Shown here: piece after piece, positions 1-64,000 of the stretch
Position numbering within the stretch: position 1 is the stretch's first letter
Layout of the letters: every line of letters starts with the position of its first letter
Source: a virus
IMG/VR virus record: IMGVR_UViG_3300012964_000010
Coordinates: 1 to 64,000 of that record
Length of the DNA stretch: 64,000 nucleotides
Direction: 5' to 3' (one strand)
Position numbers and translations under genes: made by a program
Notes under the pieces: model-generated
Seen by the model: only the letters and a program-made list of their open reading frames with translations
The model's database searches: none
What the model was told of the DNA's origin: nothing

Positions 1-122
1 ATAACGATATTGTGGGGTGGGTAATTGTTGTTTGTATGTTGGAAATCTCGGAAAATTGGTCCGAATCCGACAGCAAGTTGATTTAGACGATCAAACATAT
101 GATCAAAGTCGCTCTTAGGCAT
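1..122 (-). CDS. hsp20: Small heat-shock protein (Hsp20/IbpA-like), N-terminal part
   Basis: The gene is cut by the left window edge; only about 40 N-terminal residues are visible. They contain an acidic, aromatic start with FDHMFDRLN, then FGPIFRDF and NYPPHNIV, the order seen in IbpA-type Hsp20 proteins just before the alpha-crystallin domain (YPPYNI in the family). Hsp20 proteins hold unfolded clients in an ATP-independent way. The start ATG at 120-122 follows AAGGAG at 7-8 bp. It lies downstream of bS21 and ClpX, and its leader looks like an RNA thermometer. The assignment is firm for the family, but the core domain is outside the window. Confidence 0.75.
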   Translation of the reverse strand, partial: MPKSDFDHMFDRLNQLAVGFGPIFRDFQHTNNNYPPHNIV

Positions 123-211
123 AATTTACTCCTTTATTAAGCAAGTTTTGTGCTATTAACACAGTTTTGCGGATATTACCGCGGCGTAAGACCCCACCAT
201 GGGCATCTTAC
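123..211 (-). promoter_or_regulatory. Structured 5' leader of hsp20, ROSE-like RNA thermometer candidate
   Basis: Read on minus, the leader holds four consecutive hairpins: GTAAGA/TCTTAC with an inner CCC/GGG (186-211), GCGG/CCGC (169-182), TGTG/CACA (149-163), and a last one (128-146) pairing ACTTGCT with AGGAGT around loop TAATAA. The last hairpin locks up the whole Shine-Dalgarno. TTGCT pairing with AGGAG across a G is the signature of ROSE thermometers that control ibpA-type genes. The predicted transcript start from the late box at 217-224 falls at the foot of the first hairpin. Function is inferred from structure and from the gene it precedes. Confidence 0.6.
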
Positions 212-216
212 AAAAT

Positions 217-224
217 TATTTATC
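217..224 (-). promoter_or_regulatory. T4-type late promoter box before hsp20
   Basis: GATAAATA on the minus strand, with a transcript start expected about 6 bp downstream (around 211), giving a leader of about 90 nt for hsp20. Same octamer as in front of the structural genes of this genome. Confidence 0.5.
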
Positions 225-250
225 ATCGAACCAAACGACTTTAGAAGAAT

Positions 251-511
251 TTAATAATTTCGGTCTTTGTGCCAATGACCAGAAGTAATCATTTCTTCTA
301 CTTTTCTTTCCCAGCGCTTACGAGCCTGTTTCTTTAGTCGTTGACGAGCAACAGCCGGCTTCTCGTAGGCCATCTTTTCTTTAACTACCTGCAAGGTTCC
401 GAGATCCTGCACTTTTTTAGAAAATGTTCTAAGAGCTCTGCCAAAATCATCTCCGCGAACTTCCACTGTCATGCCCCTGGTTCTTCTTGAATCCCTATAT
501 CTATTACTCAT
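251..511 (-). CDS. rpsU: Ribosomal protein bS21 homologue
   Basis: An 86-residue basic protein. From residue 15 it follows bS21: MTVEVRGDDFGRALRTFSKKV, then a helix rich in Lys/Arg with RLKKQARKRWERK. bS21 sits on the 30S platform near the anti-Shine-Dalgarno and helps initiation. Phage-encoded bS21 homologues are known from aquatic phages and are thought to replace the host protein. The C-terminus (MITSGHWHKDRNY) is longer than the bacterial core. The start overlaps the clpX stop, so translation is probably coupled. Family assignment is solid; the role in redirecting host translation is inference. Confidence 0.85.
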   Translation of the reverse strand: MSNRYRDSRRTRGMTVEVRGDDFGRALRTFSKKVQDLGTLQVVKEKMAYEKPAVARQRLKKQARKRWERKVEEMITSGHWHKDRNY

Positions 512-1733
512 TATTTGCTCGTTTCTTTATCTTATAAATGTTTTTTGTATTACCATCACCATCGATTACAATTTTAGTTACACCAGCCTTAGCTAAAGAT
601 GGTAACACAAATTGTGTAGCCTGAAGATCCTTCTCCATGATCGTTCTTAAACCTCTTGCACCGACCTTCTGTTCCAGACATTTAGCCGATGTGTTTAATA
701 GGTATTTATCATCAAACTCGAGAGTTATGCCCTCGTATTTGAACAAAGCCTTAAATTGACTTACTAGGCTATTCTTCGGTTCTTTAAGAATTCTAACCAT
801 TATATCCGGTGTTAGATCATCAAATACAACAGTAACAGGACAACGACCCACAAACTCCGGAATAAGACCATATTTAATGAAATCTTCTGGTGTAACTGAT
901 TTAACTGTATCTGAGAACGATGATTTAACGCTTAATGTTGCACCTATACCCATGCTTGTCTTGGTGCGATTTTTTCTAATAATCTCATCTAATCCTACAA
1001 ATGCACCGCTAACAATAAACAATACATCCTTTGTATCAAAATCAATTGATTCTCCAAACTCATCAGATATTTTAACAACAGTACCTTCAATCATTTTTAA
1101 GAGGGCCTGCTGTACACCTTCGCCGGAAACATCTCTTATTACTGTAGATGTCTCACTCTTTCGACTCTTCTTATCAATTTCGTCGATAAAGATAATACCA
1201 TGCTGTGCAAGCTCGATATCGTCATCGGCATTTGAAATAAGACGTGCAATAAGATTTTCAGCATCTTCTCCGACATACCCTGCTTCGGTTAAAGTAGTAG
1301 CATCTGCAATAACATAAGGAAGATTAAATAACTTAGCAATAGTCTTAACTGTCAATGTCTTTCCAGAACCCGATGGCCCAACCATTAACACATTGGATTT
1401 CTCAATTTCAACATCTTTCGTCTTGTTATAAATGCGTTTGTAATGATTATAGATTGCAACCGAAAGTGCAATTTTAGCAGAATCCTGTCCGATAATATAA
1501 TCATCAAGGTGTGCCTTAATTTGTTCAGGAGTAAGAATCTTTTCTTTTTTCTTCTTTACATCTTTCTCTGGTTCTTCCTTGTGAAGAATCTCATAACTGA
1601 AGTCTACGCATTCATTGCAGATATATAGTGGTTTTCCATCTTGTATCGGTCCTTCGATCATATGTTCGACCTGGTTTCGATCTTTATTACAGAATGAACA
1701 CTTGATGTTTTTGTCTTCCATATTATTTCCCAT
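504..1733 (-). CDS. clpX: ClpX-like AAA+ unfoldase
   Basis: 409 residues, close to bacterial ClpX length. The N-terminal zinc-binding domain has CSFC near residue 12 and CNEC near 39. The AAA+ module shows Walker A GPSGSGKT, pore-1 loop GYVG, Walker B IIFIDEID, arginine-finger PEFVGR and sensor-2 GARGLR. These are all the parts needed to unfold protein substrates. The loop that in ClpX carries the ClpP-docking tripeptide (GIGFGA in E. coli) reads SMGIGA here, so IGF is not preserved. It starts at a TAATG overlap with the upstream membrane protein and ends overlapping bS21. It probably remodels host or phage proteins and may act without ClpP. Confidence 0.92.
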   Translation of the reverse strand: MGNNMEDKNIKCSFCNKDRNQVEHMIEGPIQDGKPLYICNECVDFSYEILHKEEPEKDVKKKKEKILTPEQIKAHLDDYIIGQDSAKIALSVAIYNHYKRIYNKTKDVEIEKSNVLMVGPSGSGKTLTVKTIAKLFNLPYVIADATTLTEAGYVGEDAENLIARLISNADDDIELAQHGIIFIDEIDKKSRKSETSTVIRDVSGEGVQQALLKMIEGTVVKISDEFGESIDFDTKDVLFIVSGAFVGLDEIIRKNRTKTSMGIGATLSVKSSFSDTVKSVTPEDFIKYGLIPEFVGRCPVTVVFDDLTPDIMVRILKEPKNSLVSQFKALFKYEGITLEFDDKYLLNTSAKCLEQKVGARGLRTIMEKDLQATQFVLPSLAKAGVTKIVIDGDGNTKNIYKIKKRANNE

Positions 1734-3309
1734 TAAATTCTCTGAGCCAACTTAAGGACTTGGGATATTTACCGGCTATAATGGATTTATTGCCATCCAT
1801 TATGATATGATCATTCTTTATGATATGATCATTCTTTTCATATAACGGTGGTACCTCTTCGGCAATCTTGTGACCCATGCTTTGGGGAATATGCAAGAAA
1901 TCGTTCTGCGAAGTGTTGTCCATTGTTTCTTTCTGCTTCTTTTCTTCATGTAGCTTCTGTGGTATAAAATGAGGGCTGCTGGCAGTTATTAATGTTTCGA
2001 CCTTTAATTCAGGCACCATTTTCTGAGAGTTATTACCAACTGAGACGGAATTTTCATGAATGTGTTCCACTCTCGTCGGGGATGGCGAACGCACGACAGG
2101 GAGCAGCGGATCGTTAGGCACAGGCCGAAATTTTTCTAATATCAAATTCTCTTTTTCACTCAATGTATCTCGGTCTACTGACAATACCTTAGTTGATACC
2201 GTTTCCATTTCGGATGTGGAGTCAATAACCCTTTCTTGGTTCCCTGTAGTTTGCGGAATGATGGCCTGAGGCCCATCCATCGCGTAGTGGTCTTCCGGTA
2301 CCAAATTGTTTTCTTCTTCATTTAGTTTATCCACCTTGCCCAGAGGTGTCGGAGATATCGCATCATATACCTCGGCATTTTGGTTGTCGGCAATGATCCG
2401 AGTATTACTGATGTCAGGTTCGGAGTCGAAAATAGTGTTGCCCGTTGGATTCTTTTTATTCGATGTTTCAGGCGTTTCCGATTCATAGGCTTCAGTTGTG
2501 GATACTCCAGATTCCCCCAGCGTGGTCTTCTGAATCTTCCCTTGTCTTTTCTTTTTCTCATTTTGTATTCGTATTATAGTTTGATTAGCCGCAATTAACA
2601 TTAGAATAGCAAGTGGATCAAGAGTAGACACAATTAATGAAGTGAAAAGTTTAACTGCTGATTCAATCTTCTTATCTTCATCGGTATTACTACTATAGAA
2701 TAATTCAGCAATGTATCGAATTGGACCAACTTCTAACTTTACCGCCCTAACTTCAGATGTTAACTTTAATTTTTCATCACTATAGGTATCAATTTTCTTC
2801 TGAGAATAGTCAATGTCTTCTCTTAATTGCTTACGCTGAGGGGCTTGTGTTCGACGTACAGCAAGTGCTCTATCGGCTCTGTCTTTTCCGATAAAAGAGT
2901 TAATAGCAGAATCAAGTTGAGCTATTACTTTTTCGTTGTCAGCGATAACTGATTTTTCTCTTGCAATTTGTTGATCAAGTCTTTCTATCTTTGCTGAATT
3001 GTCAACAGTAGCTGCACCTTGTTCCAGGTGCGCCTTTGTTAGAAATCCAAAAACTCCAATACTTGTCGAAATCATGAGCAAGATGGTAAAGAATATAAGT
3101 GGTATTTTTAATTTCCAGTCTGAAAATTTCCATTCTCGGTAAATCCAACTTGTATTTACAAGTTTAGCGAATGCTAAAACTATACCCATTACCAGCCCGG
3201 CGTGCATTGGTGCACCAGCATAAATGGACATAATTCCTACAACAGCAAACCAATCTGCAACCCCGGCCAGGGACAATGCAGAAATTAGAGTTAATAATGC
3301 AAATATCAT
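1723..3309 (-). CDS. Membrane protein with coiled coil and long tail, function unknown
   Basis: 528 residues. Three hydrophobic segments lie in the first 95 residues (about 3-25, 30-52, 70-92), then a charged coiled-coil region (about 100-195), a further hydrophobic segment near 220-245, and a long polar, probably disordered tail rich in Ser/Thr/Glu/Pro. The tail includes a duplicated hexapeptide KNDHII. There is no recognisable enzymatic motif. No Shine-Dalgarno precedes the ATG; instead AATAAATA lies 4 bp upstream, so a leaderless mRNA is possible. It ends in a TAATG overlap with clpX and could tether ClpX or another factor to the membrane, but that is only suggested by linkage. Confidence 0.6.
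   Translation of the reverse strand: MIFALLTLISALSLAGVADWFAVVGIMSIYAGAPMHAGLVMGIVLAFAKLVNTSWIYREWKFSDWKLKIPLIFFTILLMISTSIGVFGFLTKAHLEQGAATVDNSAKIERLDQQIAREKSVIADNEKVIAQLDSAINSFIGKDRADRALAVRRTQAPQRKQLREDIDYSQKKIDTYSDEKLKLTSEVRAVKLEVGPIRYIAELFYSSNTDEDKKIESAVKLFTSLIVSTLDPLAILMLIAANQTIIRIQNEKKKRQGKIQKTTLGESGVSTTEAYESETPETSNKKNPTGNTIFDSEPDISNTRIIADNQNAEVYDAISPTPLGKVDKLNEEENNLVPEDHYAMDGPQAIIPQTTGNQERVIDSTSEMETVSTKVLSVDRDTLSEKENLILEKFRPVPNDPLLPVVRSPSPTRVEHIHENSVSVGNNSQKMVPELKVETLITASSPHFIPQKLHEEKKQKETMDNTSQNDFLHIPQSMGHKIAEEVPPLYEKNDHIIKNDHIIMDGNKSIIAGKYPKSLSWLREFNGK
1802..1837. repeat. 18-bp direct tandem repeat, two copies
   Basis: Two identical in-frame copies of an 18-bp unit (1802-1819 and 1820-1837) encode KNDHII twice in the tail of the membrane protein. 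It looks like recent slippage that keeps the frame. Confidence 0.8.
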
Positions 3310-3371
3310 TTATTATTTATTATTGGATTCTACCACACCTATTGCACGATAATGGTAGATAGTGTAAGGCA

Positions 3372-3638
3372 TTATATAAGGCCTTTTAGTTTTAACACAA
3401 GTGCATCAGGACCAGCAAGTTCGTAAATGTTTACATCACACCCAATAACCAATGCGGTTCTTCCCGCAGGAAGCATCTTTTTTACAGAATCCATTGCACC
3501 CTTCATATAAGTTTCACTTAGCATTCTTGTTTCGCGCGGAAGTTGAAACACTAAGACACTGTCGTTTGCTTCACATTTAACTTCGTGAAGCCATCCTACA
3601 AGCCCTTGTGTGGGAGATTCGATTCTGATTACTGGCAT
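3372..3638 (-). CDS. Conserved-looking small protein, unknown
   Basis: 88 residues, mixed alpha/beta with no signal peptide or membrane segment. The sequence has a central LVFQLPRETRMLSETYMKGAMDS and ends with LVLKLKGLI. It does not match a family I recognise. It lies between the membrane protein and a run of very small genes that read in the same direction. Confidence 0.55.
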   Translation of the reverse strand: MPVIRIESPTQGLVGWLHEVKCEANDSVLVFQLPRETRMLSETYMKGAMDSVKKMLPAGRTALVIGCDVNIYELAGPDALVLKLKGLI

Positions 3639-3660
3639 GACATCCTCATTGAAATCAACA

Positions 3661-3825
3661 TTAAACTATCTCTTCGACAATACCGAGAACCTCTGCGATA
3701 ATGAAAAGAATACCTGCCGTGATTAACATACTGCTGCATAAAGCTCCACCTGCAGCAATTCTTAATGCACTCTTTGCAAAACTAATATTTCTGTGCCAGA
3801 TTGGGTCTGGTATTTTAATGCCCAT
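3661..3825 (-). CDS. Small single-span membrane protein
   Basis: Read from the internal ATG (MGIKIPDPIW) the product has 54 residues. This start is preferred because it sits close to the end of the upstream gene; an upstream ATG at 3858 would overlap it. Residues 20-45 are hydrophobic (alanine, glycine, isoleucine rich), giving one membrane span with a short acidic end. A small phage inner-membrane protein is the most that can be said; a holin-like or superinfection role is possible but unsupported. Confidence 0.45.
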   Translation of the reverse strand: MGIKIPDPIWHRNISFAKSALRIAAGGALCSSMLITAGILFIIAEVLGIVEEIV

Positions 3826-4063
3826 ATTTAACTCCAAAATGATCGAAGATTTCAGCATCGACTAATTTATTTTCTATCTGTGCAGTTCTACCAATGAGCA
3901 TGCATTCCTTAATAATCGACTCAGCAAAGCCTTCGATAAAGATACTTGGAATTTCTACTCTGCCTGAACCAGTTTTGGATTGTGCTATTATTGATGGCTC
4001 TATCGGTTCAAAATGACATTGTAATAATGCCTGTTCGGCAAGTTCTTTAATTCGTTCATTCAT
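3815..4063 (-). CDS. Small phage protein with FAESIIKEC motif
   Basis: 82 residues. It starts MNERIKELAEQA and holds FAESIIKECMLIG, a pattern common to many small phage proteins of unknown function. The neighbouring gene at 4063-4302 has the equivalent MNSRIEELIEQ and FAELIIRECVDII, so the two are paralogues from a duplication. Its start codon overlaps the neighbour's stop. Confidence 0.6.
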   Translation of the reverse strand: MNERIKELAEQALLQCHFEPIEPSIIAQSKTGSGRVEIPSIFIEGFAESIIKECMLIGRTAQIENKLVDAEIFDHFGVKYGH

Positions 4064-4302
4064 TATTTAACTCCAAAACGCGATTTAATCAATTCGCTGA
4101 ATGTAAGTTGAGCATTAACCCAGGCCTTGCCCTCGATATCATTCTCTGCCTTTACCTTATTTACAGATAAGTCTTCCTCTATAATATCTACACATTCCCG
4201 AATAATCAACTCAGCAAATCTTTCTTTGTTGAAAAACATACTATGTGACATATCACTGTACTCATAACATTGTTCAATGAGTTCTTCAATTCGACTGTTC
4301 AT
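4063..4302 (-). CDS. Paralogue of the FAE-IIKEC small protein
   Basis: 79 residues from MNSRIEELIEQCYEY, chosen over an ATG at 4347 because it aligns with the start of its paralogue and reduces overlap with the QueD-like gene. It shares RIEEL-EQ and FAELIIRECVDI with the gene at 3815-4063. Function unknown. Confidence 0.6.
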   Translation of the reverse strand: MNSRIEELIEQCYEYSDMSHSMFFNKERFAELIIRECVDIIEEDLSVNKVKAENDIEGKAWVNAQLTFSELIKSRFGVK

Positions 4303-4303
4303 A

Positions 4304-4810
4304 TTACTCCGAAAATAAATCTTCGTTCCACTCTCTATGGCCTTCACGGAAAGCCATATTACTTTGTGTCTCCCGTACTTCTACGCGATAGCACCAAAGC
4401 CGTTCAGCTTCGCCTTGGCCGAGAAAATCCGGGATATAAACACCATTCATATATTTGTATAACATATCAGCAATCATTTCACAACCCATCCCCGGTAGAA
4501 TGGTTAACTTCAATATACCATCTTTCTCAAGTTGCTTGTATTTTTCTAAATCTGGGTCATCTGCGGCTATAATCGTTTTATGGTCGAATTGATCTTTAAG
4601 AACCTGTTTTAGTTCCTTTAGTCCGCCATAATCACAAACCCACCCTCTTTTATCAAGCTCGTTGGCACCAAAATAAAACTTAATGGAGAAAGAATAACCA
4701 TGGTTGAGGTTGCAATGAGTATCAGCCTTCCATTGCTTATATGCACACGGAAACTCATCTACATATTCTTTTGTTGATGTAAATCTATATGCTACTGGTT
4801 GGTATGTCAT
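4304..4810 (-). CDS. queD: 6-pyruvoyl-tetrahydropterin synthase / QueD-like protein
   Basis: 168 residues of the PTPS/QueD fold. These enzymes convert dihydroneopterin triphosphate, the product of FolE, into pyruvoyl- or 6-carboxy-tetrahydropterin, on the 7-deazaguanine (queuosine, archaeosine and phage DNA modification) path. Visible family motifs are CNLNHGYSF, GWVCDYGGLK, FDHKTII-ADDP and a final VEVRET. Of the usual zinc histidines, H32 and H37 are candidates, but the PCxH position reads PCAY (Tyr24), so the metal site may be incomplete. folE lies nearby at 6589. QueE and QueC are not in the window. Family sure; exact product uncertain. Confidence 0.75.
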   Translation of the reverse strand: MTYQPVAYRFTSTKEYVDEFPCAYKQWKADTHCNLNHGYSFSIKFYFGANELDKRGWVCDYGGLKELKQVLKDQFDHKTIIAADDPDLEKYKQLEKDGILKLTILPGMGCEMIADMLYKYMNGVYIPDFLGQGEAERLWCYRVEVRETQSNMAFREGHREWNEDLFSE

Positions 4811-4812
4811 TC

Positions 4813-5664
4813 TTAATCCTTAATATAAAACCAATTATTTTCTTTTCTAATTTTACACTCTATGGCATAGCGTGTCAACTCTGTGGCTTTCATACATTCA
4901 GCCACACTTTCAAAAACCCCGTGAGGGGTAACTAACTTCTTCCCTGTAGTGGGCGGGAGGCCCACTACAAATCCCCCGGGAATCGGATCATCTTTATGAA
5001 TATACCTCTTCTCCAAAGTTATCGGGTTGTAGATCCCAATTCTCCCTTTGGTGGTACCTTCATAATGGACCCCGGGGACAAAGCCATCTGGAACTGGATC
5101 GCCGTGTTTAACATAAATCTTCTTCTCACCATTATGATATACTTTTGTTAATCCTTTCCTTGGACCATAAGAGAACTTTCCCTTTATCCCGCCATCTAAC
5201 CACCCAGTGGGTGTAATATCGGCAGGTGCTATCTTCTTAATTTCACCAGTCAACGGATTATGAATAACCCGTGTTTCTTTCTGTTTGTTATAAAAAGGTT
5301 CGTATCCGGTCGGGCACTCAGTTCTGTAGACAATATCACCCGATATAATATTCTGGAAAGGATGTGTACCTTTATGTGTTTCTCCACCATCGCCGGCTTC
5401 GGGTATTAAATTTGCCCATTCGGTCGATTCAACAATGTTATACAGATTGCTGTAATACAGACCATACTTTACCAGGTCATCCTTATCATACAACCCCAAT
5501 ACCGTTGTTTTTATGGTGTATTCTGGATGAGCATTCAATATACGCCTCCATAATTTACCCGATCCTTTATATTTTATATGGTCCAAAGGATCACTGTATT
5601 GTTTTCGTTTACACAGGTATCTTAAACCTGTTTGTTCAATCTCTTTTATCATAAGATAATACAT
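4813..5664 (-). CDS. GIY-YIG-type homing endonuclease-like protein
   Basis: 283 residues. The N-terminal 100 residues (MYYLMIKEIEQTGLRYLCKRK, YKGSGKLW, then EAGDGG) follow the degenerate GIY-YIG nuclease module common in T4-like phages. Three repeats of about 45 residues follow, each with N-P-L/I-T-like start and DPxPxGFVxG end (around residues 135-155, 180-205, 215-240). The last 40 residues look like a DNA-binding NUMOD-type helix. It is freestanding, with its own late promoter box 24 bp upstream, and sits next to queD. The endonuclease call is good; cleavage site unknown. Confidence 0.65.
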   Translation of the reverse strand: MYYLMIKEIEQTGLRYLCKRKQYSDPLDHIKYKGSGKLWRRILNAHPEYTIKTTVLGLYDKDDLVKYGLYYSNLYNIVESTEWANLIPEAGDGGETHKGTHPFQNIISGDIVYRTECPTGYEPFYNKQKETRVIHNPLTGEIKKIAPADITPTGWLDGGIKGKFSYGPRKGLTKVYHNGEKKIYVKHGDPVPDGFVPGVHYEGTTKGRIGIYNPITLEKRYIHKDDPIPGGFVVGLPPTTGKKLVTPHGVFESVAECMKATELTRYAIECKIRKENNWFYIKD

Positions 5665-5687
5665 TTAAAATCTCCATAGTCTAACTT

Positions 5688-5695
5688 TATTTATC
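5688..5695 (-). promoter_or_regulatory. Late promoter box before the homing endonuclease
   Basis: GATAAATA on minus, 24 bp before the ATG at 5664, with GGAG Shine-Dalgarno in between. Confidence 0.6.
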
Positions 5696-5724
5696 AAACT
5701 ATGGTGGATTTAAAATATTAATCC

Positions 5725-6237
5725 TTATTGTGTTCTATTATCCCACCATTGTTCCCAGGGGAAAATAATCCATTGTGGTTCTTCATTCTTATTGATATCT
5801 GTCCCAGAATAATCTACTGAAGATTTGCTAACTACGTTATTAACAAGCACCGCAGTTCGAACATTATTTCCCCAAACATCGTCCCAGTGCGGGCACTTCG
5901 GCAAACAATTGGCGCGCCAATCTTCTTTAATCCAAGATAGTGTTTCTCCAGAATCGTTAATATCATCAACAATAAGTATTTTCTTTAGATCAGCTGTAAC
6001 ACCAAGGGCTTCCTCTGGCATCCAAAGATTACTTTCTGTATCTGGATTGTCTCTTAGGCTAACCTTGAGTGTATGCATAGGTATATCGAGATAATGGCTT
6101 AAAAATATCGCAGGTATTAATCCGCCACGTGCTAATCCTACAATATAATTTGGTTTCCAATTATCGAAAGCCATTTCTCTTATGATATTATGCAACCACG
6201 TATTAATAGTTGCCTGGTTATAAAATGTCTGCTTCAT
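5725..6237 (-). CDS. Phosphoribosyltransferase (PRT family)
   Basis: 170 residues from MKQTFYNQ, the start just after the upstream gene ends at 6239. It has the type I PRTase PRPP-binding motif KILIVDDINDSGET and an upstream YIVGLARGGLIPAIFLSHYL typical of (hypo)xanthine/guanine PRTases. The enzyme would join a purine base to PRPP, producing a nucleotide for salvage. Its neighbours FolE, ThyX and dNMP enzymes fit a nucleotide-metabolism role. Base specificity cannot be read from the sequence. Confidence 0.8.
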   Translation of the reverse strand: MKQTFYNQATINTWLHNIIREMAFDNWKPNYIVGLARGGLIPAIFLSHYLDIPMHTLKVSLRDNPDTESNLWMPEEALGVTADLKKILIVDDINDSGETLSWIKEDWRANCLPKCPHWDDVWGNNVRTAVLVNNVVSKSSVDYSGTDINKNEEPQWIIFPWEQWWDNRTQ

Positions 6238-6238
6238 A

Positions 6239-6586
6239 TTATTCAAGTTCAATCTTTGCTGGTATAAATTTTGCATTTGGAAAAGATCTGGTGATACGAT
6301 CAAGTAACTCCTGTGGGAATATCAATGAATTGTTATATTCTTTCACTATCTTTAGAATGCTTCTTTTTTCCAATTCAATATAGAAATCATCTATACCCCA
6401 TCCATTGTCTTTCAGCATTTTAATCTTTTCCAGTTCGAAGTTCATTTCGTTGTAGAAATCAGACCTCTCATATATTCTGGATCCGAGTGTGAAGAGTGGT
6501 GGAGGAAGGTTGGCATTACTTAATAATACCAGCATATCCTCCAGAGGAATCCTTCGTAATTTATTGAAGGTTTGTTCTTCGTCCAT
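6239..6586 (-). CDS. Unknown soluble protein
   Basis: 115 residues, mostly helical and charged, beginning MDEEQTFNKLRRIPLEDML. It has no recognised domain. It is 2 bp from folE and 1 bp from the phosphoribosyltransferase, so all three are likely on one mRNA. Confidence 0.6.
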   Translation of the reverse strand: MDEEQTFNKLRRIPLEDMLVLLSNANLPPPLFTLGSRIYERSDFYNEMNFELEKIKMLKDNGWGIDDFYIELEKRSILKIVKEYNNSLIFPQELLDRITRSFPNAKFIPAKIELE

Positions 6587-6588
6587 TT

Positions 6589-7305
6589 TTAGTGAGCTAA
6601 TCTAAAAAATTCTGCCCGGACGCTCGGATCTGACTTGAATACACCACCGAGCTTACTTGTTATAGTGTTCGAACCAGTATCTTCTACACCCCTGCTTTTC
6701 ACGCAATAGTGTTGAGCTGCGATAATAACACCGATATTATCTGTCTCCAGAATGTACTGCAATGCATGATAAACTTGCTCAGTAAGTCTTTCCTGAATCT
6801 GCGGACGTTTACTAAAGTATTCGACGATACGATTAATCTTGCTCAATCCAAGCACTTTCTGTTTTGGAATATAGGCAACTGTTGCAAGACCATCGATGAC
6901 AACAAAGTGATGTTCGCAATTTGATTGTACGCTGACATTTCTTTCAACTACCATCTCGTCATATTGCATTTTATTCTCAACTGTTGTGCATTTCGGAAAC
7001 GCCTCGTAATCGAGACCCCAGAATATTTCGTTAACATACATCTTGGCAACACGCTTTGGTGTTTCTGTAAGACTATCGTCGGACAGATCTAGACCCATAA
7101 TCAACATAATGTCCCTAAATTTCTTTTCGATAAGTTCGATTCGAATTTTTCTATCGAAATCAGATGAGACCATATGCTTCCATTGTGGGCCTTCCTGAAT
7201 GTTTATGGAATTAATTGCCATCGGGGTTTCTACACCGCAGGTGACCAAATGTTCGTGTACTTGTTGACCCAGAATGGGGTCGCATTTTGTTTTATTGTAT
7301 GACAT
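6589..7305 (-). CDS. folE: GTP cyclohydrolase I
   Basis: 238 residues, the usual FolE length. GTP is converted to 7,8-dihydroneopterin triphosphate. The family zinc and active-site motifs are plain: NCEHHF (Cys and His ligands), then PKQKVLGLSKINRIVEYFSKRPQIQERLTEQV, and AQHYCVKSRGVE with the last Cys ligand. A strong AAGGAAGG Shine-Dalgarno precedes ATG. Its product feeds QueD (4304) toward 7-deazaguanine, or supplies folate to the nearby ThyX. Phages with folE and queD often modify their DNA; the remaining pathway genes would be outside this window. Confidence 0.95.
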   Translation of the reverse strand: MSYNKTKCDPILGQQVHEHLVTCGVETPMAINSINIQEGPQWKHMVSSDFDRKIRIELIEKKFRDIMLIMGLDLSDDSLTETPKRVAKMYVNEIFWGLDYEAFPKCTTVENKMQYDEMVVERNVSVQSNCEHHFVVIDGLATVAYIPKQKVLGLSKINRIVEYFSKRPQIQERLTEQVYHALQYILETDNIGVIIAAQHYCVKSRGVEDTGSNTITSKLGGVFKSDPSVRAEFFRLAH

Positions 7306-7393
7306 GATAACCTTCCTTTGTGATGGTTTTGTTTTGATATTTTGCTACCGTTGTGTAGCAAACATATTTAGCATCACCATATTTTTTCACCAT
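7292..7393 (-). CDS. Possible 33-aa small protein
   Basis: The start codon overlaps the stop of the upstream gene as TAATG, the coupling arrangement used elsewhere here. The product begins MVKKYGDAKYVCYTTV and is lysine and tyrosine rich. It would overlap the first 14 bp of folE in another frame and contain the folE Shine-Dalgarno. The same DNA can form a TTTGCTA/TAGCAAA hairpin (7341-7362), so a non-coding leader is the alternative. Confidence 0.4.
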   Translation of the reverse strand: MVKKYGDAKYVCYTTVAKYQNKTITKEGYHVIQ

Positions 7394-7758
7394 TAATACT
7401 GGTAAATTCCGTAACGACCCTTCATTGAATTAAAATCTGCCAATATATTTTGGTTTGGCAATAAAGTGCTTACAGTCCTTATAACTGTGTTAAGATCTGT
7501 CTGAAGTGTAGTCATTGTAGCCAATTTAGATTCCAGTGTAGAAATTCTTGTCTTTAAATCCTGGATATCAGTATGCATATGATGATTCGAATAATATAAA
7601 TCCTCCAGTATGCCATGGTTGGCAGATTCGCCTCTCAGTTTATCAACTACAACATCGGCTCCAAGTCTTTGTTGAAATTCTTCAAGTGTAATTGAAGAAA
7701 ATACCTTATCAAGGAACTTTAATTTTTCAATATCAGCGTTAGTTAGAATTTTTATCAT
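7393..7758 (-). CDS. Unknown protein with coiled-coil C-terminal half
   Basis: 121 residues. The middle (about residues 45-95) has a heptad pattern with TRISTLESKLATM-like spacing, suggesting a coiled-coil oligomer. No family recognised. It overlaps the thyX stop by 4 bp, so the two are co-translated. Confidence 0.6.
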   Translation of the reverse strand: MIKILTNADIEKLKFLDKVFSSITLEEFQQRLGADVVVDKLRGESANHGILEDLYYSNHHMHTDIQDLKTRISTLESKLATMTTLQTDLNTVIRTVSTLLPNQNILADFNSMKGRYGIYQY

Positions 7759-8441
7759 GCTATGTTCACGTATTCTGCTGCCATTGGAAAGATTGCAGAA
7801 ATAGCTTTAGCACAAGCCAATGCAACCAACTGATGTTCTTTTTGTGTGCCATTTGCAGAACGTAATTCCAGGTAGTGAACCCAAGACCTCAGAGTGCCAT
7901 TCATATATAGGCGACTTACTGTGTTACCCTCTGGTAATACCGCACGGGCCTGCTCTTTAGCGATACCATGCTCAATTGCCCAAGCATAAGCCTCTTTTGC
8001 GGCATTGATTACTCTATTCTGCATCTGTTCCCACTGATATGTGAGCCTACGATGATCATCAGAATTCATATCTAATTCCACACTGTTTTGCCGATTTTTT
8101 GTATCTTGAAGTCTTGCTTCTCTAACCACAAAATCCAGATCCTTTGTTGGATCAGCATAGCGTTGACTGAATTCCTGAAAAGAAAAAGATCGATGGCGTA
8201 GGATCTGCCTTGCAATGTCACGGGTAGTTGTGATTTCGACACATGCAGACACCATTTCGAGTGGACTCCAATGTGCATGCTTGACAAGATACCGAATTAG
8301 CTTCTCAGAAGTTTCGGTATTGAGTTGATTTGATGGATTTGAAACCCTTGCACAAAATGCAATAAGTTCTTGCACGTCATCAATACCGTGCTGTTTAAAT
8401 TCTTCAGTTGGTTGGGAGTATGAAACTAATCTAACGTCCAT
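7755..8441 (-). CDS. thyX: Flavin-dependent thymidylate synthase
   Basis: 228 residues from MDVRLVSYSQ. An ATG at 8474 is rejected because it lies upstream of the predicted transcript start. ThyX makes dTMP from dUMP using methylene-tetrahydrofolate and FAD/NADPH. The signature RHRSFSFQEFSQRYA (RHRxxSxxxxSxRY) is intact. A C-terminal arginine-rich dUMP-binding stretch (LRSWVHYLELRSANGTQ) is also visible. It is driven by a good sigma70-type promoter (8466-8494) and supplies dTMP alongside NrdA/NrdB and the dNMP kinase. Confidence 0.95.
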   Translation of the reverse strand: MDVRLVSYSQPTEEFKQHGIDDVQELIAFCARVSNPSNQLNTETSEKLIRYLVKHAHWSPLEMVSACVEITTTRDIARQILRHRSFSFQEFSQRYADPTKDLDFVVREARLQDTKNRQNSVELDMNSDDHRRLTYQWEQMQNRVINAAKEAYAWAIEHGIAKEQARAVLPEGNTVSRLYMNGTLRSWVHYLELRSANGTQKEHQLVALACAKAISAIFPMAAEYVNIA

Positions 8442-8465
8442 TGTATACCTTTCAAATAATTTGCA

Positions 8466-8494
8466 AGTATACACGAAACGTTAACGAAAGTCAA
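8466..8494 (-). promoter_or_regulatory. Sigma70-type promoter of thyX
   Basis: On minus, TTGACT (8489-8494), a 17-bp spacer and TATACT (8466-8471). The transcript would start near 8459, leaving a short leader with AAAGG before ATG at 8441. Confidence 0.75.
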
Positions 8495-8751
8495 AACCCT
8501 TCAATAAGTTTTCTAATTAAGTATGTGTCTTCGGCTATATCTTCGATTTTATCCCTGTGAAGATAATTGTCACCATTGAATATCTTTCCATCGTTGGACC
8601 AGCCGTATATCTTATACATAGTATAGTAGGGTTTTAGCCAAACTCTTGTATTATCTGAACAGGTCGTTGGAAATAGAGCAAATTTCTTCTTATACTCTAT
8701 CTTAGATGCGATATTACTTTCAGTCTTCCAATTGTGTGCTTCTTGAGTCAT
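8491..8751 (-). CDS. Unknown small protein
   Basis: 86 residues, soluble, aromatic-rich centre (VWLKPYYTMYKIYGWSNDG). No family recognised. Its start abuts a terminator that follows the SleB-type hydrolase gene, so it may be transcribed by read-through. Its 3' end overlaps the -35 region of thyX. Confidence 0.55.
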   Translation of the reverse strand: MTQEAHNWKTESNIASKIEYKKKFALFPTTCSDNTRVWLKPYYTMYKIYGWSNDGKIFNGDNYLHRDKIEDIAEDTYLIRKLIEGF

Positions 8752-8757
8752 ATAAAA

Positions 8758-8776
8758 GGGGCCGAAGCCCCATCCT
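8758..8776 (-). terminator. Rho-independent terminator after the wall hydrolase gene
   Basis: On minus, GGGGC-TTCG-GCCCC (stem 8758-8771) with a stable UUCG tetraloop, followed directly by TTTTATA. It ends the transcript of the gene at 8798-9319. Confidence 0.85.
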
Positions 8777-8797
8777 TATTCTAAGTGCAATTATCAC

Positions 8798-9319
8798 CTA
8801 CTTGTAAAAATCGTGATTACCGACACGCATCGTCTTCTGTAATTCAAATCTCCAACTCGGATGGCTGGTAAATGGATTATGGAAGTGAGTTGCACCTTTT
8901 GTGTTGTCATGGACTGCACCACTCATTGCTGTGATTGCTACAATACTGGCGACCTGAAATTGATCAACCACGTACTGGTTTATGGTTCCGTCCTTATTTC
9001 TTACCGGTATTTCTTTACCTCTCTTGTCATTTTCGCAATACCACGAAAACGCGCAAACAAGCTTATTTGTTATATGAGATCGTGCTTCAAATTTCACTAC
9101 CTCGCAAATAGTCTTCGGAAACCGTGGATCATGTACACGGTTGAGGGTGACAGAAGCAACCGCAAACTGTCCTCTAATATCTTCATTCCTCGCCTCATAG
9201 TAAACATTTTCTGCAAGACAATATGCTTCCTGCGGATCTATCTTCGATGTATCAATAGCTAATCCACTGATATCGGCGGATTGAAGAAGATATGCAAGCA
9301 ATAATTTTGCTGTTATCAT
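8798..9319 (-). CDS. SleB/CwlJ-family cell-wall hydrolase
   Basis: 173 residues. From about residue 30, the Hydrolase_2 (SleB/CwlJ) domain is evident: EAYCLAENVYYEARNEDIRGQFAVASVTLNRV with the catalytic Glu, then later FSWYC and HFHNP. These enzymes cut peptidoglycan glycan strands; in phages the domain serves as endolysin. A hydrophobic N-terminus (MITAKLLLAYLLQ) could be a weak signal or anchor. It is transcribed from its own sigma70-type promoter (9375-9404) and closed by a terminator, so it is a single-gene unit. A role in host lysis is likely but not proven. Confidence 0.8.
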   Translation of the reverse strand: MITAKLLLAYLLQSADISGLAIDTSKIDPQEAYCLAENVYYEARNEDIRGQFAVASVTLNRVHDPRFPKTICEVVKFEARSHITNKLVCAFSWYCENDKRGKEIPVRNKDGTINQYVVDQFQVASIVAITAMSGAVHDNTKGATHFHNPFTSHPSWRFELQKTMRVGNHDFYK

Positions 9320-9374
9320 CTTTCTCTCCTAAAATTCCCTCTAAACTCACAAGGGACAATTATTTAGCTCTGTT

Positions 9375-9404
9375 ATTTTAGTATAAACTACATTGTGAAG
9401 TCAA
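9375..9404 (-). promoter_or_regulatory. Sigma70-type promoter of the SleB-like gene
   Basis: TTGACT (9399-9404), 18-bp spacer, TAAAAT (9375-9380) on minus. It lies back-to-back with a late promoter on plus at 9418. Confidence 0.6.
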
Positions 9405-9417
9405 CTGGATTAATTTA

Positions 9418-9425
9418 GATAAATA
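9418..9425 (+). promoter_or_regulatory. Late promoter box on plus strand
   Basis: GATAAATA, 18 bp before the ATG at 9444, with AAGGAA in between. It shows that this isolated plus-strand gene is expressed late. Confidence 0.7.
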
Positions 9426-9443
9426 TAGTAAAGGAATTTATCT

Positions 9444-10055
9444 ATGAAAATTAATCAATTTGACCAAACAGACATATATGAGAGTCTTGCTCCGATGGGT
9501 GGATATTATATATGGACCGTACATTTTACCGATGGTACCGCCGATCAAATTGAAGTTAGAGACAATAATTTATCAGACAAAGAAATAGCAGATCATTTTG
9601 GTAAGGCTGTCTCTAAAGTGGATCGTGATTGGAAAGTTCGCATGAGAGGCGAACGCGGAACCAACGATGAATGGCATAGAGAACAAGATCGTCTCGAAAA
9701 AGAAAAAGCAAAAACTTTATTACCAACCGGCCAACTATACGAAGCTGGAATGAGCGGAATTAATCGCGCTGCACCAGCCTATGATGTTAGTTACGAAGAC
9801 ATTCTAAACGATGTTACAGATAAATGGAAAGGTCAAACTACTGTCGTGAATGAACTTAGTGTTGACAAACTTTCTGCATATAAAGATGCGGCTGCCAGTG
9901 AACAAAGTTTTAAGAAGCGACCGTTAAGGAAGCTTGCTAAGTCTGTGCAAGGTGTGTCCACAGCTACACGCAAAATCGACACAAAATCAACGAAAAAACG
10001 AGAACCAACTGCAGAAAACACATACGAGAGCAGGTTGCAACGATTTCTCAAATAA
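9444..10055 (+). CDS. Plus-strand late protein with capsid-targeting-like N-terminus, unknown
   Basis: 203 residues on the opposite strand from its neighbours. The N-terminus MKINQFDQTDIYESL resembles the T4 capsid-targeting peptide, with I-Y-E matching the (L/I)-x-E prohead-protease site. Residues 20-70 form a small alpha/beta unit (YYIWTVHFTDGTADQIEVRDN). The C-terminal third is basic (Lys, Arg), which would suit binding DNA inside the head. It is expressed from a late promoter and stops at a shared bidirectional terminator. The packaged-protein idea is inference. Confidence 0.6.
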   Translation: MKINQFDQTDIYESLAPMGGYYIWTVHFTDGTADQIEVRDNNLSDKEIADHFGKAVSKVDRDWKVRMRGERGTNDEWHREQDRLEKEKAKTLLPTGQLYEAGMSGINRAAPAYDVSYEDILNDVTDKWKGQTTVVNELSVDKLSAYKDAAASEQSFKKRPLRKLAKSVQGVSTATRKIDTKSTKKREPTAENTYESRLQRFLK

Positions 10056-10063
10056 CAACACAA

Positions 10064-10094
10064 AATAAAAGCCCTTTACGGGCTTTTATTTTTT
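10064..10094. terminator. Bidirectional terminator between convergent genes
   Basis: An 11-bp stem AATAAAAGCCC/GGGCTTTTATT (10064-10074, 10080-10090) with a 5-nt loop and T-rich runs on both sides. It serves the plus gene at 9444 and the minus gene at 10086, whose last codons overlap it. Confidence 0.85.
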
Positions 10095-10268
10095 CAGAAC
10101 AGAATTAGTTAAGAGTGGAACACACTCATAATGCCAGTGCGGTATCTTTTCAGCGTCATGCTGAGCTCTTGCTATCATGCATTGCTCATACGCAGGATAT
10201 TCTTGCGCTTGTGTAGGTTCGAGACCATACTGGCCGGCGATAAGTGTAATGAGAACCCAGGTGTTCAT
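10086..10268 (-). CDS. Small exported protein
   Basis: 60 residues from MNTWVLITLIAGQYG, with a signal-peptide-like N-terminus and a likely cleavage after TQA. The mature part is about 40 residues with two cysteines (QCMIARAQ and YECVPL) that could form a disulphide in the periplasm. Function unknown. The start at 10268 follows CAGGA; an ATG five codons upstream is less likely. Confidence 0.5.
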   Translation of the reverse strand: MNTWVLITLIAGQYGLEPTQAQEYPAYEQCMIARAQHDAEKIPHWHYECVPLLTNSVLKK

Positions 10269-10350
10269 CCTGCTACTACCCAATTGAGTGCATGACCACT
10301 AAGGTTTGATACTTTAATCATATTTAATTATAACACATTAGTAATTGTAC

Positions 10351-10908
10351 TCAGAGTGTGTCCAAATACTTCACTACATCATCAACCATGGAAACAGTTA
10401 ATGTTATTCTCGGGAATACATTTTTATCACAATATACCGTATGAGGTGATGAGGTCCTTAAGATAGTAGGTCTATCCACCACAACTTCTGTAACTGGTAT
10501 TAGTGTCTTTCTGTATTCCAACGGCCAGGCTCGTGTGCCACCAGAATTCACGGTATGATTTTTATATTGTTCTTCCGTCATCTCAAAAAATGCTGTACGA
10601 CTACCTTCAGTGTTTAAAACAGGTACATTAATTCTTGCCTTAACACCAGCATTTTTGCCAATGGTGTGATCAATGTGTAATGTGCTTGAGTCATAGTTTA
10701 GGACAAGCAATGCAACTTGATTTATCTTTCCGAAGGCAGAGAATCCATCTACAAGCTCCGGAATTTTATCCTCAATCAATGAAAGAGGTATGGGATTCCA
10801 GAAAGGATAGGCATTCAAATCAATGGATCGCTCACGAAGGTATATTGTAAGCAATTTTCTTGTATAAGTTTTGTAGTCACCTACCTCGACATACTTCCAA
10901 TATTGCAT
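10351..10908 (-). CDS. Putative 2-oxoglutarate/Fe(II)-dependent oxygenase-like protein
   Basis: 185 residues. A double-stranded beta-helix dioxygenase pattern is suggested by HID (H78, D80), SSPHTVY (H156) and FPRITL (R167), the usual HxD...H iron triad with the oxoglutarate Arg about 10 residues later. Between them are beta-rich segments. Phages often carry such enzymes, with DNA bases or proteins as substrates. The motif spacing fits but the overall sequence is divergent, so this is a reasoned guess. It is followed by nadV. Confidence 0.5.
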   Translation of the reverse strand: MQYWKYVEVGDYKTYTRKLLTIYLRERSIDLNAYPFWNPIPLSLIEDKIPELVDGFSAFGKINQVALLVLNYDSSTLHIDHTIGKNAGVKARINVPVLNTEGSRTAFFEMTEEQYKNHTVNSGGTRAWPLEYRKTLIPVTEVVVDRPTILRTSSPHTVYCDKNVFPRITLTVSMVDDVVKYLDTL

Positions 10909-10939
10909 TATACTTTTTCTTAGAGTAAAATTGATTCAG

Positions 10940-10967
10940 AATAATAGGGTCTCTCGACCCTATTATT
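10940..10967 (-). terminator. Hairpin terminator after nadV
   Basis: A 12-bp perfect stem AATAATAGGGTC/GACCCTATTATT with a 4-nt loop, 9 bp after the nadV stop codon. The following sequence is only moderately T-rich. Confidence 0.7.
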
Positions 10968-10975
10968 GACATTGC

Positions 10976-12382
10976 TTACAGGTTGCTGTTAGCACGCACT
11001 TCTTCGAAAGTAATCTCGTTCAGCAGTTTGCCGTCCTTAAACACTTCACGTAGCGCCGATTGCATCCAATCTTCGACACCGGTGGTGTACACACCATTAC
11101 GGTCCTTGTACAGAGTCACTCGGCCTTTCTTGGATACCTTACCTTGGTCGGTAATCGGATCCTTAAACACATCTACCCACTTGCCGTTGATGCGTGCCGC
11201 ACTCGCCTTCATTGCGAACTTTTGCGTGTCGCGGTTAACGATTTGCAGCAATGCGCCGCCCATACCAAAGGCAAAGTTGTCAGCGGACCAGCCACCAAGA
11301 TCGACCATGCGACGCAGGATTGCTTCAATGGATTGCTGATTAATACCGTCGCCCCAGATGATTCGCACGTTATTCAACACTTTAAACCCTTTGTCGTTCA
11401 CTGCATAACCGAAACCTTCATAAACAGTCCCATCGGCGTCGGTAAACCCCTCGGCCAGGATTCTCATCATCTTAGGCACAACTTCAACCGGGTCACCAGA
11501 ATCCGGGCGGATGACCACAGTTGCACCAGATGCAATAATTGCATTCTTCAGCTTCACCCAAATCTTGCAGGCATTGAAGATGTTGTAGCTATCGCTAACA
11601 ACTGCAAGGATTGCACCGGGTTTGCCGAATTGTTTAATCATGTTGCGATATGCAATCTCTTCACCATCACGCAACCAGGCAGTGATAGTGCTGTGTTCTG
11701 CGGCCGGAATACTGAAGCCAGTTGCGTTCAGCGGCGAACCATAGTAACGGTTGGCTGCAATGATGCTCACTGCGGTATCAGTGCCCATGAAGTTCACGAG
11801 GTGTGCCATACCGCCCAGCATTGCGGATTCGTTCGTGCTCACACCTCGTGCACCGAAGTCATGCAGCTTGAACGGAAGTCCTGTTACATCGCCGGACACT
11901 TCCAGGTACTTCTTGATTACCTGCTTGATTTCCCAACTCTGGGTTGCCACAGTAGTCGGGTACCAGATTGCGCGCAGCAGCGGAGTCTCAACCCAGGTGG
12001 TCAACCACGGCACCTTCGGGTCGGTGTTTTCGATAGTAGCAAGAACATTTTTTACAGGAATCACAAGACCTTCGGGCGCGGCCTTAATGACCAGCGGCAG
12101 GTAACCTTTGTGTTCTTTCAGGATATATTCCCAGCCTTCGCGATTGAAAGGCTCGCCGTGACCAGTCCAGAACATTTCTGCGAAGTCGATTTCTTCTTGG
12201 GTAATGGGACGAAGCAGGTATTCCTTGATGAATGCTTGGACACCCAGTAACAGGGTTGCATCGTAGAGACCACCGCGGGATTCGATATATGAGTAGACGT
12301 ACTCAGTACCCTCGGGGTATTGTTTCCACATACTGACCTTATACGAGTCAGTATTGATTAAAATTGAATTTTCCATTTTCAT
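10976..12382 (-). CDS. nadV: Nicotinamide phosphoribosyltransferase (NAMPT)
   Basis: 468 residues, full NAMPT length. It joins nicotinamide to PRPP to give NMN. Typical segments are MENSILINTDSYKVSMWKQYPEGTE near the start, LHDFGARGVSTNESAMLGG, FSIPAAEHSTITAW and VIRPDSGDPVEV, which form the PRPP and nicotinamide site. With the NMN adenylyltransferase at 14119 it makes a two-step NAD+ rebuilding path, described as a phage counter to NAD-depleting immunity (NARP2). The gene is visibly richer in G+C than the small genes around it, suggesting separate acquisition. The downstream ATG (MENS) is an alternative start. Confidence 0.96.
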   Translation of the reverse strand: MKMENSILINTDSYKVSMWKQYPEGTEYVYSYIESRGGLYDATLLLGVQAFIKEYLLRPITQEEIDFAEMFWTGHGEPFNREGWEYILKEHKGYLPLVIKAAPEGLVIPVKNVLATIENTDPKVPWLTTWVETPLLRAIWYPTTVATQSWEIKQVIKKYLEVSGDVTGLPFKLHDFGARGVSTNESAMLGGMAHLVNFMGTDTAVSIIAANRYYGSPLNATGFSIPAAEHSTITAWLRDGEEIAYRNMIKQFGKPGAILAVVSDSYNIFNACKIWVKLKNAIIASGATVVIRPDSGDPVEVVPKMMRILAEGFTDADGTVYEGFGYAVNDKGFKVLNNVRIIWGDGINQQSIEAILRRMVDLGGWSADNFAFGMGGALLQIVNRDTQKFAMKASAARINGKWVDVFKDPITDQGKVSKKGRVTLYKDRNGVYTTGVEDWMQSALREVFKDGKLLNEITFEEVRANSNL

Positions 12383-12431
12383 AATAAGCTCCTTATTAAA
12401 TAATGCCTCGCTCTATTGCAAGGACTTGCCA

Positions 12432-12674
12432 CTATAATAACACAGCTCTTAGTGCAAGAGCAACTGCATCCTCCGAAGAATATTGATAGTTTGTGTTATC
12501 GCGATCCTTTAAATATACTGTCTTTCCATCCTTAAAGGCAAAGATATAAGATGCACAATATCGCATCCTTATTGGAATATAATTAAAATTATTAAAATTA
12601 CGTTCATTAATTGCAACTATCTCAGAATATCCATATGCTTCCTGTGCGTATTCTTCGAACTTAAGGTAGATCAT
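12432..12674 (-). CDS. Small protein of the EDA-type family
   Basis: 80 residues ending in YQYSSEDAVALALRAVLL. An acidic EDA followed by a short hydrophobic strand recurs in several small proteins here (12671, 42092, 42355, 42510). Function unknown. It overlaps the next gene's stop by 4 bp. Confidence 0.6.
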   Translation of the reverse strand: MIYLKFEEYAQEAYGYSEIVAINERNFNNFNYIPIRMRYCASYIFAFKDGKTVYLKDRDNTNYQYSSEDAVALALRAVLL

Positions 12675-12931
12675 TCTCTTGTCTCTGCATCGATAATATG
12701 CCGATGAAGAACTGGTACACCCTTTACAATATCTCCACCATATGTTAAGGAGTATGCAGTAGCATCCTCTTCCCTATTAAAACGGAGATGTGACAAAATC
12801 ATATCTCTATTTGGTAACACAGAAATGGGGTGATATTCAACATTGTCGTATCCTCTCTCATTAAGATTTGATACCAACTCGTAGAATTCTCTTCTACCAT
12901 TAAGAGGATTAACCTGGATATAATAAGTCAT
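12671..12931 (-). CDS. Small protein of the EDA-type family
   Basis: 86 residues from MTYYIQVNPL, chosen because it overlaps the stop of the upstream gene by 4 bp; the ATG at 12988 would overlap far more. It contains RFNREEDATAYSLTYGG, the same pattern as its neighbour. Unknown function. Confidence 0.6.
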   Translation of the reverse strand: MTYYIQVNPLNGRREFYELVSNLNERGYDNVEYHPISVLPNRDMILSHLRFNREEDATAYSLTYGGDIVKGVPVLHRHIIDAETRE

Positions 12932-13389
12932 TTCAAATTTCGAATTTTCACGATCACTTCTTCGAGTGTATCTACTACAGGAATCCAATGACGCTTACAT
13001 ACAATCTCTACGTTACCTTTTCTCCAATAACCATCGGGGCAACATACGATAACCAATTTCTGTGCAGTTTTAGCCATTAGCCCGAGTTCCATTAGTGTAA
13101 TCGGCGATTTGGTATTAGGATCAAAATAAAACACAACCAAATCAGCATAATTCAACGCATCCAATTCCCAATTCACTTGTTCGGCGAATTCGGGATTATC
13201 TGCCACCTGAGGAACACTATTGTTCCAGTTGTCACGGCGTGGATTAAGGAAAGTAATATCGGTATCTGCACATTCACGGATTATATGCTTTTGCCATTCC
13301 TCGGCACTATTCATTTCGATACTACCACCCAGAAATACCGTAATAGCATCTAAGTGTTGGTATGCGTTAGGTGCTTGAATCTCAATCAT
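12928..13389 (-). CDS. Nucleoside 2-deoxyribosyltransferase-like protein
   Basis: 153 residues. It has FLGGSIE (phosphate or nucleoside loop), NPRRDNW, FAEQVNWELDALNYADLVVFYF and a final beta-alpha unit, the order of nucleoside deoxyribosyltransferase-like proteins. These swap or cleave the N-glycosidic bond of deoxyribonucleosides and can process nucleotide monophosphates. In this NAD and nucleotide gene block it may scavenge bases or act on NAD-derived products. Substrate unknown. Confidence 0.8.
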   Translation of the reverse strand: MIEIQAPNAYQHLDAITVFLGGSIEMNSAEEWQKHIIRECADTDITFLNPRRDNWNNSVPQVADNPEFAEQVNWELDALNYADLVVFYFDPNTKSPITLMELGLMAKTAQKLVIVCCPDGYWRKGNVEIVCKRHWIPVVDTLEEVIVKIRNLK

Positions 13390-13643
13390 TATCGATCTCC
13401 ACTACCTGGGTAATCACGTTCACTGTGGCCAGTACCGGTGGATACTGTTTCTTTGAAATGAACTGTAGCACCAGCGAATGCCTTCTCGTCACGTTCACTG
13501 TAGCCATAACCGACACTCTGAGTTACCAGATTGAGTTCAACACTCTTAACTTTCATACCAGTCTCATCCTCAACTGCTTTACAAATTATCTCTTTAACCG
13601 TATCGGCTGAGATAGTCATTGATGTTGCAAATTTAAATTTCAT
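13389..13643 (-). CDS. Small phage protein, unknown
   Basis: 84 residues from MKFKFATSMTISADTVKE. It has a helix with VKEIICKAVEDETGMKV and a beta segment VELNLVTQSVGYGYSERD. It starts 2 bp before the upstream gene stop and overlaps the deoxyribosyltransferase start by 1 bp. No family known to me. Confidence 0.6.
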   Translation of the reverse strand: MKFKFATSMTISADTVKEIICKAVEDETGMKVKSVELNLVTQSVGYGYSERDEKAFAGATVHFKETVSTGTGHSERDYPGSGDR

Positions 13644-13644
13644 A

Positions 13645-13902
13645 TCATAACCCCAGTGCTGCACGTTCAGCAGCGGTTAATTTGGCCAATGCTTGTGCTC
13701 GAAGCGCCTGTTCCTTGGCTTCCTTATATTCTTGTATCGACTCGTATATAGTAATTGATTTTTGATATCGACTATAACCCATATAGCCATTACCATTTAC
13801 AAGTTCTTTGGCCAGGGATTCAGTGGATACAAATGCAACATGGTTATGAGTGTAACCATCGGTATCCCAAACTTCATAACAATCCATATCAAATTGTTTC
13901 AT
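13645..13902 (-). CDS. Small protein, unknown
   Basis: 85 residues, N-terminal beta-rich part (YEVWDTDGYTHNHVAFVST) and a C-terminal alanine/leucine-rich helix. It overlaps the neighbouring stop by 4 bp. No recognised family. Confidence 0.6.
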   Translation of the reverse strand: MKQFDMDCYEVWDTDGYTHNHVAFVSTESLAKELVNGNGYMGYSRYQKSITIYESIQEYKEAKEQALRAQALAKLTAAERAALGL

Positions 13903-14117
13903 CTTAAACCTTTCCCTCTTCCGAGTCTTGTATTTTTCATCTTATCCCTTAATGAGAGAAGATAATCACGATCCTTTATGTATGCTTCTTTCAGAGTTGT
14001 ATCACCTGCAGCAATCGCATCTAATATTTTCTTATCAGACCGTGACGCTTCGTTTGTAATGCAGTTTATGATATTCTCAGCATCTACATCGTTGACAATG
14101 AAATCGAAATGTATCAT
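13899..14117 (-). CDS. Small protein, unknown
   Basis: 72 residues from MIHFDFIVNDVDAENI. This start directly follows the nadM stop (14119); an upstream ATG at 14228 would lie inside nadM. Its centre is helical and charged, ending in a basic tail. Unknown. Confidence 0.6.
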   Translation of the reverse strand: MIHFDFIVNDVDAENIINCITNEASRSDKKILDAIAAGDTTLKEAYIKDRDYLLSLRDKMKNTRLGRGKGLR

Positions 14118-14118
14118 A

Positions 14119-15165
14119 TCAACCTCCCACTGCCCAGGTAATAATGTCATAGTGATCATCAAAACATTCATCTGGCCGGATGCTTGCAATCTGACGCCAC
14201 ATCTGACGCCACGGTACATCCTCGGCATCGTCCATACCCTTAACCTTATCTAAAGGCCCATCAGGGAGCACAATCTTGAAAGCATGTGTAATAGTGCGGC
14301 CGCGTGCACTGCGGTCAATCGCATCAAACACACGAGAATCCATGATGCTACCGATTAAGACTGGCACCGGAACCTTAAGGCCAGTTTCTTCACGAAGTTC
14401 GCGAATTGCCGCATCTTGCACGCTCTTATCGGTATTAGCATTTACAAATCCACCGGGCAGCGCCCACAGGCCCTTACCGGGTTCGGAGCGACGCTTAACC
14501 ATCAATACATGACCCGATTTAATTACCACGGAATCAGCAGTGCTGAAGATAGGTGGATAAGCCATACCTTCGAACTGTTTCTTGTACTTTGCAATAAATT
14601 CGCGTTCACGAATAATCTGTGCATATTCGGGAGTTTTCTGAAACATTTCCAGAAAGGTTAAAGTCTGGTGCGGGATTACAGTTTGGATAAACTTAAAGTT
14701 CATCCTATCACGGAAGTACAGATCACGAATATCACTTGCGTTAAGCTGTTCCAGGAGTTCTACTTCTTCGTGTTCCCATTGTGGGAACATGCGGAGATAG
14801 AAGCTCGATGCATCCTTACTATGGCCAATAATACCAATCTTGTCATCGGTATTACTGTATTTTGCCACAATGGATTGCACACGCGCTGCCCAGGCCTGGT
14901 CATTGTAAAGACTGTCTCGAACAGGTTCGATGTGCACTTCATTCAGTGACATGTTATTAGTTACGGTCGATCGCAGAAGCGAAGTGCGCTCTGCGACAGT
15001 GAACGGATTCTTGAAGGTGCGGGGCGTATCTGCGCTGCCCAGGATGATGACCAGTTTCTTGGCCATTGCGCCAGCACGATGAATAATCTCCGCGTGGGCA
15101 TTGTGTAGGGGTTGGAAACGACCGATGTAGACCATCAGGTCATATTTCTTTTTATATTGTTCCAT
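14119..15165 (-). CDS. nadM: Bifunctional NMN adenylyltransferase / Nudix hydrolase
   Basis: 348 residues in two domains. Residues 1-180 are an NMN adenylyltransferase: VYIGRFQPLHNAHAEI holds the nucleotidyltransferase HxxH, and GHSKDASSFYLRMFPQW is typical of NadM. Residues 200-340 carry a Nudix domain with RELREETGL; the first Glu of the Nudix box is not at its normal place and the spacing is two residues longer. NMN from NadV would be adenylated to NAD+, while the Nudix part may hydrolyse ADP-ribose. Like nadV it is more G+C-rich than its neighbours. It has a late-type box and a hairpin in its leader, and AAGGAG before ATG. Confidence 0.93.
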   Translation of the reverse strand: MEQYKKKYDLMVYIGRFQPLHNAHAEIIHRAGAMAKKLVIILGSADTPRTFKNPFTVAERTSLLRSTVTNNMSLNEVHIEPVRDSLYNDQAWAARVQSIVAKYSNTDDKIGIIGHSKDASSFYLRMFPQWEHEEVELLEQLNASDIRDLYFRDRMNFKFIQTVIPHQTLTFLEMFQKTPEYAQIIREREFIAKYKKQFEGMAYPPIFSTADSVVIKSGHVLMVKRRSEPGKGLWALPGGFVNANTDKSVQDAAIRELREETGLKVPVPVLIGSIMDSRVFDAIDRSARGRTITHAFKIVLPDGPLDKVKGMDDAEDVPWRQMWRQIASIRPDECFDDHYDIITWAVGG

Positions 15166-15194
15166 TCTAAACTCCTTAGAATTGTTGATATGCG

Positions 15195-15211
15195 GTAGAG
15201 TCTATCTCTAC
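15195..15211 (-). other. Leader hairpin before nadM
   Basis: GTAGAG/CTCTAC with a 5-nt loop lies between the promoter box and the nadM Shine-Dalgarno. It may stabilise the leader or be a weak regulator. Confidence 0.4.
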
Positions 15212-15215
15212 AACA

Positions 15216-15223
15216 TATTTATA
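15216..15223 (-). promoter_or_regulatory. Late promoter box before nadM
   Basis: Exact TATAAATA on minus, about 50 bp before the ATG at 15165. The gap 15166-15257 holds nothing else but the hairpin. Confidence 0.5.
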
Positions 15224-15257
15224 CTTTAACAGTATTTTATCAAAAGATCAAGAACTA

Positions 15258-15728
15258 TCAGTTGTCGAAACCGCGGCAGTATTCGTCATTACTGTCGCCG
15301 CATACTTCTTGAATATCGGCACCTGATGCAGACTTACCAACGCAAGAGTTATTGAAACGATTAACACGTTCATTGTATTGATCGGATCGATCATTAAAAA
15401 TTTTCTTATCACGCTTATATTGGCGTAGAAGAGAATTATATTCTTCGGCATCGCGTCTAAACTCTTCTCGCACACTATAATTATATTCTGGTGTTCCACC
15501 ATTGAAACTATTAATCATTGCTAATCGCGTTTCAAGGAAAGGTCGTTTGATATCTAGTGTACGACGCTCACTATCTACATCGTCACCAAAACTATCAAGT
15601 TGTTCTTTTTGACGATCGAGTGATAATGAATCAAAACGGCATGTCCGAAGTTGGTCAATTGTTAGATCCGCTGCAAAGGCACCTGTTGCAGCAATAGAAA
15701 AAAGCCCTGCGATAATAATTGTTTTCAT
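15258..15728 (-). CDS. Periplasmic protein with helical core
   Basis: 156 residues. A clear signal peptide (MKTIIIAGLFSIAATGAFA, then ADLT) is followed by a long charged helical region (residues 30-125). Cysteines lie near residue 30 and in the last 25 residues (NNSCVGK, EVCGDSNDEYC), so disulphides in the periplasm are likely. There is no lipobox. It may act at the envelope, for instance in lysis or exclusion, but no family is recognised. Confidence 0.6.
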   Translation of the reverse strand: MKTIIIAGLFSIAATGAFAADLTIDQLRTCRFDSLSLDRQKEQLDSFGDDVDSERRTLDIKRPFLETRLAMINSFNGGTPEYNYSVREEFRRDAEEYNSLLRQYKRDKKIFNDRSDQYNERVNRFNNSCVGKSASGADIQEVCGDSNDEYCRGFDN

Positions 15729-15736
15729 CTTAATCC

Positions 15737-16015
15737 TTAACCATTGCGAAGTTTTTGCATAATTCTTTTAGCTTCATCTTCTCGTTCTTTTTGAAATTGA
15801 TCCCATCGTTTTTTCACCTCAAGGCAGAAAAGGTATAGAAGATAAAGAAAGAACATGGACACAAGGCCCACAGCCCAAATTACAAATGCGTTAAATACAC
15901 CGAGTATACAAGCAGGAATAATTCCCAGGCCGGTATAGAATAGGAATAGTAAAGAAATTTTTTCATCAATACTAAGTCTATTCCACCACCATTTAACAAA
16001 TCGCAATACATCCAT
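15737..16015 (-). CDS. Small two-span membrane protein
   Basis: 92 residues. Two hydrophobic segments (about 20-43 and 45-68) followed by a highly charged tail (KKRWDQFQKEREDEAKRIM). This layout is seen in small phage inner-membrane proteins, including some holins. It sits beside a secreted protein, so an envelope function is likely. Function unproven. Confidence 0.5.
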   Translation of the reverse strand: MDVLRFVKWWWNRLSIDEKISLLFLFYTGLGIIPACILGVFNAFVIWAVGLVSMFFLYLLYLFCLEVKKRWDQFQKEREDEAKRIMQKLRNG

Positions 16016-16308
16016 TATTCACTACTCCCTTTATCAAGGTCCCCAAACAGCCTAAGAAACTCTTCCTCTTCCTCAACCGTCCATTCAATGATATCAGTAT
16101 AGTCATCATCAAGGATTGGAATCACCGAGGATGCGTCGATTTCAGCCAGTTGACCAATCATCGGATGATGAATATTGTTAGTGTTGGCCCAGGTCATGGC
16201 CATCTCTCTTGCCTTGTTAGCTGATACGGCCTCTACTATTATGTAATGTATATCAGCTGCAACCGGGCCGGACTCAATACTAACTTTCCATTTTGATAAT
16301 TTTGGCAT
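16015..16308 (-). CDS. Small acidic protein, unknown
   Basis: 97 residues, N-terminal beta-strand and helix (HYIIVEAVSANKAREMAMTWA) and an acidic end (EEEEEFLRLFGDLDKG). It overlaps the start of the membrane protein by 1 bp and the cytidylyltransferase by 29 bp. No recognised family. Confidence 0.55.
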   Translation of the reverse strand: MPKLSKWKVSIESGPVAADIHYIIVEAVSANKAREMAMTWANTNNIHHPMIGQLAEIDASSVIPILDDDYTDIIEWTVEEEEEFLRLFGDLDKGSSE

Positions 16309-16744
16309 ATTCAGCCTTGTAAACTCGATTCCTTAAACTACTTGTCGAGAATCCGTGATTTCTAGAATTAAAGACGACCTTCTCACTCATACACGGGATA
16401 TCATGTCCTGTGTATGGTTTTCCTTGCCAATCAGCTCCAATAAATCTTTTATCAAATTTGATTGAACAAAAGAGATTATACAAGTCTTGTTCGGTTTCGT
16501 AAACCACAACCTCGTCGATGTACTTGCATGCACGCACTTGGAGATATCGTTCATGTACACTTTGAATGGGCACATTCTTCTCAGCCCTATCAATATTCGG
16601 ATTAGTCTGTAACAGTACGATAAGATAATCGCACTGTCCCTTACATTCCTCGAACATCAAAAAATGTCCAGCGTGAGTCAAATCAAATGACCCAGCTGTT
16701 ACACCAATGATGCCTTTACTATTACTACTCCTGTTCTGAATCAT
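16280..16744 (-). CDS. Glycerol-3-phosphate cytidylyltransferase-like protein
   Basis: 154 residues from MIQNRSSNSKG, the start following the upstream stop. A single nucleotidyltransferase domain is evident: GVTAGSFDLTHAGH (HxGH), FIGADW, then HGFSTSSLRNRV, the ISTS-R motif of TagD/RfaE-type enzymes. It would transfer CMP (or another NMP) to a phosphorylated small molecule. Substrate unknown; sugar or polyol phosphates are typical. Phages carry these widely, possibly for envelope modification or nucleotide chemistry. Confidence 0.75.
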   Translation of the reverse strand: MIQNRSSNSKGIIGVTAGSFDLTHAGHFLMFEECKGQCDYLIVLLQTNPNIDRAEKNVPIQSVHERYLQVRACKYIDEVVVYETEQDLYNLFCSIKFDKRFIGADWQGKPYTGHDIPCMSEKVVFNSRNHGFSTSSLRNRVYKAEYAKIIKMES

Positions 16745-16746
16745 TA

Positions 16747-17073
16747 TCAGACAGGAAAAGGCCATGCGCCGGCACTAATAAGTTGTGCCTTACGTGCCGG
16801 GGTGATTCCATTAGATGGAGAAGCAAATGCTTCTTCAGCCATTTGCTTCTCCATCTTCGAACCATTCACTACTTCAGCAAGATATTTGTCCTTAACATGG
16901 GATAAGAAATACTTACCGACAGAGGATGAATTCTGCATCTCCTCAACCACAAAGGCAGGAACACCTGAATAACGATAGAAACTACCGTTATTAAATTTGA
17001 CTGTGAGATTTGTGCGGCGTGGGTTGTAAGCAAATGCTTCAATCATGCTGCTTTTTACTTTAATAATATCCAT
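16747..17073 (-). CDS. KTSC domain protein
   Basis: 108 residues. The first 65 fit the KTSC domain: VKSSMIEAFAYNPRRTNLTVKFNNGSFYRYSGVP with SSVGKYFLSHVKDKY. The domain is named for a conserved Lys-Thr-Ser-Cys set found in small and polymerase-linked proteins and is of unknown biochemical role. A short tail with PARKAQLISAGAWPFPV follows. It may bind nucleic acid; this is not shown. Confidence 0.75.
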   Translation of the reverse strand: MDIIKVKSSMIEAFAYNPRRTNLTVKFNNGSFYRYSGVPAFVVEEMQNSSSVGKYFLSHVKDKYLAEVVNGSKMEKQMAEEAFASPSNGITPARKAQLISAGAWPFPV

Positions 17074-17099
17074 ATTTTTACCTCTTTAATTAAATTTAC

Positions 17100-17882
17100 T
17101 TATTTGAAGTTGACAAATTCTACAACTTCAAATTTCTTCTTCTTATCTAACATGACTACTGCCCCAGATAAGAATCCACCTTTACCACAACCGGTATCTA
17201 AGAAAATAACCTTACCGCCATGGCTGTTTGGAACAACCATAGGTTCAGTAATCGGAATATTGTTGATAGGCTGTTTATCATGTCCCACGATAAGAGTCTT
17301 CCCATTCGGAACTTCGTTGATCCAATTGTATAAGCGAACTGGATAACCATCATCGTATTTTTCACCATTTGTTTCACCGACGATAAACCTCGATCTTTCA
17401 GTCTTACCAATATTTGGATTTTCTTCCCAGAGTGCGGGATGACTTGCTGCGTGTACCAATGCAATATCATCAAAATGGTGATATAATCCCGAGAAATATT
17501 TGTCAGAAATTAAACGAGTATACGCCTGCATAAAATCTTCATACCGTGCTTCCCCGACATCTTCTAAAGTCTGCTTAGAATCCCTGGAGAATACAACCTG
17601 GGCACCACGTGTGTAATAACGATGAAATTTATCATCGTGATTACCCAAAGTGAAACCGCCGAGTCCTTCGTAAATGATTTCATCCATTGCCCTAATAGTT
17701 TCGTAAGGTTTGCGACCACGATCAACTAAATCCCCGAGTGACATGAAGAAAAAGTTTTCGCTGACTGCATAGTCGTGAGCACGCTTGAAGGAATCGTAAT
17801 CTCCGTGTACATCTCCGAAGACTAACATTCCATCAAAATTTCCCCTAACATGATCAGCTAACTTAAACATTTCTACTTTCAC
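17100..17882 (-). CDS. Calcineurin-like metallophosphatase
   Basis: 260 residues. All phosphoesterase metal motifs are visible: FGDVHGD, SLGDLVDRG, TLGNHD, VHAASH and VGHDKQ. This set matches lambda-type Ser/Thr protein phosphatases and diadenosine tetraphosphate hydrolases. It would remove phosphate from a protein or hydrolyse a nucleotide signal. It may counter host kinase-based signalling. Its start overlaps the stop of the next gene by 4 bp. Confidence 0.85.
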   Translation of the reverse strand: MKVEMFKLADHVRGNFDGMLVFGDVHGDYDSFKRAHDYAVSENFFFMSLGDLVDRGRKPYETIRAMDEIIYEGLGGFTLGNHDDKFHRYYTRGAQVVFSRDSKQTLEDVGEARYEDFMQAYTRLISDKYFSGLYHHFDDIALVHAASHPALWEENPNIGKTERSRFIVGETNGEKYDDGYPVRLYNWINEVPNGKTLIVGHDKQPINNIPITEPMVVPNSHGGKVIFLDTGCGKGGFLSGAVVMLDKKKKFEVVEFVNFK

Positions 17883-18232
17883 GGTTTATGATACCAGCCT
17901 ATATTTTTAAAACACTCTTCGACTAAAGAGCTTACACGACCCTCATCACCAGAGCAATAATAATCCATGTAAGTCTCGTTAGTATTATAATGCTTATTTC
18001 TTATATCTGCAATGATAAAACCGGCGCCACGCCAACTGCAGGACCAGACATATTCATCTGTGCCTTGCAGTCTGCGTATAACTCGATCCTCATTGGTAAT
18101 ATCCTCGATTTTATACCAGTCCATATTACATAGAGCACTATAAAATTCTCTTGCAATTACTGCATCGCGGAGGTATGTTACGGTTACAGAATCGACGCTC
18201 ATATCCTGAGATAAACTCGGTGTTAAGTCCAT
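17879..18232 (-). CDS. Unknown protein
   Basis: 117 residues, rich in aromatics and acidic residues (MDYYCSGDEGRVSSLVEEC). No recognised family. It overlaps both neighbours by a few bases, so belongs to the same transcript as the phosphatase. Confidence 0.55.
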   Translation of the reverse strand: MDLTPSLSQDMSVDSVTVTYLRDAVIAREFYSALCNMDWYKIEDITNEDRVIRRLQGTDEYVWSCSWRGAGFIIADIRNKHYNTNETYMDYYCSGDEGRVSSLVEECFKNIGWYHKP

Positions 18233-18993
18233 AATCCATCTCGTGTCTTTATTAAACGAATAAGCATTTCGTTATCTTCTTTATGCCACTCATCCTGTTG
18301 TGCACTGGCCATATCGAGTTCAGCTTCATATTCTTTATATTCATCTGAATTATAATCATAATTAACGAAAAGGCCGACATTATCGACATCAATGGGCTGA
18401 GGGCGCACTGGCCTCAACCTTACCCTGCCCGGTCGGCCATCGACCCACCACTTGTATAGAATATGAACTTCTCTTGCGTATTCGGCCTGCGCCGGGCTTT
18501 GTTCATATGTCGGTAAAGTAGGATCGTCTAAGGTCGATGCCCATTCGAGGTATTTTATTCCCAAGTCTGGTCTACGAAATGGAAAAAATAAGTGATAGGA
18601 TGGTACATATTTAGAATACCAACTCTGTTTTTCTTCGTCAGTGTGTAACCAGCGTCTTGCTAGATCTACCTCAACATAATCTTTTAAAAGAGTGAAATTA
18701 ACGTAAAGCATAATTTCACTCTTTTCTGCATAACCGGGTTCTAATCCAGTCTTTACAACGTGATATCGATCAGTGGTACGATATCGAATCCAATCTACTA
18801 ATTTACGGTATTTCCATCTTACTGGATTAACATATCTACGTCTAAAATCGTTATGAATCCAATAGCGTATAGCCGCCTTTTCTTTAAATTCTCTGTTAAA
18901 GGAATCCCACCCTTCAGCGCTAAGTGCATATGGTGGATTAAATGCCATCCATGCACTAAATTTTTTATAGATTTCTATTGTACGTTTTAACAT
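18223..18993 (-). CDS. Conserved large unknown protein
   Basis: 256 residues from MLKRTIEIYKKFSAW. An ATG at 19029 is rejected because it lies upstream of the predicted transcript start. The protein is rich in Trp, Tyr and Arg (RRRYVNPVRWKYRKLVDWIRYRTTDRYHVVKTG). No catalytic motif is plain. Its own sigma70 promoter and a symmetric 9-bp inverted repeat around the -10 suggest regulated early expression. Confidence 0.6.
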   Translation of the reverse strand: MLKRTIEIYKKFSAWMAFNPPYALSAEGWDSFNREFKEKAAIRYWIHNDFRRRYVNPVRWKYRKLVDWIRYRTTDRYHVVKTGLEPGYAEKSEIMLYVNFTLLKDYVEVDLARRWLHTDEEKQSWYSKYVPSYHLFFPFRRPDLGIKYLEWASTLDDPTLPTYEQSPAQAEYAREVHILYKWWVDGRPGRVRLRPVRPQPIDVDNVGLFVNYDYNSDEYKEYEAELDMASAQQDEWHKEDNEMLIRLIKTRDGLWT

Positions 18994-18999
18994 CTGACA

Positions 19000-19038
19000 G
19001 GCTGATAAAAAGTATATACTACAATACAATTATCAGCC
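19000..19038. promoter_or_regulatory. Perfect 9-bp inverted repeat flanking the -10 (operator candidate)
   Basis: GGCTGATAA (19000-19008) and TTATCAGCC (19030-19038), centred on 19019, inside the -10 box at 19016-19021. Because only one arm would be transcribed, it fits a DNA-binding operator better than an RNA hairpin. Confidence 0.5.
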
Positions 19039-19044
19039 CGTCAA
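19016..19044 (-). promoter_or_regulatory. Sigma70-type promoter of the 18223-18993 gene
   Basis: TTGACG (19039-19044), 17-bp spacer, TAGTAT (19016-19021) on minus. Transcript start expected near 19009. Confidence 0.7.
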
Positions 19045-19047
19045 CAC

Positions 19048-19299
19048 TCAATGCGGTGGATTAGCCTTAGAGATAAAACTGTTGAGCTTTTCGGCTTCGG
19101 CAATCACCTCTTCGGTTGTGGTCGCAGTCTCTACATACATTGATCCGCCATTTTGGTGATGTGCAGCGCTTGCGGCCTTAGCAAAATGCTGCTCAGATAG
19201 GATTTTCTGGGCAAGTTGAAGCAATTCAAGACGAATCTCATACGGGGTTTTACTGATAGGTTTCATTGTGTTTCCTTTTGTGTTTTGATTATATGTCAT
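19048..19299 (-). CDS. Small phage protein (TPYEIRLELLQLA type)
   Basis: 83 residues, or 72 from the internal ATG (MKPISKTPYEIR), which is the likelier start by its AAAGGAA. It holds TPYEIRLELLQLAQKIL, a pattern recurrent in T4-like phages, and a conserved-looking TEEVIAEAEKLNSFIS. Function unknown. Confidence 0.6.
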   Translation of the reverse strand: MTYNQNTKGNTMKPISKTPYEIRLELLQLAQKILSEQHFAKAASAAHHQNGGSMYVETATTTEEVIAEAEKLNSFISKANPPH

Positions 19300-19598
19300 G
19301 AAATAATTGAACTTTTCTGTGGTAATGCAATACCAGTGATGTTTGTTTCATATGCGGACGACCATGCTGGTGCCGGTGTTGAATGAATTACTGGTTTTGG
19401 AATATTTACATTTGCACCCTGATCTGCCAACATCATAAATGGTGCAAACTGGAGACCCTGCTGAGTAGGTACCAAGCAACGAGGCTTCTCAATTGTATAA
19501 GATATTGCGGTTTCTTCGACTACCCTTCCGATGAATTCTTCACCACTGCCCAGTTTGAAAACTCCAATGTAAGGTGTATTTGTTTTTTGGTATAACAT
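19296..19598 (-). CDS. Small beta-rich protein, possible Sm-like fold
   Basis: 100 residues. FKLGSGEEFIGRVVEE looks like the beginning of an Sm-like barrel as in many small phage proteins, then IEKPRCLVPTQQGLQFAPFMM. The fold is a guess from pattern. It overlaps the neighbouring gene by 4 bp and lies just downstream of nrdB. Confidence 0.5.
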   Translation of the reverse strand: MLYQKTNTPYIGVFKLGSGEEFIGRVVEETAISYTIEKPRCLVPTQQGLQFAPFMMLADQGANVNIPKPVIHSTPAPAWSSAYETNITGIALPQKSSIIS

Positions 19599-19611
19599 AT
19601 TATTCTTTCAA

Positions 19612-20628
19612 TTAAAAATCATCCCAACCGTCGACTGCTTCCGATCGGCTGTATTCAGTAACCTTTGTTTCAAAGAAGTTTTCACGCTTCTCTGTATTCA
19701 GATATTCATATGGATTCTTCGTGTATCCTTTGAACGGAACACCCAACCCGAGTAGTTTGCATCGTTGGTTAGTTAGATACTTAACATAACCCTCTGTACT
19801 CTGCGCAGAGATGCCTAGGATTCTATCGCCATAGATGTCAATACCCCATTCGATCTCTTGCTCGGCTGCCCGGATGATATTATCAAGTAAAATCTTTCGA
19901 TCAGCACTATCAGAAAGGTCAAACACTTCTCGAATAATATTCGCAAACATATTAACATGAGTTACTTCATCATTCTCGATATATTTGATCATCTTTGCTA
20001 CATTGGCAACCTTATTGCGTGCTGCCAATTGATAGAAGAATTGAAATCCATTATAGAAGTAAATTGCTTCAAGTGCAAAGTCTGCTGCTAATGCATGCTT
20101 AAAGTTTTCTACACTCTTCTCGTCAACAAATTTTTGGTATTGCCCAGCAATAAACTTATTTCTCTTAAGAAGTAACGGATTGTTTCTCCAATAGTTATAA
20201 ATTTCCTCACGCTCGATACTTGGAAAAAGTTCAAGAAGAAGATATTGATAAGACTGCGAATGAATCAATTCCTGGAAGGCTTGTATTGTAAATAAGCCGT
20301 TGACTTCGGGTGCGGTGATATAATCCGCAAGATTTGGCAGATTGTTAACCTGCATACTATCAAGTGCAATTAAGAAAGATAGGGTATTCTTAAATGCATC
20401 CATTTCGTGTTTTGTAAGTTCCTTGATAGTAACTTTATCATCAACAAGTGAAATCTTCTGAGGAATCCAAAAGTTGTTTACCATAATGGTATACAATTTA
20501 GGTGCCCATTGATACTTCACACTGTTTAAGTTCATAATGCCGGTAGCGGCACCATTGATGATGCTACGGGCGTTTACTGTATCGTCTCCGAGTTCGTCAA
20601 ATATTTTCTTTTGTATTAGTTCTGTCAT
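19612..20628 (-). CDS. nrdB: Ribonucleotide reductase small subunit (class I)
   Basis: 338 residues. The di-iron ligands and radical Tyr context are kept: LDSMQ (Asp), FQELIHSQSY (Glu, His, Tyr), DFALEAIYFYNGFQFFY (Glu) and IENDEVTHVNMF (Glu, His). So it should be a radical-bearing R2 protein. The C-terminal peptide (YSRSEAVDGWDDF) would bind NrdA. It is separated from nrdA only by a homing endonuclease gene that overlaps both by 4-11 bp. Together they make dNDPs for phage replication. Confidence 0.95.
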   Translation of the reverse strand: MTELIQKKIFDELGDDTVNARSIINGAATGIMNLNSVKYQWAPKLYTIMVNNFWIPQKISLVDDKVTIKELTKHEMDAFKNTLSFLIALDSMQVNNLPNLADYITAPEVNGLFTIQAFQELIHSQSYQYLLLELFPSIEREEIYNYWRNNPLLLKRNKFIAGQYQKFVDEKSVENFKHALAADFALEAIYFYNGFQFFYQLAARNKVANVAKMIKYIENDEVTHVNMFANIIREVFDLSDSADRKILLDNIIRAAEQEIEWGIDIYGDRILGISAQSTEGYVKYLTNQRCKLLGLGVPFKGYTKNPYEYLNTEKRENFFETKVTEYSRSEAVDGWDDF

Positions 20629-21479
20629 TTTATTATTCTTTCTCTTTTATTATTGAAAATCCAAAATTCAAAGTTGTATCCGGCGGTGATGCAGCCAATC
20701 TCTTTCGCCTTATTTTTTGTAATATCTTTATTGAATGTGTATTCGCTCTTTACCTCTATTATAAGATTTTCGGATTTTATAAAAATATCAGGTATATATC
20801 TTTTCTTCTTATGTTCATAATTATACCATATTGCCGGTACATCATAATTTACAAGAATATCATTTTCCGGGTGTGTTTCTAACAATATATCTAATGCTGT
20901 ATTTTCATATCCCTGAATTTTTATTATGTTTCCAGAAGGTAATTTATATTCTTTCCATTTACCGCGCTGTTGGTCTATAAAAATTTCTATATTTTGGACG
21001 GCATATTCTACACCATATCTCTCAATCATTGTGTCTTTTGCTTTTCGATTTACATCCTTATTATGTAATGAACAAACAGTTCCGTATTTTTCTAAATTAG
21101 TGTTACCTATCTTTTCCATAATAGAAGATGACATGGCTGGATTTTCGACGCCATATTTTTCTAAATTGGTTTCTCTAACCTGTTTTCTAAATTCTTCCGA
21201 TTGTAATGGATATTCTACTCCATATCTTTCAATCATTACATTTAGTGCTTTATCCTTTATTTCTTTATTCAATAAAGGTGTAATACCACCATATTTTTCT
21301 GTACACGAATCTTCTCTTTTCTTCCTTGTCGACAATGAATTAGCAGAACATTTAGCTGAGCAAAACCTGTTATAAATTCCAATCCTTGTTGGTTTATTTA
21401 ATTTTGAATTATTATCGCATCCATCTCTTCCACACTTAGGAGCTATATCGGAATATATAAACATATAATTAGCCAGCAC
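20625..21479 (-). CDS. Homing endonuclease-like protein between nrdA and nrdB
   Basis: 284 residues. An N-terminal zinc-finger-like CGRDGC...FCSAKC is followed by four repeats carrying EKYGVExP or ERYGVEYxxQ. The C-terminal 100 residues have YIPDIFI then LIIEVKSEYTF, the D...ExK core of a PD-(D/E)xK or EDxHD nuclease. Freestanding homing nucleases with repeats and a nuclease end are typical in T4-like phages; T4 has MobE at the very same nrdA-nrdB spacer. The overlap with both nrd genes hints at insertion without disrupting either. Confidence 0.7.
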   Translation of the reverse strand: MLANYMFIYSDIAPKCGRDGCDNNSKLNKPTRIGIYNRFCSAKCSANSLSTRKKREDSCTEKYGGITPLLNKEIKDKALNVMIERYGVEYPLQSEEFRKQVRETNLEKYGVENPAMSSSIMEKIGNTNLEKYGTVCSLHNKDVNRKAKDTMIERYGVEYAVQNIEIFIDQQRGKWKEYKLPSGNIIKIQGYENTALDILLETHPENDILVNYDVPAIWYNYEHKKKRYIPDIFIKSENLIIEVKSEYTFNKDITKNKAKEIGCITAGYNFEFWIFNNKRERIIK

Positions 21480-23670
21480 AGGCTGAACAATTTTCTTCTT
21501 TCACAGATATTTCCGCATTCTTTTTCAGAGTACGAATATAATAGATTGTTTTGATGCCTTTACTATGTGCATAATGAATCGCATCATAGAGTTCTTTAGC
21601 ATTAAAGTTCTCTTTACGCTGGTCAAATATTAACTCCATAGAACAGCCTGTGTCAATGAATTTCTGCAATTCAGCCACTACATCAATAATTTCAGTTGCA
21701 GTATGTTTAGGGAATGTTTTTCCATAACCGAGTGGATTATCTTTTAGAAATTTAGCGACCACTACAAGTTTGCCATTCTTATTATCTTCGGAAAAGAATG
21801 CATCAAATACTGGCAACACACTCGCACTTGAATCCATATAGATAGATGTACTGGTATTAGGTGCCGGACTTGTCAATTGACTATTTCGCATCCCAAACAA
21901 ATCAATTTCGGCCTGCAACTTTGCCCAATCGTACTTACCAGATGCGTGTTTAGCAAATTGTGCGATACGATTTCCGTTCTTCCATTCAGAGTTATCAAAG
22001 GCGCTAAAAGAACCAAACCGCGCTGCCAGTCGAGTACTTTCCATGGCTGCATGATATTCAACACATTCAGCAATCTCACGAATGTAATCTAAATCGCGAA
22101 AGTTCATCCATTCACGAGCCAAGTGGTCATGTAACCCTTGCATACCAATACCGATTGTACGATAACGATTGTTATGGTCGGCAGTAATCTTATCCGGTGC
22201 GTTAGTCAAGCTGATACCGTAATCTAAAACTCTGCAAGTTAAGGCAGCAATTTTGCCTAATTCCGTGAAGTTTTTAATGTTACCCAGCACAATAGAGGCA
22301 AGATTACACACGTGACCAAGTTGGTCTGGCATTACATTGGAGAATGACTCTGTACATAAATTCACACACGGAATACCAATGTTATCGGTGTCATTCTTAT
22401 TAGGGTTGTATTCGTTAATGGTATCAGTAAATGCAAGATATGGCAAACCAGTTTCGAATTGAGTACGCATAATAATCTTCATAAGATCTCTTGCATTATC
22501 AATCTTACGTGCAACCTCAAGTTTACCTTCATAGAATGCCCGTTCAATTTTAAGATATGCTTCTGTAAATGCCTTACCGTGGAGACCACGTATATCAATG
22601 CCAAGTTTTTTCTTAACTTCGTATGACGAGAAAGTAATCCATGGTTCTTTGTTCTTATCTCGTTCCATAAAAATGTCCGGGATAGTAACCTGAGGGAAAA
22701 TATCATACGCCTTTGCACGAAGATCCCCGTGTTCCGTCTGCATATCAAGAAAGTCTAAAATATCATTATGCCAGATTGGTAACGCAATTGTACCAGCACC
22801 GGCACGCTTACCGCCTTGATTAACCGCAACCAGAGTATCATTTAAGATTTTTACCCACTGAACGACACTACCAGCAGCATTTTGATAACCATTGACTTCA
22901 TCGCCTTTTGCACGAATGTATCCAAGGAAAATACCAAGGCCGCCACCATTCTTAGAGATTTTCGATACACGCTTAACGTTGTCAAAAATACTATCGAGAT
23001 CATCCTCGACCGCAATAATAAAGCATGATGCTACATTGCCGCCCTTTCGAAGATTAGATAAAAAAGGTGTTGCTAAAGAAATTTTACGTTGAGAAAGAGC
23101 ATTATAAACTTCTTTAACAAACTTAAGGCGAGTTTCTTTTGGCTCAAACTGGCCGAAGCGCATGGCATTAACCATATGCATATGTTGGTTTAATTCGTAT
23201 TTGCCTAAATATTTTTTCTTAGCAGTAATTAAGCTGGCATAACTATAATCCAAGTCTCGATTCATTTTTACTGAGGATGCAAGTTCATCGAGATCATCAT
23301 CGGTGTAAAATTCAAGAAGAGACTTGCTATATTCGCCCTTTTTAATATTGTAATGAACAATCTCCCTAAAGGACTTTCCGCGTAATGGAAAAGCTGACCA
23401 TTCATCCATTGCAAGGGCGCGACCTGCAACATTCACCCAATCAGGCGCCTGTGGTGTAGCCAGTTGAACAGCATGTTGAATGACATTAAGTTGAATGTCT
23501 TTAGTTTTAATTCCAGGCTTCAGGATTTGATCAACTTTTGATTCAAGCTCAAGTGGATTTACATCCTGCCCCTCTGCTGCCATGTGAATAGATTTTTTAA
23601 TTTTAGAAACGTCATATGGTTCTTTTGTTCCATCGCGTTTCTCTACCATAATTTCTTTAGATGATGCCAT
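21469..23670 (-). CDS. nrdA: Ribonucleotide reductase large subunit (class I)
   Basis: 733 residues. An N-terminal ATP-cone (EKRDGTKEPYDVSKIKKSIHMA, residues 9-95) gives allosteric control. The catalytic barrel includes VASCFIIAVEDDLDSI (first Cys), GIPCVNLCTESFSN (N-x-C-x-E) and the C-terminal redox pair CSAC (728-731). It reduces NDPs or NTPs to the deoxy form. A weak late-type box (AATAAATA) lies 24 bp upstream. A homing endonuclease gene lies just upstream, 22 bp away. Confidence 0.96.
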   Translation of the reverse strand: MASSKEIMVEKRDGTKEPYDVSKIKKSIHMAAEGQDVNPLELESKVDQILKPGIKTKDIQLNVIQHAVQLATPQAPDWVNVAGRALAMDEWSAFPLRGKSFREIVHYNIKKGEYSKSLLEFYTDDDLDELASSVKMNRDLDYSYASLITAKKKYLGKYELNQHMHMVNAMRFGQFEPKETRLKFVKEVYNALSQRKISLATPFLSNLRKGGNVASCFIIAVEDDLDSIFDNVKRVSKISKNGGGLGIFLGYIRAKGDEVNGYQNAAGSVVQWVKILNDTLVAVNQGGKRAGAGTIALPIWHNDILDFLDMQTEHGDLRAKAYDIFPQVTIPDIFMERDKNKEPWITFSSYEVKKKLGIDIRGLHGKAFTEAYLKIERAFYEGKLEVARKIDNARDLMKIIMRTQFETGLPYLAFTDTINEYNPNKNDTDNIGIPCVNLCTESFSNVMPDQLGHVCNLASIVLGNIKNFTELGKIAALTCRVLDYGISLTNAPDKITADHNNRYRTIGIGMQGLHDHLAREWMNFRDLDYIREIAECVEYHAAMESTRLAARFGSFSAFDNSEWKNGNRIAQFAKHASGKYDWAKLQAEIDLFGMRNSQLTSPAPNTSTSIYMDSSASVLPVFDAFFSEDNKNGKLVVVAKFLKDNPLGYGKTFPKHTATEIIDVVAELQKFIDTGCSMELIFDQRKENFNAKELYDAIHYAHSKGIKTIYYIRTLKKNAEISVKEENCSACAG

Positions 23671-23692
23671 AATTTCTCTCTTTATATTTGTT

Positions 23693-24343
23693 TTATTTAT
23701 TTTTACATCTGCCGAAGTGATAACGATACATCAGTGGGCCGTGACCAATTTTATTGCACACAGGACATACCAATTCGTACTTATTGTTACCTTTATTCGC
23801 TTCGCTGATCTTTTTTCTTGCATTGTCTGTTAACGGCCCTCTTATTTGTCCAGTAAGCGTTTCGGAAATCTTCTTCTTTCTTTCCTCCGAACAAGGCCCA
23901 TATACATGTCCTGCCAGGGACTCAGATATCTTTTTCTTATGTTCCTCAGAAAGGCAGCTACCCTTCTTCGCTTCAGATATCTTTTTCTTATGTTCCTCAG
24001 TCTTCCTCTTACCTGCATTAGATCTAGAAATTCTGTCTCGATGTTCTTCCGACATCATTGTAGTCGACAAACGGCGGCGTATCCATCCATATAGTTTATT
24101 ATTCCTGTATCTGCCTATGGTCATCATCCTTACGGCATATAATAATTTTTGATTATGTGGATATATCTTAACAAGCAGCTGATGTGCGACATAATGTTCT
24201 TCTGGTGTCAATCTGGCTAAATTAGAAATATCATCATTTCCACCCAAACACCGAGGAACAATATGATGTACCTCGTAATATCCAGTTAAATACCTACAGA
24301 GTGATTTATCAATCAACAATTCATAATGTCTACTATAATTCAT
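23693..24343 (-). CDS. HNH homing endonuclease with NUMOD3 repeats
   Basis: 216 residues. N-terminal HNH core EVHHIVPRCLGGNDDISNLARLTPEEHYVAH (HH, N, H). Four or five NUMOD3 repeats follow (SEEHKKKISEA-type, with GKRKTEEHKKK, GSCLSEEHKKK, VYGPCSEERKKK, IRGPLTDNARKK). The end has CPVCNKIG...HFGRCKNK, a zinc-finger-like DNA-binding part. It is freestanding directly upstream of nrdA, the usual target locus for such genes. Confidence 0.85.
   Translation of the reverse strand: MNYSRHYELLIDKSLCRYLTGYYEVHHIVPRCLGGNDDISNLARLTPEEHYVAHQLLVKIYPHNQKLLYAVRMMTIGRYRNNKLYGWIRRRLSTTMMSEEHRDRISRSNAGKRKTEEHKKKISEAKKGSCLSEEHKKKISESLAGHVYGPCSEERKKKISETLTGQIRGPLTDNARKKISEANKGNNKYELVCPVCNKIGHGPLMYRYHFGRCKNK
23694..23701 (-). 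promoter_or_regulatory. Weak late-type box before nrdA
   Basis: AATAAATA on minus, 24 bp before the ATG at 23670. It differs from the main consensus at the first base and overlaps the tail end of the HNH gene. Confidence 0.3.
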
Positions 24344-24780
24344 TAAGAAACCATTTTAATTTCATCTACTGTGAATTGTTTAATAACTGTTAAATCAGCT
24401 TGTATATCTTCCCAGTTATTTACCGTGCCAAGCTCGTAGTTCAAAACAAACTGATAATCGATCACCGGCACCAAATACATATCTTCATTATCATCAATTA
24501 AATATAATTCAATGGTATGACCTGTTTGCAATAAGGCAAATGTGTAAAACATCAGCAGACTGATTGAACTCTTGCAGAAGGATCCATGAAATAGAATCTC
24601 CCATGGTGTTGGCCAGTCATTTGGACTATAATAATCCAATGATCGTGATCCATATGGCATATTCGCAAAAAATTTCGCGATAGCCGACATTTGTTCTTCA
24701 AAGGGTGCGAATTCGAGTTCAACCCTTAAATTTTTCCAGAGGCGAAGACGCTCCTCATTAGGGATATTATTCCAGCTCAT
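24343..24780 (-). CDS. Conserved phage protein, unknown
   Basis: 145 residues. The N-terminal WNNIPNEERLRLWKNLR and SLDYYSPNDWPTPWEILFHGSFCKSSISLLMFYT resemble a protein recurrent in T4-like phages with no known function. It shares one base with the HNH gene. Confidence 0.6.
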   Translation of the reverse strand: MSWNNIPNEERLRLWKNLRVELEFAPFEEQMSAIAKFFANMPYGSRSLDYYSPNDWPTPWEILFHGSFCKSSISLLMFYTFALLQTGHTIELYLIDDNEDMYLVPVIDYQFVLNYELGTVNNWEDIQADLTVIKQFTVDEIKMVS

Positions 24781-24788
24781 ATTTTATA

Positions 24789-25715
24789 TTAAATTGGTGC
24801 CCAGATTACCGATCCGGTACTAAGTGTTAAGTTACCAGGAAAGTTATGCATATATGAAATAATAATATTGGTACCGGATGGGTCATAGTCTGCTTTAAAA
24901 TTAATATCAAAAGCAGTAGTATTAACCTCAGTTCCAAAATCTGTTAGCGTTACAGGCATAAGTGCCGGAAAAGGTGGAATAGGTGGTGCAGGTGTAAACT
25001 TTGTAACAGCAGTAATTCTTAATTCACCATTCTTTGAAAAGGTTGTACCCACAAGGTTTGGATTTGCAGAAATAGTATCTGTGATACTATATAATAGGTT
25101 AAAGAATGGTGTTTTTGGGTAAGGCGTGTAGGTTATACTCGGTATTGGTGTAAAAACCACCTGTGGAGGTAATGTAATTACTACGGGTGCCAATACAAGA
25201 TCTGGTGAGTGACCGATATTGGTGGCAACTTCGGTATAGGTTCCGTTGGAGGCGCCGGCGCCGTTGCCACCACCAATAAATATCTGTTGTGTATCGACGC
25301 AAAGTGCGAGTTCACCGGCCTGGAGTGATGATCCGGCGTTATCAGCTGTAAAAGGTTTAAAAATAGTACCAGCAACTAATTGAGGGCCAACGGCAGAACA
25401 TGTAAACGAAATACTTGTTGTGCTAACCGCGGTAACAGTATAGGTACCGTTATAACCGCTCGGCGAGACACCTGTTACGGTAATTGATGCACCAATAACT
25501 GGTAAAGCAGATAATGGCACTGATGCAAAAGTAATAGTTGCAACCGTCCCAGTACCGAATGCTGTAAGTGTCGGTATTGCTGTATAGGAGTGGTCTAAAG
25601 GTGTTAATGGATTGTATCCACTAATGCCCGTATAACCAAGTGGATACAATGCATCTAATTGCGATTTTGTACCTCGTCTATTCTGAATTCTTGAAATTAC
25701 TACTGGTGTCGTCAT
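24789..25715 (-). CDS. Tail-fibre or receptor-binding related virion protein
   Basis: 308 residues, beta-rich. The start SRIQNRRGTKSQLDAL with later SLQAGELALCVDTQQIFIGGG is the pattern of the tropism-determinant N-terminal domain seen on many phage fibres (about residues 1-30 and 128-150). Between them is an inserted Ig-like unit (ITVTGVSPSGYNGTYTVTAV), giving a broken fibre base. The rest is beta-sandwich. A virion surface role is probable, but the attachment position is unknown. Confidence 0.6.
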   Translation of the reverse strand: MTTPVVISRIQNRRGTKSQLDALYPLGYTGISGYNPLTPLDHSYTAIPTLTAFGTGTVATITFASVPLSALPVIGASITVTGVSPSGYNGTYTVTAVSTTSISFTCSAVGPQLVAGTIFKPFTADNAGSSLQAGELALCVDTQQIFIGGGNGAGASNGTYTEVATNIGHSPDLVLAPVVITLPPQVVFTPIPSITYTPYPKTPFFNLLYSITDTISANPNLVGTTFSKNGELRITAVTKFTPAPPIPPFPALMPVTLTDFGTEVNTTAFDINFKADYDPSGTNIIISYMHNFPGNLTLSTGSVIWAPI

Positions 25716-25738
25716 TGTTTATTCCCTGTGTACTATAT

Positions 25739-26404
25739 TTAGTCCTGTCCGAAGCGATCATAATACGAGCACACTTTGTTTGCCCACATTAATTCATAAT
25801 GTGTAAATTCATCACCTTCAATGATAAATTCTTGATATTTTCCATCCCTGGTAGCAATCATAACTACACCTCGGTGAATATCGGTTCCGTACATTTCATT
25901 GTGTGCTAATGAATAGGCACACAATTGCATAAAGTAATCTTCAATCCATTCTTTTTTCTTATCTTTTAGACTATTCTTAAAGTCCATAATTGACGGAATT
26001 CCCGTGTGTACACCGATAAGATCAGTGGTTCCGGCGTACAGTCCAGTAGAAAATAAACTAACCTCAGTGCCCCATACTTCATCTACCTTGCACAAACCAT
26101 TCTTAATAATGACATTAGCAAGCGCCTTCGACATATATTGTCCTGTCATTTCTTTACCGAGAATATATTTTTCAAGATTATTATGCATACCACTGCCGAG
26201 ACTGCTTGCCTCAGTCTTGATACGATTGGCTTCTTCTTCACCGACGCGATTAACCCATTCTTTTAGGTTAGTTAGGTCCTTGGTTTTAGATAGAATTGTT
26301 GTGACTGACGGGAGTGGTCTACCTTCACCGACTATGTATCGGCGACCGTTAGGGCTATCTACACGTTCTAATGGTTTATAATCGTATCGATGTTGTATAA
26401 GCAT
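25739..26404 (-). CDS. PD-(D/E)xK exonuclease (RecB/MGME1-like)
   Basis: 221 residues. The family pattern is visible: PSVTTILS near the start, GSGMHNNLEKYI, AGTTDLIGVHTG, IMDFKNS (the D-x-K part) and DYFMQLCAYSLAHNEMYG. This is a RecB-type nuclease related to mitochondrial MGME1, found in many phages and probably trimming DNA ends during recombination. It has a sigma70-type promoter whose predicted transcript begins at the ATG itself. Confidence 0.85.
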   Translation of the reverse strand: MLIQHRYDYKPLERVDSPNGRRYIVGEGRPLPSVTTILSKTKDLTNLKEWVNRVGEEEANRIKTEASSLGSGMHNNLEKYILGKEMTGQYMSKALANVIIKNGLCKVDEVWGTEVSLFSTGLYAGTTDLIGVHTGIPSIMDFKNSLKDKKKEWIEDYFMQLCAYSLAHNEMYGTDIHRGVVMIATRDGKYQEFIIEGDEFTHYELMWANKVCSYYDRFGQD

Positions 26405-26410
26405 AAACGA

Positions 26411-26440
26411 ATTGTAACACTAAAGAGTATCACGAGTCAA
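26411..26440 (-). promoter_or_regulatory. Sigma70-type promoter of the exonuclease gene
   Basis: TTGACT (26435-26440), 18-bp spacer and TACAAT (26411-26416), with only 6 bp to the ATG at 26404. No Shine-Dalgarno can fit, so the mRNA is predicted to be leaderless. Confidence 0.65.
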
Positions 26441-26444
26441 TGCT

Positions 26445-27617
26445 TTACCAGCTGATATACCACTGAATTGTATTTGTTGTGGCTGGATTTGACTGAATCT
26501 GAATTGTATATCCGAGATTGCCGAAGTATGACAGAACAGCATTAAGTTGTGTCGAGATAGCCTTGTTTGTTGCCAATCCTGCCCACACCTGATAATATAG
26601 AAGTGGTGTAGTACCATAAGTATTATTTCCTACGTGGATTGCAACTATAGCAGGCACTGCTGGTGGATTTGGTAATGCTGCTGTTGGTGGATTGAATATT
26701 GTACCGGTTGCCAACTGCGTATAATTCGAACCAGGTGTTAGAACTGTAACCGAACCAACAGATGTGCCGGCTAAATTTACTTGTGTGGTCGCACCTGTTC
26801 CCGGATCAGTAATAACAAGGTAAGGTCTGTAGGTCGAATAACCGTACCCGGTATTGGTAACAACTACTCCTGTGATCACACCTAAATTATTTGTTAAAAC
26901 AGTAGCTGCAAATCCTGTTCCTAATGGATAAGGCGTTGCCGAATTAAGTGTTGATACAATCTTAACGGTTGTAACGCTATCCTGATAACCAGATCCGGGA
27001 TTGGTAACTATAACTGAAAGAATTTCGCCAAGAGCGCCTACGGCTGCAATTTGAAATGTTGCATTAACATATGCTGGATTTGCAGCCACGGCACGATGTG
27101 GAATAATGCTATCTGCTGTGGTATATCCCGTGCCCGGAGTAACAATATTTACAGATACAATTCGTCCTGCAGCATCTACAAGAGGTGTCAGAACCGCATT
27201 AATACCGGCAACAGTGGAAATAGTTAATGTAGCAGGAACAGGTTGATATCCTGTTCCTGCGGTACCAATGTTAACACCTAAGATATTGCCACCATTGGTG
27301 GTAAGTGTGCCTGTGGCAACTATGCTGGGAGTAATACCAAGCGGCGGAACAAAAACCATTGCAGGTGTATCTTGAAAATATCCAATGCCGCCACTGGTTA
27401 CAGAAACACTGGTAACACCGCTAACAAATGTCATTGGAGTAGTACCACCAACCGTAACAGACATTTTGCCGCCGCCGATTTGAGATTGGCTTGAGGCAGC
27501 AAGAATAGCTTGTTGTAATGCACAAATTTCTTCCCAGACTATAGGAAGGTTAGTTGCCAATTGCTCCATTGAAGAAGCAGAAGGAAAACCAGTGCCAGTT
27601 GTGCAAGAATCAGCCAT
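26445..27617 (-). CDS. Virion protein with six GxGY beta repeats
   Basis: 390 residues, nearly all beta and low in charge. A unit of about 45 residues (strand, V/I-T-x-G-x-G-Y, short turn, strand) repeats six times: SGGIGY, TAGTGY, TPGTGY, NPGSGY, NTGYGY and a last degenerate TPGSNY. The final 90 residues are different, with NTIQWYISW. Such repeats form elongated beta stacks on phage surfaces. It likely decorates the capsid or tail; exact place unknown. Confidence 0.65.
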   Translation of the reverse strand: MADSCTTGTGFPSASSMEQLATNLPIVWEEICALQQAILAASSQSQIGGGKMSVTVGGTTPMTFVSGVTSVSVTSGGIGYFQDTPAMVFVPPLGITPSIVATGTLTTNGGNILGVNIGTAGTGYQPVPATLTISTVAGINAVLTPLVDAAGRIVSVNIVTPGTGYTTADSIIPHRAVAANPAYVNATFQIAAVGALGEILSVIVTNPGSGYQDSVTTVKIVSTLNSATPYPLGTGFAATVLTNNLGVITGVVVTNTGYGYSTYRPYLVITDPGTGATTQVNLAGTSVGSVTVLTPGSNYTQLATGTIFNPPTAALPNPPAVPAIVAIHVGNNTYGTTPLLYYQVWAGLATNKAISTQLNAVLSYFGNLGYTIQIQSNPATTNTIQWYISW

Positions 27618-27623
27618 TATATC

Positions 27624-27938
27624 TTATCCTATCTTTGTCGCTTTAGCAGCCATATCACTAACACGGGCAGCACTATCCTGGGCCTGCCCGGCACCGGCAT
27701 TCTCTGGACCGGTGAGTTTGATGCTCTGTGGTGTTACATTCATAATAGTTGGATTATTCTGTAATAGATTCATTAAACTATTCACATCAATTGAATAACC
27801 CATTCCTTGTAATTGATCTACAATGTTCTGCGGATTAATATCCTGTGCTCCAGAACCTTTAGCGCCTATAAGCAAATTGTTAAGGTCTGATTCTAGGCGC
27901 TGATTGTAGTCCTCATAGAGAATTTCTTTTGCTCTCAT
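27624..27938 (-). CDS. Small protein with capsid-targeting-like start
   Basis: 104 residues. The start MRAKEILYEDYNQRLE fits the shared pattern M-R/K-x-x-E-I/L and has L-Y-E as a possible prohead-protease site. The rest is helical, low complexity at the end. It sits between structural genes and is possibly packaged. No enzymatic motif. Confidence 0.5.
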   Translation of the reverse strand: MRAKEILYEDYNQRLESDLNNLLIGAKGSGAQDINPQNIVDQLQGMGYSIDVNSLMNLLQNNPTIMNVTPQSIKLTGPENAGAGQAQDSAARVSDMAAKATKIG

Positions 27939-27942
27939 GCAC

Positions 27943-29403
27943 TTATTTTTTAATTTCTTTTAACTTACGTGCCTTTTCGACAAGCTTTCTCATTTCAAAA
28001 ACTTTTCTTTGTAATGATTCTGTCTTCATTGCGCGACCAAGTGGTTCTTCGCCTTCGGCACCGCCGAATTCATCTTCGGCGCCAAGTTCACCTTCGATGT
28101 TGTCAATATCTAAGTCAGCTGTATCGGCACCTAAATCGTCGACTGGCATCTCTTCATCGCCGAGTTCCTTGTCCATATCGACTGCTGCACTAACTTGACC
28201 AGTTGAGGCCATATTGCCAACTGCATCATCCACTTGGCCCTTAGCAGTGTATAAAGAATCCATAACACTTTGAAGAGCACCATAAATTTGTGTTTGAAAT
28301 GCTGAGGCAGATTCCATACCGTATGTTTCGCGCATTTGATCAGTGACCGGCGGAAGATCTTCGTTTTGTAAACGACCAATCTTTTCTACCATTTCCTGTA
28401 ACTCTTGTGCAAAACCTTTTGCGGCCATCATAACTTCGGCCTGACTTACTTCAGTCTCAAGTAAGGCACGTAAATGCTTTACTAGATTCTTGTTTTCTCC
28501 CAGCGATGTTCCTCGTTGTCTTGCTAATTTTTGTGCAGCAAATGGATCCGGTTGTAATTGTCCTGTTTTCGGATTTCTTACCATCGGGACATTCTTATCG
28601 GCAGGAGTAACACCAGCTTGTCCCGGACGACGAGACATTGCCCAATCCTGTGAATATTCTTGTCCTCGTTCTCTTCCGCCAACGGTCTCTTCAACTTCGC
28701 CCTCAGTAGGCATGACAGGTTTATTTGTACCGCTTAATCTGCTCACAGCACGCGCCATGCCGGGGTTACGATCTTTCTTTCCACTAAGTGTATCTTGCAT
28801 AGCACCTCCTAAATATCTTTTTGTTAAATCGGAACTAATTTCGTTCACAACTTCTCCATCTGTTTCGTTAATACCGCTCATTTCGGCATCTTCTTCAGCA
28901 ACTCCAGTTTCATCTTCTTCCATTACTGCGTCATCTGAAGAAGCACGGTTGATCTGTTCCATGGCAGCATGACGAACACGTTGTTCAATGTAATCATCAG
29001 GGAATCGAAATTCGCTCGAACGATATGCTTTCATGGCGTCCTTAATAGCTTCATTAAAATCAGCTTCGTTTGTGCCAAATCGCTGAAATTCCTTGACTAC
29101 TGCATCGCTTAGACTTCTAATTACTGGCTCAAGTTTTGGAGACTGTAATTGCAGAATAGCAAATTCTCGCAAGGTTTTAAGGCCTTCAAGTACTAATAAT
29201 CTCTTAGAAATCTCCGGAGAACCTTTAGCATCGTCTCCCTTGATTTTTAATTCAGTGATTTCATCCTGAATTGTTTCCATAATAGCAACCAAGTCTTTAT
29301 CTTGGACATTTTCAGTAATCTTAAATCCATAATTTGATTCAAGATGCTGATTTATCTTCCTAAGTGTAGTAGTTGGTGCACTACCGATATCATTCAAAAG
29401 CAT
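27943..29403 (-). CDS. Large acidic virion or scaffold-like protein, unknown
   Basis: 486 residues, mainly helical with strongly acidic, low-complexity stretches (about 155-185 and 420-470) and basic tails. No catalytic pattern. It begins MLLNDIGSAPTTTLRKINQHLES. A late box lies 32 bp upstream. Its acidic helical nature would suit a head-core or scaffold role, but this is only inference. Confidence 0.5.
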   Translation of the reverse strand: MLLNDIGSAPTTTLRKINQHLESNYGFKITENVQDKDLVAIMETIQDEITELKIKGDDAKGSPEISKRLLVLEGLKTLREFAILQLQSPKLEPVIRSLSDAVVKEFQRFGTNEADFNEAIKDAMKAYRSSEFRFPDDYIEQRVRHAAMEQINRASSDDAVMEEDETGVAEEDAEMSGINETDGEVVNEISSDLTKRYLGGAMQDTLSGKKDRNPGMARAVSRLSGTNKPVMPTEGEVEETVGGRERGQEYSQDWAMSRRPGQAGVTPADKNVPMVRNPKTGQLQPDPFAAQKLARQRGTSLGENKNLVKHLRALLETEVSQAEVMMAAKGFAQELQEMVEKIGRLQNEDLPPVTDQMRETYGMESASAFQTQIYGALQSVMDSLYTAKGQVDDAVGNMASTGQVSAAVDMDKELGDEEMPVDDLGADTADLDIDNIEGELGAEDEFGGAEGEEPLGRAMKTESLQRKVFEMRKLVEKARKLKEIKK

Positions 29404-29434
29404 ATAAACCGTTCCTGTTAAGTTTTATTTTTAG

Positions 29435-29442
29435 TATTTATC
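29435..29442 (-). promoter_or_regulatory. Late promoter box
   Basis: GATAAATA on minus, 31 bp before the ATG at 29403. Confidence 0.7.
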
Positions 29443-29453
29443 ATTCTGCGCGA

Positions 29454-29903
29454 CTATTTAACTCTTTTGAAAATAAAGATATTATCCTTAACTCGACGAG
29501 CACGTATCTCCGCAACTTGAAATTTATCTTCTAGAATAGCTATAACATCATATTCACGACGGCTTTTTGCAGCTCTCATACAATGTAGATAATGAATCAT
29601 GTCGGTGTGATGTTTCGAAAAGATATTTTCTAAGGTCAGAACTTTTTCTATTACTTTAAATTCACCGGCGGTATATCTCTGAGCAATAATAGTAGCAACA
29701 TCAAATACAGAAATATTTTCAAATAGTAAACGATTATCTAATGAAAATATATCATAAAAACCGTTTGAATTTTTCTTAATAAGAGTGTTACCTACCCAGG
29801 TACCAGATTTCTTATTAGAAATTGGCATTCCGTGTTGTATAGCAAATGACGCGGCCTTGTCGGTTGCCTCATTTAATCTCTTAAGAAGTGCTGGTTTATC
29901 CAT
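29454..29903 (-). CDS. Unknown protein
   Basis: 149 residues, mixed helices and strands. It begins with a helix and holds YDIFSLDNRLLFENISVFDVATIIAQRY. It overlaps by one base the gene at 29903. No known family. Confidence 0.55.
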   Translation of the reverse strand: MDKPALLKRLNEATDKAASFAIQHGMPISNKKSGTWVGNTLIKKNSNGFYDIFSLDNRLLFENISVFDVATIIAQRYTAGEFKVIEKVLTLENIFSKHHTDMIHYLHCMRAAKSRREYDVIAILEDKFQVAEIRARRVKDNIFIFKRVK

Positions 29904-30673
29904 TATTTCTTAAATCCGTTATTAATCCTTGATGCTGTCTTTTTTCCACGGGCTGCCAAATTGGCAGATAATTCACCAGAGGCTTGATTGGGTTTTGTAT
30001 CACCAACAATCGTCTTGGCAGGTTCCTTTGGTGTATATTCCTTTGGTGGAGATTCTTCCATCGGCTGGCGCTTTTTCATCTTACCTATTGCTGCAGGTGC
30101 TACCGCAATGGCGCCGGCACCGGTTGCACCAGCGCTGGCATTTTCTGCGATTCCAGCTAAATGCTTCATTCTTGCTAAATCTTCTGCCATCTGTTGTTGT
30201 TGAGGTGCCCCAGGTGTGGAGCTTTGTGCCATAAATGGCTGTAATTCATCATTACTATGCCATTCTTCTTGCCCAGTTGTTGGGTTACGGACCTTTACGC
30301 CTTTTGCGGCCTGATCTACCTGTGTAATTTCTCCCGGAACAGGTGTTCCACTTGGACCTTTAAGCCCAACTGTCATGCCTTGTTCAACCGGTGCACCTTT
30401 ACCGGGCCAAATAGCCTTTACCTTCGACGGCGCAGTTTGTGCACCTGGTGCTACTGATGTACCTGTTGTGCCTGTCGGGCCCGAAGGACTGATAGTTTGT
30501 CCCGATGGTGGTGTAATATTGGCGCCTGCTTCTAATAGTTGTAGATATTGCGAAAAAGACATTTGCGAAATTTTTTCTCTAGACTCTTGAAGTGTAATCC
30601 CTTTCAAAGTAGAAAGTTTTTTAATTGCACTTTCGTACATAAGGTCGATAATTTTTGGATTATTTGTTAACAT
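29903..30673 (-). CDS. Pro/Gly-rich virion accessory protein with LAGIAE motif
   Basis: 256 residues. A helical N-terminus is followed by a proline, glycine and threonine-rich stretch (about 55-90). A short KOW-like turn (VGLKGPSGTPVPGEITQVDQAAKGVKVRNPTTG) follows, then DLARMKHLAGIAEN near residue 170. The RMKxLAGIxE pattern is shared with the protein at 53568 and includes a possible (L/I)-x-E cleavage point. The C-terminal part is disordered and basic. A role in the particle is likely. Confidence 0.55.
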   Translation of the reverse strand: MLTNNPKIIDLMYESAIKKLSTLKGITLQESREKISQMSFSQYLQLLEAGANITPPSGQTISPSGPTGTTGTSVAPGAQTAPSKVKAIWPGKGAPVEQGMTVGLKGPSGTPVPGEITQVDQAAKGVKVRNPTTGQEEWHSNDELQPFMAQSSTPGAPQQQQMAEDLARMKHLAGIAENASAGATGAGAIAVAPAAIGKMKKRQPMEESPPKEYTPKEPAKTIVGDTKPNQASGELSANLAARGKKTASRINNGFKK

Positions 30674-31173
30674 TAGATTGACTCCATTCTAGAAAATGCC
30701 ATATTCTTTGCCCAGCCATTTAAGTTACCATTAACAGTTGTTACTCTAACACCACTCGGTAAAATTATTCCATCGAGGTCATCAGTTAATAAACCAACTG
30801 GACCGGGGGTACCATAGGGTGTAAAATTGTAAAACTGGACACCTCGTTCAACTGCAAACTTCCAAACATACCCTTCACCCGATAATTCTATCGTATAGAC
30901 CGAAAGATCTAAAACTGGTGCCGGATCAGTAAGAACCGCAGGCATGGCCCTTAATCCAATGCTCATTAATAATACTTCAAAATTCTTTTGACTTTCATCA
31001 AGCGGATTACCGGTTACTTGAATATTAATTAATCGTGTAAGTTCTTGCGAGGTAGGTGGGTTCGGATTTGGGTCAGTGAAAGCACCAGGTGACGATGCAT
31101 AGCAGACATAATATTGTAAATCTGCTGATAAATTCTGCATTGATGACGCCGCACCGTTAATTCTTTGTGTCAT
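30673..31173 (-). CDS. Virion protein of the INGG paralogous family
   Basis: 166 residues, starting MTQRINGAASSMQNLSADLQYYVCY. It shares the start pattern M-x-x-R/K-I-N-G with the neighbours at 31208, 32073, 32859 and 33504, so all five are likely related. It is beta-rich. A near-consensus late box (GGTAAATA, 31191-31198) lies upstream. Function unknown, presumed structural. Confidence 0.6.
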   Translation of the reverse strand: MTQRINGAASSMQNLSADLQYYVCYASSPGAFTDPNPNPPTSQELTRLINIQVTGNPLDESQKNFEVLLMSIGLRAMPAVLTDPAPVLDLSVYTIELSGEGYVWKFAVERGVQFYNFTPYGTPGPVGLLTDDLDGIILPSGVRVTTVNGNLNGWAKNMAFSRMESI

Positions 31174-31207
31174 TCTTTATCCTTATACGCTATTTACCTG
31201 GGTTTTA

Positions 31208-31972
31208 TTAAAGCCTTGATCCAATTTGGAGGTTCCAAATTGACACACCATCTGTGACAAAAACCAATTCCTGAGATGCATTGAATATTATAGAATCTGT
31301 ATTTCCCAAATCAGTGGCAATAACATCACCGATATATCCGAGATTGATAGTTACTGTCGCACCAACTGCTTTAGCTATTGTTATAGCCTGACCGGCATTA
31401 AATCCAGCACCCAGGATTCCTGGAAGAGTAATTGAACCAGTTGCGGTAACAAAATATTCTCTGCTGATTGAAAGTAAAGCGCCGGGACCTACCGGTATAT
31501 AGTTTGCAGCACCCGGAGTAAAGATTAATCCTGTTTCGGCTTGATTTACAGTAACTTGATATCCGGCGGCACCTGCATATGTTTTTGGTGTATCGGTTAG
31601 ACTTATAAAACCATAAAGGACAGGTGCACCCCATTCATATGACACACTTTCGACTGTACATAGTGAACAATCCACATGATCGACACCGACATTGGTACCC
31701 AATGATCTTACCATTACTGTTAATGTATTTTCATCCCATATTGAACGATCGGATTCTAATGCGAAAGAAATATTATTTTTATTTGGGTTCATGATGTCAA
31801 TATAAGCACCAGCTTCGACCTTAGTAAAAATAATTTCAGCTGCGCTACCTGGAACAGGTTGACCATTTGCATTAAGTGCTCCGCTAAAATCAGCACCATA
31901 AAGAATGTAATGCGATAATGAGCCTGTTAATACTTGTTGATTAAAGACACCCCCGTTGATTCTAATTGGCAT
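31208..31972 (-). CDS. Virion protein of the INGG paralogous family
   Basis: 254 residues, starting MPIRINGGVFNQQVLTGSLSHYILYG and sharing PVPGSAAEI with the two following paralogues (PVPNSAAD). The C-terminal half is an added beta domain (GAGFNAGQAITIAKAVGATVTINLG). A late box is 25 bp upstream. Structural role inferred from family context. Confidence 0.65.
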   Translation of the reverse strand: MPIRINGGVFNQQVLTGSLSHYILYGADFSGALNANGQPVPGSAAEIIFTKVEAGAYIDIMNPNKNNISFALESDRSIWDENTLTVMVRSLGTNVGVDHVDCSLCTVESVSYEWGAPVLYGFISLTDTPKTYAGAAGYQVTVNQAETGLIFTPGAANYIPVGPGALLSISREYFVTATGSITLPGILGAGFNAGQAITIAKAVGATVTINLGYIGDVIATDLGNTDSIIFNASQELVFVTDGVSIWNLQIGSRL

Positions 31973-31997
31973 GTTAGGTATTCCTTGATATTTTGTA

Positions 31998-32005
31998 TAT
32001 TTATC
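31998..32005 (-). promoter_or_regulatory. Late promoter box
   Basis: GATAAATA on minus, 25 bp before the ATG at 31972. Confidence 0.75.
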
Positions 32006-32031
32006 AAGAAATCCAGATCATGAGACCAAAG

Positions 32032-32055
32032 GAAAAGGGTCTTAAGACCCTTTTC
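32032..32055 (-). terminator. Terminator after the 32073 gene
   Basis: A perfect palindrome with 10-bp arms: GAAAAGGGTC/GACCCTTTTC around loop TTAA. On minus it lies 17 bp after the stop codon of the gene at 32073. Confidence 0.75.
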
Positions 32056-32072
32056 GCTGAATAGTTATTTCT

Positions 32073-32846
32073 TTAGACTAATTTAAACGGTACTTCAGTT
32101 ATTGTCACGGTTTCAAGGTGTGCTGTAGCAGTGACTGGTGTCTTTGTTGAATTAGTCACGGCACCGATTGAAGCATATACAGTCTGAGCACCGAGGACAT
32201 TTACCGCCACTTGCATTGCAGGTGCGGCAGCAGTCAAATCTTCGCCTGTGTTTGCAGGTGGTGTGCTGTAATCAGGTGTATTAGAACCCCATCCAAATGC
32301 AGTTGCTGAACAGGCGAAATAGATAGTAGTTGTAGATCCATAGGACGCATCCGTACCAATCATGACGATATCAGCTTGTTTAGAAATTTCCTTCAATGCA
32401 ATATCCGCCGCACTATTTGGAACTGGTCGATTATTTCCGACTACAAAGAAATTTACGGTAACACCAGTGAGATACCCGACTGCACCTAATGTTGCTGGAA
32501 CATTTTCGTTTACTGTCACAGTCGTGTTCGGTGCTACATAAACAGAAGAACTAATTGTATAAACACCGTCGTTGACACCAGTGCCCGAAATTATAACACC
32601 GGTACCTGCTATAAGAGTTGTTGTATGATCGCCGGAAATAACAAATTGATTTGTCGGATGTATAGTTGACGAAATTAAGGCCGACTTAAGGCTTGCACCA
32701 CCGACAACACTAACTGGTAAATTGACTGTACCATCAGAGACGGTCCACGCAAATGTTGTTCCTACACCTACCATTTTAAAAAAACGCAGGCTACCGGTTA
32801 TCGTCTGTCCATTGATAATACCGCCATCTACTCTGAATTGTGTCAT
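32073..32846 (-). CDS. Virion protein of the INGG family, with inserted Ig-like domain
   Basis: 257 residues. Both ends are almost the same as the protein at 32859: MTQFRVDGGIINGQTITGSLRFFKM at the start and the NRPVPNSAAD to TEVPFKLV end, with near-identical DNA around 32210-32300. About 75 extra residues (around 55-130) are inserted, with GVNDGVYTISSSVYVAPNTTVTV, an Ig-like unit seen also in the protein at 24789. So the pair is a recent tandem duplication in which one copy gained a domain. Confidence 0.7.
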   Translation of the reverse strand: MTQFRVDGGIINGQTITGSLRFFKMVGVGTTFAWTVSDGTVNLPVSVVGGASLKSALISSTIHPTNQFVISGDHTTTLIAGTGVIISGTGVNDGVYTISSSVYVAPNTTVTVNENVPATLGAVGYLTGVTVNFFVVGNNRPVPNSAADIALKEISKQADIVMIGTDASYGSTTTIYFACSATAFGWGSNTPDYSTPPANTGEDLTAAAPAMQVAVNVLGAQTVYASIGAVTNSTKTPVTATAHLETVTITEVPFKLV

Positions 32847-32858
32847 CTTATTCTCTCT

Positions 32859-33407
32859 TTAGACCAACTTGAATGGAACTTCGGTGATTGTTATACCCGC
32901 AAAGCTGACTACGGCAGTCACCGGGGCTTGTTGATTAAGTGGTGCTGTTGAACCTGCTGTGATATACACTGTTGCATTCGGAAGTGCTCTTACTGCCACT
33001 TGCATTGCAGGTGCGGCAGCAGTCAAATCTTCGCCTGTGTTTGCAGGTGGTGTGCTGTAATCAGGTGTGTTAGATCCCCATCCAAATGCAGTTGCTGAAC
33101 AGGCGAAATAGATGATAGCGGTAGATCCATACGATGCATCCATGCCAATCATAACAATATCTGCTTGCTTGGCAATTTCTTTTAAAGCAAGATCTGCTGC
33201 ACTATTTGGAACTGGTCGATTATTACCGACTTCAAAATAAGTTGTGATACCTACGCCCGGACCACCAAGCACACTAACTGGTAAATTGACTGTACCATCG
33301 GAAACAGTCCAGTGAAACTCTGTAGTGGCTGCTGCCATCTTGAAGAAACGAAGACTTCCGGTGAGTGTCTGACTATTGATAATACCGCCGTTGACTTTAA
33401 CTGTCAT
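32859..33407 (-). CDS. Virion protein of the INGG family (short copy)
   Basis: 182 residues. Starts MTVKVNGGIINSQTLTGSLRFFKM; shares the NRPVPNSAADLALKEIAKQADIVMIGMDASYGST stretch and the end TEVPFKLV with the longer paralogue beside it. It lacks the inserted domain and so may represent the older form. A late box is 24 bp upstream. Role in the particle is unknown. Confidence 0.7.
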   Translation of the reverse strand: MTVKVNGGIINSQTLTGSLRFFKMAAATTEFHWTVSDGTVNLPVSVLGGPGVGITTYFEVGNNRPVPNSAADLALKEIAKQADIVMIGMDASYGSTAIIYFACSATAFGWGSNTPDYSTPPANTGEDLTAAAPAMQVAVRALPNATVYITAGSTAPLNQQAPVTAVVSFAGITITEVPFKLV

Positions 33408-33431
33408 TTTGTAATCTCCTACAATTTTATG

Positions 33432-33439
33432 TATTTATC
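33432..33439 (-). promoter_or_regulatory. Late promoter box
   Basis: GATAAATA on minus, 24 bp before the ATG at 33407 and just downstream of a terminator. Confidence 0.75.
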
Positions 33440-33464
33440 AGATTGTAGATAATTTCGGAAATAA

Positions 33465-33490
33465 AAAAAGGGCTCCAAAGAGCCCTTTTT
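33465..33490 (-). terminator. Terminator after the 33504 gene
   Basis: 11-bp stem AAAAAGGGCTC/GAGCCCTTTTT with loop CAAA, followed on minus by T-rich DNA, 13 bp after the stop codon. Confidence 0.85.
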
Positions 33491-33503
33491 GTCAATACAC
33501 CAA

Positions 33504-34136
33504 TTAAGCTGTATATGGATTGACTGGATACCAACCAGAAGCACCCATTGGGTTTGCTGCGGAACCAGGTGTTGTACCATCAGTAATTGCTTCAAGTGCA
33601 CCATTGGCAACTGTAGCTGCTGGCATCGAACCGTCCATTGTAACAAATTCGAAACCATATGTAATTGCTGCTGTTGTGGTGACGTTGACAAGTTGACCAA
33701 GAACAACGTTTGTAGAATCACCGACTGCCTTAATAGTAGCATTAACAGTGTTGATTGCTCCGGCAACTGGAACAGAGTAACCTGTTGATGCAGTTGCAGT
33801 AATGAGACCGGCATTTGTAGTAGCAAAGAAACCATCTGAAAAACCAACCATAACGTCAACAGAGTGTGTTGAGGTGTTATATGTACTTACTGCAAGAACA
33901 GTAGCTTGTGTTTCAAGTGTCTTAAGAGCCTGCACAAGTACGCTTTCAACAATGCCGAAAGTCGAATCAGCTGTTGCTGTTGTGCCATTAACCGCTGTTG
34001 TTGTGCCATTAAGAACAACACTGCCACCAGTAGCAGCAATAGTCGAAATGTCAGAACTGAATGTAATTTTGATAAAGGTGACTTGTTTTTCAACCCAGAC
34101 TCCTGGATATGCTGCACCATTAATTTTTGTTGTCAT
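33504..34136 (-). CDS. Virion protein of the INGG family, likely major
   Basis: 210 residues. Starts MTTKINGAAYPGVWVEKQVTFIKI. It is rich in Ala, Thr and Val, beta-rich, with few charges, as in abundant tail or decoration proteins. It has its own late promoter and its own strong terminator, so it is a single-gene late unit; such insulation suggests a highly made protein. No named family. Confidence 0.65.
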   Translation of the reverse strand: MTTKINGAAYPGVWVEKQVTFIKITFSSDISTIAATGGSVVLNGTTTAVNGTTATADSTFGIVESVLVQALKTLETQATVLAVSTYNTSTHSVDVMVGFSDGFFATTNAGLITATASTGYSVPVAGAINTVNATIKAVGDSTNVVLGQLVNVTTTAAITYGFEFVTMDGSMPAATVANGALEAITDGTTPGSAANPMGASGWYPVNPYTA

Positions 34137-34181
34137 AAAATAACTCCTTAATTTGTGATAGGATTGTCCTATTCATACTTT

Positions 34182-34189
34182 TATTTATC
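34182..34189 (-). promoter_or_regulatory. Late promoter box
   Basis: GATAAATA on minus, 45 bp before the ATG at 34136, with AAGGAG before the start. Confidence 0.7.
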
Positions 34190-34210
34190 ATTTAGATGAA
34201 ATTTTGAGTC

Positions 34211-34429
34211 TTAATCTATTAAATCCTTAAGGCTAAGATGAATAGGTTGAAGAAGAGAATCATAATGTTTACGGGATTTCATACCCTTTTTCCAGGATTG
34301 AATAACCTTGTTCTTGATACGTGTTAAATTAATATCATCCTTAACATTAGATTTTAACTGGCGTAGGAGTGTTACATACTGGTCAGCATCCAATACATCG
34401 TGGATTTTCATAACTTCATCAATTCTCAT
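34211..34429 (-). CDS. Small protein with capsid-targeting-like start
   Basis: 72 residues, MRIDEVMKIHDVLDADQY at the start, then a basic helical body (KGMKSRKHYDSLL). It fits the M-R/K-x-x-E start pattern and has I-D-E as a possible cleavage site. It may be packaged; unknown function. Confidence 0.5.
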   Translation of the reverse strand: MRIDEVMKIHDVLDADQYVTLLRQLKSNVKDDINLTRIKNKVIQSWKKGMKSRKHYDSLLQPIHLSLKDLID

Positions 34430-34431
34430 TA

Positions 34432-34962
34432 TTATTTCCTATTTCGTCCTAATTGTTTTTGTTCAGCAGCACGAATTAATTCAGGCAATGCAGTTCTTTC
34501 TTCTCGAACAATTTCTGTAAAGATTTTTCTAACATCTTCGATCATTGCCTTGCCTTGATACGCATGTGATTCCTTGAACCCATATTCCTTCTGCATAAAG
34601 GCAATAATATCTTTGTCAATGCCAGCTTTCTTCGCGTATTGTGCTATCTTTAGAATTGCAGGGCTGGCAGTGGGTTCAATGTATTCATCCTCATCAGACT
34701 TTCCGAAGGCACCAGCAAATACCTTATTAATTTCTTTCTTGTCAAATCCAAAATCTTTTAGTATATTTTCGATGTCTCTAATATCATCGGGATAACCAGA
34801 CTCTTGCCATGCTTTTTGTAAATCGCCAACATCTACCTTATCTTTACGAAGAGATTTAAACACAGAACCGAGACCGGTGGGTTTGCCCCTTAAATCAGAG
34901 GCAACGTTAAAAACTGCCCTGATATCACCTGGATTAACTTGTGACTCAACTATCTTACGCAT
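34432..34962 (-). CDS. Helical protein, unknown, possible virion component
   Basis: 176 residues, MRKIVESQVNPGDIRAVFN at the start, mostly helical with two similar helical halves (LQKAWQESGYPDDIRDIENILKDFGF and IAQYAKKAGIDKDIIAFMQKEYGF). The start agrees with the capsid-targeting-like pattern (I-V-E). It overlaps the next gene by 8 bp. Confidence 0.5.
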   Translation of the reverse strand: MRKIVESQVNPGDIRAVFNVASDLRGKPTGLGSVFKSLRKDKVDVGDLQKAWQESGYPDDIRDIENILKDFGFDKKEINKVFAGAFGKSDEDEYIEPTASPAILKIAQYAKKAGIDKDIIAFMQKEYGFKESHAYQGKAMIEDVRKIFTEIVREERTALPELIRAAEQKQLGRNRK

Positions 34963-35659
34963 TTGTCAAAGCCCTCCATAATGCCATTCTTTGTTGTTCA
35001 TTCATAGAATCCCGAATAAGACGTTTAATCTTATTCACCTCTTCGCGCCTTACCTCTTGTGGATCACGCTGTGGCATCTGAGCTTCAGCACCTTTTTTAG
35101 CTTTAGCCTTTGGTTGCGAAAGCATTGAAAAAATCTGTTCAATATCTTTTTCACTCATTTCTGCCGCAGGTTCATCCTGCATAGCTTCCTTGACTGTTTT
35201 GTAACGGTATTTGAATCTTGGTTTTCTCTTTGGCTCTTCTGGTGCCGCCGGTGTTGGCGGAACACTTGTTCCAATTCTTGCCTGAGGTCTAATGTCTCTA
35301 TATTCAACATCAGTTGCATCATCAGTTGAAAACTTTTTAGGTTTTGCGGATGGTGCTTTTGGTGGTTCACCACTGGGTGGTACTTGTTGTGTAGGAGCAC
35401 CGGGTGGTACTTGTTGTTGTGTAGCAGGTAAATCGGGTGTGGGTGCGGCTGGGCGAGGTTTGCTTGCCACAGACTGAATTGCATTTTCGATAGACTTGTC
35501 GTCAAAGTCAGTCTTAGACTGTAAAAAAGTTCTAACATCATCTGTTGTGACTTTTCTATTGTATTTAAGCTGGCCAGTCTCTGGATCGGATTGCATACCT
35601 ACAATCCGATTATTCTTAAGAAATTGAATCCACTCTCTTGTAAGTTCTGGATTAGATGC
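34955..35659 (-). CDS. Pro/Gln-rich helical protein, unknown
   Basis: 234 residues from MASNPELTREWIQFLKNN; further ATGs up to 35689 are possible and the start is uncertain. An N-terminal helical unit is followed by a proline- and glutamine-rich linker (about 75-110) and a charged helical C-terminus. It resembles phage structural or scaffold-like linkers. No family. Confidence 0.5.
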   Translation of the reverse strand, partial: ASNPELTREWIQFLKNNRIVGMQSDPETGQLKYNRKVTTDDVRTFLQSKTDFDDKSIENAIQSVASKPRPAAPTPDLPATQQQVPPGAPTQQVPPSGEPPKAPSAKPKKFSTDDATDVEYRDIRPQARIGTSVPPTPAAPEEPKRKPRFKYRYKTVKEAMQDEPAAEMSEKDIEQIFSMLSQPKAKAKKGAEAQMPQRDPQEVRREEVNKIKRLIRDSMNEQQRMALWRALTNA

Positions 35660-35936
35660 CATTTCCGTCATCATCCTCATCACATTCACCGGATTTAATT
35701 CTCTTCACCATACGAGTAAATCTGTTGGGATCTGATCCTTTTATACTGGAGATAAATCGTTTCTTCAGCATATCAGCATCAGAAGATGTGAAACTTTCAT
35801 CTATAGATTCGAGCAGGTTAATGGCCGAAACTATAATATGTTGTGCCCGGGCTTCAATGAGATCTTCTTTGCTTTTTTGGGGAACATAGGTACTAATTTC
35901 CTCAAGAATGGATCTGCTTTTACGATTAATGGACAA
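35652..35936 (-). CDS. Small helical late protein
   Basis: 94 residues, helical, with a very acidic C-terminus (GECDEDDDGNGI). It is the first gene of a late operon, with a late box 24 bp upstream. Unknown; probably structural. Confidence 0.55.
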   Translation of the reverse strand: MSINRKSRSILEEISTYVPQKSKEDLIEARAQHIIVSAINLLESIDESFTSSDADMLKKRFISSIKGSDPNRFTRMVKRIKSGECDEDDDGNGI

Positions 35937-35960
35937 TTCATTATCTCCAGTGTATTCAAC

Positions 35961-35968
35961 TATTTATC
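35961..35968 (-). promoter_or_regulatory. Late promoter box
   Basis: GATAAATA on minus, 24 bp before the ATG at 35936, placed right after the helicase stop codon. It divides early replication genes from a late operon. Confidence 0.75.
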
Positions 35969-35973
35969 AACTT

Positions 35974-37440
35974 TTATCGTTTCTTAAGAAAAGCCCGGAG
36001 GCCGGCGGCGCCTTCTAATGGATTTACTTTTGTAGAAGCAACGTTGGATCCCGGAGTACCTGTGACCTTTGTTACTTCACCAGTAGTTGGATCAATTTTT
36101 TCACCAGATCTAATTACACTTTTCTTCTGCAACTGTTCATAAATGCTCTTCGAAGATGCCTTAATCGCATCATCGTCGCCTTCTTCGAGGTCACTAATTC
36201 TTAGACTCTTATTGTTGAATGCTAAATCGACTTTGGAACCGACACCAGAACTCGAGCGAGTTTTCATAAATTGAATTTGGTATCGGCCACCTTCCTTCAT
36301 AGCTGCACTTGTAAAAATACCAATCACGTTATCTGCTGTGTTGACTTTAGAAATACCGCCGGCAATGTGACTTGGATCAAATTCAATTTCCTCATAAGAG
36401 CCACGATTTAACTGCGAAGCCGAGACAGTAACAATTTGCAATTCGACTGCCAAGTTACGCAATTCTTCAGTTACATATTTGTCCTTGACAAATAGATTTT
36501 CTGCAGAAATCTTCTTGCTCATTGGCATCATTAAATCTAAATAATCAACAAGAATTGCATCAACTTTAATGCCGGCTTGTATTTCATATTCTTTAATATA
36601 TGCTCGAACATCATTAGAGGTACAGCCATTTGGCAATTGCTTGATTCTTAAAGAGCCCCTATGCTTCATTTGAGAAGCTCGAAGTTTCATATGAACATCA
36701 TCAATATTGCGCATCACTTCGCGTGTTTCGTAACCTGTGTGCATTGCATCAATACGCATTGCACATAAATTTTCACTAAGTTCAAGCGAAAGATAAACCA
36801 CATTTAAACCAGATAAGGCCCAATTTACTGCAAGGTTCTGCAAGAACAAGGATTTACCTGCACCGGACTGTCCAGCAAAGATAGTAATTTCACCTTTGTT
36901 TAGACCACCATATAGCTTTTCATCTACTGTTTTCCATCCTGTCGATACCTGACCTTTTCCTTCGCGGATAGATTCAAGTCGTTCTTTTGGATTGGCGTAG
37001 TAATCTGTTCCAAGATCCTTGACCAGTGCAATCTGAACTGCTGCCTTAATAGTCGCTTCAACTTCACCGTAACGTCCCTCGTCAAGATATTCTGGTGAAG
37101 CTAAAATTGCATCACGCAGCGCTTTGTGACGACAAAATCTTTCAAATTCCCGAAGAAACCAATTATCGTGCTTTGCAGCCTCGACTTCCATTAAAAAAAT
37201 GTCTTTATCGGTTACTGCCTTAATCTGTTGCAATGACGGAATATTTGAATAATCTGTGCTGTAAGATTCGATGAAAGCAATTGTGTCTTTATTTTGCTTA
37301 TTATCAAAATATTGCGGCTTGATAATACCTTTACAACGAATAAACAGGTCGGGTTTACTCACCATAAAGCTAATAAACAAATCCTCTATTTCCTTGCTAT
37401 AATTTGTAATTTCGCTTGTGTTTTCTTCTTCTTTCATCAT
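35974..37440 (-). CDS. Replicative DNA helicase (DnaB/gp41 family)
   Basis: 488 residues. The N-terminal helical domain (residues 1-150) is followed by a RecA-type core: GWKTVDEKLYGGLNKGEITIFAGQSGAGKS (Walker A), VVYLSLELSENL, VDAILVDYLDLM (Walker B) and SASQLNRG. It matches T4 gp41, the hexameric helicase unwinding ahead of the fork. The primase gene overlaps it by 4 bp, as expected for the primosome. Confidence 0.94.
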   Translation of the reverse strand: MMKEEENTSEITNYSKEIEDLFISFMVSKPDLFIRCKGIIKPQYFDNKQNKDTIAFIESYSTDYSNIPSLQQIKAVTDKDIFLMEVEAAKHDNWFLREFERFCRHKALRDAILASPEYLDEGRYGEVEATIKAAVQIALVKDLGTDYYANPKERLESIREGKGQVSTGWKTVDEKLYGGLNKGEITIFAGQSGAGKSLFLQNLAVNWALSGLNVVYLSLELSENLCAMRIDAMHTGYETREVMRNIDDVHMKLRASQMKHRGSLRIKQLPNGCTSNDVRAYIKEYEIQAGIKVDAILVDYLDLMMPMSKKISAENLFVKDKYVTEELRNLAVELQIVTVSASQLNRGSYEEIEFDPSHIAGGISKVNTADNVIGIFTSAAMKEGGRYQIQFMKTRSSSGVGSKVDLAFNNKSLRISDLEEGDDDAIKASSKSIYEQLQKKSVIRSGEKIDPTTGEVTKVTGTPGSNVASTKVNPLEGAAGLRAFLKKR

Positions 37441-38504
37441 CGCATCTTACGCTCCCGTTCTGCCTGTTCTATCTTCCATTTTAATTCTATACGTTCTTTT
37501 CCCGAAACAGCTGATGCAATTATCGAATGAATTGTGAGTAATCTTCCATACTTTTCAACTGCTTTCGAAGCATCCTTGATACCGGGTTCCCATTTAGGAA
37601 AGGATACTGGCCAATTATTATCAATTGCTGCCTTAACCAGATCCCATCCTTTCCTGTCCTTGTCTGGACAAACAATGGGTTGTTTCTGTAATCGATTAAT
37701 AATATCGATTTTTGTTTGGTTGATTTCGCCTAATATGCCTACACCATCTGTAATGTATGCATCAAGAACACCTTCATTAACAATGACATATTTACGTGCC
37801 CAATCTTGTTGGTGATCGAGATTATAGACAAAATCCGTGGGTGATTGCTGATAGTATTTGGGTATTTCTTTACCATCGGTATCATAGCATAGTCTTGATG
37901 TAAATCCTACTATTTTCTGCTTATAATAGTATGGAATAATCAGTCTCTGATTTAGATTATGTGTCTTAGTTGGCGACCAATAAAAATGATCTAAATCATA
38001 TATATTTCTGCTTAATGCATAATCTATAACACGCAAGAAATCTGGATCCTCTAATCCTGCTTCCAACCACTCTGCGATTGATAAAGAATCCTGTGGAAGG
38101 TCTGTTGATTTCCATCGGTTAAACAAGTTTCTAAACTTACTCTCAACATCAACCAACTTTTCTCCTGTCTCACCTTCCCTGATATTTTGAATGCTATTCC
38201 TCTGTTTAAATATCTCAAACTCAATCTGTTTGATAAGCTCTGGATCAATATTAATCTGTCCCATGAAGAATTTAAATGATTTTGATAATTCCTTACCGTC
38301 TGTGTAACCAGCAGAAAACCCGCAATTAAAACAATTTAATGCAATTGATGTAGGATTAAATTGTATGCCAAATCTGTGGCGAGTATCGCGATTATGCCCC
38401 TGGGTGTGGCATAGCATACAATTTCGTTTTTGCCAATTCTTTGGTGCCTGTTTTAATGGCCCAATATTTGATAATATGGCATCTTTTAATATATCGATAA
38501 TCAT
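37437..38504 (-). CDS. DNA primase (gp61 type)
   Basis: 355 residues. The N-terminal zinc finger has CMLC and, later, CFNC. A TOPRIM-like core follows with YVIVNEGVLDAYITDGVG and PIVCPDKDRKGW. It would make RNA primers for the lagging strand along with the helicase. The -10 box of a good sigma70-type promoter ends 6 bp before ATG, which predicts a leaderless mRNA; no Shine-Dalgarno is visible. Confidence 0.9.
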   Translation of the reverse strand: MIIDILKDAILSNIGPLKQAPKNWQKRNCMLCHTQGHNRDTRHRFGIQFNPTSIALNCFNCGFSAGYTDGKELSKSFKFFMGQINIDPELIKQIEFEIFKQRNSIQNIREGETGEKLVDVESKFRNLFNRWKSTDLPQDSLSIAEWLEAGLEDPDFLRVIDYALSRNIYDLDHFYWSPTKTHNLNQRLIIPYYYKQKIVGFTSRLCYDTDGKEIPKYYQQSPTDFVYNLDHQQDWARKYVIVNEGVLDAYITDGVGILGEINQTKIDIINRLQKQPIVCPDKDRKGWDLVKAAIDNNWPVSFPKWEPGIKDASKAVEKYGRLLTIHSIIASAVSGKERIELKWKIEQAERERKMR

Positions 38505-38510
38505 TTAGTA

Positions 38511-38539
38511 AGTATAGCATGACCTGTCACGAAAATCAA
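38511..38539 (-). promoter_or_regulatory. Sigma70-type promoter of the primase-helicase unit
   Basis: TTGATT (38534-38539), 17-bp spacer and TATACT (38511-38516) on minus, 6 bp before the ATG at 38504. Confidence 0.7.
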
Positions 38540-38558
38540 CTACATTATACCACGGTAC

Positions 38559-39182
38559 TCAGATATATAAATCTTTTTCGTTCTTGAATTTTGTAACGTA
38601 CTTGGGATTAAGGTCGCCGCGGCGGAATGCTCTTAAGCCAACATTATATGCATGAACAGTATCTTCGATATTCTTTAGTCGACTGCTGTATTTTGAGAGT
38701 ATATCTGATGCTGCTGCAATTTGCTGTTCAATATCGCCTTTAAGTTCGTTTGCATCGAGTCCCCATACTCCTGGACGAATTTGTGTAAGTCCCACTGCTG
38801 GATCAGACTTCAAACCAGAAACTGCCTGTGGATTAAAACTACTTTCGATTCCAATAATTGCTAACAAATCCTCTGCTTTCGGAAATATTGGTTTTTCATA
38901 TTTTTTAGCAAGTGTTACAATCTTCTTTGCTAATTCGGAATCAACATTATATTTACTGGTGACAATATCAACAAGTTTTGATATTTCAGGATCTTCTTGT
39001 TTTGCCGAAACCTCGCCCTTCTGGTATGTTTGTGATACTGCAGGCGTAGGCTCTTGTGGCTTTTGTGTGGTAGGTGCGGGACTGCCCGCTGTGGCCAATG
39101 CTAAAGAACCGGCTGCAATTGCACGTTTAAGATTAATTTCATCCAGTTGCTGTTCGGACAACACCATTTCATATAATCGCAT
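38559..39182 (-). CDS. Lytic transglycosylase (SLT domain), probably virion-borne
   Basis: 207 residues. The start MRLYEMVLSEQQLDE fits a capsid-targeting-like peptide with LSE and LDE cleavage sites. Residues 20-65 are a Pro/Thr-rich linker. From about 100, the SLT fold is clear: LAIIGIESSFNPQAVSG (catalytic Glu), GLTQIRPGVWG and VHAYNVGL. It would cut peptidoglycan between MurNAc and GlcNAc, helping DNA entry. It is linked to structural genes rather than to the SleB-type hydrolase at 8798. Confidence 0.85.
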   Translation of the reverse strand: MRLYEMVLSEQQLDEINLKRAIAAGSLALATAGSPAPTTQKPQEPTPAVSQTYQKGEVSAKQEDPEISKLVDIVTSKYNVDSELAKKIVTLAKKYEKPIFPKAEDLLAIIGIESSFNPQAVSGLKSDPAVGLTQIRPGVWGLDANELKGDIEQQIAAASDILSKYSSRLKNIEDTVHAYNVGLRAFRRGDLNPKYVTKFKNEKDLYI

Positions 39183-39183
39183 A

Positions 39184-40053
39184 TTAAATCCTAACTATAA
39201 GTTTTTCAAATGTGCCTGGATCAAGAACCTGTGTGCTTGGAATATATCTGAACTTTACCCACATAAAGTTTGCAGAGAATGCCCAGGCTTGTGTACCAGT
39301 ATATCCAACGTATTGAATATCCTGGGACATCGCGGATGGATAGATCTTGAACCAACGCGATGGCGATAGATACGGGTTTGGTGTTTCTTCTAAACTTCCC
39401 CAAATTTCGAGTGTACCCGTGAAATTCTTTGTATAGGTCGAGAATGTGTGAACAGAGTTAACATGGTTCAACACTCTTGCACCCGGAATACGTGGTGTAT
39501 AAAAAGACGGAAGAAGAGGTCCAGTTGCCGGAAGATTTATATCTGGTGTCCAATCCGCTGGTAAGAAAGTAAAACTGTCAAGTGGTGCCTTAAATGCTTG
39601 TTCTGTGATTTCTATTTCCATTTCGACGTTGTTATTCATATCACTATATAGCGGCTTTTCAACATAGTAATCTGTAACGTTAGCAACAAAATTCTCAGTT
39701 CTAACTAAGACCATTGTATACAAACCTGGTGCAATTAGCGCAATATCGCCACCATCTATTTCGAGAGTGATAACACCCTTGGCTGGGCCAACACGACATA
39801 ATTTTTCTAAGACAACAGTGTTATTATCTGAATTAATGATGCGTGCATATACCTGCTGGTTATCGGGAATATTGTAAGGTATTCTATCAGGCCCGAGTGC
39901 TCTGAAAATTATTTTATTGTCGAGCCCTTTATGAGCCAGAATTGGATTCTTATTCATTGGACCATTATCCTTAAATGGACAGAAGGTGTCGCCAACTGCA
40001 AGAAGTTGCCTAACGTGGTCATATAAATATACCTTGTGAAATGTGACGTCCAT
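39184..40053 (-). CDS. Beta-rich virion protein, baseplate or fibre-like
   Basis: 289 residues. The N-terminal 130 residues have the beta-sandwich pattern of receptor-binding or baseplate upper proteins (RALGPDRIPYNIPDNQQVYARI, GLYTMVLVRTENFVANVTDYYVEKPL). The C-terminal 120 residues (TFSTYTKNFTGTLEIWGSLEE...FMWVKFRYIP) form another beta domain of a kind that covers phage tail parts. A late box lies 19 bp upstream. Exact role unknown. Confidence 0.55.
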   Translation of the reverse strand: MDVTFHKVYLYDHVRQLLAVGDTFCPFKDNGPMNKNPILAHKGLDNKIIFRALGPDRIPYNIPDNQQVYARIINSDNNTVVLEKLCRVGPAKGVITLEIDGGDIALIAPGLYTMVLVRTENFVANVTDYYVEKPLYSDMNNNVEMEIEITEQAFKAPLDSFTFLPADWTPDINLPATGPLLPSFYTPRIPGARVLNHVNSVHTFSTYTKNFTGTLEIWGSLEETPNPYLSPSRWFKIYPSAMSQDIQYVGYTGTQAWAFSANFMWVKFRYIPSTQVLDPGTFEKLIVRI

Positions 40054-40072
40054 CTGTGATTGCCTTTTCTTA

Positions 40073-40080
40073 TATTTATC
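40073..40080 (-). promoter_or_regulatory. Late promoter box
   Basis: GATAAATA on minus, 19 bp before the ATG at 40053. It stands back-to-back with a late box on plus at 40121. Confidence 0.75.
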
Positions 40081-40120
40081 ACAAACATCACCAAAAAAAG
40101 TTTCATTCGATTAGAAACTA

Positions 40121-40128
40121 TATAAATA
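40121..40128 (+). promoter_or_regulatory. Late promoter box on plus strand
   Basis: Exact TATAAATA, 7 bp before the ATG at 40136. The expected transcript would begin 1-2 bp before the ATG, so a leaderless mRNA is predicted. Confidence 0.65.
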
Positions 40129-40135
40129 AAGCAAT

Positions 40136-40507
40136 ATGATAAATCTTGACGAAATTAAAGAAAAGTTCCCGTTTTTAAGCGGACTGAGGTGCCAAACAAC
40201 CGAATACATTGGCATTATTCAGAATTCTGATGACAAAATCATAAGTTTCTACGACTACGAATCTATTCGCTCTCCAGAAGAAAAGGCGCTCTTTCTTGAA
40301 CTCGGGGATACTTGGTGGTGGGAGAGCAATCGTTTGCTTCCTATTAACATATTCTTGCAAGGACAGATGCAAGATTTCCGCTATTGTCTTAAAACTGTTG
40401 TGAATAAAGATGTAGAGATAATGTTCGGATCTGTAACAAGCTTGAACAATATTATGCGTAAGAGAATTAAGAAACGTCAGATTCAACTTATTCGACGAGC
40501 GGATTAA
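40136..40507 (+). CDS. Plus-strand small protein, unknown
   Basis: 123 residues. MINLDEIKEKFPFLSGLRCQ begins the protein, followed by alternating strands and TWWWESNRLLPINIFLQG; the end is basic (RKRIKKRQIQLIRR). No Shine-Dalgarno is present. Its 3' end overlaps by 4 bp the convergent gene at 40504. It resembles small conserved proteins from related phages, with no known function. Confidence 0.6.
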   Translation: MINLDEIKEKFPFLSGLRCQTTEYIGIIQNSDDKIISFYDYESIRSPEEKALFLELGDTWWWESNRLLPINIFLQGQMQDFRYCLKTVVNKDVEIMFGSVTSLNNIMRKRIKKRQIQLIRRAD

Positions 40508-41004
40508 AATATCTCTGCTGTTATCCACGTGTCGCCGACATCAGCAACCAGTTGTCGGCGTCTAAGCCACTGGCGAAGATTTCCTAACGACTTGAGTTGT
40601 TGACCATAAACATAATCAAATCCTAAATTTCGTGGAATAGATTTCAGTTTATCGCCGAATCCTCGTCGGCGATACTCCGGTAAAACTACCAAGGCTATAC
40701 CTTCAACGCCGCGTTTGTTGGCAAAGTTTTCAAGATCGACAAAAACCTTTGCATTTGGTTCTTCTTGTATTGTATCAATAATATTGCCAGGCCGTAATAG
40801 ATAGATACCTGCCAACTTGCCATTAACTACTAATTTCTTGGATATATTCCAATCAGTGTTTTTATTTATGTGTGAAGCTACCTGGTCGGAACCACCCTCC
40901 TCGTATCCACCAAACTCATTAACAGCTAAATTAAGGGAATCCTCAATGTCATTGCTGCCGATTGGTAAAATTCCATCTGTGTTCTCAATTTCAAATAATT
41001 TCAT
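40504..41004 (-). CDS. GNAT-family acetyltransferase-like protein, possibly packaged
   Basis: 166 residues. The start MKLFEIENTD fits the capsid-targeting-like pattern (L-F-E). A GNAT fold follows: a strand-turn in KLVVNGKLAGIYLL and GIALVVLPEYRRRGFGDKLKS, the acetyl-CoA pyrophosphate loop (R/Q-x-x-G-x-G/A in the family; RRRGFG here). It may acetylate a host protein after injection or modify a phage protein. A late box lies only 5 bp before ATG, so its mRNA would be leaderless. Confidence 0.7.
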   Translation of the reverse strand: MKLFEIENTDGILPIGSNDIEDSLNLAVNEFGGYEEGGSDQVASHINKNTDWNISKKLVVNGKLAGIYLLRPGNIIDTIQEEPNAKVFVDLENFANKRGVEGIALVVLPEYRRRGFGDKLKSIPRNLGFDYVYGQQLKSLGNLRQWLRRRQLVADVGDTWITAEIF

Positions 41005-41009
41005 ACCTA

Positions 41010-41017
41010 TATTTATC
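41010..41017 (-). promoter_or_regulatory. Late promoter box abutting the GNAT gene
   Basis: GATAAATA on minus; its last base is 5 bp from the ATG at 41004, so the expected start site is the ATG itself. Confidence 0.6.
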
Positions 41018-41028
41018 TTATTTTTATC

Positions 41029-41139
41029 CTATTCACCCAATCTATAGACATAATTATAGATATTAATACCTTTTAATTTAAGGTATACTATATCCTCATT
41101 GGTAAAATCTTCTTCATCCATCCTGCGTATAGTATTCAT
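41029..41139 (-). CDS. Possible 36-aa small protein
   Basis: A short frame beginning MNTIRRMDEEDFTNEDIVY and ending YVYRLGE. No good Shine-Dalgarno. It may be a remnant or small gene. The stretch 41005-41227 otherwise contains only the late box and another short frame. Confidence 0.3.
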   Translation of the reverse strand: MNTIRRMDEEDFTNEDIVYLKLKGINIYNYVYRLGE

Positions 41140-41145
41140 AAGGAT

Positions 41146-41235
41146 TCAGTAATCTTCATCGAGATTACCCCTTAATTTAATCTTGCTATCCGTATCTATC
41201 ACAAGACCGCAAATTCTTCTGGTCGGTTTAATCAT
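41146..41235 (-). CDS. Possible 29-aa small protein
   Basis: Starts inside the end of the mini polymerase-like gene (ATGATTAA overlap), MIKPTRRICGLVIDTDSK, ends LDEDY. Its KIKLRGN echoes LKLKGIN of the next short frame. Coding is uncertain. Confidence 0.3.
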   Translation of the reverse strand: MIKPTRRICGLVIDTDSKIKLRGNLDEDY

Positions 41236-41821
41236 GTTCTGCAGACATCTGCTCAATCAACAAATGAAGATTTACGATAATTGCAATTGCATAAGAAATT
41301 CCGTGCGCTCTTTTAAATTGATAACCTTCATCATCGTTCTTTACCCATACTTCTCTTCTAATCCTGTCCCATCCCTCTTTTTGTAGATAGGCTTTTGATG
41401 GACGAATAATTGCAAGAATCATAGCTAAGTCTTCAACCGATATTGGTTTAAACTTCTTTAATAGATGACTATGCCCTTTTAAATGAAATAGTTTGTCAGT
41501 AATCTCTTCATACTGAAAAAAGTCCCACGGTGGTTCTCTATTAATTAACTCTAAAAGGTGTTCCTCGTTTCTGACATTTTCGTACATATTGACGTTTAAA
41601 AAGTCAATCTTAAAGTAACCATAATCGTTGGCAATTCTATGATCTAATGTGGAAATATTAGTTGTAGGATCTCGCGGAATATTTTGAAAATAAACACCAG
41701 TTGGATGTTTTTCAAACTTATCATCGATGCGATCAATGCGACCATAAACACATTCGATGCCCTCTAAGATTTTATCTCTTCCAACTACATCGATATCAAC
41801 ATCTGTTGTAACTACTCGCAT
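41228..41821 (-). CDS. Miniature DNA polymerase III alpha-like (C-family) protein
   Basis: 197 residues. Five pieces line up in order with bacterial DnaE: TDVDIDVVGRDKILEGI (PDFDVDF-RDQVIEHV; D7 and D9 match the catalytic pair), EKHPTGVYF (HAGGVVI), YGYFKIDFLNVNMY (AGLVKFDFLGLRTL; D73 matches the third catalytic Asp), FHLKGHSHLLKKFKPISVEDLAMILAIIRPSK (FQLESRGM-DL-ALFRPGP) and FKRAHGISYAIAI (FNKSHSAAYALVSY). Everything between is deleted, and the protein is about one sixth of DnaE length. Polymerase activity is doubtful, but the catalytic residues are kept. T4-like phages use a family B polymerase, so the role is open. Confidence 0.65.
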   Translation of the reverse strand: MRVVTTDVDIDVVGRDKILEGIECVYGRIDRIDDKFEKHPTGVYFQNIPRDPTTNISTLDHRIANDYGYFKIDFLNVNMYENVRNEEHLLELINREPPWDFFQYEEITDKLFHLKGHSHLLKKFKPISVEDLAMILAIIRPSKAYLQKEGWDRIRREVWVKNDDEGYQFKRAHGISYAIAIIVNLHLLIEQMSAEHD

Positions 41822-41822
41822 A

Positions 41823-42095
41823 TTATTTCCAAATCTTACCCTGCCAATACATTTTAAAGAATAATCGATGTTCCGGATCTGCTATTCTCCAGGCACTTAT
41901 GTCATGAAAACCTTCGTTACTATCCGACCATTTTGTTATCAAATCAACATCAATTCCATTATCGTTACACCATTCAAACACTTTATTGCCGAAAAGAGTG
42001 AATACTCCGGTTAGGCCAGATTCACTCTTTATAGTAACATCATCTGGTTCAACAAGAAACGTTGATTGAATATTAGAGGTAATTCTTACTGTCAT
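41823..42095 (-). CDS. Small unknown protein, EDA-type neighbour
   Basis: 90 residues, beta-rich, ends with WRIADPEHRLFFKMYWQGKIW, similar in layout to the small proteins that follow it on the right, where an acidic turn precedes a hydrophobic strand. No known function. Confidence 0.55.
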   Translation of the reverse strand: MTVRITSNIQSTFLVEPDDVTIKSESGLTGVFTLFGNKVFEWCNDNGIDVDLITKWSDSNEGFHDISAWRIADPEHRLFFKMYWQGKIWK

Positions 42096-42358
42096 TTCAA
42101 ATACCCATTCTTAAATTTATCAATTGGTATAATCACAGAATCAATGCCTATTAACGGAATATATGAACTGTAGGAGTATGATCTTAATTCAGGAATTTCT
42201 TTGTCAGGGAACATTAATACAAATACGGTTGCATCTTCGCTATTCTCAAACGAGATATATGGATAGGCAAGTTCATATTTTCCGATGGGCCCAGTCTTTA
42301 ACCACTCCACAACACTTCCTGCGCAATATATTTTATTTCTAAGTGATATTACATTCAT
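42092..42358 (-). CDS. Small EDA-type protein
   Basis: 88 residues. VEWLKTGPIGKYELAYPYISFENSEDATVFVLMFPD matches DWLKNINPGEYVYIWPS...FFYDEDAIAFMFKFNG in the gene at 42510. The family is small phage proteins of unknown role. It overlaps its neighbours by 4 bp each. Confidence 0.6.
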   Translation of the reverse strand: MNVISLRNKIYCAGSVVEWLKTGPIGKYELAYPYISFENSEDATVFVLMFPDKEIPELRSYSYSSYIPLIGIDSVIIPIDKFKNGYLK

Positions 42359-42513
42359 AGTGAAAATTTTAATCTAAATGTTATTGCATCTTCGTCGTTT
42401 AGAAACTCTAATGTTTCTATATCGGAATCATACTTGATATTCTCTATACCCACATTCTCGATAATCCACTGGGCAACACCGGGCATACTAAATAACTCCG
42501 TTGTGATTTTCAT
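42355..42513 (-). CDS. 52-aa EDA-type protein
   Basis: A short gene in what looks like a gap. It starts MKITTELFSMPGVAQW and ends with TLEFLNDEDAITFRLKFSL, matching the paralogues on both sides. Overlaps of ATGA with the upstream gene's stop and the downstream gene's start show translational coupling. Confidence 0.7.
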   Translation of the reverse strand: MKITTELFSMPGVAQWIIENVGIENIKYDSDIETLEFLNDEDAITFRLKFSL

Positions 42514-42722
42514 TCAGCATCCTTAATTAATAGTTCAACTTTAGTATATTTTCGTTGACCATTAAATTTAAACATGAATGCTATTGCATCTTCGTCGTAG
42601 AAAAACGTAACTTCATGGCTTGGCCAAATGTATACATATTCTCCTGGATTAATATTTTTCAACCAATCGAGTAATTCTGTATATAATACGTCTTTACCAA
42701 TAGTTACGGTTATTGGCATCAT
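42510..42722 (-). CDS. Small EDA-type protein
   Basis: 70 residues; LLDWLKNINPGEYVYIWPSHEVTFFYDEDAIAFMFKFNG is the family core. It overlaps both neighbours by 4 bp. Unknown function. Confidence 0.6.
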   Translation of the reverse strand: MMPITVTIGKDVLYTELLDWLKNINPGEYVYIWPSHEVTFFYDEDAIAFMFKFNGQRKYTKVELLIKDAE

Positions 42723-43396
42723 AGTCTAGCTTGCTCTAATATCGATCTGATATAATCAACATCATCGCTCTTCTTAAGCTTTCTCATCCAAAATCCCGGA
42801 TCAATAATGTTTCCGATAATCTTTGCATGATCTTCGTTGAATCTTTCAATTAAATCGCCGCCAGAATTACACAAATATAAAACCCACGGGCTGACCTTGC
42901 CAGTGCGGATCATATGAGATGCTTCATTAGCGGATACATCGCGGAAAAAGGTATTAAAAGCAGTGCCATTGGCTGTTGTCCATTCTATGATCTCTGTAAT
43001 AGTTCTGTCTACAGCAGCAGTTGCTGGCTCCTTCTTAACCAAATCCTCGATATAGGTGTCGTAGACAAAGTCCTTTGTCCAATCTTTTAACTTTATACTA
43101 TTCTTGATTACGAAATCAATAAAAGCTTCTGGATATACTGGCTTAAGATTTGCAAGATGATTTCCGAATTTTACGAAATCAATATAATACGGACTATCGA
43201 TAAATTCTTGTGTAGTCTTTGGTTTCTTTGATGTAGCCGTGAGATCATAGAATCGCTGAAAAGTTCTAAAGCCAAATCGTGAGGCAACACTATCAATCTC
43301 CATATGTCGTCTCTTCTTAACACATAGATGAGTTGACAATGTGATTTCTTTGTGGAATTTTTTTCCGCAATACTTACATTCAAAGTTCTGAAGCAT
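42719..43396 (-). CDS. Zinc-finger protein, conserved in T4-like phages
   Basis: 225 residues from MLQNFECKYCGKKFHKEITLS, preferred over an ATG at 43462 because the upstream gene ends at 43404. A C2H2/C2HC finger is at the start (CKYC...H...C). The rest is helical with no catalytic pattern (RFGFRTFQRFYDLTATSKKPKT). It sits with recombination genes and may bind DNA or RNA. Confidence 0.6.
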   Translation of the reverse strand: MLQNFECKYCGKKFHKEITLSTHLCVKKRRHMEIDSVASRFGFRTFQRFYDLTATSKKPKTTQEFIDSPYYIDFVKFGNHLANLKPVYPEAFIDFVIKNSIKLKDWTKDFVYDTYIEDLVKKEPATAAVDRTITEIIEWTTANGTAFNTFFRDVSANEASHMIRTGKVSPWVLYLCNSGGDLIERFNEDHAKIIGNIIDPGFWMRKLKKSDDVDYIRSILEQARL

Positions 43397-43403
43397 TATT
43401 TTG

Positions 43404-44006
43404 CTACTTTCCTTTAGTTTCGCCTTTGAAGATTTCTTTAATGGTTTTATCATCGAATGCATTGTCTTTAAAATATCTTTCGAGTTCTTCTCTTGAATTT
43501 ATCTGTTGCAGTAATTCAAGTTCATCATCTTTTAACATAGGGTTGATCTTCAACAACGCTTCTTCTACTGGGTTCTTTTTTATACCCTTTGGTGCGGCAG
43601 GCCATACATGCTTTTCTCGCTTGCCAGTACCGGTAATAGCAAGTAACATCCATTCTAACTCCTTGTGGCTGTTAGACCCAAAAGAGTTTTCAGATTTTTG
43701 GGATCCGAGTGCGAGAGAATTTTCATTTACTATTGTATTTACAGTGATTATTTGATCTTCTGCACCTCGTTCAATAGAACTCATCCATCTTGTCAGTGTC
43801 CAGATAGAGATATCCTTTTTCTGTTCATCTGTGAGCATACTGTAATATTTTATGTCGCGTCGGTCAAGCGCTGGTAGAATATCTCCAAAAAGATCATTTT
43901 TAAATGCTTTCTTTCCAGTATCTTCCACTTGCTGTATTGTACTCGGATTCAATGCATGAAATTCATCGAGCCAATTTTCTAATTCATTACTCAAAGAGTG
44001 CTCCAA
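43404..44006 (-). CDS. Unknown helical protein near recombination genes
   Basis: 200 residues. The N-terminal LENWLDEFHALNPSTIQQ and LFGDILPALDRRDIKYYSMLTDEQKKDISIWTLTRWMSS look conserved; helical C-terminus is charged. No recognised family. Overlaps the next gene by 20 bp. Confidence 0.55.
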   Translation of the reverse strand: MEHSLSNELENWLDEFHALNPSTIQQVEDTGKKAFKNDLFGDILPALDRRDIKYYSMLTDEQKKDISIWTLTRWMSSIERGAEDQIITVNTIVNENSLALGSQKSENSFGSNSHKELEWMLLAITGTGKREKHVWPAAPKGIKKNPVEEALLKINPMLKDDELELLQQINSREELERYFKDNAFDDKTIKEIFKGETKGK

Positions 44007-44490
44007 TATCGATAACTTCGGGTAACTTATTTACATCTTTAACAAATAGTGCGCAATTTGGATATGGTTTATCTTCTAATGGCACAACTAAGATATTACC
44101 GTGTTTCAGTTTAGGAAAAAACCATTTAACTTCAGAATACACGTTTGTAATCGTAACTTCTTTCGGCCTTGGTACCATATGCCTCAATGGGTTGAACACC
44201 ATTGTACAAAATCCTCTATCATTAAGACTCGTTAATGGCATGATTTCTAAATCGCTATATTCATTATCACACACCAGAATAGACCAGTCTAATGGCATCT
44301 GAATCTTATAATTGTCGATTTCAAGCACAACAGCTGGTGCATGAAAACTTTCAAGAAAAATTAATGGTATAAAAAAATAATCTGGATTCTTTGGATCAGA
44401 ATAATCGAGGACGCAGTAGCGAATGTCTTCTATCTCATTTGGTACCTTGTCGAGATTGTATGCCCTGTTTTCGTTTGTTAAAATATTCAT
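43987..44490 (-). CDS. Conserved phage protein, unknown
   Basis: 167 residues, beta-rich; YCVLDYSDPKNPDYFFIPLIFLESFHAPAVVLEI and NPLRHMVPRPKEVTI look like a conserved core. It lies among replication genes. The first 18 codons overlap the preceding gene by 56 bp, an unusually long overlap here. No domain recognised. Confidence 0.6.
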   Translation of the reverse strand: MNILTNENRAYNLDKVPNEIEDIRYCVLDYSDPKNPDYFFIPLIFLESFHAPAVVLEIDNYKIQMPLDWSILVCDNEYSDLEIMPLTSLNDRGFCTMVFNPLRHMVPRPKEVTITNVYSEVKWFFPKLKHGNILVVPLEDKPYPNCALFVKDVNKLPEVIDIGALFE

Positions 44491-44833
44491 CGAATTCCTT
44501 GTCTTTCTGTTTGTCTTTTTCTATACGTTTCTGTGTATCTTCTGCCAGTTGTTGTTCTCTTATAGTAGCTGGTTGTAATTCCCATGGACTGACGCCGCAT
44601 TTTAGGAGATAATCATCGAGCATATTCTTAAATCCCGAATGTCTCATCGACATATAGATAATAGCAGAAGAGGTGTCATCATCATTGTATTCTATTTCGA
44701 TTACCTTATGATAGAATAGTCCCATCTGTTTGTCACTTTCTCTTACAATTACATTCGGTAATTCGTTTGCTTGAAAGAATATTTTTATTAATTCTATATG
44801 AACTATTGATAAATCTGTCTGTATTACTGTCAT
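44435..44833 (-). CDS. Small protein paralogous to the next gene
   Basis: 132 residues. The N-terminal 80 (IELIKIFFQANELPNVIVRE...MRHSGFKNMLDDYL) match the gene at 44830 (REFKFFLEANDMKDVNVGS...LKHGSLENAFRHY), so both arose by duplication. An extra charged helical tail is added. Unknown. Confidence 0.6.
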   Translation of the reverse strand: MTVIQTDLSIVHIELIKIFFQANELPNVIVRESDKQMGLFYHKVIEIEYNDDDTSSAIIYMSMRHSGFKNMLDDYLLKCGVSPWELQPATIREQQLAEDTQKRIEKDKQKDKEFDEYFNKRKQGIQSRQGTK

Positions 44834-45120
44834 ATTATATTTCCATATACTGTACCTGCTGAGATTTCTCGTAAAGTATTTCTGTAATGCCTGAATGCGT
44901 TTTCTAGACTGCCATGCTTTAGTGTTATATATGTTAAATTGGATACAATATCTTCATTTGTATCAGTATAGGCATAACATATAAAATGCTCCAATTGAAA
45001 ATTATTTCGACGTATATCATAAGAACCGACATTTACATCTTTCATATCGTTTGCCTCAAGGAAGAATTTAAATTCTCTTGTCTCAATTACAGATATGTTA
45101 GTTCTGATACTATGCATCAT
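44830..45120 (-). CDS. Small protein paralogous to the 44435 gene
   Basis: 96 residues with the FFLEANDMKDVNVG pattern. It overlaps its paralogue by 4 bp. Unknown function, next to uvsW. Confidence 0.6.
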   Translation of the reverse strand: MMHSIRTNISVIETREFKFFLEANDMKDVNVGSYDIRRNNFQLEHFICYAYTDTNEDIVSNLTYITLKHGSLENAFRHYRNTLREISAGTVYGNII

Positions 45121-45122
45121 GA

Positions 45123-46583
45123 TTAGTAATTTATTTTGTCGATCGTAAACGGATATTCGGCTTCTTTGTAAAACTTTTTTCGTTTGGTTAGGTGACTCTT
45201 ACTATATTTGCAATTTGAACAAACATCATAGACATTTACAAAATCTTTGTCTGGTGCAACACGAATTCCACGACCAATACTCTGAATTACCCTTACGAAA
45301 CTCTTGCCTGCTTCGAACAAAATTAAATTAAAGATACGAACAATGTTGATACCCGTTGATGCTACACCGTATGTAGCAATAATAACCTTACCATCAACTT
45401 CCTGAACTTCCTTATATTCTTCTTTTCTGTCTTTTGATTTCATTTTGCCAGATACAAATATCGAATCTGGTATAAGTGATTGTAGCATTTCTCCAGTCTC
45501 AACACGATCAACCAAAATAAGAGTATTGCCAGATTCGGAAATCGTTATAGCCTCCTTTGCGAGATACTCTAATCGTTTCTTATTTGTAGTTAACCATTTT
45601 AATTCAGTCTGATAATTACCGGATGCTGCCGAACCCACATCCTGCAATTGCCAGACATTAATATGCAATTTAGCCAGAATACCCTTCTCTTGCAATTCTT
45701 TTGTATTAATCTTTCCAAGCATTGGACCAATACAAGCTCTTACACCGACCTTATCAGCTTCCTCTTCGGGCATTGTTCCGGTTAGTCCCCACCTAATAGG
45801 TGCATTCGATAAGTAAGTCGACAAGAGTTTTCGTAAAACGTCGGCTTTGGCCTTGTGCACTTCGTCCACGATAACGCAAACTACGCCCTCGAAGAAATCG
45901 GTTATACTTACTTCCAATTCTTCCTCTTTTGAACGTTTTGATAGACTTTCTAAACTTTGCCATGTGCATATGGTATGGGTTTTGCCATACTCCTTTCTGT
46001 CTCCGAAAAATACACCCACATCTAAGCCCATGTTGATGTAATCTTCTTCGGTTTGTGTAACCAAATCCTTAGTAGGCACAATTACGATACTGCGGCCATA
46101 TGGTTCTATCTTATGACTTAAAATCGCTGTAATTATGGTCTTTCCTGCACCTGTAGGGGCAATATTAATACCGGTAATGTTCTCTAAGTAAGAATTAATA
46201 ACATCGATTTGATGATCTTTAATTTTAATAGATTGCCCGGCAAGTGGATGACCCTCGGGCCATTTAATATGGCTATAGCTATCTTCATCGACTAAATCAA
46301 ACTCAAAATTCTGCGCAGATTGACGACGATCATCAATTTCGACTTCGTATCCGTGTTGCTGAACAATGGGTAGAAGAATATCAAGGAGGTTTAAATAAGA
46401 ACGAGCGCCAACATCACAGAAGCTCATGGTGCCATCCCATCGTCCCAACCGAAATGCCGGCGTGTGACGGGCATATGGTAACACAAACTTCAAGGAATCA
46501 ACCATCTTACGCCTGCACGCCGGGTCGAGCCCATCTATCTTGATATTTACTTCATCTTGAATAATTAATTTTGCTATTGCCAT
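45123..46583 (-). CDS. uvsW: DNA helicase UvsW (SF2)
   Basis: 486 residues. An N-terminal nucleic-acid-binding part with FRLGRWDGTM is followed by SF2 motifs: GINIAPTGAGKT (motif I), VIVDEVHKAKA (II), RWGLTGTMPEE (III), ATYGVASTGINI (V) and SIGRGIRVAP (VI). UvsW unwinds R-loops and branched DNA in T4, moving from origin- to recombination-driven replication. It lies next to UvsY-like and UvsX, as in T4-type recombination blocks. Confidence 0.93.
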   Translation of the reverse strand: MAIAKLIIQDEVNIKIDGLDPACRRKMVDSLKFVLPYARHTPAFRLGRWDGTMSFCDVGARSYLNLLDILLPIVQQHGYEVEIDDRRQSAQNFEFDLVDEDSYSHIKWPEGHPLAGQSIKIKDHQIDVINSYLENITGINIAPTGAGKTIITAILSHKIEPYGRSIVIVPTKDLVTQTEEDYINMGLDVGVFFGDRKEYGKTHTICTWQSLESLSKRSKEEELEVSITDFFEGVVCVIVDEVHKAKADVLRKLLSTYLSNAPIRWGLTGTMPEEEADKVGVRACIGPMLGKINTKELQEKGILAKLHINVWQLQDVGSAASGNYQTELKWLTTNKKRLEYLAKEAITISESGNTLILVDRVETGEMLQSLIPDSIFVSGKMKSKDRKEEYKEVQEVDGKVIIATYGVASTGINIVRIFNLILFEAGKSFVRVIQSIGRGIRVAPDKDFVNVYDVCSNCKYSKSHLTKRKKFYKEAEYPFTIDKINY

Positions 46584-46600
46584 TTTACATCTATCTTATT

Positions 46601-46906
46601 TTATTTTCGAACCTTAGTCTCTTTATGCATACGAATATCAATCTTTGTTTTGCCCTTATAGATATGAATTCTATCATGCAATATCTCAACAGAACGATCC
46701 TTGTCAGCAAAGACTGAATCGGTGTAGATATAACTTGTTTCATATTCTCCATCGGCACAGCCATCGATTACCGGATCTGTCTCAAACCCGTGTTTATCCA
46801 AACCTGCGGTTCTTATATGATCTGGTATCCCAACAAAGGTGCGATTACCATAAACAATTTCATATAAACTATTGTTAATCTTTTTAACTTTTATTTTCAT
46901 AAACAC
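46601..46906 (-). CDS. Unknown small protein between uvsW and uvsY
   Basis: 101 residues, beta-rich with basic ends (MFMKIKVKKINN...RMHKETKVRK). It lies alone between uvsW and the UvsY-like gene and may be co-transcribed. No family. Confidence 0.55.
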   Translation of the reverse strand: MFMKIKVKKINNSLYEIVYGNRTFVGIPDHIRTAGLDKHGFETDPVIDGCADGEYETSYIYTDSVFADKDRSVEILHDRIHIYKGKTKIDIRMHKETKVRK

Positions 46907-46948
46907 GCTATCCAGAATATAATACAGATTCCAATGAATCTTTAAAAT

Positions 46949-47410
46949 TTACAAACTCGCATCATCCAAACCTGCTGCACGCAGTTTAATAATATGCCCA
47001 GTCATGAAATTTTTTGTTTCAAGGGCCTTACTAATTGCAAGGTACTTGTTTCTTAACAAAGCTACCTCATTTACGAGTATCGTGAAATCAACAATGCTCT
47101 TAACACCGTCGACGTACTTTTCAGCATCTCGTGAACTAAGTGTCTTATTGTATGCTTCTAAGAATTTCTTAAATTCAATAGACCTGTCCTTGCGTAGTCG
47201 AATATTAAGATATTCAAGAATTGCCTCAATCTCTTGCAATTGAGAAAACCGTTGTTCAACAATACCGGGTAATTCTGCGGCATGTTTCTCTAAGCTTTTT
47301 CCCTTCAAAGATAACTCCCGGCGAGCTGTTATAAGCTCGCCTTCGAAGTAATCTATAAAGTCGGGTATTAAGCTAATGTCACCTGTTACTTTGTAGTACC
47401 AAGAACTCAC
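46949..47410 (-). CDS. uvsY: Recombination mediator UvsY-like protein
   Basis: 153 residues, nearly all helical. The C-terminal half (YVDGVKSIVDFTILVNEVALLRNKYLAISKALETKNFMTGHIIKLRAAG) has the form of T4-type UvsY, which loads UvsX on gp32-coated ssDNA. Its place near uvsW, uvsX and gp32 supports the call. The sequence itself diverges, so the call is moderate. Confidence 0.6.
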   Translation of the reverse strand: MSSWYYKVTGDISLIPDFIDYFEGELITARRELSLKGKSLEKHAAELPGIVEQRFSQLQEIEAILEYLNIRLRKDRSIEFKKFLEAYNKTLSSRDAEKYVDGVKSIVDFTILVNEVALLRNKYLAISKALETKNFMTGHIIKLRAAGLDDASL

Positions 47411-47424
47411 TTATTCACCTTACA

Positions 47425-47577
47425 TCATTCAGCAGTTTTCTGCTCTTTTAGAGCATCTGCTACAATCTGTTCAATGATATCTACTAATCTATGTGTGGTA
47501 CCATCTTCAAGTTTTACGAATACTTCGTAACCCCGTTCTTTGTCAAATATACTTAGACCGATATCAGTAAATTTCAT
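47425..47577 (-). CDS. 50-aa small protein
   Basis: A short gene in an apparent gap. MKFTDIGLSIFDKERGYEVFVKL begins it; EDGTTHRLVDIIEQIVADALKEQ follows. The start overlaps the upstream stop as ATGA. The protein is acidic and helical at the end. Unknown. Confidence 0.6.
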   Translation of the reverse strand: MKFTDIGLSIFDKERGYEVFVKLEDGTTHRLVDIIEQIVADALKEQKTAE

Positions 47578-47882
47578 AAATTATGTACTCTTTTAATTGC
47601 CATCTCAATTGCATGAATTAATAAAACTGCCTTCTGAGTTCTATTCATCGTTGCTACTCTTCTAATTGTGAGTAAACGAGGAGGGACACTTAGGTCTTCT
47701 GCCAGGGCCTTATGTACCTTGGTCAGATTTACTGGCTCAGTAATCCACAGAACGTAGTCGACACCCACAGTCACATCTTTCATACTTTCTCTGAACTGTT
47801 GGACTTGCGCAAGTGATTGTTGAGCATCCTTACTCTTAATAGTGTTAAGTAACAATGATCCGATATCAGAAAGACTCGTCAT
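47574..47882 (-). CDS. Unknown small protein
   Basis: 102 residues from MTSLSDIGSLLLNTIKS; the start near the end of the previous gene is preferred over 47939. Basic, helical C-terminus. No family; lies in the uvsX operon. Confidence 0.5.
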   Translation of the reverse strand: MTSLSDIGSLLLNTIKSKDAQQSLAQVQQFRESMKDVTVGVDYVLWITEPVNLTKVHKALAEDLSVPPRLLTIRRVATMNRTQKAVLLIHAIEMAIKRVHNL

Positions 47883-48105
47883 CGAAATCCTCTTCTTCAT
47901 AATCAAGTGGATCACCAATGTGGCTTCTGACAGCAGCACGAAGTTCTTTGTCTAAGTCTTCGTCCATGAGGTCGTCATCAACCTTGCCGAATTCGTCAAA
48001 GACAACAACAAGGATGTCTGCCACTTCTAATCTTTCTTTTGGTGGAATATGAGATTTAATTCTTGCCCATAATTCAATGATTAATTCATTATTTTCATTT
48101 ACCAT
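47866..48105 (-). CDS. Small acidic protein downstream of uvsX
   Basis: 79 residues; ELWARIKSHIPPKERLEVADILVVVFDEFG is a pattern found next to recombination genes of T4-like phages. The C-terminus is very acidic. Overlaps uvsX by 11 bp. Unknown. Confidence 0.6.
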   Translation of the reverse strand: MVNENNELIIELWARIKSHIPPKERLEVADILVVVFDEFGKVDDDLMDEDLDKELRAAVRSHIGDPLDYEEEDFDDESF

Positions 48106-49192
48106 CGTATGTCTCCTCTACTACCACAGGCTTCTCTACATCATCAACAAGCACAACCTTGAAATCATCATGTGTGAATTCATCCATAACAACTTTCATT
48201 TTTTCAATATCATTCCATTCTTTGCGGAAATACTTCATTTCTTCCCCTGTGCGCTTAGAGATGTATTTATAACGATTGCCTTCTTTTGTTAAGACTCCTG
48301 ATTTTTCAAACAAGTCAAACAAACCCGAGATTGGGTTCATTCCAGTTTCCCATGGAATGTCAATCTTAATGGATTCGAAAGGTTTTGCATAACGCGTTTT
48401 TACAACCTTACAGGTTGCTCGAATGCCATTAACTTCACTGGTCTTGTTACCATCCTCGTCCTCTTTTAGCTTATATTTGCGCATTGCAACAACAATACTC
48501 GAAGCAAAAATGAAACCAGATCCGCCAGAGATCTTATCATCGGGATCAAACATATCCTGACTGGCATATGTGTGATTTGTAACTACCATACCGATATTTA
48601 GATCACCGAACATATTTACACAGTTCGAGACAAAAGCCTTTAATTGCTTTGCTTTTCGACCCATGTCGCCCTTCATGTCACCGGCCTGAAACTGATTGAC
48701 CTCAGTTGGTGTTAATAACATACCAATCGAATCAATAATGAATAAGATTTTGGGACGCTGCTCTCTCGGTATGTCCAAGTAATTGGCTTTGTATTCAGTA
48801 ACAAAATCGCTAACAATCTTAGCCACATCATCTATCATGGAGGCAGTAATGCGAAGCATTTTATCTTCCTCAGTAGATACATCTAAGTTTGCAAGCCATG
48901 CTTCATCGAGCGCATTTTCTGTATCAATCATGACAACAAAAATGCCTTGTTCCTGCGCTGCTTTTGCAATATTTCCGGACACAATATAAGATTTGCCGGC
49001 GCCGGATTCGCCTGCAAATACCGTTACCTTACCCATCGGGATTCCTCTATTAAAATCACCGCTAATAAGATAATTTAATCCATAAGATCCTGTACTAACC
49101 CATGTGTCTGGGTCATTGAATCCTGTGGAGATACCTGTAATGTTTTTTGTTAAGTTCTTACGGAACTTACTTATGTCAAATGCTTTGGCCAT
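48095..49192 (-). CDS. uvsX: UvsX RecA-like recombinase
   Basis: 365 residues. RecA fold: FAGESGAGKSYI (Walker A), VVMIDTENAL, ILFIIDSIGMLLTPTE (Walker B), GMVVTNHTY and SGGSGFIFASSIVVAM. It forms filaments on ssDNA for strand exchange. Start at 49192 follows AAGGAAAACC. A hairpin after the gp32 gene lies just upstream. Confidence 0.95.
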   Translation of the reverse strand: MAKAFDISKFRKNLTKNITGISTGFNDPDTWVSTGSYGLNYLISGDFNRGIPMGKVTVFAGESGAGKSYIVSGNIAKAAQEQGIFVVMIDTENALDEAWLANLDVSTEEDKMLRITASMIDDVAKIVSDFVTEYKANYLDIPREQRPKILFIIDSIGMLLTPTEVNQFQAGDMKGDMGRKAKQLKAFVSNCVNMFGDLNIGMVVTNHTYASQDMFDPDDKISGGSGFIFASSIVVAMRKYKLKEDEDGNKTSEVNGIRATCKVVKTRYAKPFESIKIDIPWETGMNPISGLFDLFEKSGVLTKEGNRYKYISKRTGEEMKYFRKEWNDIEKMKVVMDEFTHDDFKVVLVDDVEKPVVVEETYDGK

Positions 49193-49210
49193 AGGTTTTC
49201 CTTAGAGTAG

Positions 49211-49237
49211 ATAGGGCAGGTGTTTGACCTGCCCTAT
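49211..49237 (-). terminator. Hairpin after the gp32 gene
   Basis: 11-bp stem ATAGGGCAGGT/ACCTGCCCTAT with a 5-nt loop, 9 bp after the gp32 stop. There is no T run on the minus side, so it may end or attenuate transcription weakly, or protect the 3' end. Confidence 0.6.
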
Positions 49238-49246
49238 AGTTGCTTA

Positions 49247-50296
49247 TTACTTGTTTCGATTGCGAAGCATTGCAAGAATTTCTTGCGGAGACTTACCAGC
49301 TGGTGCTGTTGTCTGACCTACAAGTTCCTTGGTAACAGTTTCTTTAATCGGATGAAATGTTTCTTCAGCTTCCTCGACGTCAGCTTCCTGTACAGGGGCT
49401 GGTCTTGCAACTGGTGCAGCTACCGGACGTGGAACAGGTACCGAACGTGTAACACGACGGCCTTCCCCACCTTCTCCATCATCACTGCTGGATGACGAAT
49501 CAAATCCAAATGGCTTGTAATATTGACTCCATTGTTTCGGGTCATATAACTCGCCCTCAAGAGACGCCTGGAACATCTCAAACATTGCTGTCATCTGCTC
49601 ATCTGTGGGTCTCTTTGGCAGGTATGTAGAAAGATCTACTAAACCGTGCTGGTCAATTGCTGCAAGCTGGTCTTCCGTAAGACTGGATTCCTTACGTGCC
49701 CACTTTGATGTACCATAATCAGCAAAACCGCCTTTGCTTGTCTTTGCAACAATAAAGTCAGTGCCATTGATGTAATCAACTGGGTTGTAGACCATATCTG
49801 GATCCATCAAGGCAGCTTGAATAATCTTAAAGATTTGTGGGCCAATGATAAATTTACGGATTGGATTTTCAGGCGGATCTTGTTCGCCCATTGCATCTTG
49901 TTTCACAAAACCTTGTGCATAGTAGGTTTTCTTGACCCAATATTTACGTGCAATATCTTCCAGTGCTTTGTCCTTCCACATTGGACGGACTTCGTTTAAG
50001 ATAGGGCAGGTATTCTTACCGTCCCACATTTCGATACAAGGAACTTGTACAACCACTGGCTTATTTTCGTCGTGTCCTTTAATACCGGGAAATGGTAATT
50101 TAATAAGTTGACGTTCTGCCCAGAAAAAAGTATTATCTTTATTTCCGTCAGGTAAGAGTCTAAGGATTGATTGTGTGCCTTCCGGGATGTTCCAGTGTGC
50201 ATAAGTTGTCTTATCGTTACTGAATCCACCTGAACCACCTCTGCGTGATTCCATAGCTTGAAGTTTCTTTCTGATTTCGTCTAGGGTTTTCGACAT
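49247..50296 (-). CDS. gp32: Single-stranded DNA-binding protein gp32
   Basis: 349 residues. The core fits T4-type gp32: WNIPEGTQSILRLLPDGN, FWAERQLIKLPFPGIKGHDENKPVVVQVPCIEMWDGKNTCPI (candidate His and Cys zinc ligands), ENPIRKFIIGPQIFKIIQ. An acidic and Pro-rich C-terminal tail of about 80 residues follows, used to contact partner proteins. It coats ssDNA during replication, repair and recombination. A strong sigma70-type promoter drives it, with a possibly structured leader. Confidence 0.93.
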   Translation of the reverse strand: MSKTLDEIRKKLQAMESRRGGSGGFSNDKTTYAHWNIPEGTQSILRLLPDGNKDNTFFWAERQLIKLPFPGIKGHDENKPVVVQVPCIEMWDGKNTCPILNEVRPMWKDKALEDIARKYWVKKTYYAQGFVKQDAMGEQDPPENPIRKFIIGPQIFKIIQAALMDPDMVYNPVDYINGTDFIVAKTSKGGFADYGTSKWARKESSLTEDQLAAIDQHGLVDLSTYLPKRPTDEQMTAMFEMFQASLEGELYDPKQWSQYYKPFGFDSSSSSDDGEGGEGRRVTRSVPVPRPVAAPVARPAPVQEADVEEAEETFHPIKETVTKELVGQTTAPAGKSPQEILAMLRNRNK

Positions 50297-50409
50297 GATA
50301 TATTTTCCTTTAATTTGATATAATTCAAACGCTATTATTTGAGCTGCGATCTACTCGGGTCACGTTAGTCCCTTTCGCATCTTACCTGCTAAGGTCTTCG
50401 TATGCAGCT
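50297..50409 (-). promoter_or_regulatory. gp32 mRNA leader, possibly folded
   Basis: A leader of about 105 nt. AGCTGC near its 5' end can pair with GCAGCT about 60 nt later, enclosing an ACCT/AGGT hairpin. T4 gp32 represses its own mRNA through a leader pseudoknot, so an autoregulatory role is possible. It does not match a riboswitch family I know. Confidence 0.35.
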
Positions 50410-50438
50410 ATTGTACGAAAACCATCTGTGTATGTCAA
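50410..50438 (-). promoter_or_regulatory. Sigma70-type promoter of gp32
   Basis: Exact TTGACA (50433-50438), 17-bp spacer and TACAAT (50410-50415). It is the best consensus promoter in the window, suiting strong early expression of gp32. Confidence 0.85.
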
Positions 50439-50458
50439 GAACTTCTTAGAAGAAGTTC
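50439..50458. terminator. Inverted repeat at the end of the 50446 gene
   Basis: Perfect 9-bp arms GAACTTCTT/AAGAAGTTC with a 2-bp centre, covering the stop codon of the gene at 50446 and touching the gp32 -35 box. It could insulate the two units. Confidence 0.4.
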
Positions 50459-51945
50459 ATTGTATATTTATCAAAAAACGATTCAAGATCGGATGATTCC
50501 TTGATATCTTTTCGATTGCCTTCGGCAGAATCTTCTATCTTAACATTCTCAAATACCTGTGAAAGAACAGCACGTTCAAATTGGTTGACTGCCCCTTCTT
50601 TGCACAATTTTGTGCCAATTTTGTTAATGAATCCAGCAAGCTCATCATTTTCGACAATACGCAATGCAAGTTCGCTGATCTTAAATCCTAAACGAGCATT
50701 ATCGCTCGCGAATTCAAACATCGGTGTTGTATTTATTGATTCACGACGTAGAGTAATTACATTTCCGGCAGCTTCTTCAATGCGCTTGAAGTATGTATCT
50801 TTCTCTAAAACCAATTGTTTAACAATAGGTAGAACTTCTTCAAACTTCTCATCAAAACGGCGAATAGTAAAAAGATCTTTTAATTGGCTTGTATCATCCT
50901 CAGATAGTGGTTCACGCTCAAATGTTTCCAATCGTGCTTTTACTGTTTCGTATGTTCTTGAACCAGAAATCTTCTTTAATTCAGTCTTAAGTGTTTGAAT
51001 ATTCTCTTTAACTGTTTCAACGATACCAGAACTATCTTCATTAATGAGCTTATTGGTTGTTACATAACGGTTGAACGATTGGAGCTTTAATAGTTGATCA
51101 GTGCTTTCGGCAATGTAGGCACCGACCTTGTCGCCCATTGTTCCACCGTGAGCTAAGTGTTGAGCCATTGCTCTCGCGCCTGGCAGATAGTTGTGTGGGA
51201 AACGGAATCGTTCGCCGTTGCATTCAAGGAAAATCGCACTAATATGTCGTGTGCGTGAACCACGCACACTCTCGTCTACTGGTGTTTTGTGACGAACTAA
51301 AATTCTTACATTTTCCAATGTTTGTTGCGATGTCTTTAAAGAGCCAAACATCTTGCTGAAGCTTTCCATAATTGCCTCATCGATAGAAACAATATACATA
51401 GGACTTCCGGAAGGATCGGTACCCTGAACTGTAAGTTTGCCATCCTGAACTAATTTATTTAATGACTTTTGCAAATCAACTCTATTGCTGCCCGGCACTT
51501 CTTGCAATAATTCTTCGATTGTGCTTGTATCTCCATGCTTGGTCATTACATACATGATTTGGCCCATTAAGTGGCTGTTTACATTTACATTCTCGTTCAT
51601 TGCGGGTTCCTTTTGCATTTTTGCCTGATATGCATAATCTCGTGGTTGAATAGATTTTCCAAACACCTTAATGTTTGAGTTCATCAGGAATTCATCGGCA
51701 AGCTTGCGCACATTTTTCTGCAATCCTGCAACATCTGTTTCATCAACGGTTGCACCCTTACTGAACTCGATACAATTATCATCTTCGTTAACTGTAACCA
51801 TAATATTTGGACTGGTAACAAAAAATCTGCGACCAATAGACGGATCAGTGACCTCATTGCCGTCAACATCAAAGATCTTAATTTTTAAACCATTACCCTT
51901 TAATAGTGAAAATATTTTCTCAGCAAGGGTGTCCATTTCTACCAT
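50446..51945 (-). CDS. Large late protein next to the terminase, unknown
   Basis: 499 residues. Mostly helical, few cysteines, two halves: an N-terminal part with beta content (KIKIFDVDGNEVTDPSIGRRFFVTSPNI) and a helical C-terminal part. A region with LECNGERFRFPHNYLPGARAMAQHLAHGG looks conserved. It has its own late box 21 bp upstream and lies between terminase and gp32. Probably a virion or assembly protein; no named family. Confidence 0.55.
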   Translation of the reverse strand: MVEMDTLAEKIFSLLKGNGLKIKIFDVDGNEVTDPSIGRRFFVTSPNIMVTVNEDDNCIEFSKGATVDETDVAGLQKNVRKLADEFLMNSNIKVFGKSIQPRDYAYQAKMQKEPAMNENVNVNSHLMGQIMYVMTKHGDTSTIEELLQEVPGSNRVDLQKSLNKLVQDGKLTVQGTDPSGSPMYIVSIDEAIMESFSKMFGSLKTSQQTLENVRILVRHKTPVDESVRGSRTRHISAIFLECNGERFRFPHNYLPGARAMAQHLAHGGTMGDKVGAYIAESTDQLLKLQSFNRYVTTNKLINEDSSGIVETVKENIQTLKTELKKISGSRTYETVKARLETFEREPLSEDDTSQLKDLFTIRRFDEKFEEVLPIVKQLVLEKDTYFKRIEEAAGNVITLRRESINTTPMFEFASDNARLGFKISELALRIVENDELAGFINKIGTKLCKEGAVNQFERAVLSQVFENVKIEDSAEGNRKDIKESSDLESFFDKYTMNFF

Positions 51946-51966
51946 GATTAAATTCCTTATTATGCT

Positions 51967-51974
51967 TATTTATC
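51967..51974 (-). promoter_or_regulatory. Late promoter box
   Basis: GATAAATA on minus, 21 bp before the ATG at 51945. Confidence 0.7.
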
Positions 51975-51989
51975 TAATTTTGATGAAAA

Positions 51990-53564
51990 TTAGATACAGA
52001 TTGGCATCGGTGAATCAAAAGAATTGTCATCGGAATCGGACACATTACTGTTGATTGCTGCCTGCGATCTGTCATCCCATGTAGAAATATAATCTAACAT
52101 ACGAACTGCTAAGATTAATGCCATAATAAGATCGTCGGTTTGCCCAATTCGAGCTTCAAATGTATTACCCCTGGAAACAAATACCTTCAATTCTGACAAA
52201 AGCCCCCTTGAATTAATCTTCATTCTTCCAGATTCGATTAAGAATTTCAATTTAGCGCAAGATTCGAGTTTGGATTTATTTGTTGTGACAAATCCTGCAC
52301 GTCTGCCGGTACGACCTTGTAGCCGATTTTTCGGATCATGCAGCATAGTGCCTGCAAAATTTTCTTCGCCGGTATCACGAATAACAACCAATGCAGCTTC
52401 ACCAAGTGTATTACTTTCTACCGACCAATAGATTTCGGGGTTGCATTCATCGCGCAGATCTTGCAATATTTTCTTAAGAGTTTTAACTTGTTCCTCAATC
52501 GGTGCCTTATTACTGCTCCATTCTGCAACCTGTATAAGTGATGGTAATTCAATTACCTGAATAGCTGCATTATCACCGCCTGTTCCCATAGACGGATCTA
52601 AACCAACCACATAAGTGCAATCATGACGAACAGGTGAATACCAACGTACTTGACCAGTTTTCTTAATTGGCTGGATTGATTCGAGCATAGAAAGTTTAAT
52701 CGGATTAATAAGCGTTTCTTCAAAGGTAATGAATTGACACTTATGTTCTCGCAAGAATCTGTCTTCTCCGAGTGCAGCAAGTTCTTTATCGGCCCAGGCC
52801 TGGTCTCGTTCTGGGTGTGCTTCCCAAGTAGCCATGTAAGGTTTGAAACCATTGCGACCAACTGTTGTTTCATTACCATTATCGTCGACTAATTTATTTG
52901 CACCCCACCAGATTTCAGCAAACTGATCTTCGTCGGTGTTTGGTGTAGATGTTATAATACATTTACCACCAGTTGATAATGTAGGAGATAGAGAAGTCCA
53001 AAATTCTTTAGCAATACCGGGTTCAACGAATGCAAATTCGTCAAGATAAACAAGCGACAAAGACATACCACGACCAGTGTTTTCAGTTGTAGTAGTTGCA
53101 ACAATACGCGAACCATTATCAAAGTCGATAGAACGTTTATTATAGGTTTTCACACCGGCTCTGATATGATCGGGCACGGATTCATATGCATAGCGAACAC
53201 GATGCATAATTTCTTGTGCACCATCATATTTGTTTGATGCAATCAGAATAGTTGAATCATCGTTGAACATGGCATACCAAAGGAGATATCCAGCTGCAAC
53301 AGTGGTTTTTCCCATCTGTCGTGACACCATATTAACAGAACGACGAGAGGTATGATAATTATTAATCAAGTCATACTGAAAATCAAAAAGCTGCAATTTT
53401 TCGCGGCCTCGCATAGTATGCTGAATATACATGAAGTTCTTAATGAAATATAAAGGGCCTGTATCTGGGTCGAGACAGGCCCTTAATTCATCTATCTGCT
53501 CTTTAGAGTAAGAGACCTTTGTATAAGCACGTTTTACAAGTTTATCATCTTGATAAATTGCCAT
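51990..53564 (-). CDS. gp17: Terminase large subunit (gp17)
   Basis: 524 residues. ATPase motifs VNMVSRQMGKTT (Walker A-like) and SLVYLDEFAF (Walker B), with ITSTPNTDEDQFAEIWWGA (coupling). The nuclease half starts with VVGLDPSMGTGGDNAA (first Asp), VESNTLGEAAL (Glu) and GQTDDLIMALILAV (last Asp). It pumps DNA into the prohead and cuts concatemers. Confidence 0.96.
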   Translation of the reverse strand: MAIYQDDKLVKRAYTKVSYSKEQIDELRACLDPDTGPLYFIKNFMYIQHTMRGREKLQLFDFQYDLINNYHTSRRSVNMVSRQMGKTTVAAGYLLWYAMFNDDSTILIASNKYDGAQEIMHRVRYAYESVPDHIRAGVKTYNKRSIDFDNGSRIVATTTTENTGRGMSLSLVYLDEFAFVEPGIAKEFWTSLSPTLSTGGKCIITSTPNTDEDQFAEIWWGANKLVDDNGNETTVGRNGFKPYMATWEAHPERDQAWADKELAALGEDRFLREHKCQFITFEETLINPIKLSMLESIQPIKKTGQVRWYSPVRHDCTYVVGLDPSMGTGGDNAAIQVIELPSLIQVAEWSSNKAPIEEQVKTLKKILQDLRDECNPEIYWSVESNTLGEAALVVIRDTGEENFAGTMLHDPKNRLQGRTGRRAGFVTTNKSKLESCAKLKFLIESGRMKINSRGLLSELKVFVSRGNTFEARIGQTDDLIMALILAVRMLDYISTWDDRSQAAINSNVSDSDDNSFDSPMPICI

Positions 53565-53567
53565 TTC

Positions 53568-54734
53568 TTATTTACTTTCTGATTCTTTTAGATATTTTCT
53601 GTAGTTATAAACAAGCTCTCTATGAGTTTCTGCCACTGCTATCTTTTTCTGTTCTGGATTATCGCCTTGGCGAGCACCTGATGCTCCTGTTCTCGAAACC
53701 ACTGGGCTATCGGCACCATCTGGGAAATAATCATTTTTATCTGCATAATGAACTTCATCATATCCATTATTTAGGTCAAAGTCTTCTTCGACTTTTTTAT
53801 CAGATTTTTCGTCTTTTTTGCTACCTTCTTTTTCTTTTTCTTTTTCGTAATCTTTACGGTGCATTTCCCATTTACGATCACTAACTTCTTTGTTTAATCT
53901 ATCGATTGTTCTCTTATCGAGTCCGGGTGTAGCTTCAAATACATCGTCGACACCGTAATCTTCATCGGAACCGTGACCGGCACTTGCAAGTGCATCAGCA
54001 TCGTCACTCATGTCATTGATACCACCTGTCGGTTCATCGTTCCATAATTCTGCATCCACTGCTGACATAATAGATTGAATTTGGTCTGGTGTATAACCAA
54101 AATCAGTAAATTCTTTCTCGATTTGTTCTAAGGCTTGATCCAATGGTACAAATGCATCACTTAATTGTTGCAGTCTGTTAATAGCATTTTTTACATCTTC
54201 GTTCTGATCTTCATTCATTGCGCATGCTTCATCGGCAGTTGCCGGATTTGATTGTTGACAAGAATCTACGGCAGGAACAGACTCATCTGTCTTGCCATGT
54301 TTCTTATTGTAAATAGACCATGCTGTCGCAAAGGCCTTTTCGGGTTCACCTGGATATTGTTTCTTAAGTTTCATAACCATGTCTTCCATACCGGGCGGAG
54401 CCTTTTCATCGAGGCCAGGAAAACCTTGCCCATATCCCGATGCATCAAATTCGTCGTCTTGATCGCGACCACCCGACATTTGATCTCTGATATCTGGGAA
54501 ATCATCTGTATTTTCCTCAACACTTTCCTCCTTGTGACTCTTATACCCCTTACCTTTCATGTAATGTGCAAGTGCCCATGGATTCTCAATTTCGGGATGT
54601 TTCTTCATACTCTTGACAGTACCTTCCCAACCTTTAGGTGCTTTTTCATCGATCTTTTCACCCACACCCGGTATTGCCATAACACTCTCAGTGAGTATAC
54701 CAGCAAGTTTCTTCATTCTGTTTAAATCGTTCAT
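53568..54734 (-). CDS. Virion-related protein with KAPxGxE repeats and RMKKLAGILTE start
   Basis: 388 residues. It begins MNDLNRMKKLAGILTESVM; LTE would suit a prohead-type cut. Two repeats follow, at about 25-70 and 110-155: DEKAPKGWEGTVKSMKK with ENPWALAHYMKGKGYKSH, and DEKAPPGMEDMVMKLKK with EPEKAFATAWSIYNKKHG. The rest is acidic with a lysine-rich stretch near 295-320. Such repeats appear in many marine phage virion proteins. It sits between the terminase subunits. Confidence 0.6.
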   Translation of the reverse strand: MNDLNRMKKLAGILTESVMAIPGVGEKIDEKAPKGWEGTVKSMKKHPEIENPWALAHYMKGKGYKSHKEESVEENTDDFPDIRDQMSGGRDQDDEFDASGYGQGFPGLDEKAPPGMEDMVMKLKKQYPGEPEKAFATAWSIYNKKHGKTDESVPAVDSCQQSNPATADEACAMNEDQNEDVKNAINRLQQLSDAFVPLDQALEQIEKEFTDFGYTPDQIQSIMSAVDAELWNDEPTGGINDMSDDADALASAGHGSDEDYGVDDVFEATPGLDKRTIDRLNKEVSDRKWEMHRKDYEKEKEKEGSKKDEKSDKKVEEDFDLNNGYDEVHYADKNDYFPDGADSPVVSRTGASGARQGDNPEQKKIAVAETHRELVYNYRKYLKESESK

Positions 54735-55399
54735 CTTATAGCTCCCGTCTTTATGAGATTAGGCTTTTTGACCCTACCAAACAGGCCTACATCGTCTTTC
54801 TTTAAATTCTTTGGATCATTGAAAGTATCATATCCCTTAGTTAGAGTCGAATGGTCGATTGTCTCTTTCGGACTCAGTGGATTGTCAACAACACAGACCT
54901 CACGTTCTTTACGAACTTTCTCAAGTTCCTTCAAGAAACTGATGTTATATTTCTCACCGTAGGGTATAGTTTCAGTTGCTTCGTGATCAGTACCAAGACG
55001 AGCCTTGTACTTCTCTTTATATTCCGGCGAAGATCTATCAACAAATAAATCAGTCTCGATCTGACGAGGATCATTGTCCGAATATACTGCAAGCAAAGCA
55101 GGTGAAATATCTAAACTATTAGAAATATATATTCTAAGAAAGTCTAATGATGCTGGATATCCCATGGTAATATTGCAAATAAATACCGGTGTATTTCTTA
55201 CATTGGGAAAATCTAACGGACTTTCTTGAATTGGGGTTTTTCTAAATGCCGATGCTGCTTTAAGATCATATTTCTTAAGACTCGACTCAAGAAGATCAAT
55301 CATATCATCGGTCATGTCGTGTACGGCAAACTTCAAGACATAATTGTATTCTGTCTTGGTTTCTGCTACATACCGAACAAATGTTTTCTTTTCTGCCAT
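54731..55399 (-). CDS. Conserved phage protein between terminase genes
   Basis: 222 residues, alpha/beta start (TEYNYVLKFAVHDMTDDMIDLLESSLKKYDL), then FICNITMGYPASLDFLRIYISNSLDI, and a charged C-terminus. No family known to me. It has a late box 22 bp upstream and is the first gene of a late unit ending at terminase. Possibly a portal or packaging accessory. Confidence 0.55.
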   Translation of the reverse strand: MAEKKTFVRYVAETKTEYNYVLKFAVHDMTDDMIDLLESSLKKYDLKAASAFRKTPIQESPLDFPNVRNTPVFICNITMGYPASLDFLRIYISNSLDISPALLAVYSDNDPRQIETDLFVDRSSPEYKEKYKARLGTDHEATETIPYGEKYNISFLKELEKVRKEREVCVVDNPLSPKETIDHSTLTKGYDTFNDPKNLKKDDVGLFGRVKKPNLIKTGAIR

Positions 55400-55420
55400 A
55401 CTATGACTCCGTTAATACGA

Positions 55421-55933
55421 CTATTTATCAGAATTTTCTGATTTCTTTGAACTAACAAAATACTTGAGTAATTCATTTCTATCAAATTCGCCACCAGATG
55501 AATTCTTTGATTGACCTGTACCGAGATCGAAATCAATCTGTTCAGCTCTAACCTTCTTAAGTTGCAATTCAATCATCTTGAGTTTCTTTTCGGCCTTAGC
55601 ATTTTTAGCTTCAAGTGCTGTCTTGAGCATTTGTCCAGCAACTTCGTAAATCTTGCCTGCATGCATGTCGGGAACATTACCGCCCAATGCAACAAGATCT
55701 TCAAATGTTTGAACAGCTTTTCTTGCGATTGAATCCATTTCTTCATCGTGGGAATCCAACCCGACAACCGTCGGTAATGCATAATCAACTTTCTCAGCTG
55801 TTGTCAGAGAAGAATAAATGGCATTCGCTTCTACCATTAATTCTTCTTTTGTTTTGGTAGGTGCAATTTCTTCTTCTGTTTCTGCTTTTTCAGCTGGCGG
55901 AAGGTTGAAGAAATCTTCCATTTTCTTAGTCAC
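55421..55933 (-). CDS. gp16: Terminase small subunit (gp16-like)
   Basis: 170 residues, nearly all helical, with the middle SIARKAVQTFEDLVALGGNVPDMHAGKIYEVAGQMLKTALEAKNAKAEKKLKMIELQLKK as in gp16-type small subunits of T4-like phages. It recognises DNA and stimulates the large subunit. It shares its start codon region with the gp4-like gene. Position near gp17 supports the call. Confidence 0.75.
   Translation of the reverse strand: MTKKMEDFFNLPPAEKAETEEEIAPTKTKEELMVEANAIYSSLTTAEKVDYALPTVVGLDSHDEEMDSIARKAVQTFEDLVALGGNVPDMHAGKIYEVAGQMLKTALEAKNAKAEKKLKMIELQLKKVRAEQIDFDLGTGQSKNSSGGEFDRNELLKYFVSSKKSENSDK
55422..55429 (-). promoter_or_regulatory. Late promoter box
   Basis: GATAAATA on minus, 22 bp before the ATG at 55399, overlapping the last codons of the small terminase gene. 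Confidence 0.7.
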
Positions 55934-56373
55934 TATGCTTTCCTTTTTGGATTATTAAAAATGTTCTCTTCATTCATTACACGAAACTGCATTCCGTGAT
56001 TTTTTGCAAATTCGTGTGCTGCGGCCCATTTATATGTATTCAACGCAACAGCAGCCTTGGCTCTCTGCGATTTAGCTTGTTCTAAGAATGTTTCTTTAGC
56101 TGGCTTAACTTCAATAATCTCAGTCTTTGTCTTACCATCAGCATCTGTATATGTAACAACAAAATCGGGTATATATACGGTATATTTACCGGTAAACGGA
56201 TTTATATAGGGTATTTTAAGGGACTCGCTTGCCCAGCTCGTAATATTCGGATGTGTGTCAAACTTCTCCATAACCTTAAATTCCCAAGATGAACGAAAAT
56301 ATATAGGATAGGTACCTACATATTTGTTAGGATTTGTCGGATTATATTGTCCTTGTACGTATTTATTAGCCAT
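55933..56373 (-). CDS. gp4: Head completion nuclease (gp4-like)
   Basis: 146 residues. MANKYVQGQYNPTNPNKYVGTYPIYFRSSWEFKVMEKFDTHPNITSW matches the gp4 head-completion family, and VYIPDFVV...IIEVKPAKE gives the D...ExK nuclease core. In T4, gp4 is needed to finish heads after packaging. It overlaps the small terminase by 1 bp. Confidence 0.85.
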   Translation of the reverse strand: MANKYVQGQYNPTNPNKYVGTYPIYFRSSWEFKVMEKFDTHPNITSWASESLKIPYINPFTGKYTVYIPDFVVTYTDADGKTKTEIIEVKPAKETFLEQAKSQRAKAAVALNTYKWAAAHEFAKNHGMQFRVMNEENIFNNPKRKA

Positions 56374-56377
56374 GATA

Positions 56378-57064
56378 TTATACTATTGGATCTAAGATAA
56401 CCAATTGTGGCATTGTTCCAGTTATACGCCACATGACATTATTACTATGCAAATCAAGTCTAAAATCTGAATTCGTCTTTATAACTGAATTAACTAATTT
56501 TATCGAGTCAAGAAGATCAGGGTCCTTGACAGTAGACGGAACACTAAAGGCATGATTCAGTACTACAAGAATAACATTTGCAACGGCTTCGCCAGTACGA
56601 TAGTCCTCACGCTCTAATTCACCAAACATATGTTCATATAAAGAAGCCATTAAGTCGAGATTGCCGACCAACTTCGCAGAATAAAATGGTACCAGTTTTT
56701 CAAGCTTAATATTATAATGCAATTTCTTGTCAGGCCCTCTCATTATATCAAGATCATGGATTACTGGAAAATATGGGTTTCCATGTCCCTTCTGTTCTCT
56801 GTCATATACTGCTGATAGATAGGATAGGTACCCATCTTCACTAACATTCTCCACAGGAACAGCTTTTACCAAATCTGATTTCGCAGCTTTTCCTAATTTT
56901 GTAATCTGACCCAATCGTTTACCAGATTCTATATCAAACGCTGCCCCGAGGGAACCTGAACCAGCATATTTTGCCTTAGATCCAGCACGAAGTCTTTTAG
57001 CATACTCGCCGGCGGTGGTTTTAGTTTGTCTCGGTGTAAAACTTATTAACTCAAATAGTTTCAT
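56378..57064 (-). CDS. Protein-kinase-like protein with capsid-targeting-like start
   Basis: 228 residues. The start MKLFELISFTPRQ fits the capsid-targeting-like pattern (L-F-E). A kinase fold is suggested: glycine loop GSGSLGAAF (35-43), hinge-like IKLEKLVPF (119-127), catalytic loop LDLHSNNVMWR (D204, N209) and ILDP (D225) in place of DFG. It ends straight after the last motif, lacking the C-lobe helices of full kinases. It would be a compact kinase or pseudo-kinase. It may enter the host with the DNA. Placed between the gp4-like gene and tail genes. Confidence 0.6.
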   Translation of the reverse strand: MKLFELISFTPRQTKTTAGEYAKRLRAGSKAKYAGSGSLGAAFDIESGKRLGQITKLGKAAKSDLVKAVPVENVSEDGYLSYLSAVYDREQKGHGNPYFPVIHDLDIMRGPDKKLHYNIKLEKLVPFYSAKLVGNLDLMASLYEHMFGELEREDYRTGEAVANVILVVLNHAFSVPSTVKDPDLLDSIKLVNSVIKTNSDFRLDLHSNNVMWRITGTMPQLVILDPIV

Positions 57065-57531
57065 GACCTTATTTCCCTTGCCTGTAAACTATTTTTGTTT
57101 GAGGTTGATGTAACAATCCCGACCTGATGACTAGGATCTCTCAATTCATTGAAAACTCTGTAAGCATCTGGTGATAATAGTAATTGCGAAGCTGAAGATT
57201 GTTCCAACAGGGCCTGTGGTGAAATTCCTAATGTGTTTGCAATATCAATCGCCAGCGAGGTCATTGCATCTGCATACATTGCACTTGCACCACGAGACAA
57301 AAAGTATGATCTTGTTGAATCATAAGAAGATGCCGAAAAATTGCCAACAACACCAACACCTAGAGCAGATTGTTGCAATGAGCTGGGGTCAGGGAACACC
57401 GTGGTGCCGGATGCATATTTAAAGGTATTTGCATATGTACCACCGACATTTTTAACAGTTTTTTGTGTTCCCAGATATGTAAGCATCTGCGAACTAAAAC
57501 GACCAATGGAAGCAATATTTGAATTAGCCAT
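57061..57531 (-). CDS. Late structural-like protein, unknown
   Basis: 156 residues, Ser/Ala/Thr-rich, few charges. NIASIGRFSSQMLTYLGTQ begins it. It lies between the tail-tube-fold protein and the kinase-like gene, sharing 4-8 bp with both. Probably a virion part. Confidence 0.55.
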   Translation of the reverse strand: MANSNIASIGRFSSQMLTYLGTQKTVKNVGGTYANTFKYASGTTVFPDPSSLQQSALGVGVVGNFSASSYDSTRSYFLSRGASAMYADAMTSLAIDIANTLGISPQALLEQSSASQLLLSPDAYRVFNELRDPSHQVGIVTSTSNKNSLQAREIRS

Positions 57532-58786
57532 TTCCTGAGACCCTATTCATGTCGAGATATCCACCGGCTGCCGGTGGAGGTGCAGTTGATGTAAAGGAAC
57601 GGGCCTGCACCGGTGGCGAACCACCACCAACATACGGCTTTGGTGAAATCTGTGCAAGACCATTTAGGGCACTTGCACTCACTCGTCTTACAACCTGATC
57701 CGATATAAAGGCACCGGTAACGCTTCCGAGAGCTGATTGTGTATTCTTACCAATTCTCTGAAGTATTGGATTGTCAGAATGTAACAATGGGTTATTAGAT
57801 TCAACAAAATCAAGCAATGTGGCATTAAATGCAAGTGAGGGTAATTCTAAGAATTCACCATGTTCAAATGGTTCCGTAGATGAATTGTTATTTGTTTCCC
57901 CACCACCCAATTTCATATTTTGAATTGTATAATAGGCATATTCGTAATCAAAGGTAAAGGTGAGCTCTAAAGTTTTATCACCTGCTGCATAATTTAGAAC
58001 ATCATGTGTAAATGCTGCTATTCTTGGATTAACAAGCGTGACTTGGTTAAATCTTCCAGCATGTACCTGATAAATGTCAATTGATTGTATTAAATTCCTA
58101 ATATTTTGTACTGTGGCTAAATTGAATCCGAAATTGTGATTATCTAATTTATCACTGACAATATTCTGTAATGCACTCTTGTCACCATTTGTGCTGATAG
58201 GTGAATTAAATCCTGTCGGTGAATTACTTTGAAATAAATTAGTAACACTCGATGGAAGATTTGCAATATTGGGATTTACTGCTGGTGTTATATTATGCAA
58301 TAAGGTCTCAACACTCATGGGTTGATTATTCTGTTGTGATTGTTTCGGTGTATTCTTGCCTGGCTCATTTCCATCTGCAAAATAATACCTATAATACATA
58401 TCCCAGAATTTTAGTGTCTTACCATCCGCTACATCATGAAAAACCATCTTAACGGGCTCAAACTTAATACCGGTTTGACTTAACCTTTTTCTGTTATATT
58501 GGTTTAACGGTGTAGTTTCAATCTTCATAGATGGCATATCAACCGTCTTTACAAGTGGCATAACCTGTACAAGATCGGCACCATTAAAGAATTGCGAAAC
58601 ATAGTCTTTAGCAGTACCTACCTGATTAAGATTGATATTAATATAATATTCAAACGGGAATCGTGGCTGATTCCTGTAAAGAGCTCGCGAATCTTGATTA
58701 AAATTATATGTAGCGTGGCGCGAATTCTTTTCGTAAAAGAAACCAGCACCAGTTAATGAGGTAAGAAGGCTTGAGAATGATGGCAT
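57524..58786 (-). CDS. Baseplate or tail-tube-fold protein
   Basis: 420 residues. FEYYININLNQVG and QVMPLVKTVDMPSMKIETTPLNQYNRKRLSQTGIKFEPVKMVFHDVADGKTLKFWDMYYRYYFADG look like the tail-tube fold (gp19/gp54 type), followed by an insertion of about 130 residues and then LELTFTFDYEYAYYTIQNM. Such proteins start the tube at the baseplate or bridge tube to tape measure. The late box ends 5 bp before ATG, so a leaderless mRNA is expected. Confidence 0.55.
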   Translation of the reverse strand: MPSFSSLLTSLTGAGFFYEKNSRHATYNFNQDSRALYRNQPRFPFEYYININLNQVGTAKDYVSQFFNGADLVQVMPLVKTVDMPSMKIETTPLNQYNRKRLSQTGIKFEPVKMVFHDVADGKTLKFWDMYYRYYFADGNEPGKNTPKQSQQNNQPMSVETLLHNITPAVNPNIANLPSSVTNLFQSNSPTGFNSPISTNGDKSALQNIVSDKLDNHNFGFNLATVQNIRNLIQSIDIYQVHAGRFNQVTLVNPRIAAFTHDVLNYAAGDKTLELTFTFDYEYAYYTIQNMKLGGGETNNNSSTEPFEHGEFLELPSLAFNATLLDFVESNNPLLHSDNPILQRIGKNTQSALGSVTGAFISDQVVRRVSASALNGLAQISPKPYVGGGSPPVQARSFTSTAPPPAAGGYLDMNRVSGNG

Positions 58787-58791
58787 ATTAT

Positions 58792-58799
58792 TATTTATC
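58792..58799 (-). promoter_or_regulatory. Late promoter box abutting the 57524 gene
   Basis: GATAAATA on minus, 5 bp from the ATG at 58786. No Shine-Dalgarno can fit. Confidence 0.65.
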
Positions 58800-58827
58800 T
58801 TTTCTTCTAGACTGATATTTTTCTAAA

Positions 58828-58854
58828 AATATAGGGGCAAAAAGCCCCTATATT
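58828..58854 (-). terminator. Terminator after the tail tube gene
   Basis: 11-bp stem AATATAGGGGC/GCCCCTATATT around loop AAAAA, followed on minus by TTTTTAG-type T-rich DNA. Confidence 0.8.
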
Positions 58855-58874
58855 GATTAGTATTAAATAATTCA

Positions 58875-59489
58875 TTAACCGAATGTTGTACCACCGGCAG
58901 GACTTGCGATGTTCGGATATGGATTTCCGCCAACAGTTGTACCATTGTTTGTGTTTGGACCAGAAACGTTTGTAGCGTTATCGTAGCGAATTGTTAATGT
59001 CACTGTCTGTGGATCGCCGCTGGCATAATCACCCTCGCCATATTGTGCACCTGTAATCCAGCAACCTTCAAGTACCCACGATTCAAGTTGTTCATTATCA
59101 GTACCATCAAGTGAATGAATTTCCATTGCAAATTTATAGTTGATACCTGCGACTGCGCTAGTCTGCTCAAAATGGTTCATTTGTTTCTGAACCTGCGCTC
59201 CAACAGTTGATATTACTGCATTGGTAATATCATCTCGTAATACAACTTCCACTGTTTCAAAGGAATGCTTACCTTGAATCCATGCAACAGAATTGTAGGA
59301 ATCAAGTTTTACCTCTTCATAATTGACTTTCGGTCTTGTGCATGTGACCACATTTTGCGTCATTTCGCGCAAGCCGTTATTCTCACCGAAATTCTGCCAG
59401 ACAATTCTGAAACGATATTTCTGCTTCGGGTGTAATATACCAAGCTTGTTCCCATCAAGCGGAACACCGAATTTGGATAAAGTTGCCAT
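58875..59489 (-). CDS. gp19: Tail tube protein (gp19)
   Basis: 204 residues. KQKYRFRIVWQNFGENNGLREMTQNVVTCTRPKVNYEEVKLDSYNS is the typical tail-tube start, then YKFAMEIHSLDGTDNEQLESWVLEGCWITGAQYGEGDYASGDPQTVTLTIRYDNA. It forms hexameric rings inside the contractile sheath. It has its own late promoter, an AGGAGAA Shine-Dalgarno and a strong terminator, as expected for a major protein. Confidence 0.93.
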   Translation of the reverse strand: MATLSKFGVPLDGNKLGILHPKQKYRFRIVWQNFGENNGLREMTQNVVTCTRPKVNYEEVKLDSYNSVAWIQGKHSFETVEVVLRDDITNAVISTVGAQVQKQMNHFEQTSAVAGINYKFAMEIHSLDGTDNEQLESWVLEGCWITGAQYGEGDYASGDPQTVTLTIRYDNATNVSGPNTNNGTTVGGNPYPNIASPAGGTTFG

Positions 59490-59514
59490 TTATTTCTCCT
59501 GCTTTTAGCTAATA

Positions 59515-60228
59515 CTATTTATCAATTTCGTGAAAATTTTTTATCGCCGATATTCCGTTGAAATTATTAATTGTATATGCCTCTCCAGCATCGACAATAC
59601 ATTCATATGGAAAAATTCCATAGCCATTAGATCCCCATGTTGGCCCGAGAGAATTGGCTATAATAAATGATCCATTATTTAGATTATCATCGTACCCGAT
59701 TATTGTTGAGGCATGACCTCGTAAATAAGTATTATCAAATCTGTTGAGTGGTTTATATATTTGTTCCGTGATCGGACCTTTTATTTTCCAAAATAATTGT
59801 CCAGCTAGAAATCCGATTATAACTGGTTTCCCATTTGCTAATTGTTCCTTAATGTTTTGTATGTTGATTGGCACAGTTTCGTAATCGATAAGTTTTCTGT
59901 GAATGGCAGCATCTATGGCAGCCGTTGATGGCATAATATTTTCAGATCTGTATCTGTATGGCCAAAGATTTTCTGGAGGTACGCCATATTGTTGTAGTGC
60001 GGAAAGAGTATCTTTAAGACTCGCACCATGACAATCGAGCCTACCAGCAAGCTTTCTGGTCATGTAATATACAAATAACCGAGACAGAAATTCATGCTTT
60101 CCTGCTCTCGCCAATATAATTTCAATTGCGAGTATAGAAGCACATGCAGTACAAGAACTTATATTTCCTTGTGTATGTATTAATTGTACGTGCTCGTGTA
60201 AATCAACCGATGCAGGTAATGAGTGCAT
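59515..60228 (-). CDS. Papain-like (C1A) cysteine protease
   Basis: 237 residues. The papain set is intact and in order: QGNISSCTACAS (Gln20, catalytic Cys26), LRGHASTIIGYDD (His172) and ANSLGPTWGSNGYGIFP (Asn192). There is no signal peptide or pro-domain. It lies between tail tube and tail sheath genes and is expressed from a late box 4 bp upstream of ATG. It may process a virion protein, act on host envelope proteins, or cut host factors. Unusual in T4-like tail operons. Confidence 0.85.
   Translation of the reverse strand: MHSLPASVDLHEHVQLIHTQGNISSCTACASILAIEIILARAGKHEFLSRLFVYYMTRKLAGRLDCHGASLKDTLSALQQYGVPPENLWPYRYRSENIMPSTAAIDAAIHRKLIDYETVPINIQNIKEQLANGKPVIIGFLAGQLFWKIKGPITEQIYKPLNRFDNTYLRGHASTIIGYDDNLNNGSFIIANSLGPTWGSNGYGIFPYECIVDAGEAYTINNFNGISAIKNFHEIDK
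59516..59523 (-). promoter_or_regulatory. Late promoter box of the tail tube gene
   Basis: GATAAATA on minus, 26 bp before the ATG at 59489. Confidence 0.75.
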
Positions 60229-60232
60229 ATCT

Positions 60233-60240
60233 TATTTATA
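60233..60240 (-). promoter_or_regulatory. Late promoter box abutting the protease gene
   Basis: Exact TATAAATA on minus, 4 bp before the ATG at 60228, and directly after the terminator of the sheath gene. Confidence 0.7.
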
Positions 60241-60243
60241 CAG

Positions 60244-60277
60244 ACAAAAAAATACCCCCCTAGTGGGAGGTATTTTG
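60244..60277 (-). terminator. Terminator after the tail sheath gene
   Basis: On minus, AAAATACC-TCCC, a 4-nt turn, then GGGGGGTATTTT followed by more T: a G+C-rich stem with one mismatch and a T run. Confidence 0.8.
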
Positions 60278-60289
60278 AACAGATTTAAA

Positions 60290-62848
60290 TTAAGCTGTTA
60301 AGCTAGAACCAGTATTCTTGATACGAATTGGAATATAAATAAATTCAATTGCCTTAACTGGCTGAATTGCAATATCAATCCAAAGTTCGTTTCTGTCGAT
60401 TCGAGCCGGTGTATTATTGCTCAAATCACAAACAACCAAGAAATCATATAAACCGCGTAGTGTGATAAGTTCGGATAAGAAACGATCAAACGCATCTTTA
60501 ACTGCCTTACGTGTTGTTGTATCATTTGGCTCAAACAAGAATGGTTGAGAAAGATTGTTCAACTGATAACGCAAATAATTTTCTAAACGAACTACATTAA
60601 TACGGTCTGTGGCACTTGCATAAGACTGGCGTGTTTTTTGACCAAATACAACAATACCACCTGTGGGCATAGTACGGATCGGATTAATACCATTCTGATA
60701 CAATATGTCACGTTGACCTTCATTTAACTTGGTAGGAATATATTGTCCGCTGGCATTAACATAACCAACCGATGCTGCATTGTTGACAACGCCGCGTTGT
60801 AGACCAGCAGGTGCAAACCATGGATATGAAACCTGGTCATTATATGCAATTGTACGAAGTGCCATATGCGATGGAGGAACAACAACATCAGTTCCATCAA
60901 CATTGGTACTTAAACCACTTGGATACCATGCAGCAAAATATTTGCTTGCAGATACAAGTCCGTCGGTCCCGTTATCGTATGCTAGATTTGCATTGGTTGA
61001 CCAACTCTGTAGTGCTGTACCTGTCGGGCTTAATGTAAACGGCGTATCACCGACAACGAATGCAGTTTGTTTGCGATCTTCATTTAAGATAAGCATTTCA
61101 TCGATTGCTTCAACAAATCCTGGTGCTGCAATTAAATTAAAATACATATCTTCTGCACGAATTTCGTCATTAGATGTGATCAATGATTGGATTGCACGAA
61201 CAATGGTAATCTGTTGAGCTGCTGCACCCATATAAGGTACTCCACCCGGATTATTACCAGATGTTGTAACCCAACGACCTGTTGATCCATTGTTTGTATT
61301 ATCTCCAGATGCAGTTACGTTATTATAAACATATGGAGATTCCCATACCTTGACATTATTTGTTGAGAAACGACTATTCCATAATAGGAATCCCTTTGGA
61401 TACAATGCTGCTGACGGTGCGTCTGGATCTAAGTCCGGATGATCTCCACCACCATTGTTTGCACCAGTACCAATTGTGCCGCCGAGTTTAAATCCCGGAT
61501 TTGGACGAGCATCTTCAAAGATAATACCATTTGGTGTAGTTTGATCAGTATTATTTACTAATACCCATGCTGTGCCATTCCACCGCTTAATAACTGGATA
61601 TGGTGTAAGATCTGTATCAACCCATATATCGCCCGCTATTAGTGTCGGTGCTGGCACATTATCTCTTGGGTCGGCAGTCTGTGCATATAATGTTGGATTA
61701 CCTGTTGTGCCAGGTAATGTGAAACCAGGTAATGTACAATTCATCCAGTGATTAGCACCATCGTTGACAAGAATGTCAACGGTGGATTTACCTGTACTAT
61801 CAAGTCCAAGTAATGCATTAAACCAAAGTTGACCATTTGTTGGACCTTGAGTCGGCACTGTAGGGGAACCAACAATTGTGGTCATCGCTGCCCATGGGCC
61901 AGTTGCACCCGATGATAATTTAAATTCTAAGCTGTTTGCAGAGCCGAATGGAACAGGTTGAGCATAAATCTGACCTGCAGAAAGTGTAGCACCTGTGCTA
62001 TAATAGGTATTGGCTGCTGTATCATCTGTTAAAATTGGAGTCTCAACTTGAACAAATTGTGCAAGTGTAGCATCCATTCTACGTAATACAAGGTTTGCAC
62101 CCTGTGCTGGAGATGTTGTCTTAACCCAATACTGGGCTGTAGTTGCAACATTTGTTAGATCAGGCCATACAGATTGTACTATAATACTGGATGCACCTAA
62201 AGCACCAGTTAATTGAGCCCAGACACCAGCTGCTTTAACCCAGTACGAAAGAATGCCTGATGCAGTCTGGAAAACAACAGCGTGATTACCATTTATACCA
62301 TCGCCGGGAACTGGTACATTTGATGTACCAGTTGCAAAATTATATTTGAAATCAATTGTTACAGGTGTCCATACTTCATTGGGAAACGTTCCTGCCCGTA
62401 CAAATAATCCGTATGCGGTGCCGGTTGAAGACTCGTCAAGCCAATATGTTCCGACTGCTGCTGGACTTGTTGGTTGAACTGGTGTTGCTTCAAGTTGTGC
62501 TGTATCAATATCGGCACGGATAACGCGAGCTAAATTAGAAATACCGAGATAAGAATATGCTGCCAAAAGACCATATTCGTTTAACGGATATCCATTTATT
62601 GAAGTTCCACTAACACTATAGAAAACTGGGTCACCAAAAGTTTGAACAAGATCACGTTGAGAAGTAATCGAATATACTGTGCCTGCGGTTGCTTTGGTTG
62701 TACCAACAGCAACTGTCGTGCCAGTCGGATCCATCTTGTCTTGTTGTGTAGCGATAAAAATTAGAGGTACTGTTCCTGGACCGGCGCCGACATTGATCGA
62801 TTGATCAATAACCGAGATACTTACGCCTGGTGATACTAATGTTGCCAT
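60290..62848 (-). CDS. gp18: Tail sheath protein (gp18) with large insertion
   Basis: 852 residues, about 190 more than T4 gp18. The start MATLVSPGVSISVIDQS and the C-terminal half (GFVEAIDEMLILNEDRKQ, GIVVFGQKTRQSYASATDRINVVRLENYLRYQL, ELWIDIAIQPVKAIEFIYIPIRI) are sheath signatures. Between residues about 125 and 440 lie several W-containing beta modules: GTYWLDES, AQYWVKTT, GQLWFNA, GDIWVDTD, each about 65-100 residues apart. These probably project from the sheath surface. Late promoter 40 bp upstream; terminator after the gene. Confidence 0.92.
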   Translation of the reverse strand: MATLVSPGVSISVIDQSINVGAGPGTVPLIFIATQQDKMDPTGTTVAVGTTKATAGTVYSITSQRDLVQTFGDPVFYSVSGTSINGYPLNEYGLLAAYSYLGISNLARVIRADIDTAQLEATPVQPTSPAAVGTYWLDESSTGTAYGLFVRAGTFPNEVWTPVTIDFKYNFATGTSNVPVPGDGINGNHAVVFQTASGILSYWVKAAGVWAQLTGALGASSIIVQSVWPDLTNVATTAQYWVKTTSPAQGANLVLRRMDATLAQFVQVETPILTDDTAANTYYSTGATLSAGQIYAQPVPFGSANSLEFKLSSGATGPWAAMTTIVGSPTVPTQGPTNGQLWFNALLGLDSTGKSTVDILVNDGANHWMNCTLPGFTLPGTTGNPTLYAQTADPRDNVPAPTLIAGDIWVDTDLTPYPVIKRWNGTAWVLVNNTDQTTPNGIIFEDARPNPGFKLGGTIGTGANNGGGDHPDLDPDAPSAALYPKGFLLWNSRFSTNNVKVWESPYVYNNVTASGDNTNNGSTGRWVTTSGNNPGGVPYMGAAAQQITIVRAIQSLITSNDEIRAEDMYFNLIAAPGFVEAIDEMLILNEDRKQTAFVVGDTPFTLSPTGTALQSWSTNANLAYDNGTDGLVSASKYFAAWYPSGLSTNVDGTDVVVPPSHMALRTIAYNDQVSYPWFAPAGLQRGVVNNAASVGYVNASGQYIPTKLNEGQRDILYQNGINPIRTMPTGGIVVFGQKTRQSYASATDRINVVRLENYLRYQLNNLSQPFLFEPNDTTTRKAVKDAFDRFLSELITLRGLYDFLVVCDLSNNTPARIDRNELWIDIAIQPVKAIEFIYIPIRIKNTGSSLTA

Positions 62849-62888
62849 TGTTGATAAACTCCTATGAAGGTTTTGCTTCTGTTATGAG

Positions 62889-62896
62889 TATTTATC
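62889..62896 (-). promoter_or_regulatory. Late promoter box of the sheath gene
   Basis: GATAAATA on minus, 40 bp before the ATG at 62848, with AGGAG before the start. Confidence 0.75.
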
Positions 62897-62937
62897 AACT
62901 TTAGTATTAAAGACGCTGCAAACGAAACTTCAATAAA

Positions 62938-63570
62938 TTATAGTAGTCTGGATACTATTTCACTAACCTGCGCCTGGAGAATATCAACAGTATCATCGTT
63001 ATTTAGTTCATAATTAAATTTTGAACCAATCCACGCCCATTCACTAAAATGTGCATCAGAATAAGTCTTAGTCATGATTTCTTTAGCAATGGAGTTACCC
63101 TTATTTGCCATTAAAGCAGTTTCATACCACACCGGGCTCGGACCACGATTTACCCTAATCATAATTCCGCCCTGATCTTGAATAAATTTAATCTCGTTAG
63201 GAAATCTTACATCACTGATAACAACATGCTGATCGGGATTTTTACGAATTCGATTCTCTAATGTTAGAAACCAAATTCCTTCGTTGAAATGATTACGTAA
63301 AGAATCAGTGCCCACCAATTGCAAAGCAAGCCGTGGACTAAAGCCCGGAATATTCAGTTTTGCTTCCCACCACGGATCAACTATTTCTCTCCATTCGCGT
63401 GATTCTGTTGTGTCTCCCTCGAGCATATCTCGTGGCCAATCAAATATCATTGCACAAGCATCTTTAAGGCTTGCTGCGAAACTATCTTGTCTAAATTTGT
63501 ATTGTTCTGTTAGATATGTGGCTACCGTACCTTTGCCACTATTAATAAAACCGCTCACTCCAACTATCAT
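62938..63570 (-). CDS. Deoxynucleoside monophosphate kinase (gp1-like)
   Basis: 210 residues. P-loop GVSGFINSGKGTVATYL near the start, then FDWPRDMLEGDTTESREWREIVDPWW, PRLALQLVGTD and VVISDVRFPNEI. This matches phage dNMP kinases (T4 gp1), which lift dGMP, dTMP or modified dCMP to diphosphates. It complements ThyX and NrdA/NrdB. If the phage makes modified bases, this kinase could be selective for them; that is not seen directly. Confidence 0.85.
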   Translation of the reverse strand: MIVGVSGFINSGKGTVATYLTEQYKFRQDSFAASLKDACAMIFDWPRDMLEGDTTESREWREIVDPWWEAKLNIPGFSPRLALQLVGTDSLRNHFNEGIWFLTLENRIRKNPDQHVVISDVRFPNEIKFIQDQGGIMIRVNRGPSPVWYETALMANKGNSIAKEIMTKTYSDAHFSEWAWIGSKFNYELNNDDTVDILQAQVSEIVSRLL

Positions 63571-63682
63571 AAAAAGCCCTTAAACTAAGTTTTATGTAGT
63601 TATACAAAAACTTATTTGATGGCTAATGATTTTGTTAGAAACTAATTGCATGACCCGATGGCGGCTTTAATCCCCGATAATA
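63571..63682. other. Intergenic gap without clear features
   Basis: About 110 bp, A+T-rich. I see no promoter box, no hairpin of note and no frame of useful length. AAGG close to the dNMP kinase ATG may be its Shine-Dalgarno. Confidence 0.5.
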
Positions 63683-64000
63683 TTATCCGATTATAAATCC
63701 ATATCCATCTGAAGAAGCAACCATATTGAGTAACTCTTTCTCGAGTTTATCAATTTCGGCCTGAGCTTCTTGTTTTATGGTAGCACCATTGAGCATAACA
63801 TTTCCATTGGGGCCGGGAAATCCAGAAGGAAATTTATCACGTGCTTCACCGAGGGCATATTTTGCTTTGGCCGTAGAATAAGAACGCAACCAGGGACCTG
63901 TATAAGGATCTCTAATAATGTCATCATCTGATTTTCTGATATAGACTCTAACTGAAACTGATTCATCGGCTGTAGGACGACGAATAATTGTTAGCTTATG
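63683..64000 (-). CDS. Virion neck or connector-like protein, C-terminal part
   Basis: The frame is open from the right window edge; 105 residues to the stop are visible. WLRSYSTAKAKYALGEARDKFPSGFPGPNGNVMLNGATIKQEAQAEIDKLEKELLNM resembles the C-terminal part of structural proteins in T4-like phages that hold a G-P-x-G-x-x-x-LNG loop, as in neck or baseplate-linked proteins. Being upstream of the sheath fits a neck protein. The N-terminus is outside the window, so the call is weak. Confidence 0.45.
   Translation of the reverse strand, partial: HKLTIIRRPTADESVSVRVYIRKSDDDIIRDPYTGPWLRSYSTAKAKYALGEARDKFPSGFPGPNGNVMLNGATIKQEAQAEIDKLEKELLNMVASSDGYGFIIG

What the first reader, a model, noticed from the sequence alone, without database searches (positions are those of the whole stretch)
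123..224. ROSE-like RNA thermometer controlling a phage hsp20
Seen: after a late promoter box, the leader carries four consecutive hairpins, and the last pairs ACTTGCT with AGGAGT, hiding the full Shine-Dalgarno with an unpaired or G-G pair in the middle. Known: ROSE elements upstream of bacterial ibpA-type genes use UUGCU against AGGA with exactly this kind of weak pairing. Inferred: the phage kept or acquired a heat-sensing leader, so its Hsp20 output would rise with temperature during late infection. RNA thermometers on phage genes are little described.
Basis: partly seen in the sequence, partly recalled or inferred. Interest (0 to 1): 0.82.

Follow-up and report, generated by a model that had tools for sequence, protein, structure and literature searches.

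The report
Phage heat-shock gene's ROSE-like RNA switch
The RNA leader in front of this phage's small heat-shock gene hides its ribosome-binding site with the same weak hairpin that bacteria use as a thermometer, and the same switch turns out to sit in front of nearly every phage copy of that gene examined, ocean cyanophages included, apparently unnoticed until now.

Summary
On the minus strand a late-promoter box (224-217) is followed by four hairpins. The last pairs ACUUGCU with AGGAGU around an unpaired G, directly before hsp20, which the contig end cuts off after 40 codons. The window leader alone is weak evidence: Rfam's best hit is ROSE_2, 16.8 bits against a threshold of 65 (E 0.64), and computed melting does not discriminate. 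Comparison decides it. Excluding loci chosen by the motif, 78 of 82 distinct phage hsp20 leaders carry U(U/C)GCU opposite the Shine-Dalgarno (SD), against 3 of 337 other SD-bearing ORFs. Hairpin 1, with a bulged G, covaries strongly; so does the pair flanking the SD core. A covariance model from phage leaders gives a single hit per positive phage genome, at hsp20, in cultured cyanophages, Pelagibacter and Methylophilales phages, and finds the proven thermometer of Pseudomonas aeruginosa ibpA. Several phage dnaK genes carry it too. This is a widespread phage branch of the ROSE-like class, behind phage promoters. Temperature response, and possible self-repression by Hsp20 as in E. coli IbpA, remain untested. 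The literature searched names only three phage RNA thermometers, none reported as ROSE-type or on hsp20.

The parts
217..224 (-). Phage late-promoter-type box GATAAATA driving hsp20
   Evidence: 16 GATAAATA sites on the minus strand of the window, many just upstream of predicted virion genes; same box at a fixed distance from hairpin 1 in relatives
186..211 (-). Hairpin 1, stable 5' hairpin with bulged G204
   Evidence: 7 of 11 pairs change on both sides in the window clade, 10 of 11 in the wider set; bulged base is G in 138 of 166 leaders
169..182 (-). Hairpin 2, accessory
   Evidence: Predicted fold; absent in the shortest relatives
149..163 (-). Hairpin 3, accessory
   Evidence: Predicted fold; absent in many relatives
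128..146 (-). Hairpin 4, ROSE-like: ACUUGCU (146-140) against AGGAGU (133-128), G142 unpaired; sequesters the Shine-Dalgarno
   Evidence: Predicted fold; motif geometry in 78 of 82 leaders not chosen by the motif against 3 of 337 other SD-bearing ORFs; flanking pair covaries
129..133 (-). Shine-Dalgarno AGGAG of hsp20
   Evidence: Read directly
1..122 (-). hsp20, IbpA-like small heat shock protein, 5' part only (40 aa; contig ends)
   Evidence: Translation; 78% identity over 36 aa to the full-length relative in L007; relatives match Pfam HSP20 and NCBIfam IbpA best

Best explanation
The leader is a ROSE-like translational switch on a late-transcribed phage hsp20. Shown by sequence comparison: a phage late-type promoter lies next to a stable, covarying 5' hairpin, and a weak 3' hairpin pairs U(U/C)GCU with the Shine-Dalgarno around an unpaired G; this arrangement is conserved in front of almost all phage hsp20 genes examined and some phage dnaK genes, and it matches the proven P. 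aeruginosa ibpA thermometer. Inferred: in the cool or unstressed state hairpin 4 blocks ribosome entry, and warming opens it, so late hsp20 mRNA is translated according to protein-folding stress. Hsp20 may also bind its own leader and repress it until titrated by aggregates, as E. coli IbpA does. The phages keep the ibpA-type RNA switch but use their own late or sigma-70-like promoter in place of the host heat-shock promoter.
For: Motif geometry in 78 of 82 phage hsp20 leaders not chosen by the motif, 3 of 337 in other SD-bearing ORFs. Hairpin 1 covariation: 26 double-change cells against 8.1 shuffled; 118 against 36 in the wider set. SD-flanking pair A-U/U-A/C-G paired 70% against 36% shuffled, 0 of 2000. 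Phage-trained model finds held-out cultured phages, betaproteobacterial ibpA, P. aeruginosa ibpA at E 3e-5, and weakly E. coli ibpA/ibpB; one hit per positive phage record. Rfam ROSE_3 sub-threshold hits on phage leaders. Proven mechanism in the closest relative (PMC3669281).
Against: No Rfam ROSE model reaches its threshold on any phage leader. ViennaRNA melting does not separate phage leaders from shuffled ones (it also barely separates the proven E. coli case). With coding sequence included an alternative fold competes with hairpin 4 in the window. No temperature measurement. The window's hsp20 is truncated.
Confidence: 0.8

Rival explanations
1. The leader is mainly an autorepression and aggregation sensor: phage Hsp20 binds the leader and blocks its own translation, and aggregates formed during late infection titrate Hsp20 and release the mRNA. 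Temperature is secondary.
For: E. coli, C. neteri and V. harveyi IbpA repress their own mRNA through the leader; R93 and an aromatic residue at 34 are needed (PMC10474464). Phage Hsp20s have R93 in 157 of 167 and Y or F at 34 in all 167.
Against: K98, needed in E. coli, is mostly S, Q or T in phages. dnaK genes with the same leader would need repression in trans. R93 may be kept for chaperone structure. No binding data.
Confidence: 0.35
2. The hairpins serve only to protect the 5' end of a late mRNA and to set a fixed, low translation level; there is no sensing.
For: Hairpin 1 lies where the transcript should begin; 5' hairpins can stabilise mRNAs, as proposed for the Pseudomonas hairpin I (PMC3669281).
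Against: Does not explain an invariant U(U/C)GCU with an unpaired G, its restriction to hsp20 and dnaK, or the match to a proven thermometer. Other genes behind the same promoter box lack it: one model match in 127 kb.
Confidence: 0.12
3. Chance resemblance in an AT-rich leader.
For: For the window alone: Rfam ROSE_2 E 0.64 and a modest folding z-score.
Against: Covariation, near-universal occurrence before hsp20, 3 of 337 background, single genome-wide hits.
Confidence: 0.01

Closest known systems
Pseudomonas ibpA short ROSE-like thermometer (Rfam ROSE_3, RF02523; PMC3669281)
   Same: Two-hairpin core: a 5' hairpin with UGCC...GGG and a bulged G, then U(U/C)GCU against the SD with an unpaired G; IbpA-type gene; found by the phage-trained model at E 3e-5.
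   Different: Phage promoter instead of the heat-shock promoter; hairpin 4 predicted weaker (-2.0 against -6.3 kcal/mol at 37 C); zero to two extra hairpins; phage leaders score below the Rfam threshold (best 34.1 against 43).
Enterobacterial ibpA/ibpB ROSE (Rfam ROSE_2, RF01832)
   Same: U(U/C)GCU/SD hairpin in register with the start codon; window scores 16.8 bits end to end.
   Different: Different upstream hairpins; far below the threshold of 65; phage model finds E. coli ibpA and ibpB only weakly (18 and 19.5 bits).
Rhizobial ROSE (Rfam RF00435)
   Same: Multi-hairpin leader with the same SD motif on small heat shock genes.
   Different: No phage leader matched RF00435, and model R2 did not find the four rhizobial leaders tried.
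E. coli IbpA self-regulation (PMC10474464)
   Same: IbpA-type protein with R93 and an aromatic residue at 34, and a ROSE-like leader.
   Different: K98 mostly not conserved in phages; no binding or repression test done.
Known phage RNA thermometers: lambda cIII, SP-beta blyA (fourU), a sigma-70 gene of a gut Caudoviricetes (fourU) (PMC10586365, PMC11182007)
   Same: Temperature-responsive phage mRNA leaders.
   Different: Different motif classes and genes, single cases; the lambda cIII element lowers expression at higher temperature.

Membership tests
ROSE-like RNA thermometer class (literature definition) | 3' hairpin with U(U/C)GCU imperfectly paired to the Shine-Dalgarno | tested here: met
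   Window 146-128; 78 of 82 leaders not chosen by the motif; flanking pair covaries
ROSE-like RNA thermometer class (literature definition) | Unpaired or bulged G in that hairpin | tested here: met
   G142 has no partner in the predicted hairpin; the G of U(U/C)GCU is invariant in motif-bearing leaders
ROSE-like RNA thermometer class (literature definition) | Two to four hairpins with a stable 5' hairpin | tested here: met
   Four in the window, two to four in relatives; hairpin 1 covaries
ROSE-like RNA thermometer class (literature definition) | Located in the 5' UTR of a small heat shock (IbpA-type) gene | tested here: met
   hsp20 in the window (truncated) and full length in relatives
ROSE-like RNA thermometer class (literature definition) | Translation rises with temperature through melting of the SD hairpin | not testable with these tools
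   ViennaRNA accessibility not informative; needs reporter and probing experiments
Rfam ROSE_2 (RF01832) | Score at or above the gathering threshold of 65 bits | tested here: not met
   Window 16.8 bits, E 0.64
Rfam ROSE_3 (RF02523) | Score at or above the gathering threshold of 43 bits | tested here: not met
   Not listed for the window; best phage leader 34.1 bits, E 0.0018
Rfam ROSE (RF00435) | Score at or above the gathering threshold of 45 bits | tested here: not met
   No hit to any phage leader, while two rhizobial controls hit
IbpA-type autorepressed mRNA | R93 and an aromatic residue at position 34 of the protein | tested here: met
   157 of 167 and 167 of 167 phage-set Hsp20s; position 93 is missing from the window's truncated protein
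IbpA-type autorepressed mRNA | Cationic residues at 97 and 98 | tested here: inconclusive
   R or K at 97 in 156 of 167; 98 mostly S, Q or T
IbpA-type autorepressed mRNA | The protein binds its own leader and represses translation | not testable with these tools
   Needs purified protein and a reporter mRNA

The most novel reading that the evidence does not exclude
Phages of cyanobacteria, Pelagibacter, Methylophilales and possibly methanotrophs share an RNA-controlled chaperone regulon (hsp20, sometimes dnaK) in which a ROSE-like leader behind a phage promoter couples chaperone synthesis to the folding load of virion assembly, through Hsp20 autorepression as well as temperature: an infection-stage proteostasis sensor rather than only a thermometer.
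Probability: 0.3. Interest if true: 0.88.

Novelty: new variant of a known kind. Interest (0 to 1): 0.76.

Why it matters
hsp20 is a core gene of marine cyanomyoviruses with no agreed role (capsid scaffolding and host survival have been proposed; PMC3037559, PMC7674155). A conserved SD-hiding leader on that gene argues that phages need Hsp20 made on demand rather than at a fixed level, and makes this testable in cultured phages such as P-SSM2 or S-SM2. It would add a widespread group to phage RNA thermometers, of which the literature searched names three. It also shows an RNA switch being kept while its promoter differs, and would put a temperature-dependent chaperone step into phage infection in natural waters.

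Tried and rejected
Rfam gathering search of the window and of 20 relatives: no ROSE hit. In-silico melting with ViennaRNA: nearly flat, and barely changing for the proven E. coli thermometer too, so not used as evidence either way. MAFFT alignment of distant leaders (A3) misaligned hairpin 1, so the covariance model was built from the window clade and then iterated. The hairpin-1 search that maximises pairing is circular for pairing, so only the identity of the bulged base and the shuffle comparison were read from it. Chance: rejected. Generic late-leader element: rejected, one model match in the 127-kb record although the promoter box recurs 16 times in the window. Protein tree for the direction of transfer between phage and bacteria: bacterial proteins form two supported clades among phage ones on an arbitrary (midpoint) root, so origin is left open. 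The record named Pseudomonas phage Y7 appears to hold the P. aeruginosa ibpA locus and was used as a bacterial control only. Pattern hits without hsp20 or dnaK downstream mostly gave no model match. A search of bacterial genomes by class could not be run with a locus as centre and was replaced.

Full report
What was checked. The window is bases 1-64000 of a 127,320-base virus record, and the finding lies at its very start, on the minus strand. Reading down from base 224: GATAAATA (224-217), hairpin 1 GUAAGAU-G-CCCA/UGGG-GUCUUAC (211-186), hairpin 2 (182-169), hairpin 3 (163-149), hairpin 4 ACUUGCU/AGGAGU (146-128, G142 unpaired), ATG at 122-120. The frame encodes 40 residues and then the contig ends. 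The fragment is too short for Pfam. Its identity rests on full-length relatives: L007 is 78% identical over 36 residues, and the relatives are Hsp20 proteins whose best NCBIfam model is IbpA, below that model's cut-off.

The window alone is not decisive. cmscan at gathering threshold finds nothing. With a permissive threshold on 400 bases the best hit is ROSE_2 RF01832 at 16.8 bits (threshold 65), E 0.64, but it covers the whole model in register with the SD and start codon. The leader folds better than 198 of 200 shuffles; adding coding sequence weakens this and displaces hairpin 4 in the predicted minimum.

Relatives. A ClpX scan of viral contigs gave 67 loci, 16 of which carry a clear hsp20 relative with the same leader. 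Promoter box, hairpin 1 and the U(U/C)GCU...GGAGU hairpin are constant; hairpins 2 and 3 come and go. A scan with the Hsp20 alignment found at least 580 relatives, 80 loci kept, across distant phages. In three sets not chosen by the motif, U(U/C)GCU followed by the SD at the right spacing occurs in 12/12, 54/55 and 12/15 distinct leaders; the last set is named phage records, after leaving out a P. aeruginosa fragment filed as phage Y7. The exceptions are L139; Pseudomonas phage Cassandra (UUGCG), which model R2 still finds; Salicola phage SCTP-2 (CUGCC), which model R1 still finds; and ACG-2014e (motif present, SD changed), also found by R2. Among 349 SD-bearing control ORFs in the same loci, 15 have the geometry: seven are further Hsp20 genes that escaped the filter, five are phage dnaK, and three look like chance, that is 3 of 337. 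A DNA-only pattern scan of viral contigs also landed mainly on IbpA-like hsp20 genes.

Structure evidence. In 21 window-clade leaders, 7 of 11 pairs in hairpin 1 change on both sides; 26 cells change on both sides against 8.1 in shuffles, and sliding the partner by one base drops pairing from 91% to 54%. In 39 more diverse leaders it is 118 cells against 36; that alignment was fitted to the structure and leans towards it. Hairpin 4 is nearly invariant and so mostly silent, but the pair just outside the core, next to AGGAG, is mostly A-U, U-A or C-G and is paired in 70% of leaders not chosen by the motif against 36% when shuffled (0 of 2000). The best-scoring bulged hairpin upstream has G as the bulged base in 138 of 166 leaders, whereas in shuffled leaders G is the rarest.

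Family model. R1, from the window clade, finds hsp20 leaders in distant phages (Melnitz 49.4 bits, E 3.8e-8) and several phage dnaK leaders, and has one match in the window's own record. R2, from 39 phage leaders, finds held-out cyanophages (S-SM2, P-SSM2, P-SSM4, S-ShM2, Syn19, S-SKS1, S-CAM1 and others), Pelagibacter phages, Melnitz, Phosso and Cassandra, six betaproteobacterial ibpA leaders, P. aeruginosa ibpA (33 bits, E 3e-5), and weakly E. coli ibpA and ibpB. Over whole records it gives a single hit per positive phage record, at hsp20 where the position was compared, and one per bacterial genome in seven of nine; one genome has two, and one bin has seven. With stricter filters it missed Phosso, Cassandra and SCTP-2 there. 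In 775 kb of ClpX loci the weakest hit (L022, E 0.14) is the only one I could not place at an hsp20 start. Other phage leaders also reach Rfam ROSE_3 RF02523 below threshold (Melnitz 34.1 against 43, E 0.0018; L107 E 0.007; L115 E 0.011), while four bacterial controls score above threshold in the expected families.

Promoters. In the window GATAAATA occurs 16 times on the minus strand, many just upstream of predicted late genes such as the tail tube. Among 137 phage-set leaders with a G-bulge hairpin, 78 have TAAAT(A/T) upstream, 73 of them 7-13 nt before the bulged G, against 3.7% of random 32-mers; several others show TTGACA/TATAAT-like boxes in the same place. Betaproteobacterial ibpA leaders have a CTTGAAA-type motif upstream instead (calling it sigma-32-like is my reading). 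So promoters differ while the RNA is kept.

Mechanism. Proven ROSE-like leaders block the SD at low temperature and open when warmed, the second hairpin melting while the first stays closed (PMC3669281). By homology I expect the same here. The window's isolated hairpin 4 is predicted weak (-5.3 kcal/mol at 15 C, -2.0 at 37 C; P. aeruginosa -6.3 and E. coli -4.6 at 37 C), which would fit a set-point below enteric temperatures, but that is inference, and computed SD accessibility does not separate phage leaders from shuffled ones. A second signal is plausible: E. coli IbpA represses its own translation through R93 and an aromatic residue at 34 (PMC10474464), and Hsp20s of the phage set keep R93 in 157 of 167 and the aromatic residue in all, though K98 is mostly lost. 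The two signals are compatible; dnaK leaders would need regulation in trans under the second.

Known and new. ROSE-like leaders are known from bacteria. The phage thermometers named in the literature searched are lambda cIII, SP-beta blyA and one sigma-70 gene (PMC10586365, PMC11182007). Nine literature searches found nothing on ROSE elements in phages or on leaders of phage hsp20; subscription papers and preprints were not searchable. I therefore rate it a new variant of a known kind: a widespread phage branch of the ROSE-like class. It is not a member of the Rfam ROSE families as currently drawn, and its thermometer function is inferred.

Noticed in passing
L093:457-533, L094:378-458, L109:394-478, L120:383-469, L147:438-496, L220:1394-1457: Six phage dnaK genes carry a ROSE-like leader; L093 has TATAAATA, then a bulged-G hairpin (TGTAGGATGCTTCGGGTTCTACA), a second hairpin and ACTCGCTTATTAAAGGAG directly before the ATG.
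   Followed up: partly
L274 (OQ572409.1, Pseudomonas phage Y7): A GenBank record labelled as a phage seems to hold the P. aeruginosa ibpA gene with its own ROSE_3 thermometer, so it is probably host sequence.
   Followed up: partly
L287, L288, L289, L292, L293, L294: Betaproteobacterial ibpA leaders have the same two-hairpin ROSE-like architecture and are found by the phage model; the two that reached ROSE_3 in Rfam were below its threshold.
   Followed up: partly
G008 (genome behind L291, a Rhodobacteraceae bin): Seven model hits in one bacterial bin, probably because phage contigs were binned with it.
   Followed up: no
L286 (Methylococcaceae MAG contig of 3.9 kb): A contig binned with a methanotroph carries a window-clade hsp20 and leader behind the late-promoter box; it may be phage DNA and a hint at the host.
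   Followed up: no
window 251-1733 (minus): A ribosomal protein S21 gene and a ClpX gene (409 aa) lie directly upstream of hsp20; the clpX-S21 pair is shared by relatives, while hsp20 can lie several kb away.
   Followed up: partly
L278:1-82 (P-SSM2): Rfam manA RNA (RF01745) match, cut off at its 5' end, about 450 bases upstream of hsp20.
   Followed up: no
L100:50-455: A tmRNA gene, matching both the permuted and the betaproteobacterial tmRNA models, with a cluster of tRNA genes on a phage contig near hsp20.
   Followed up: no
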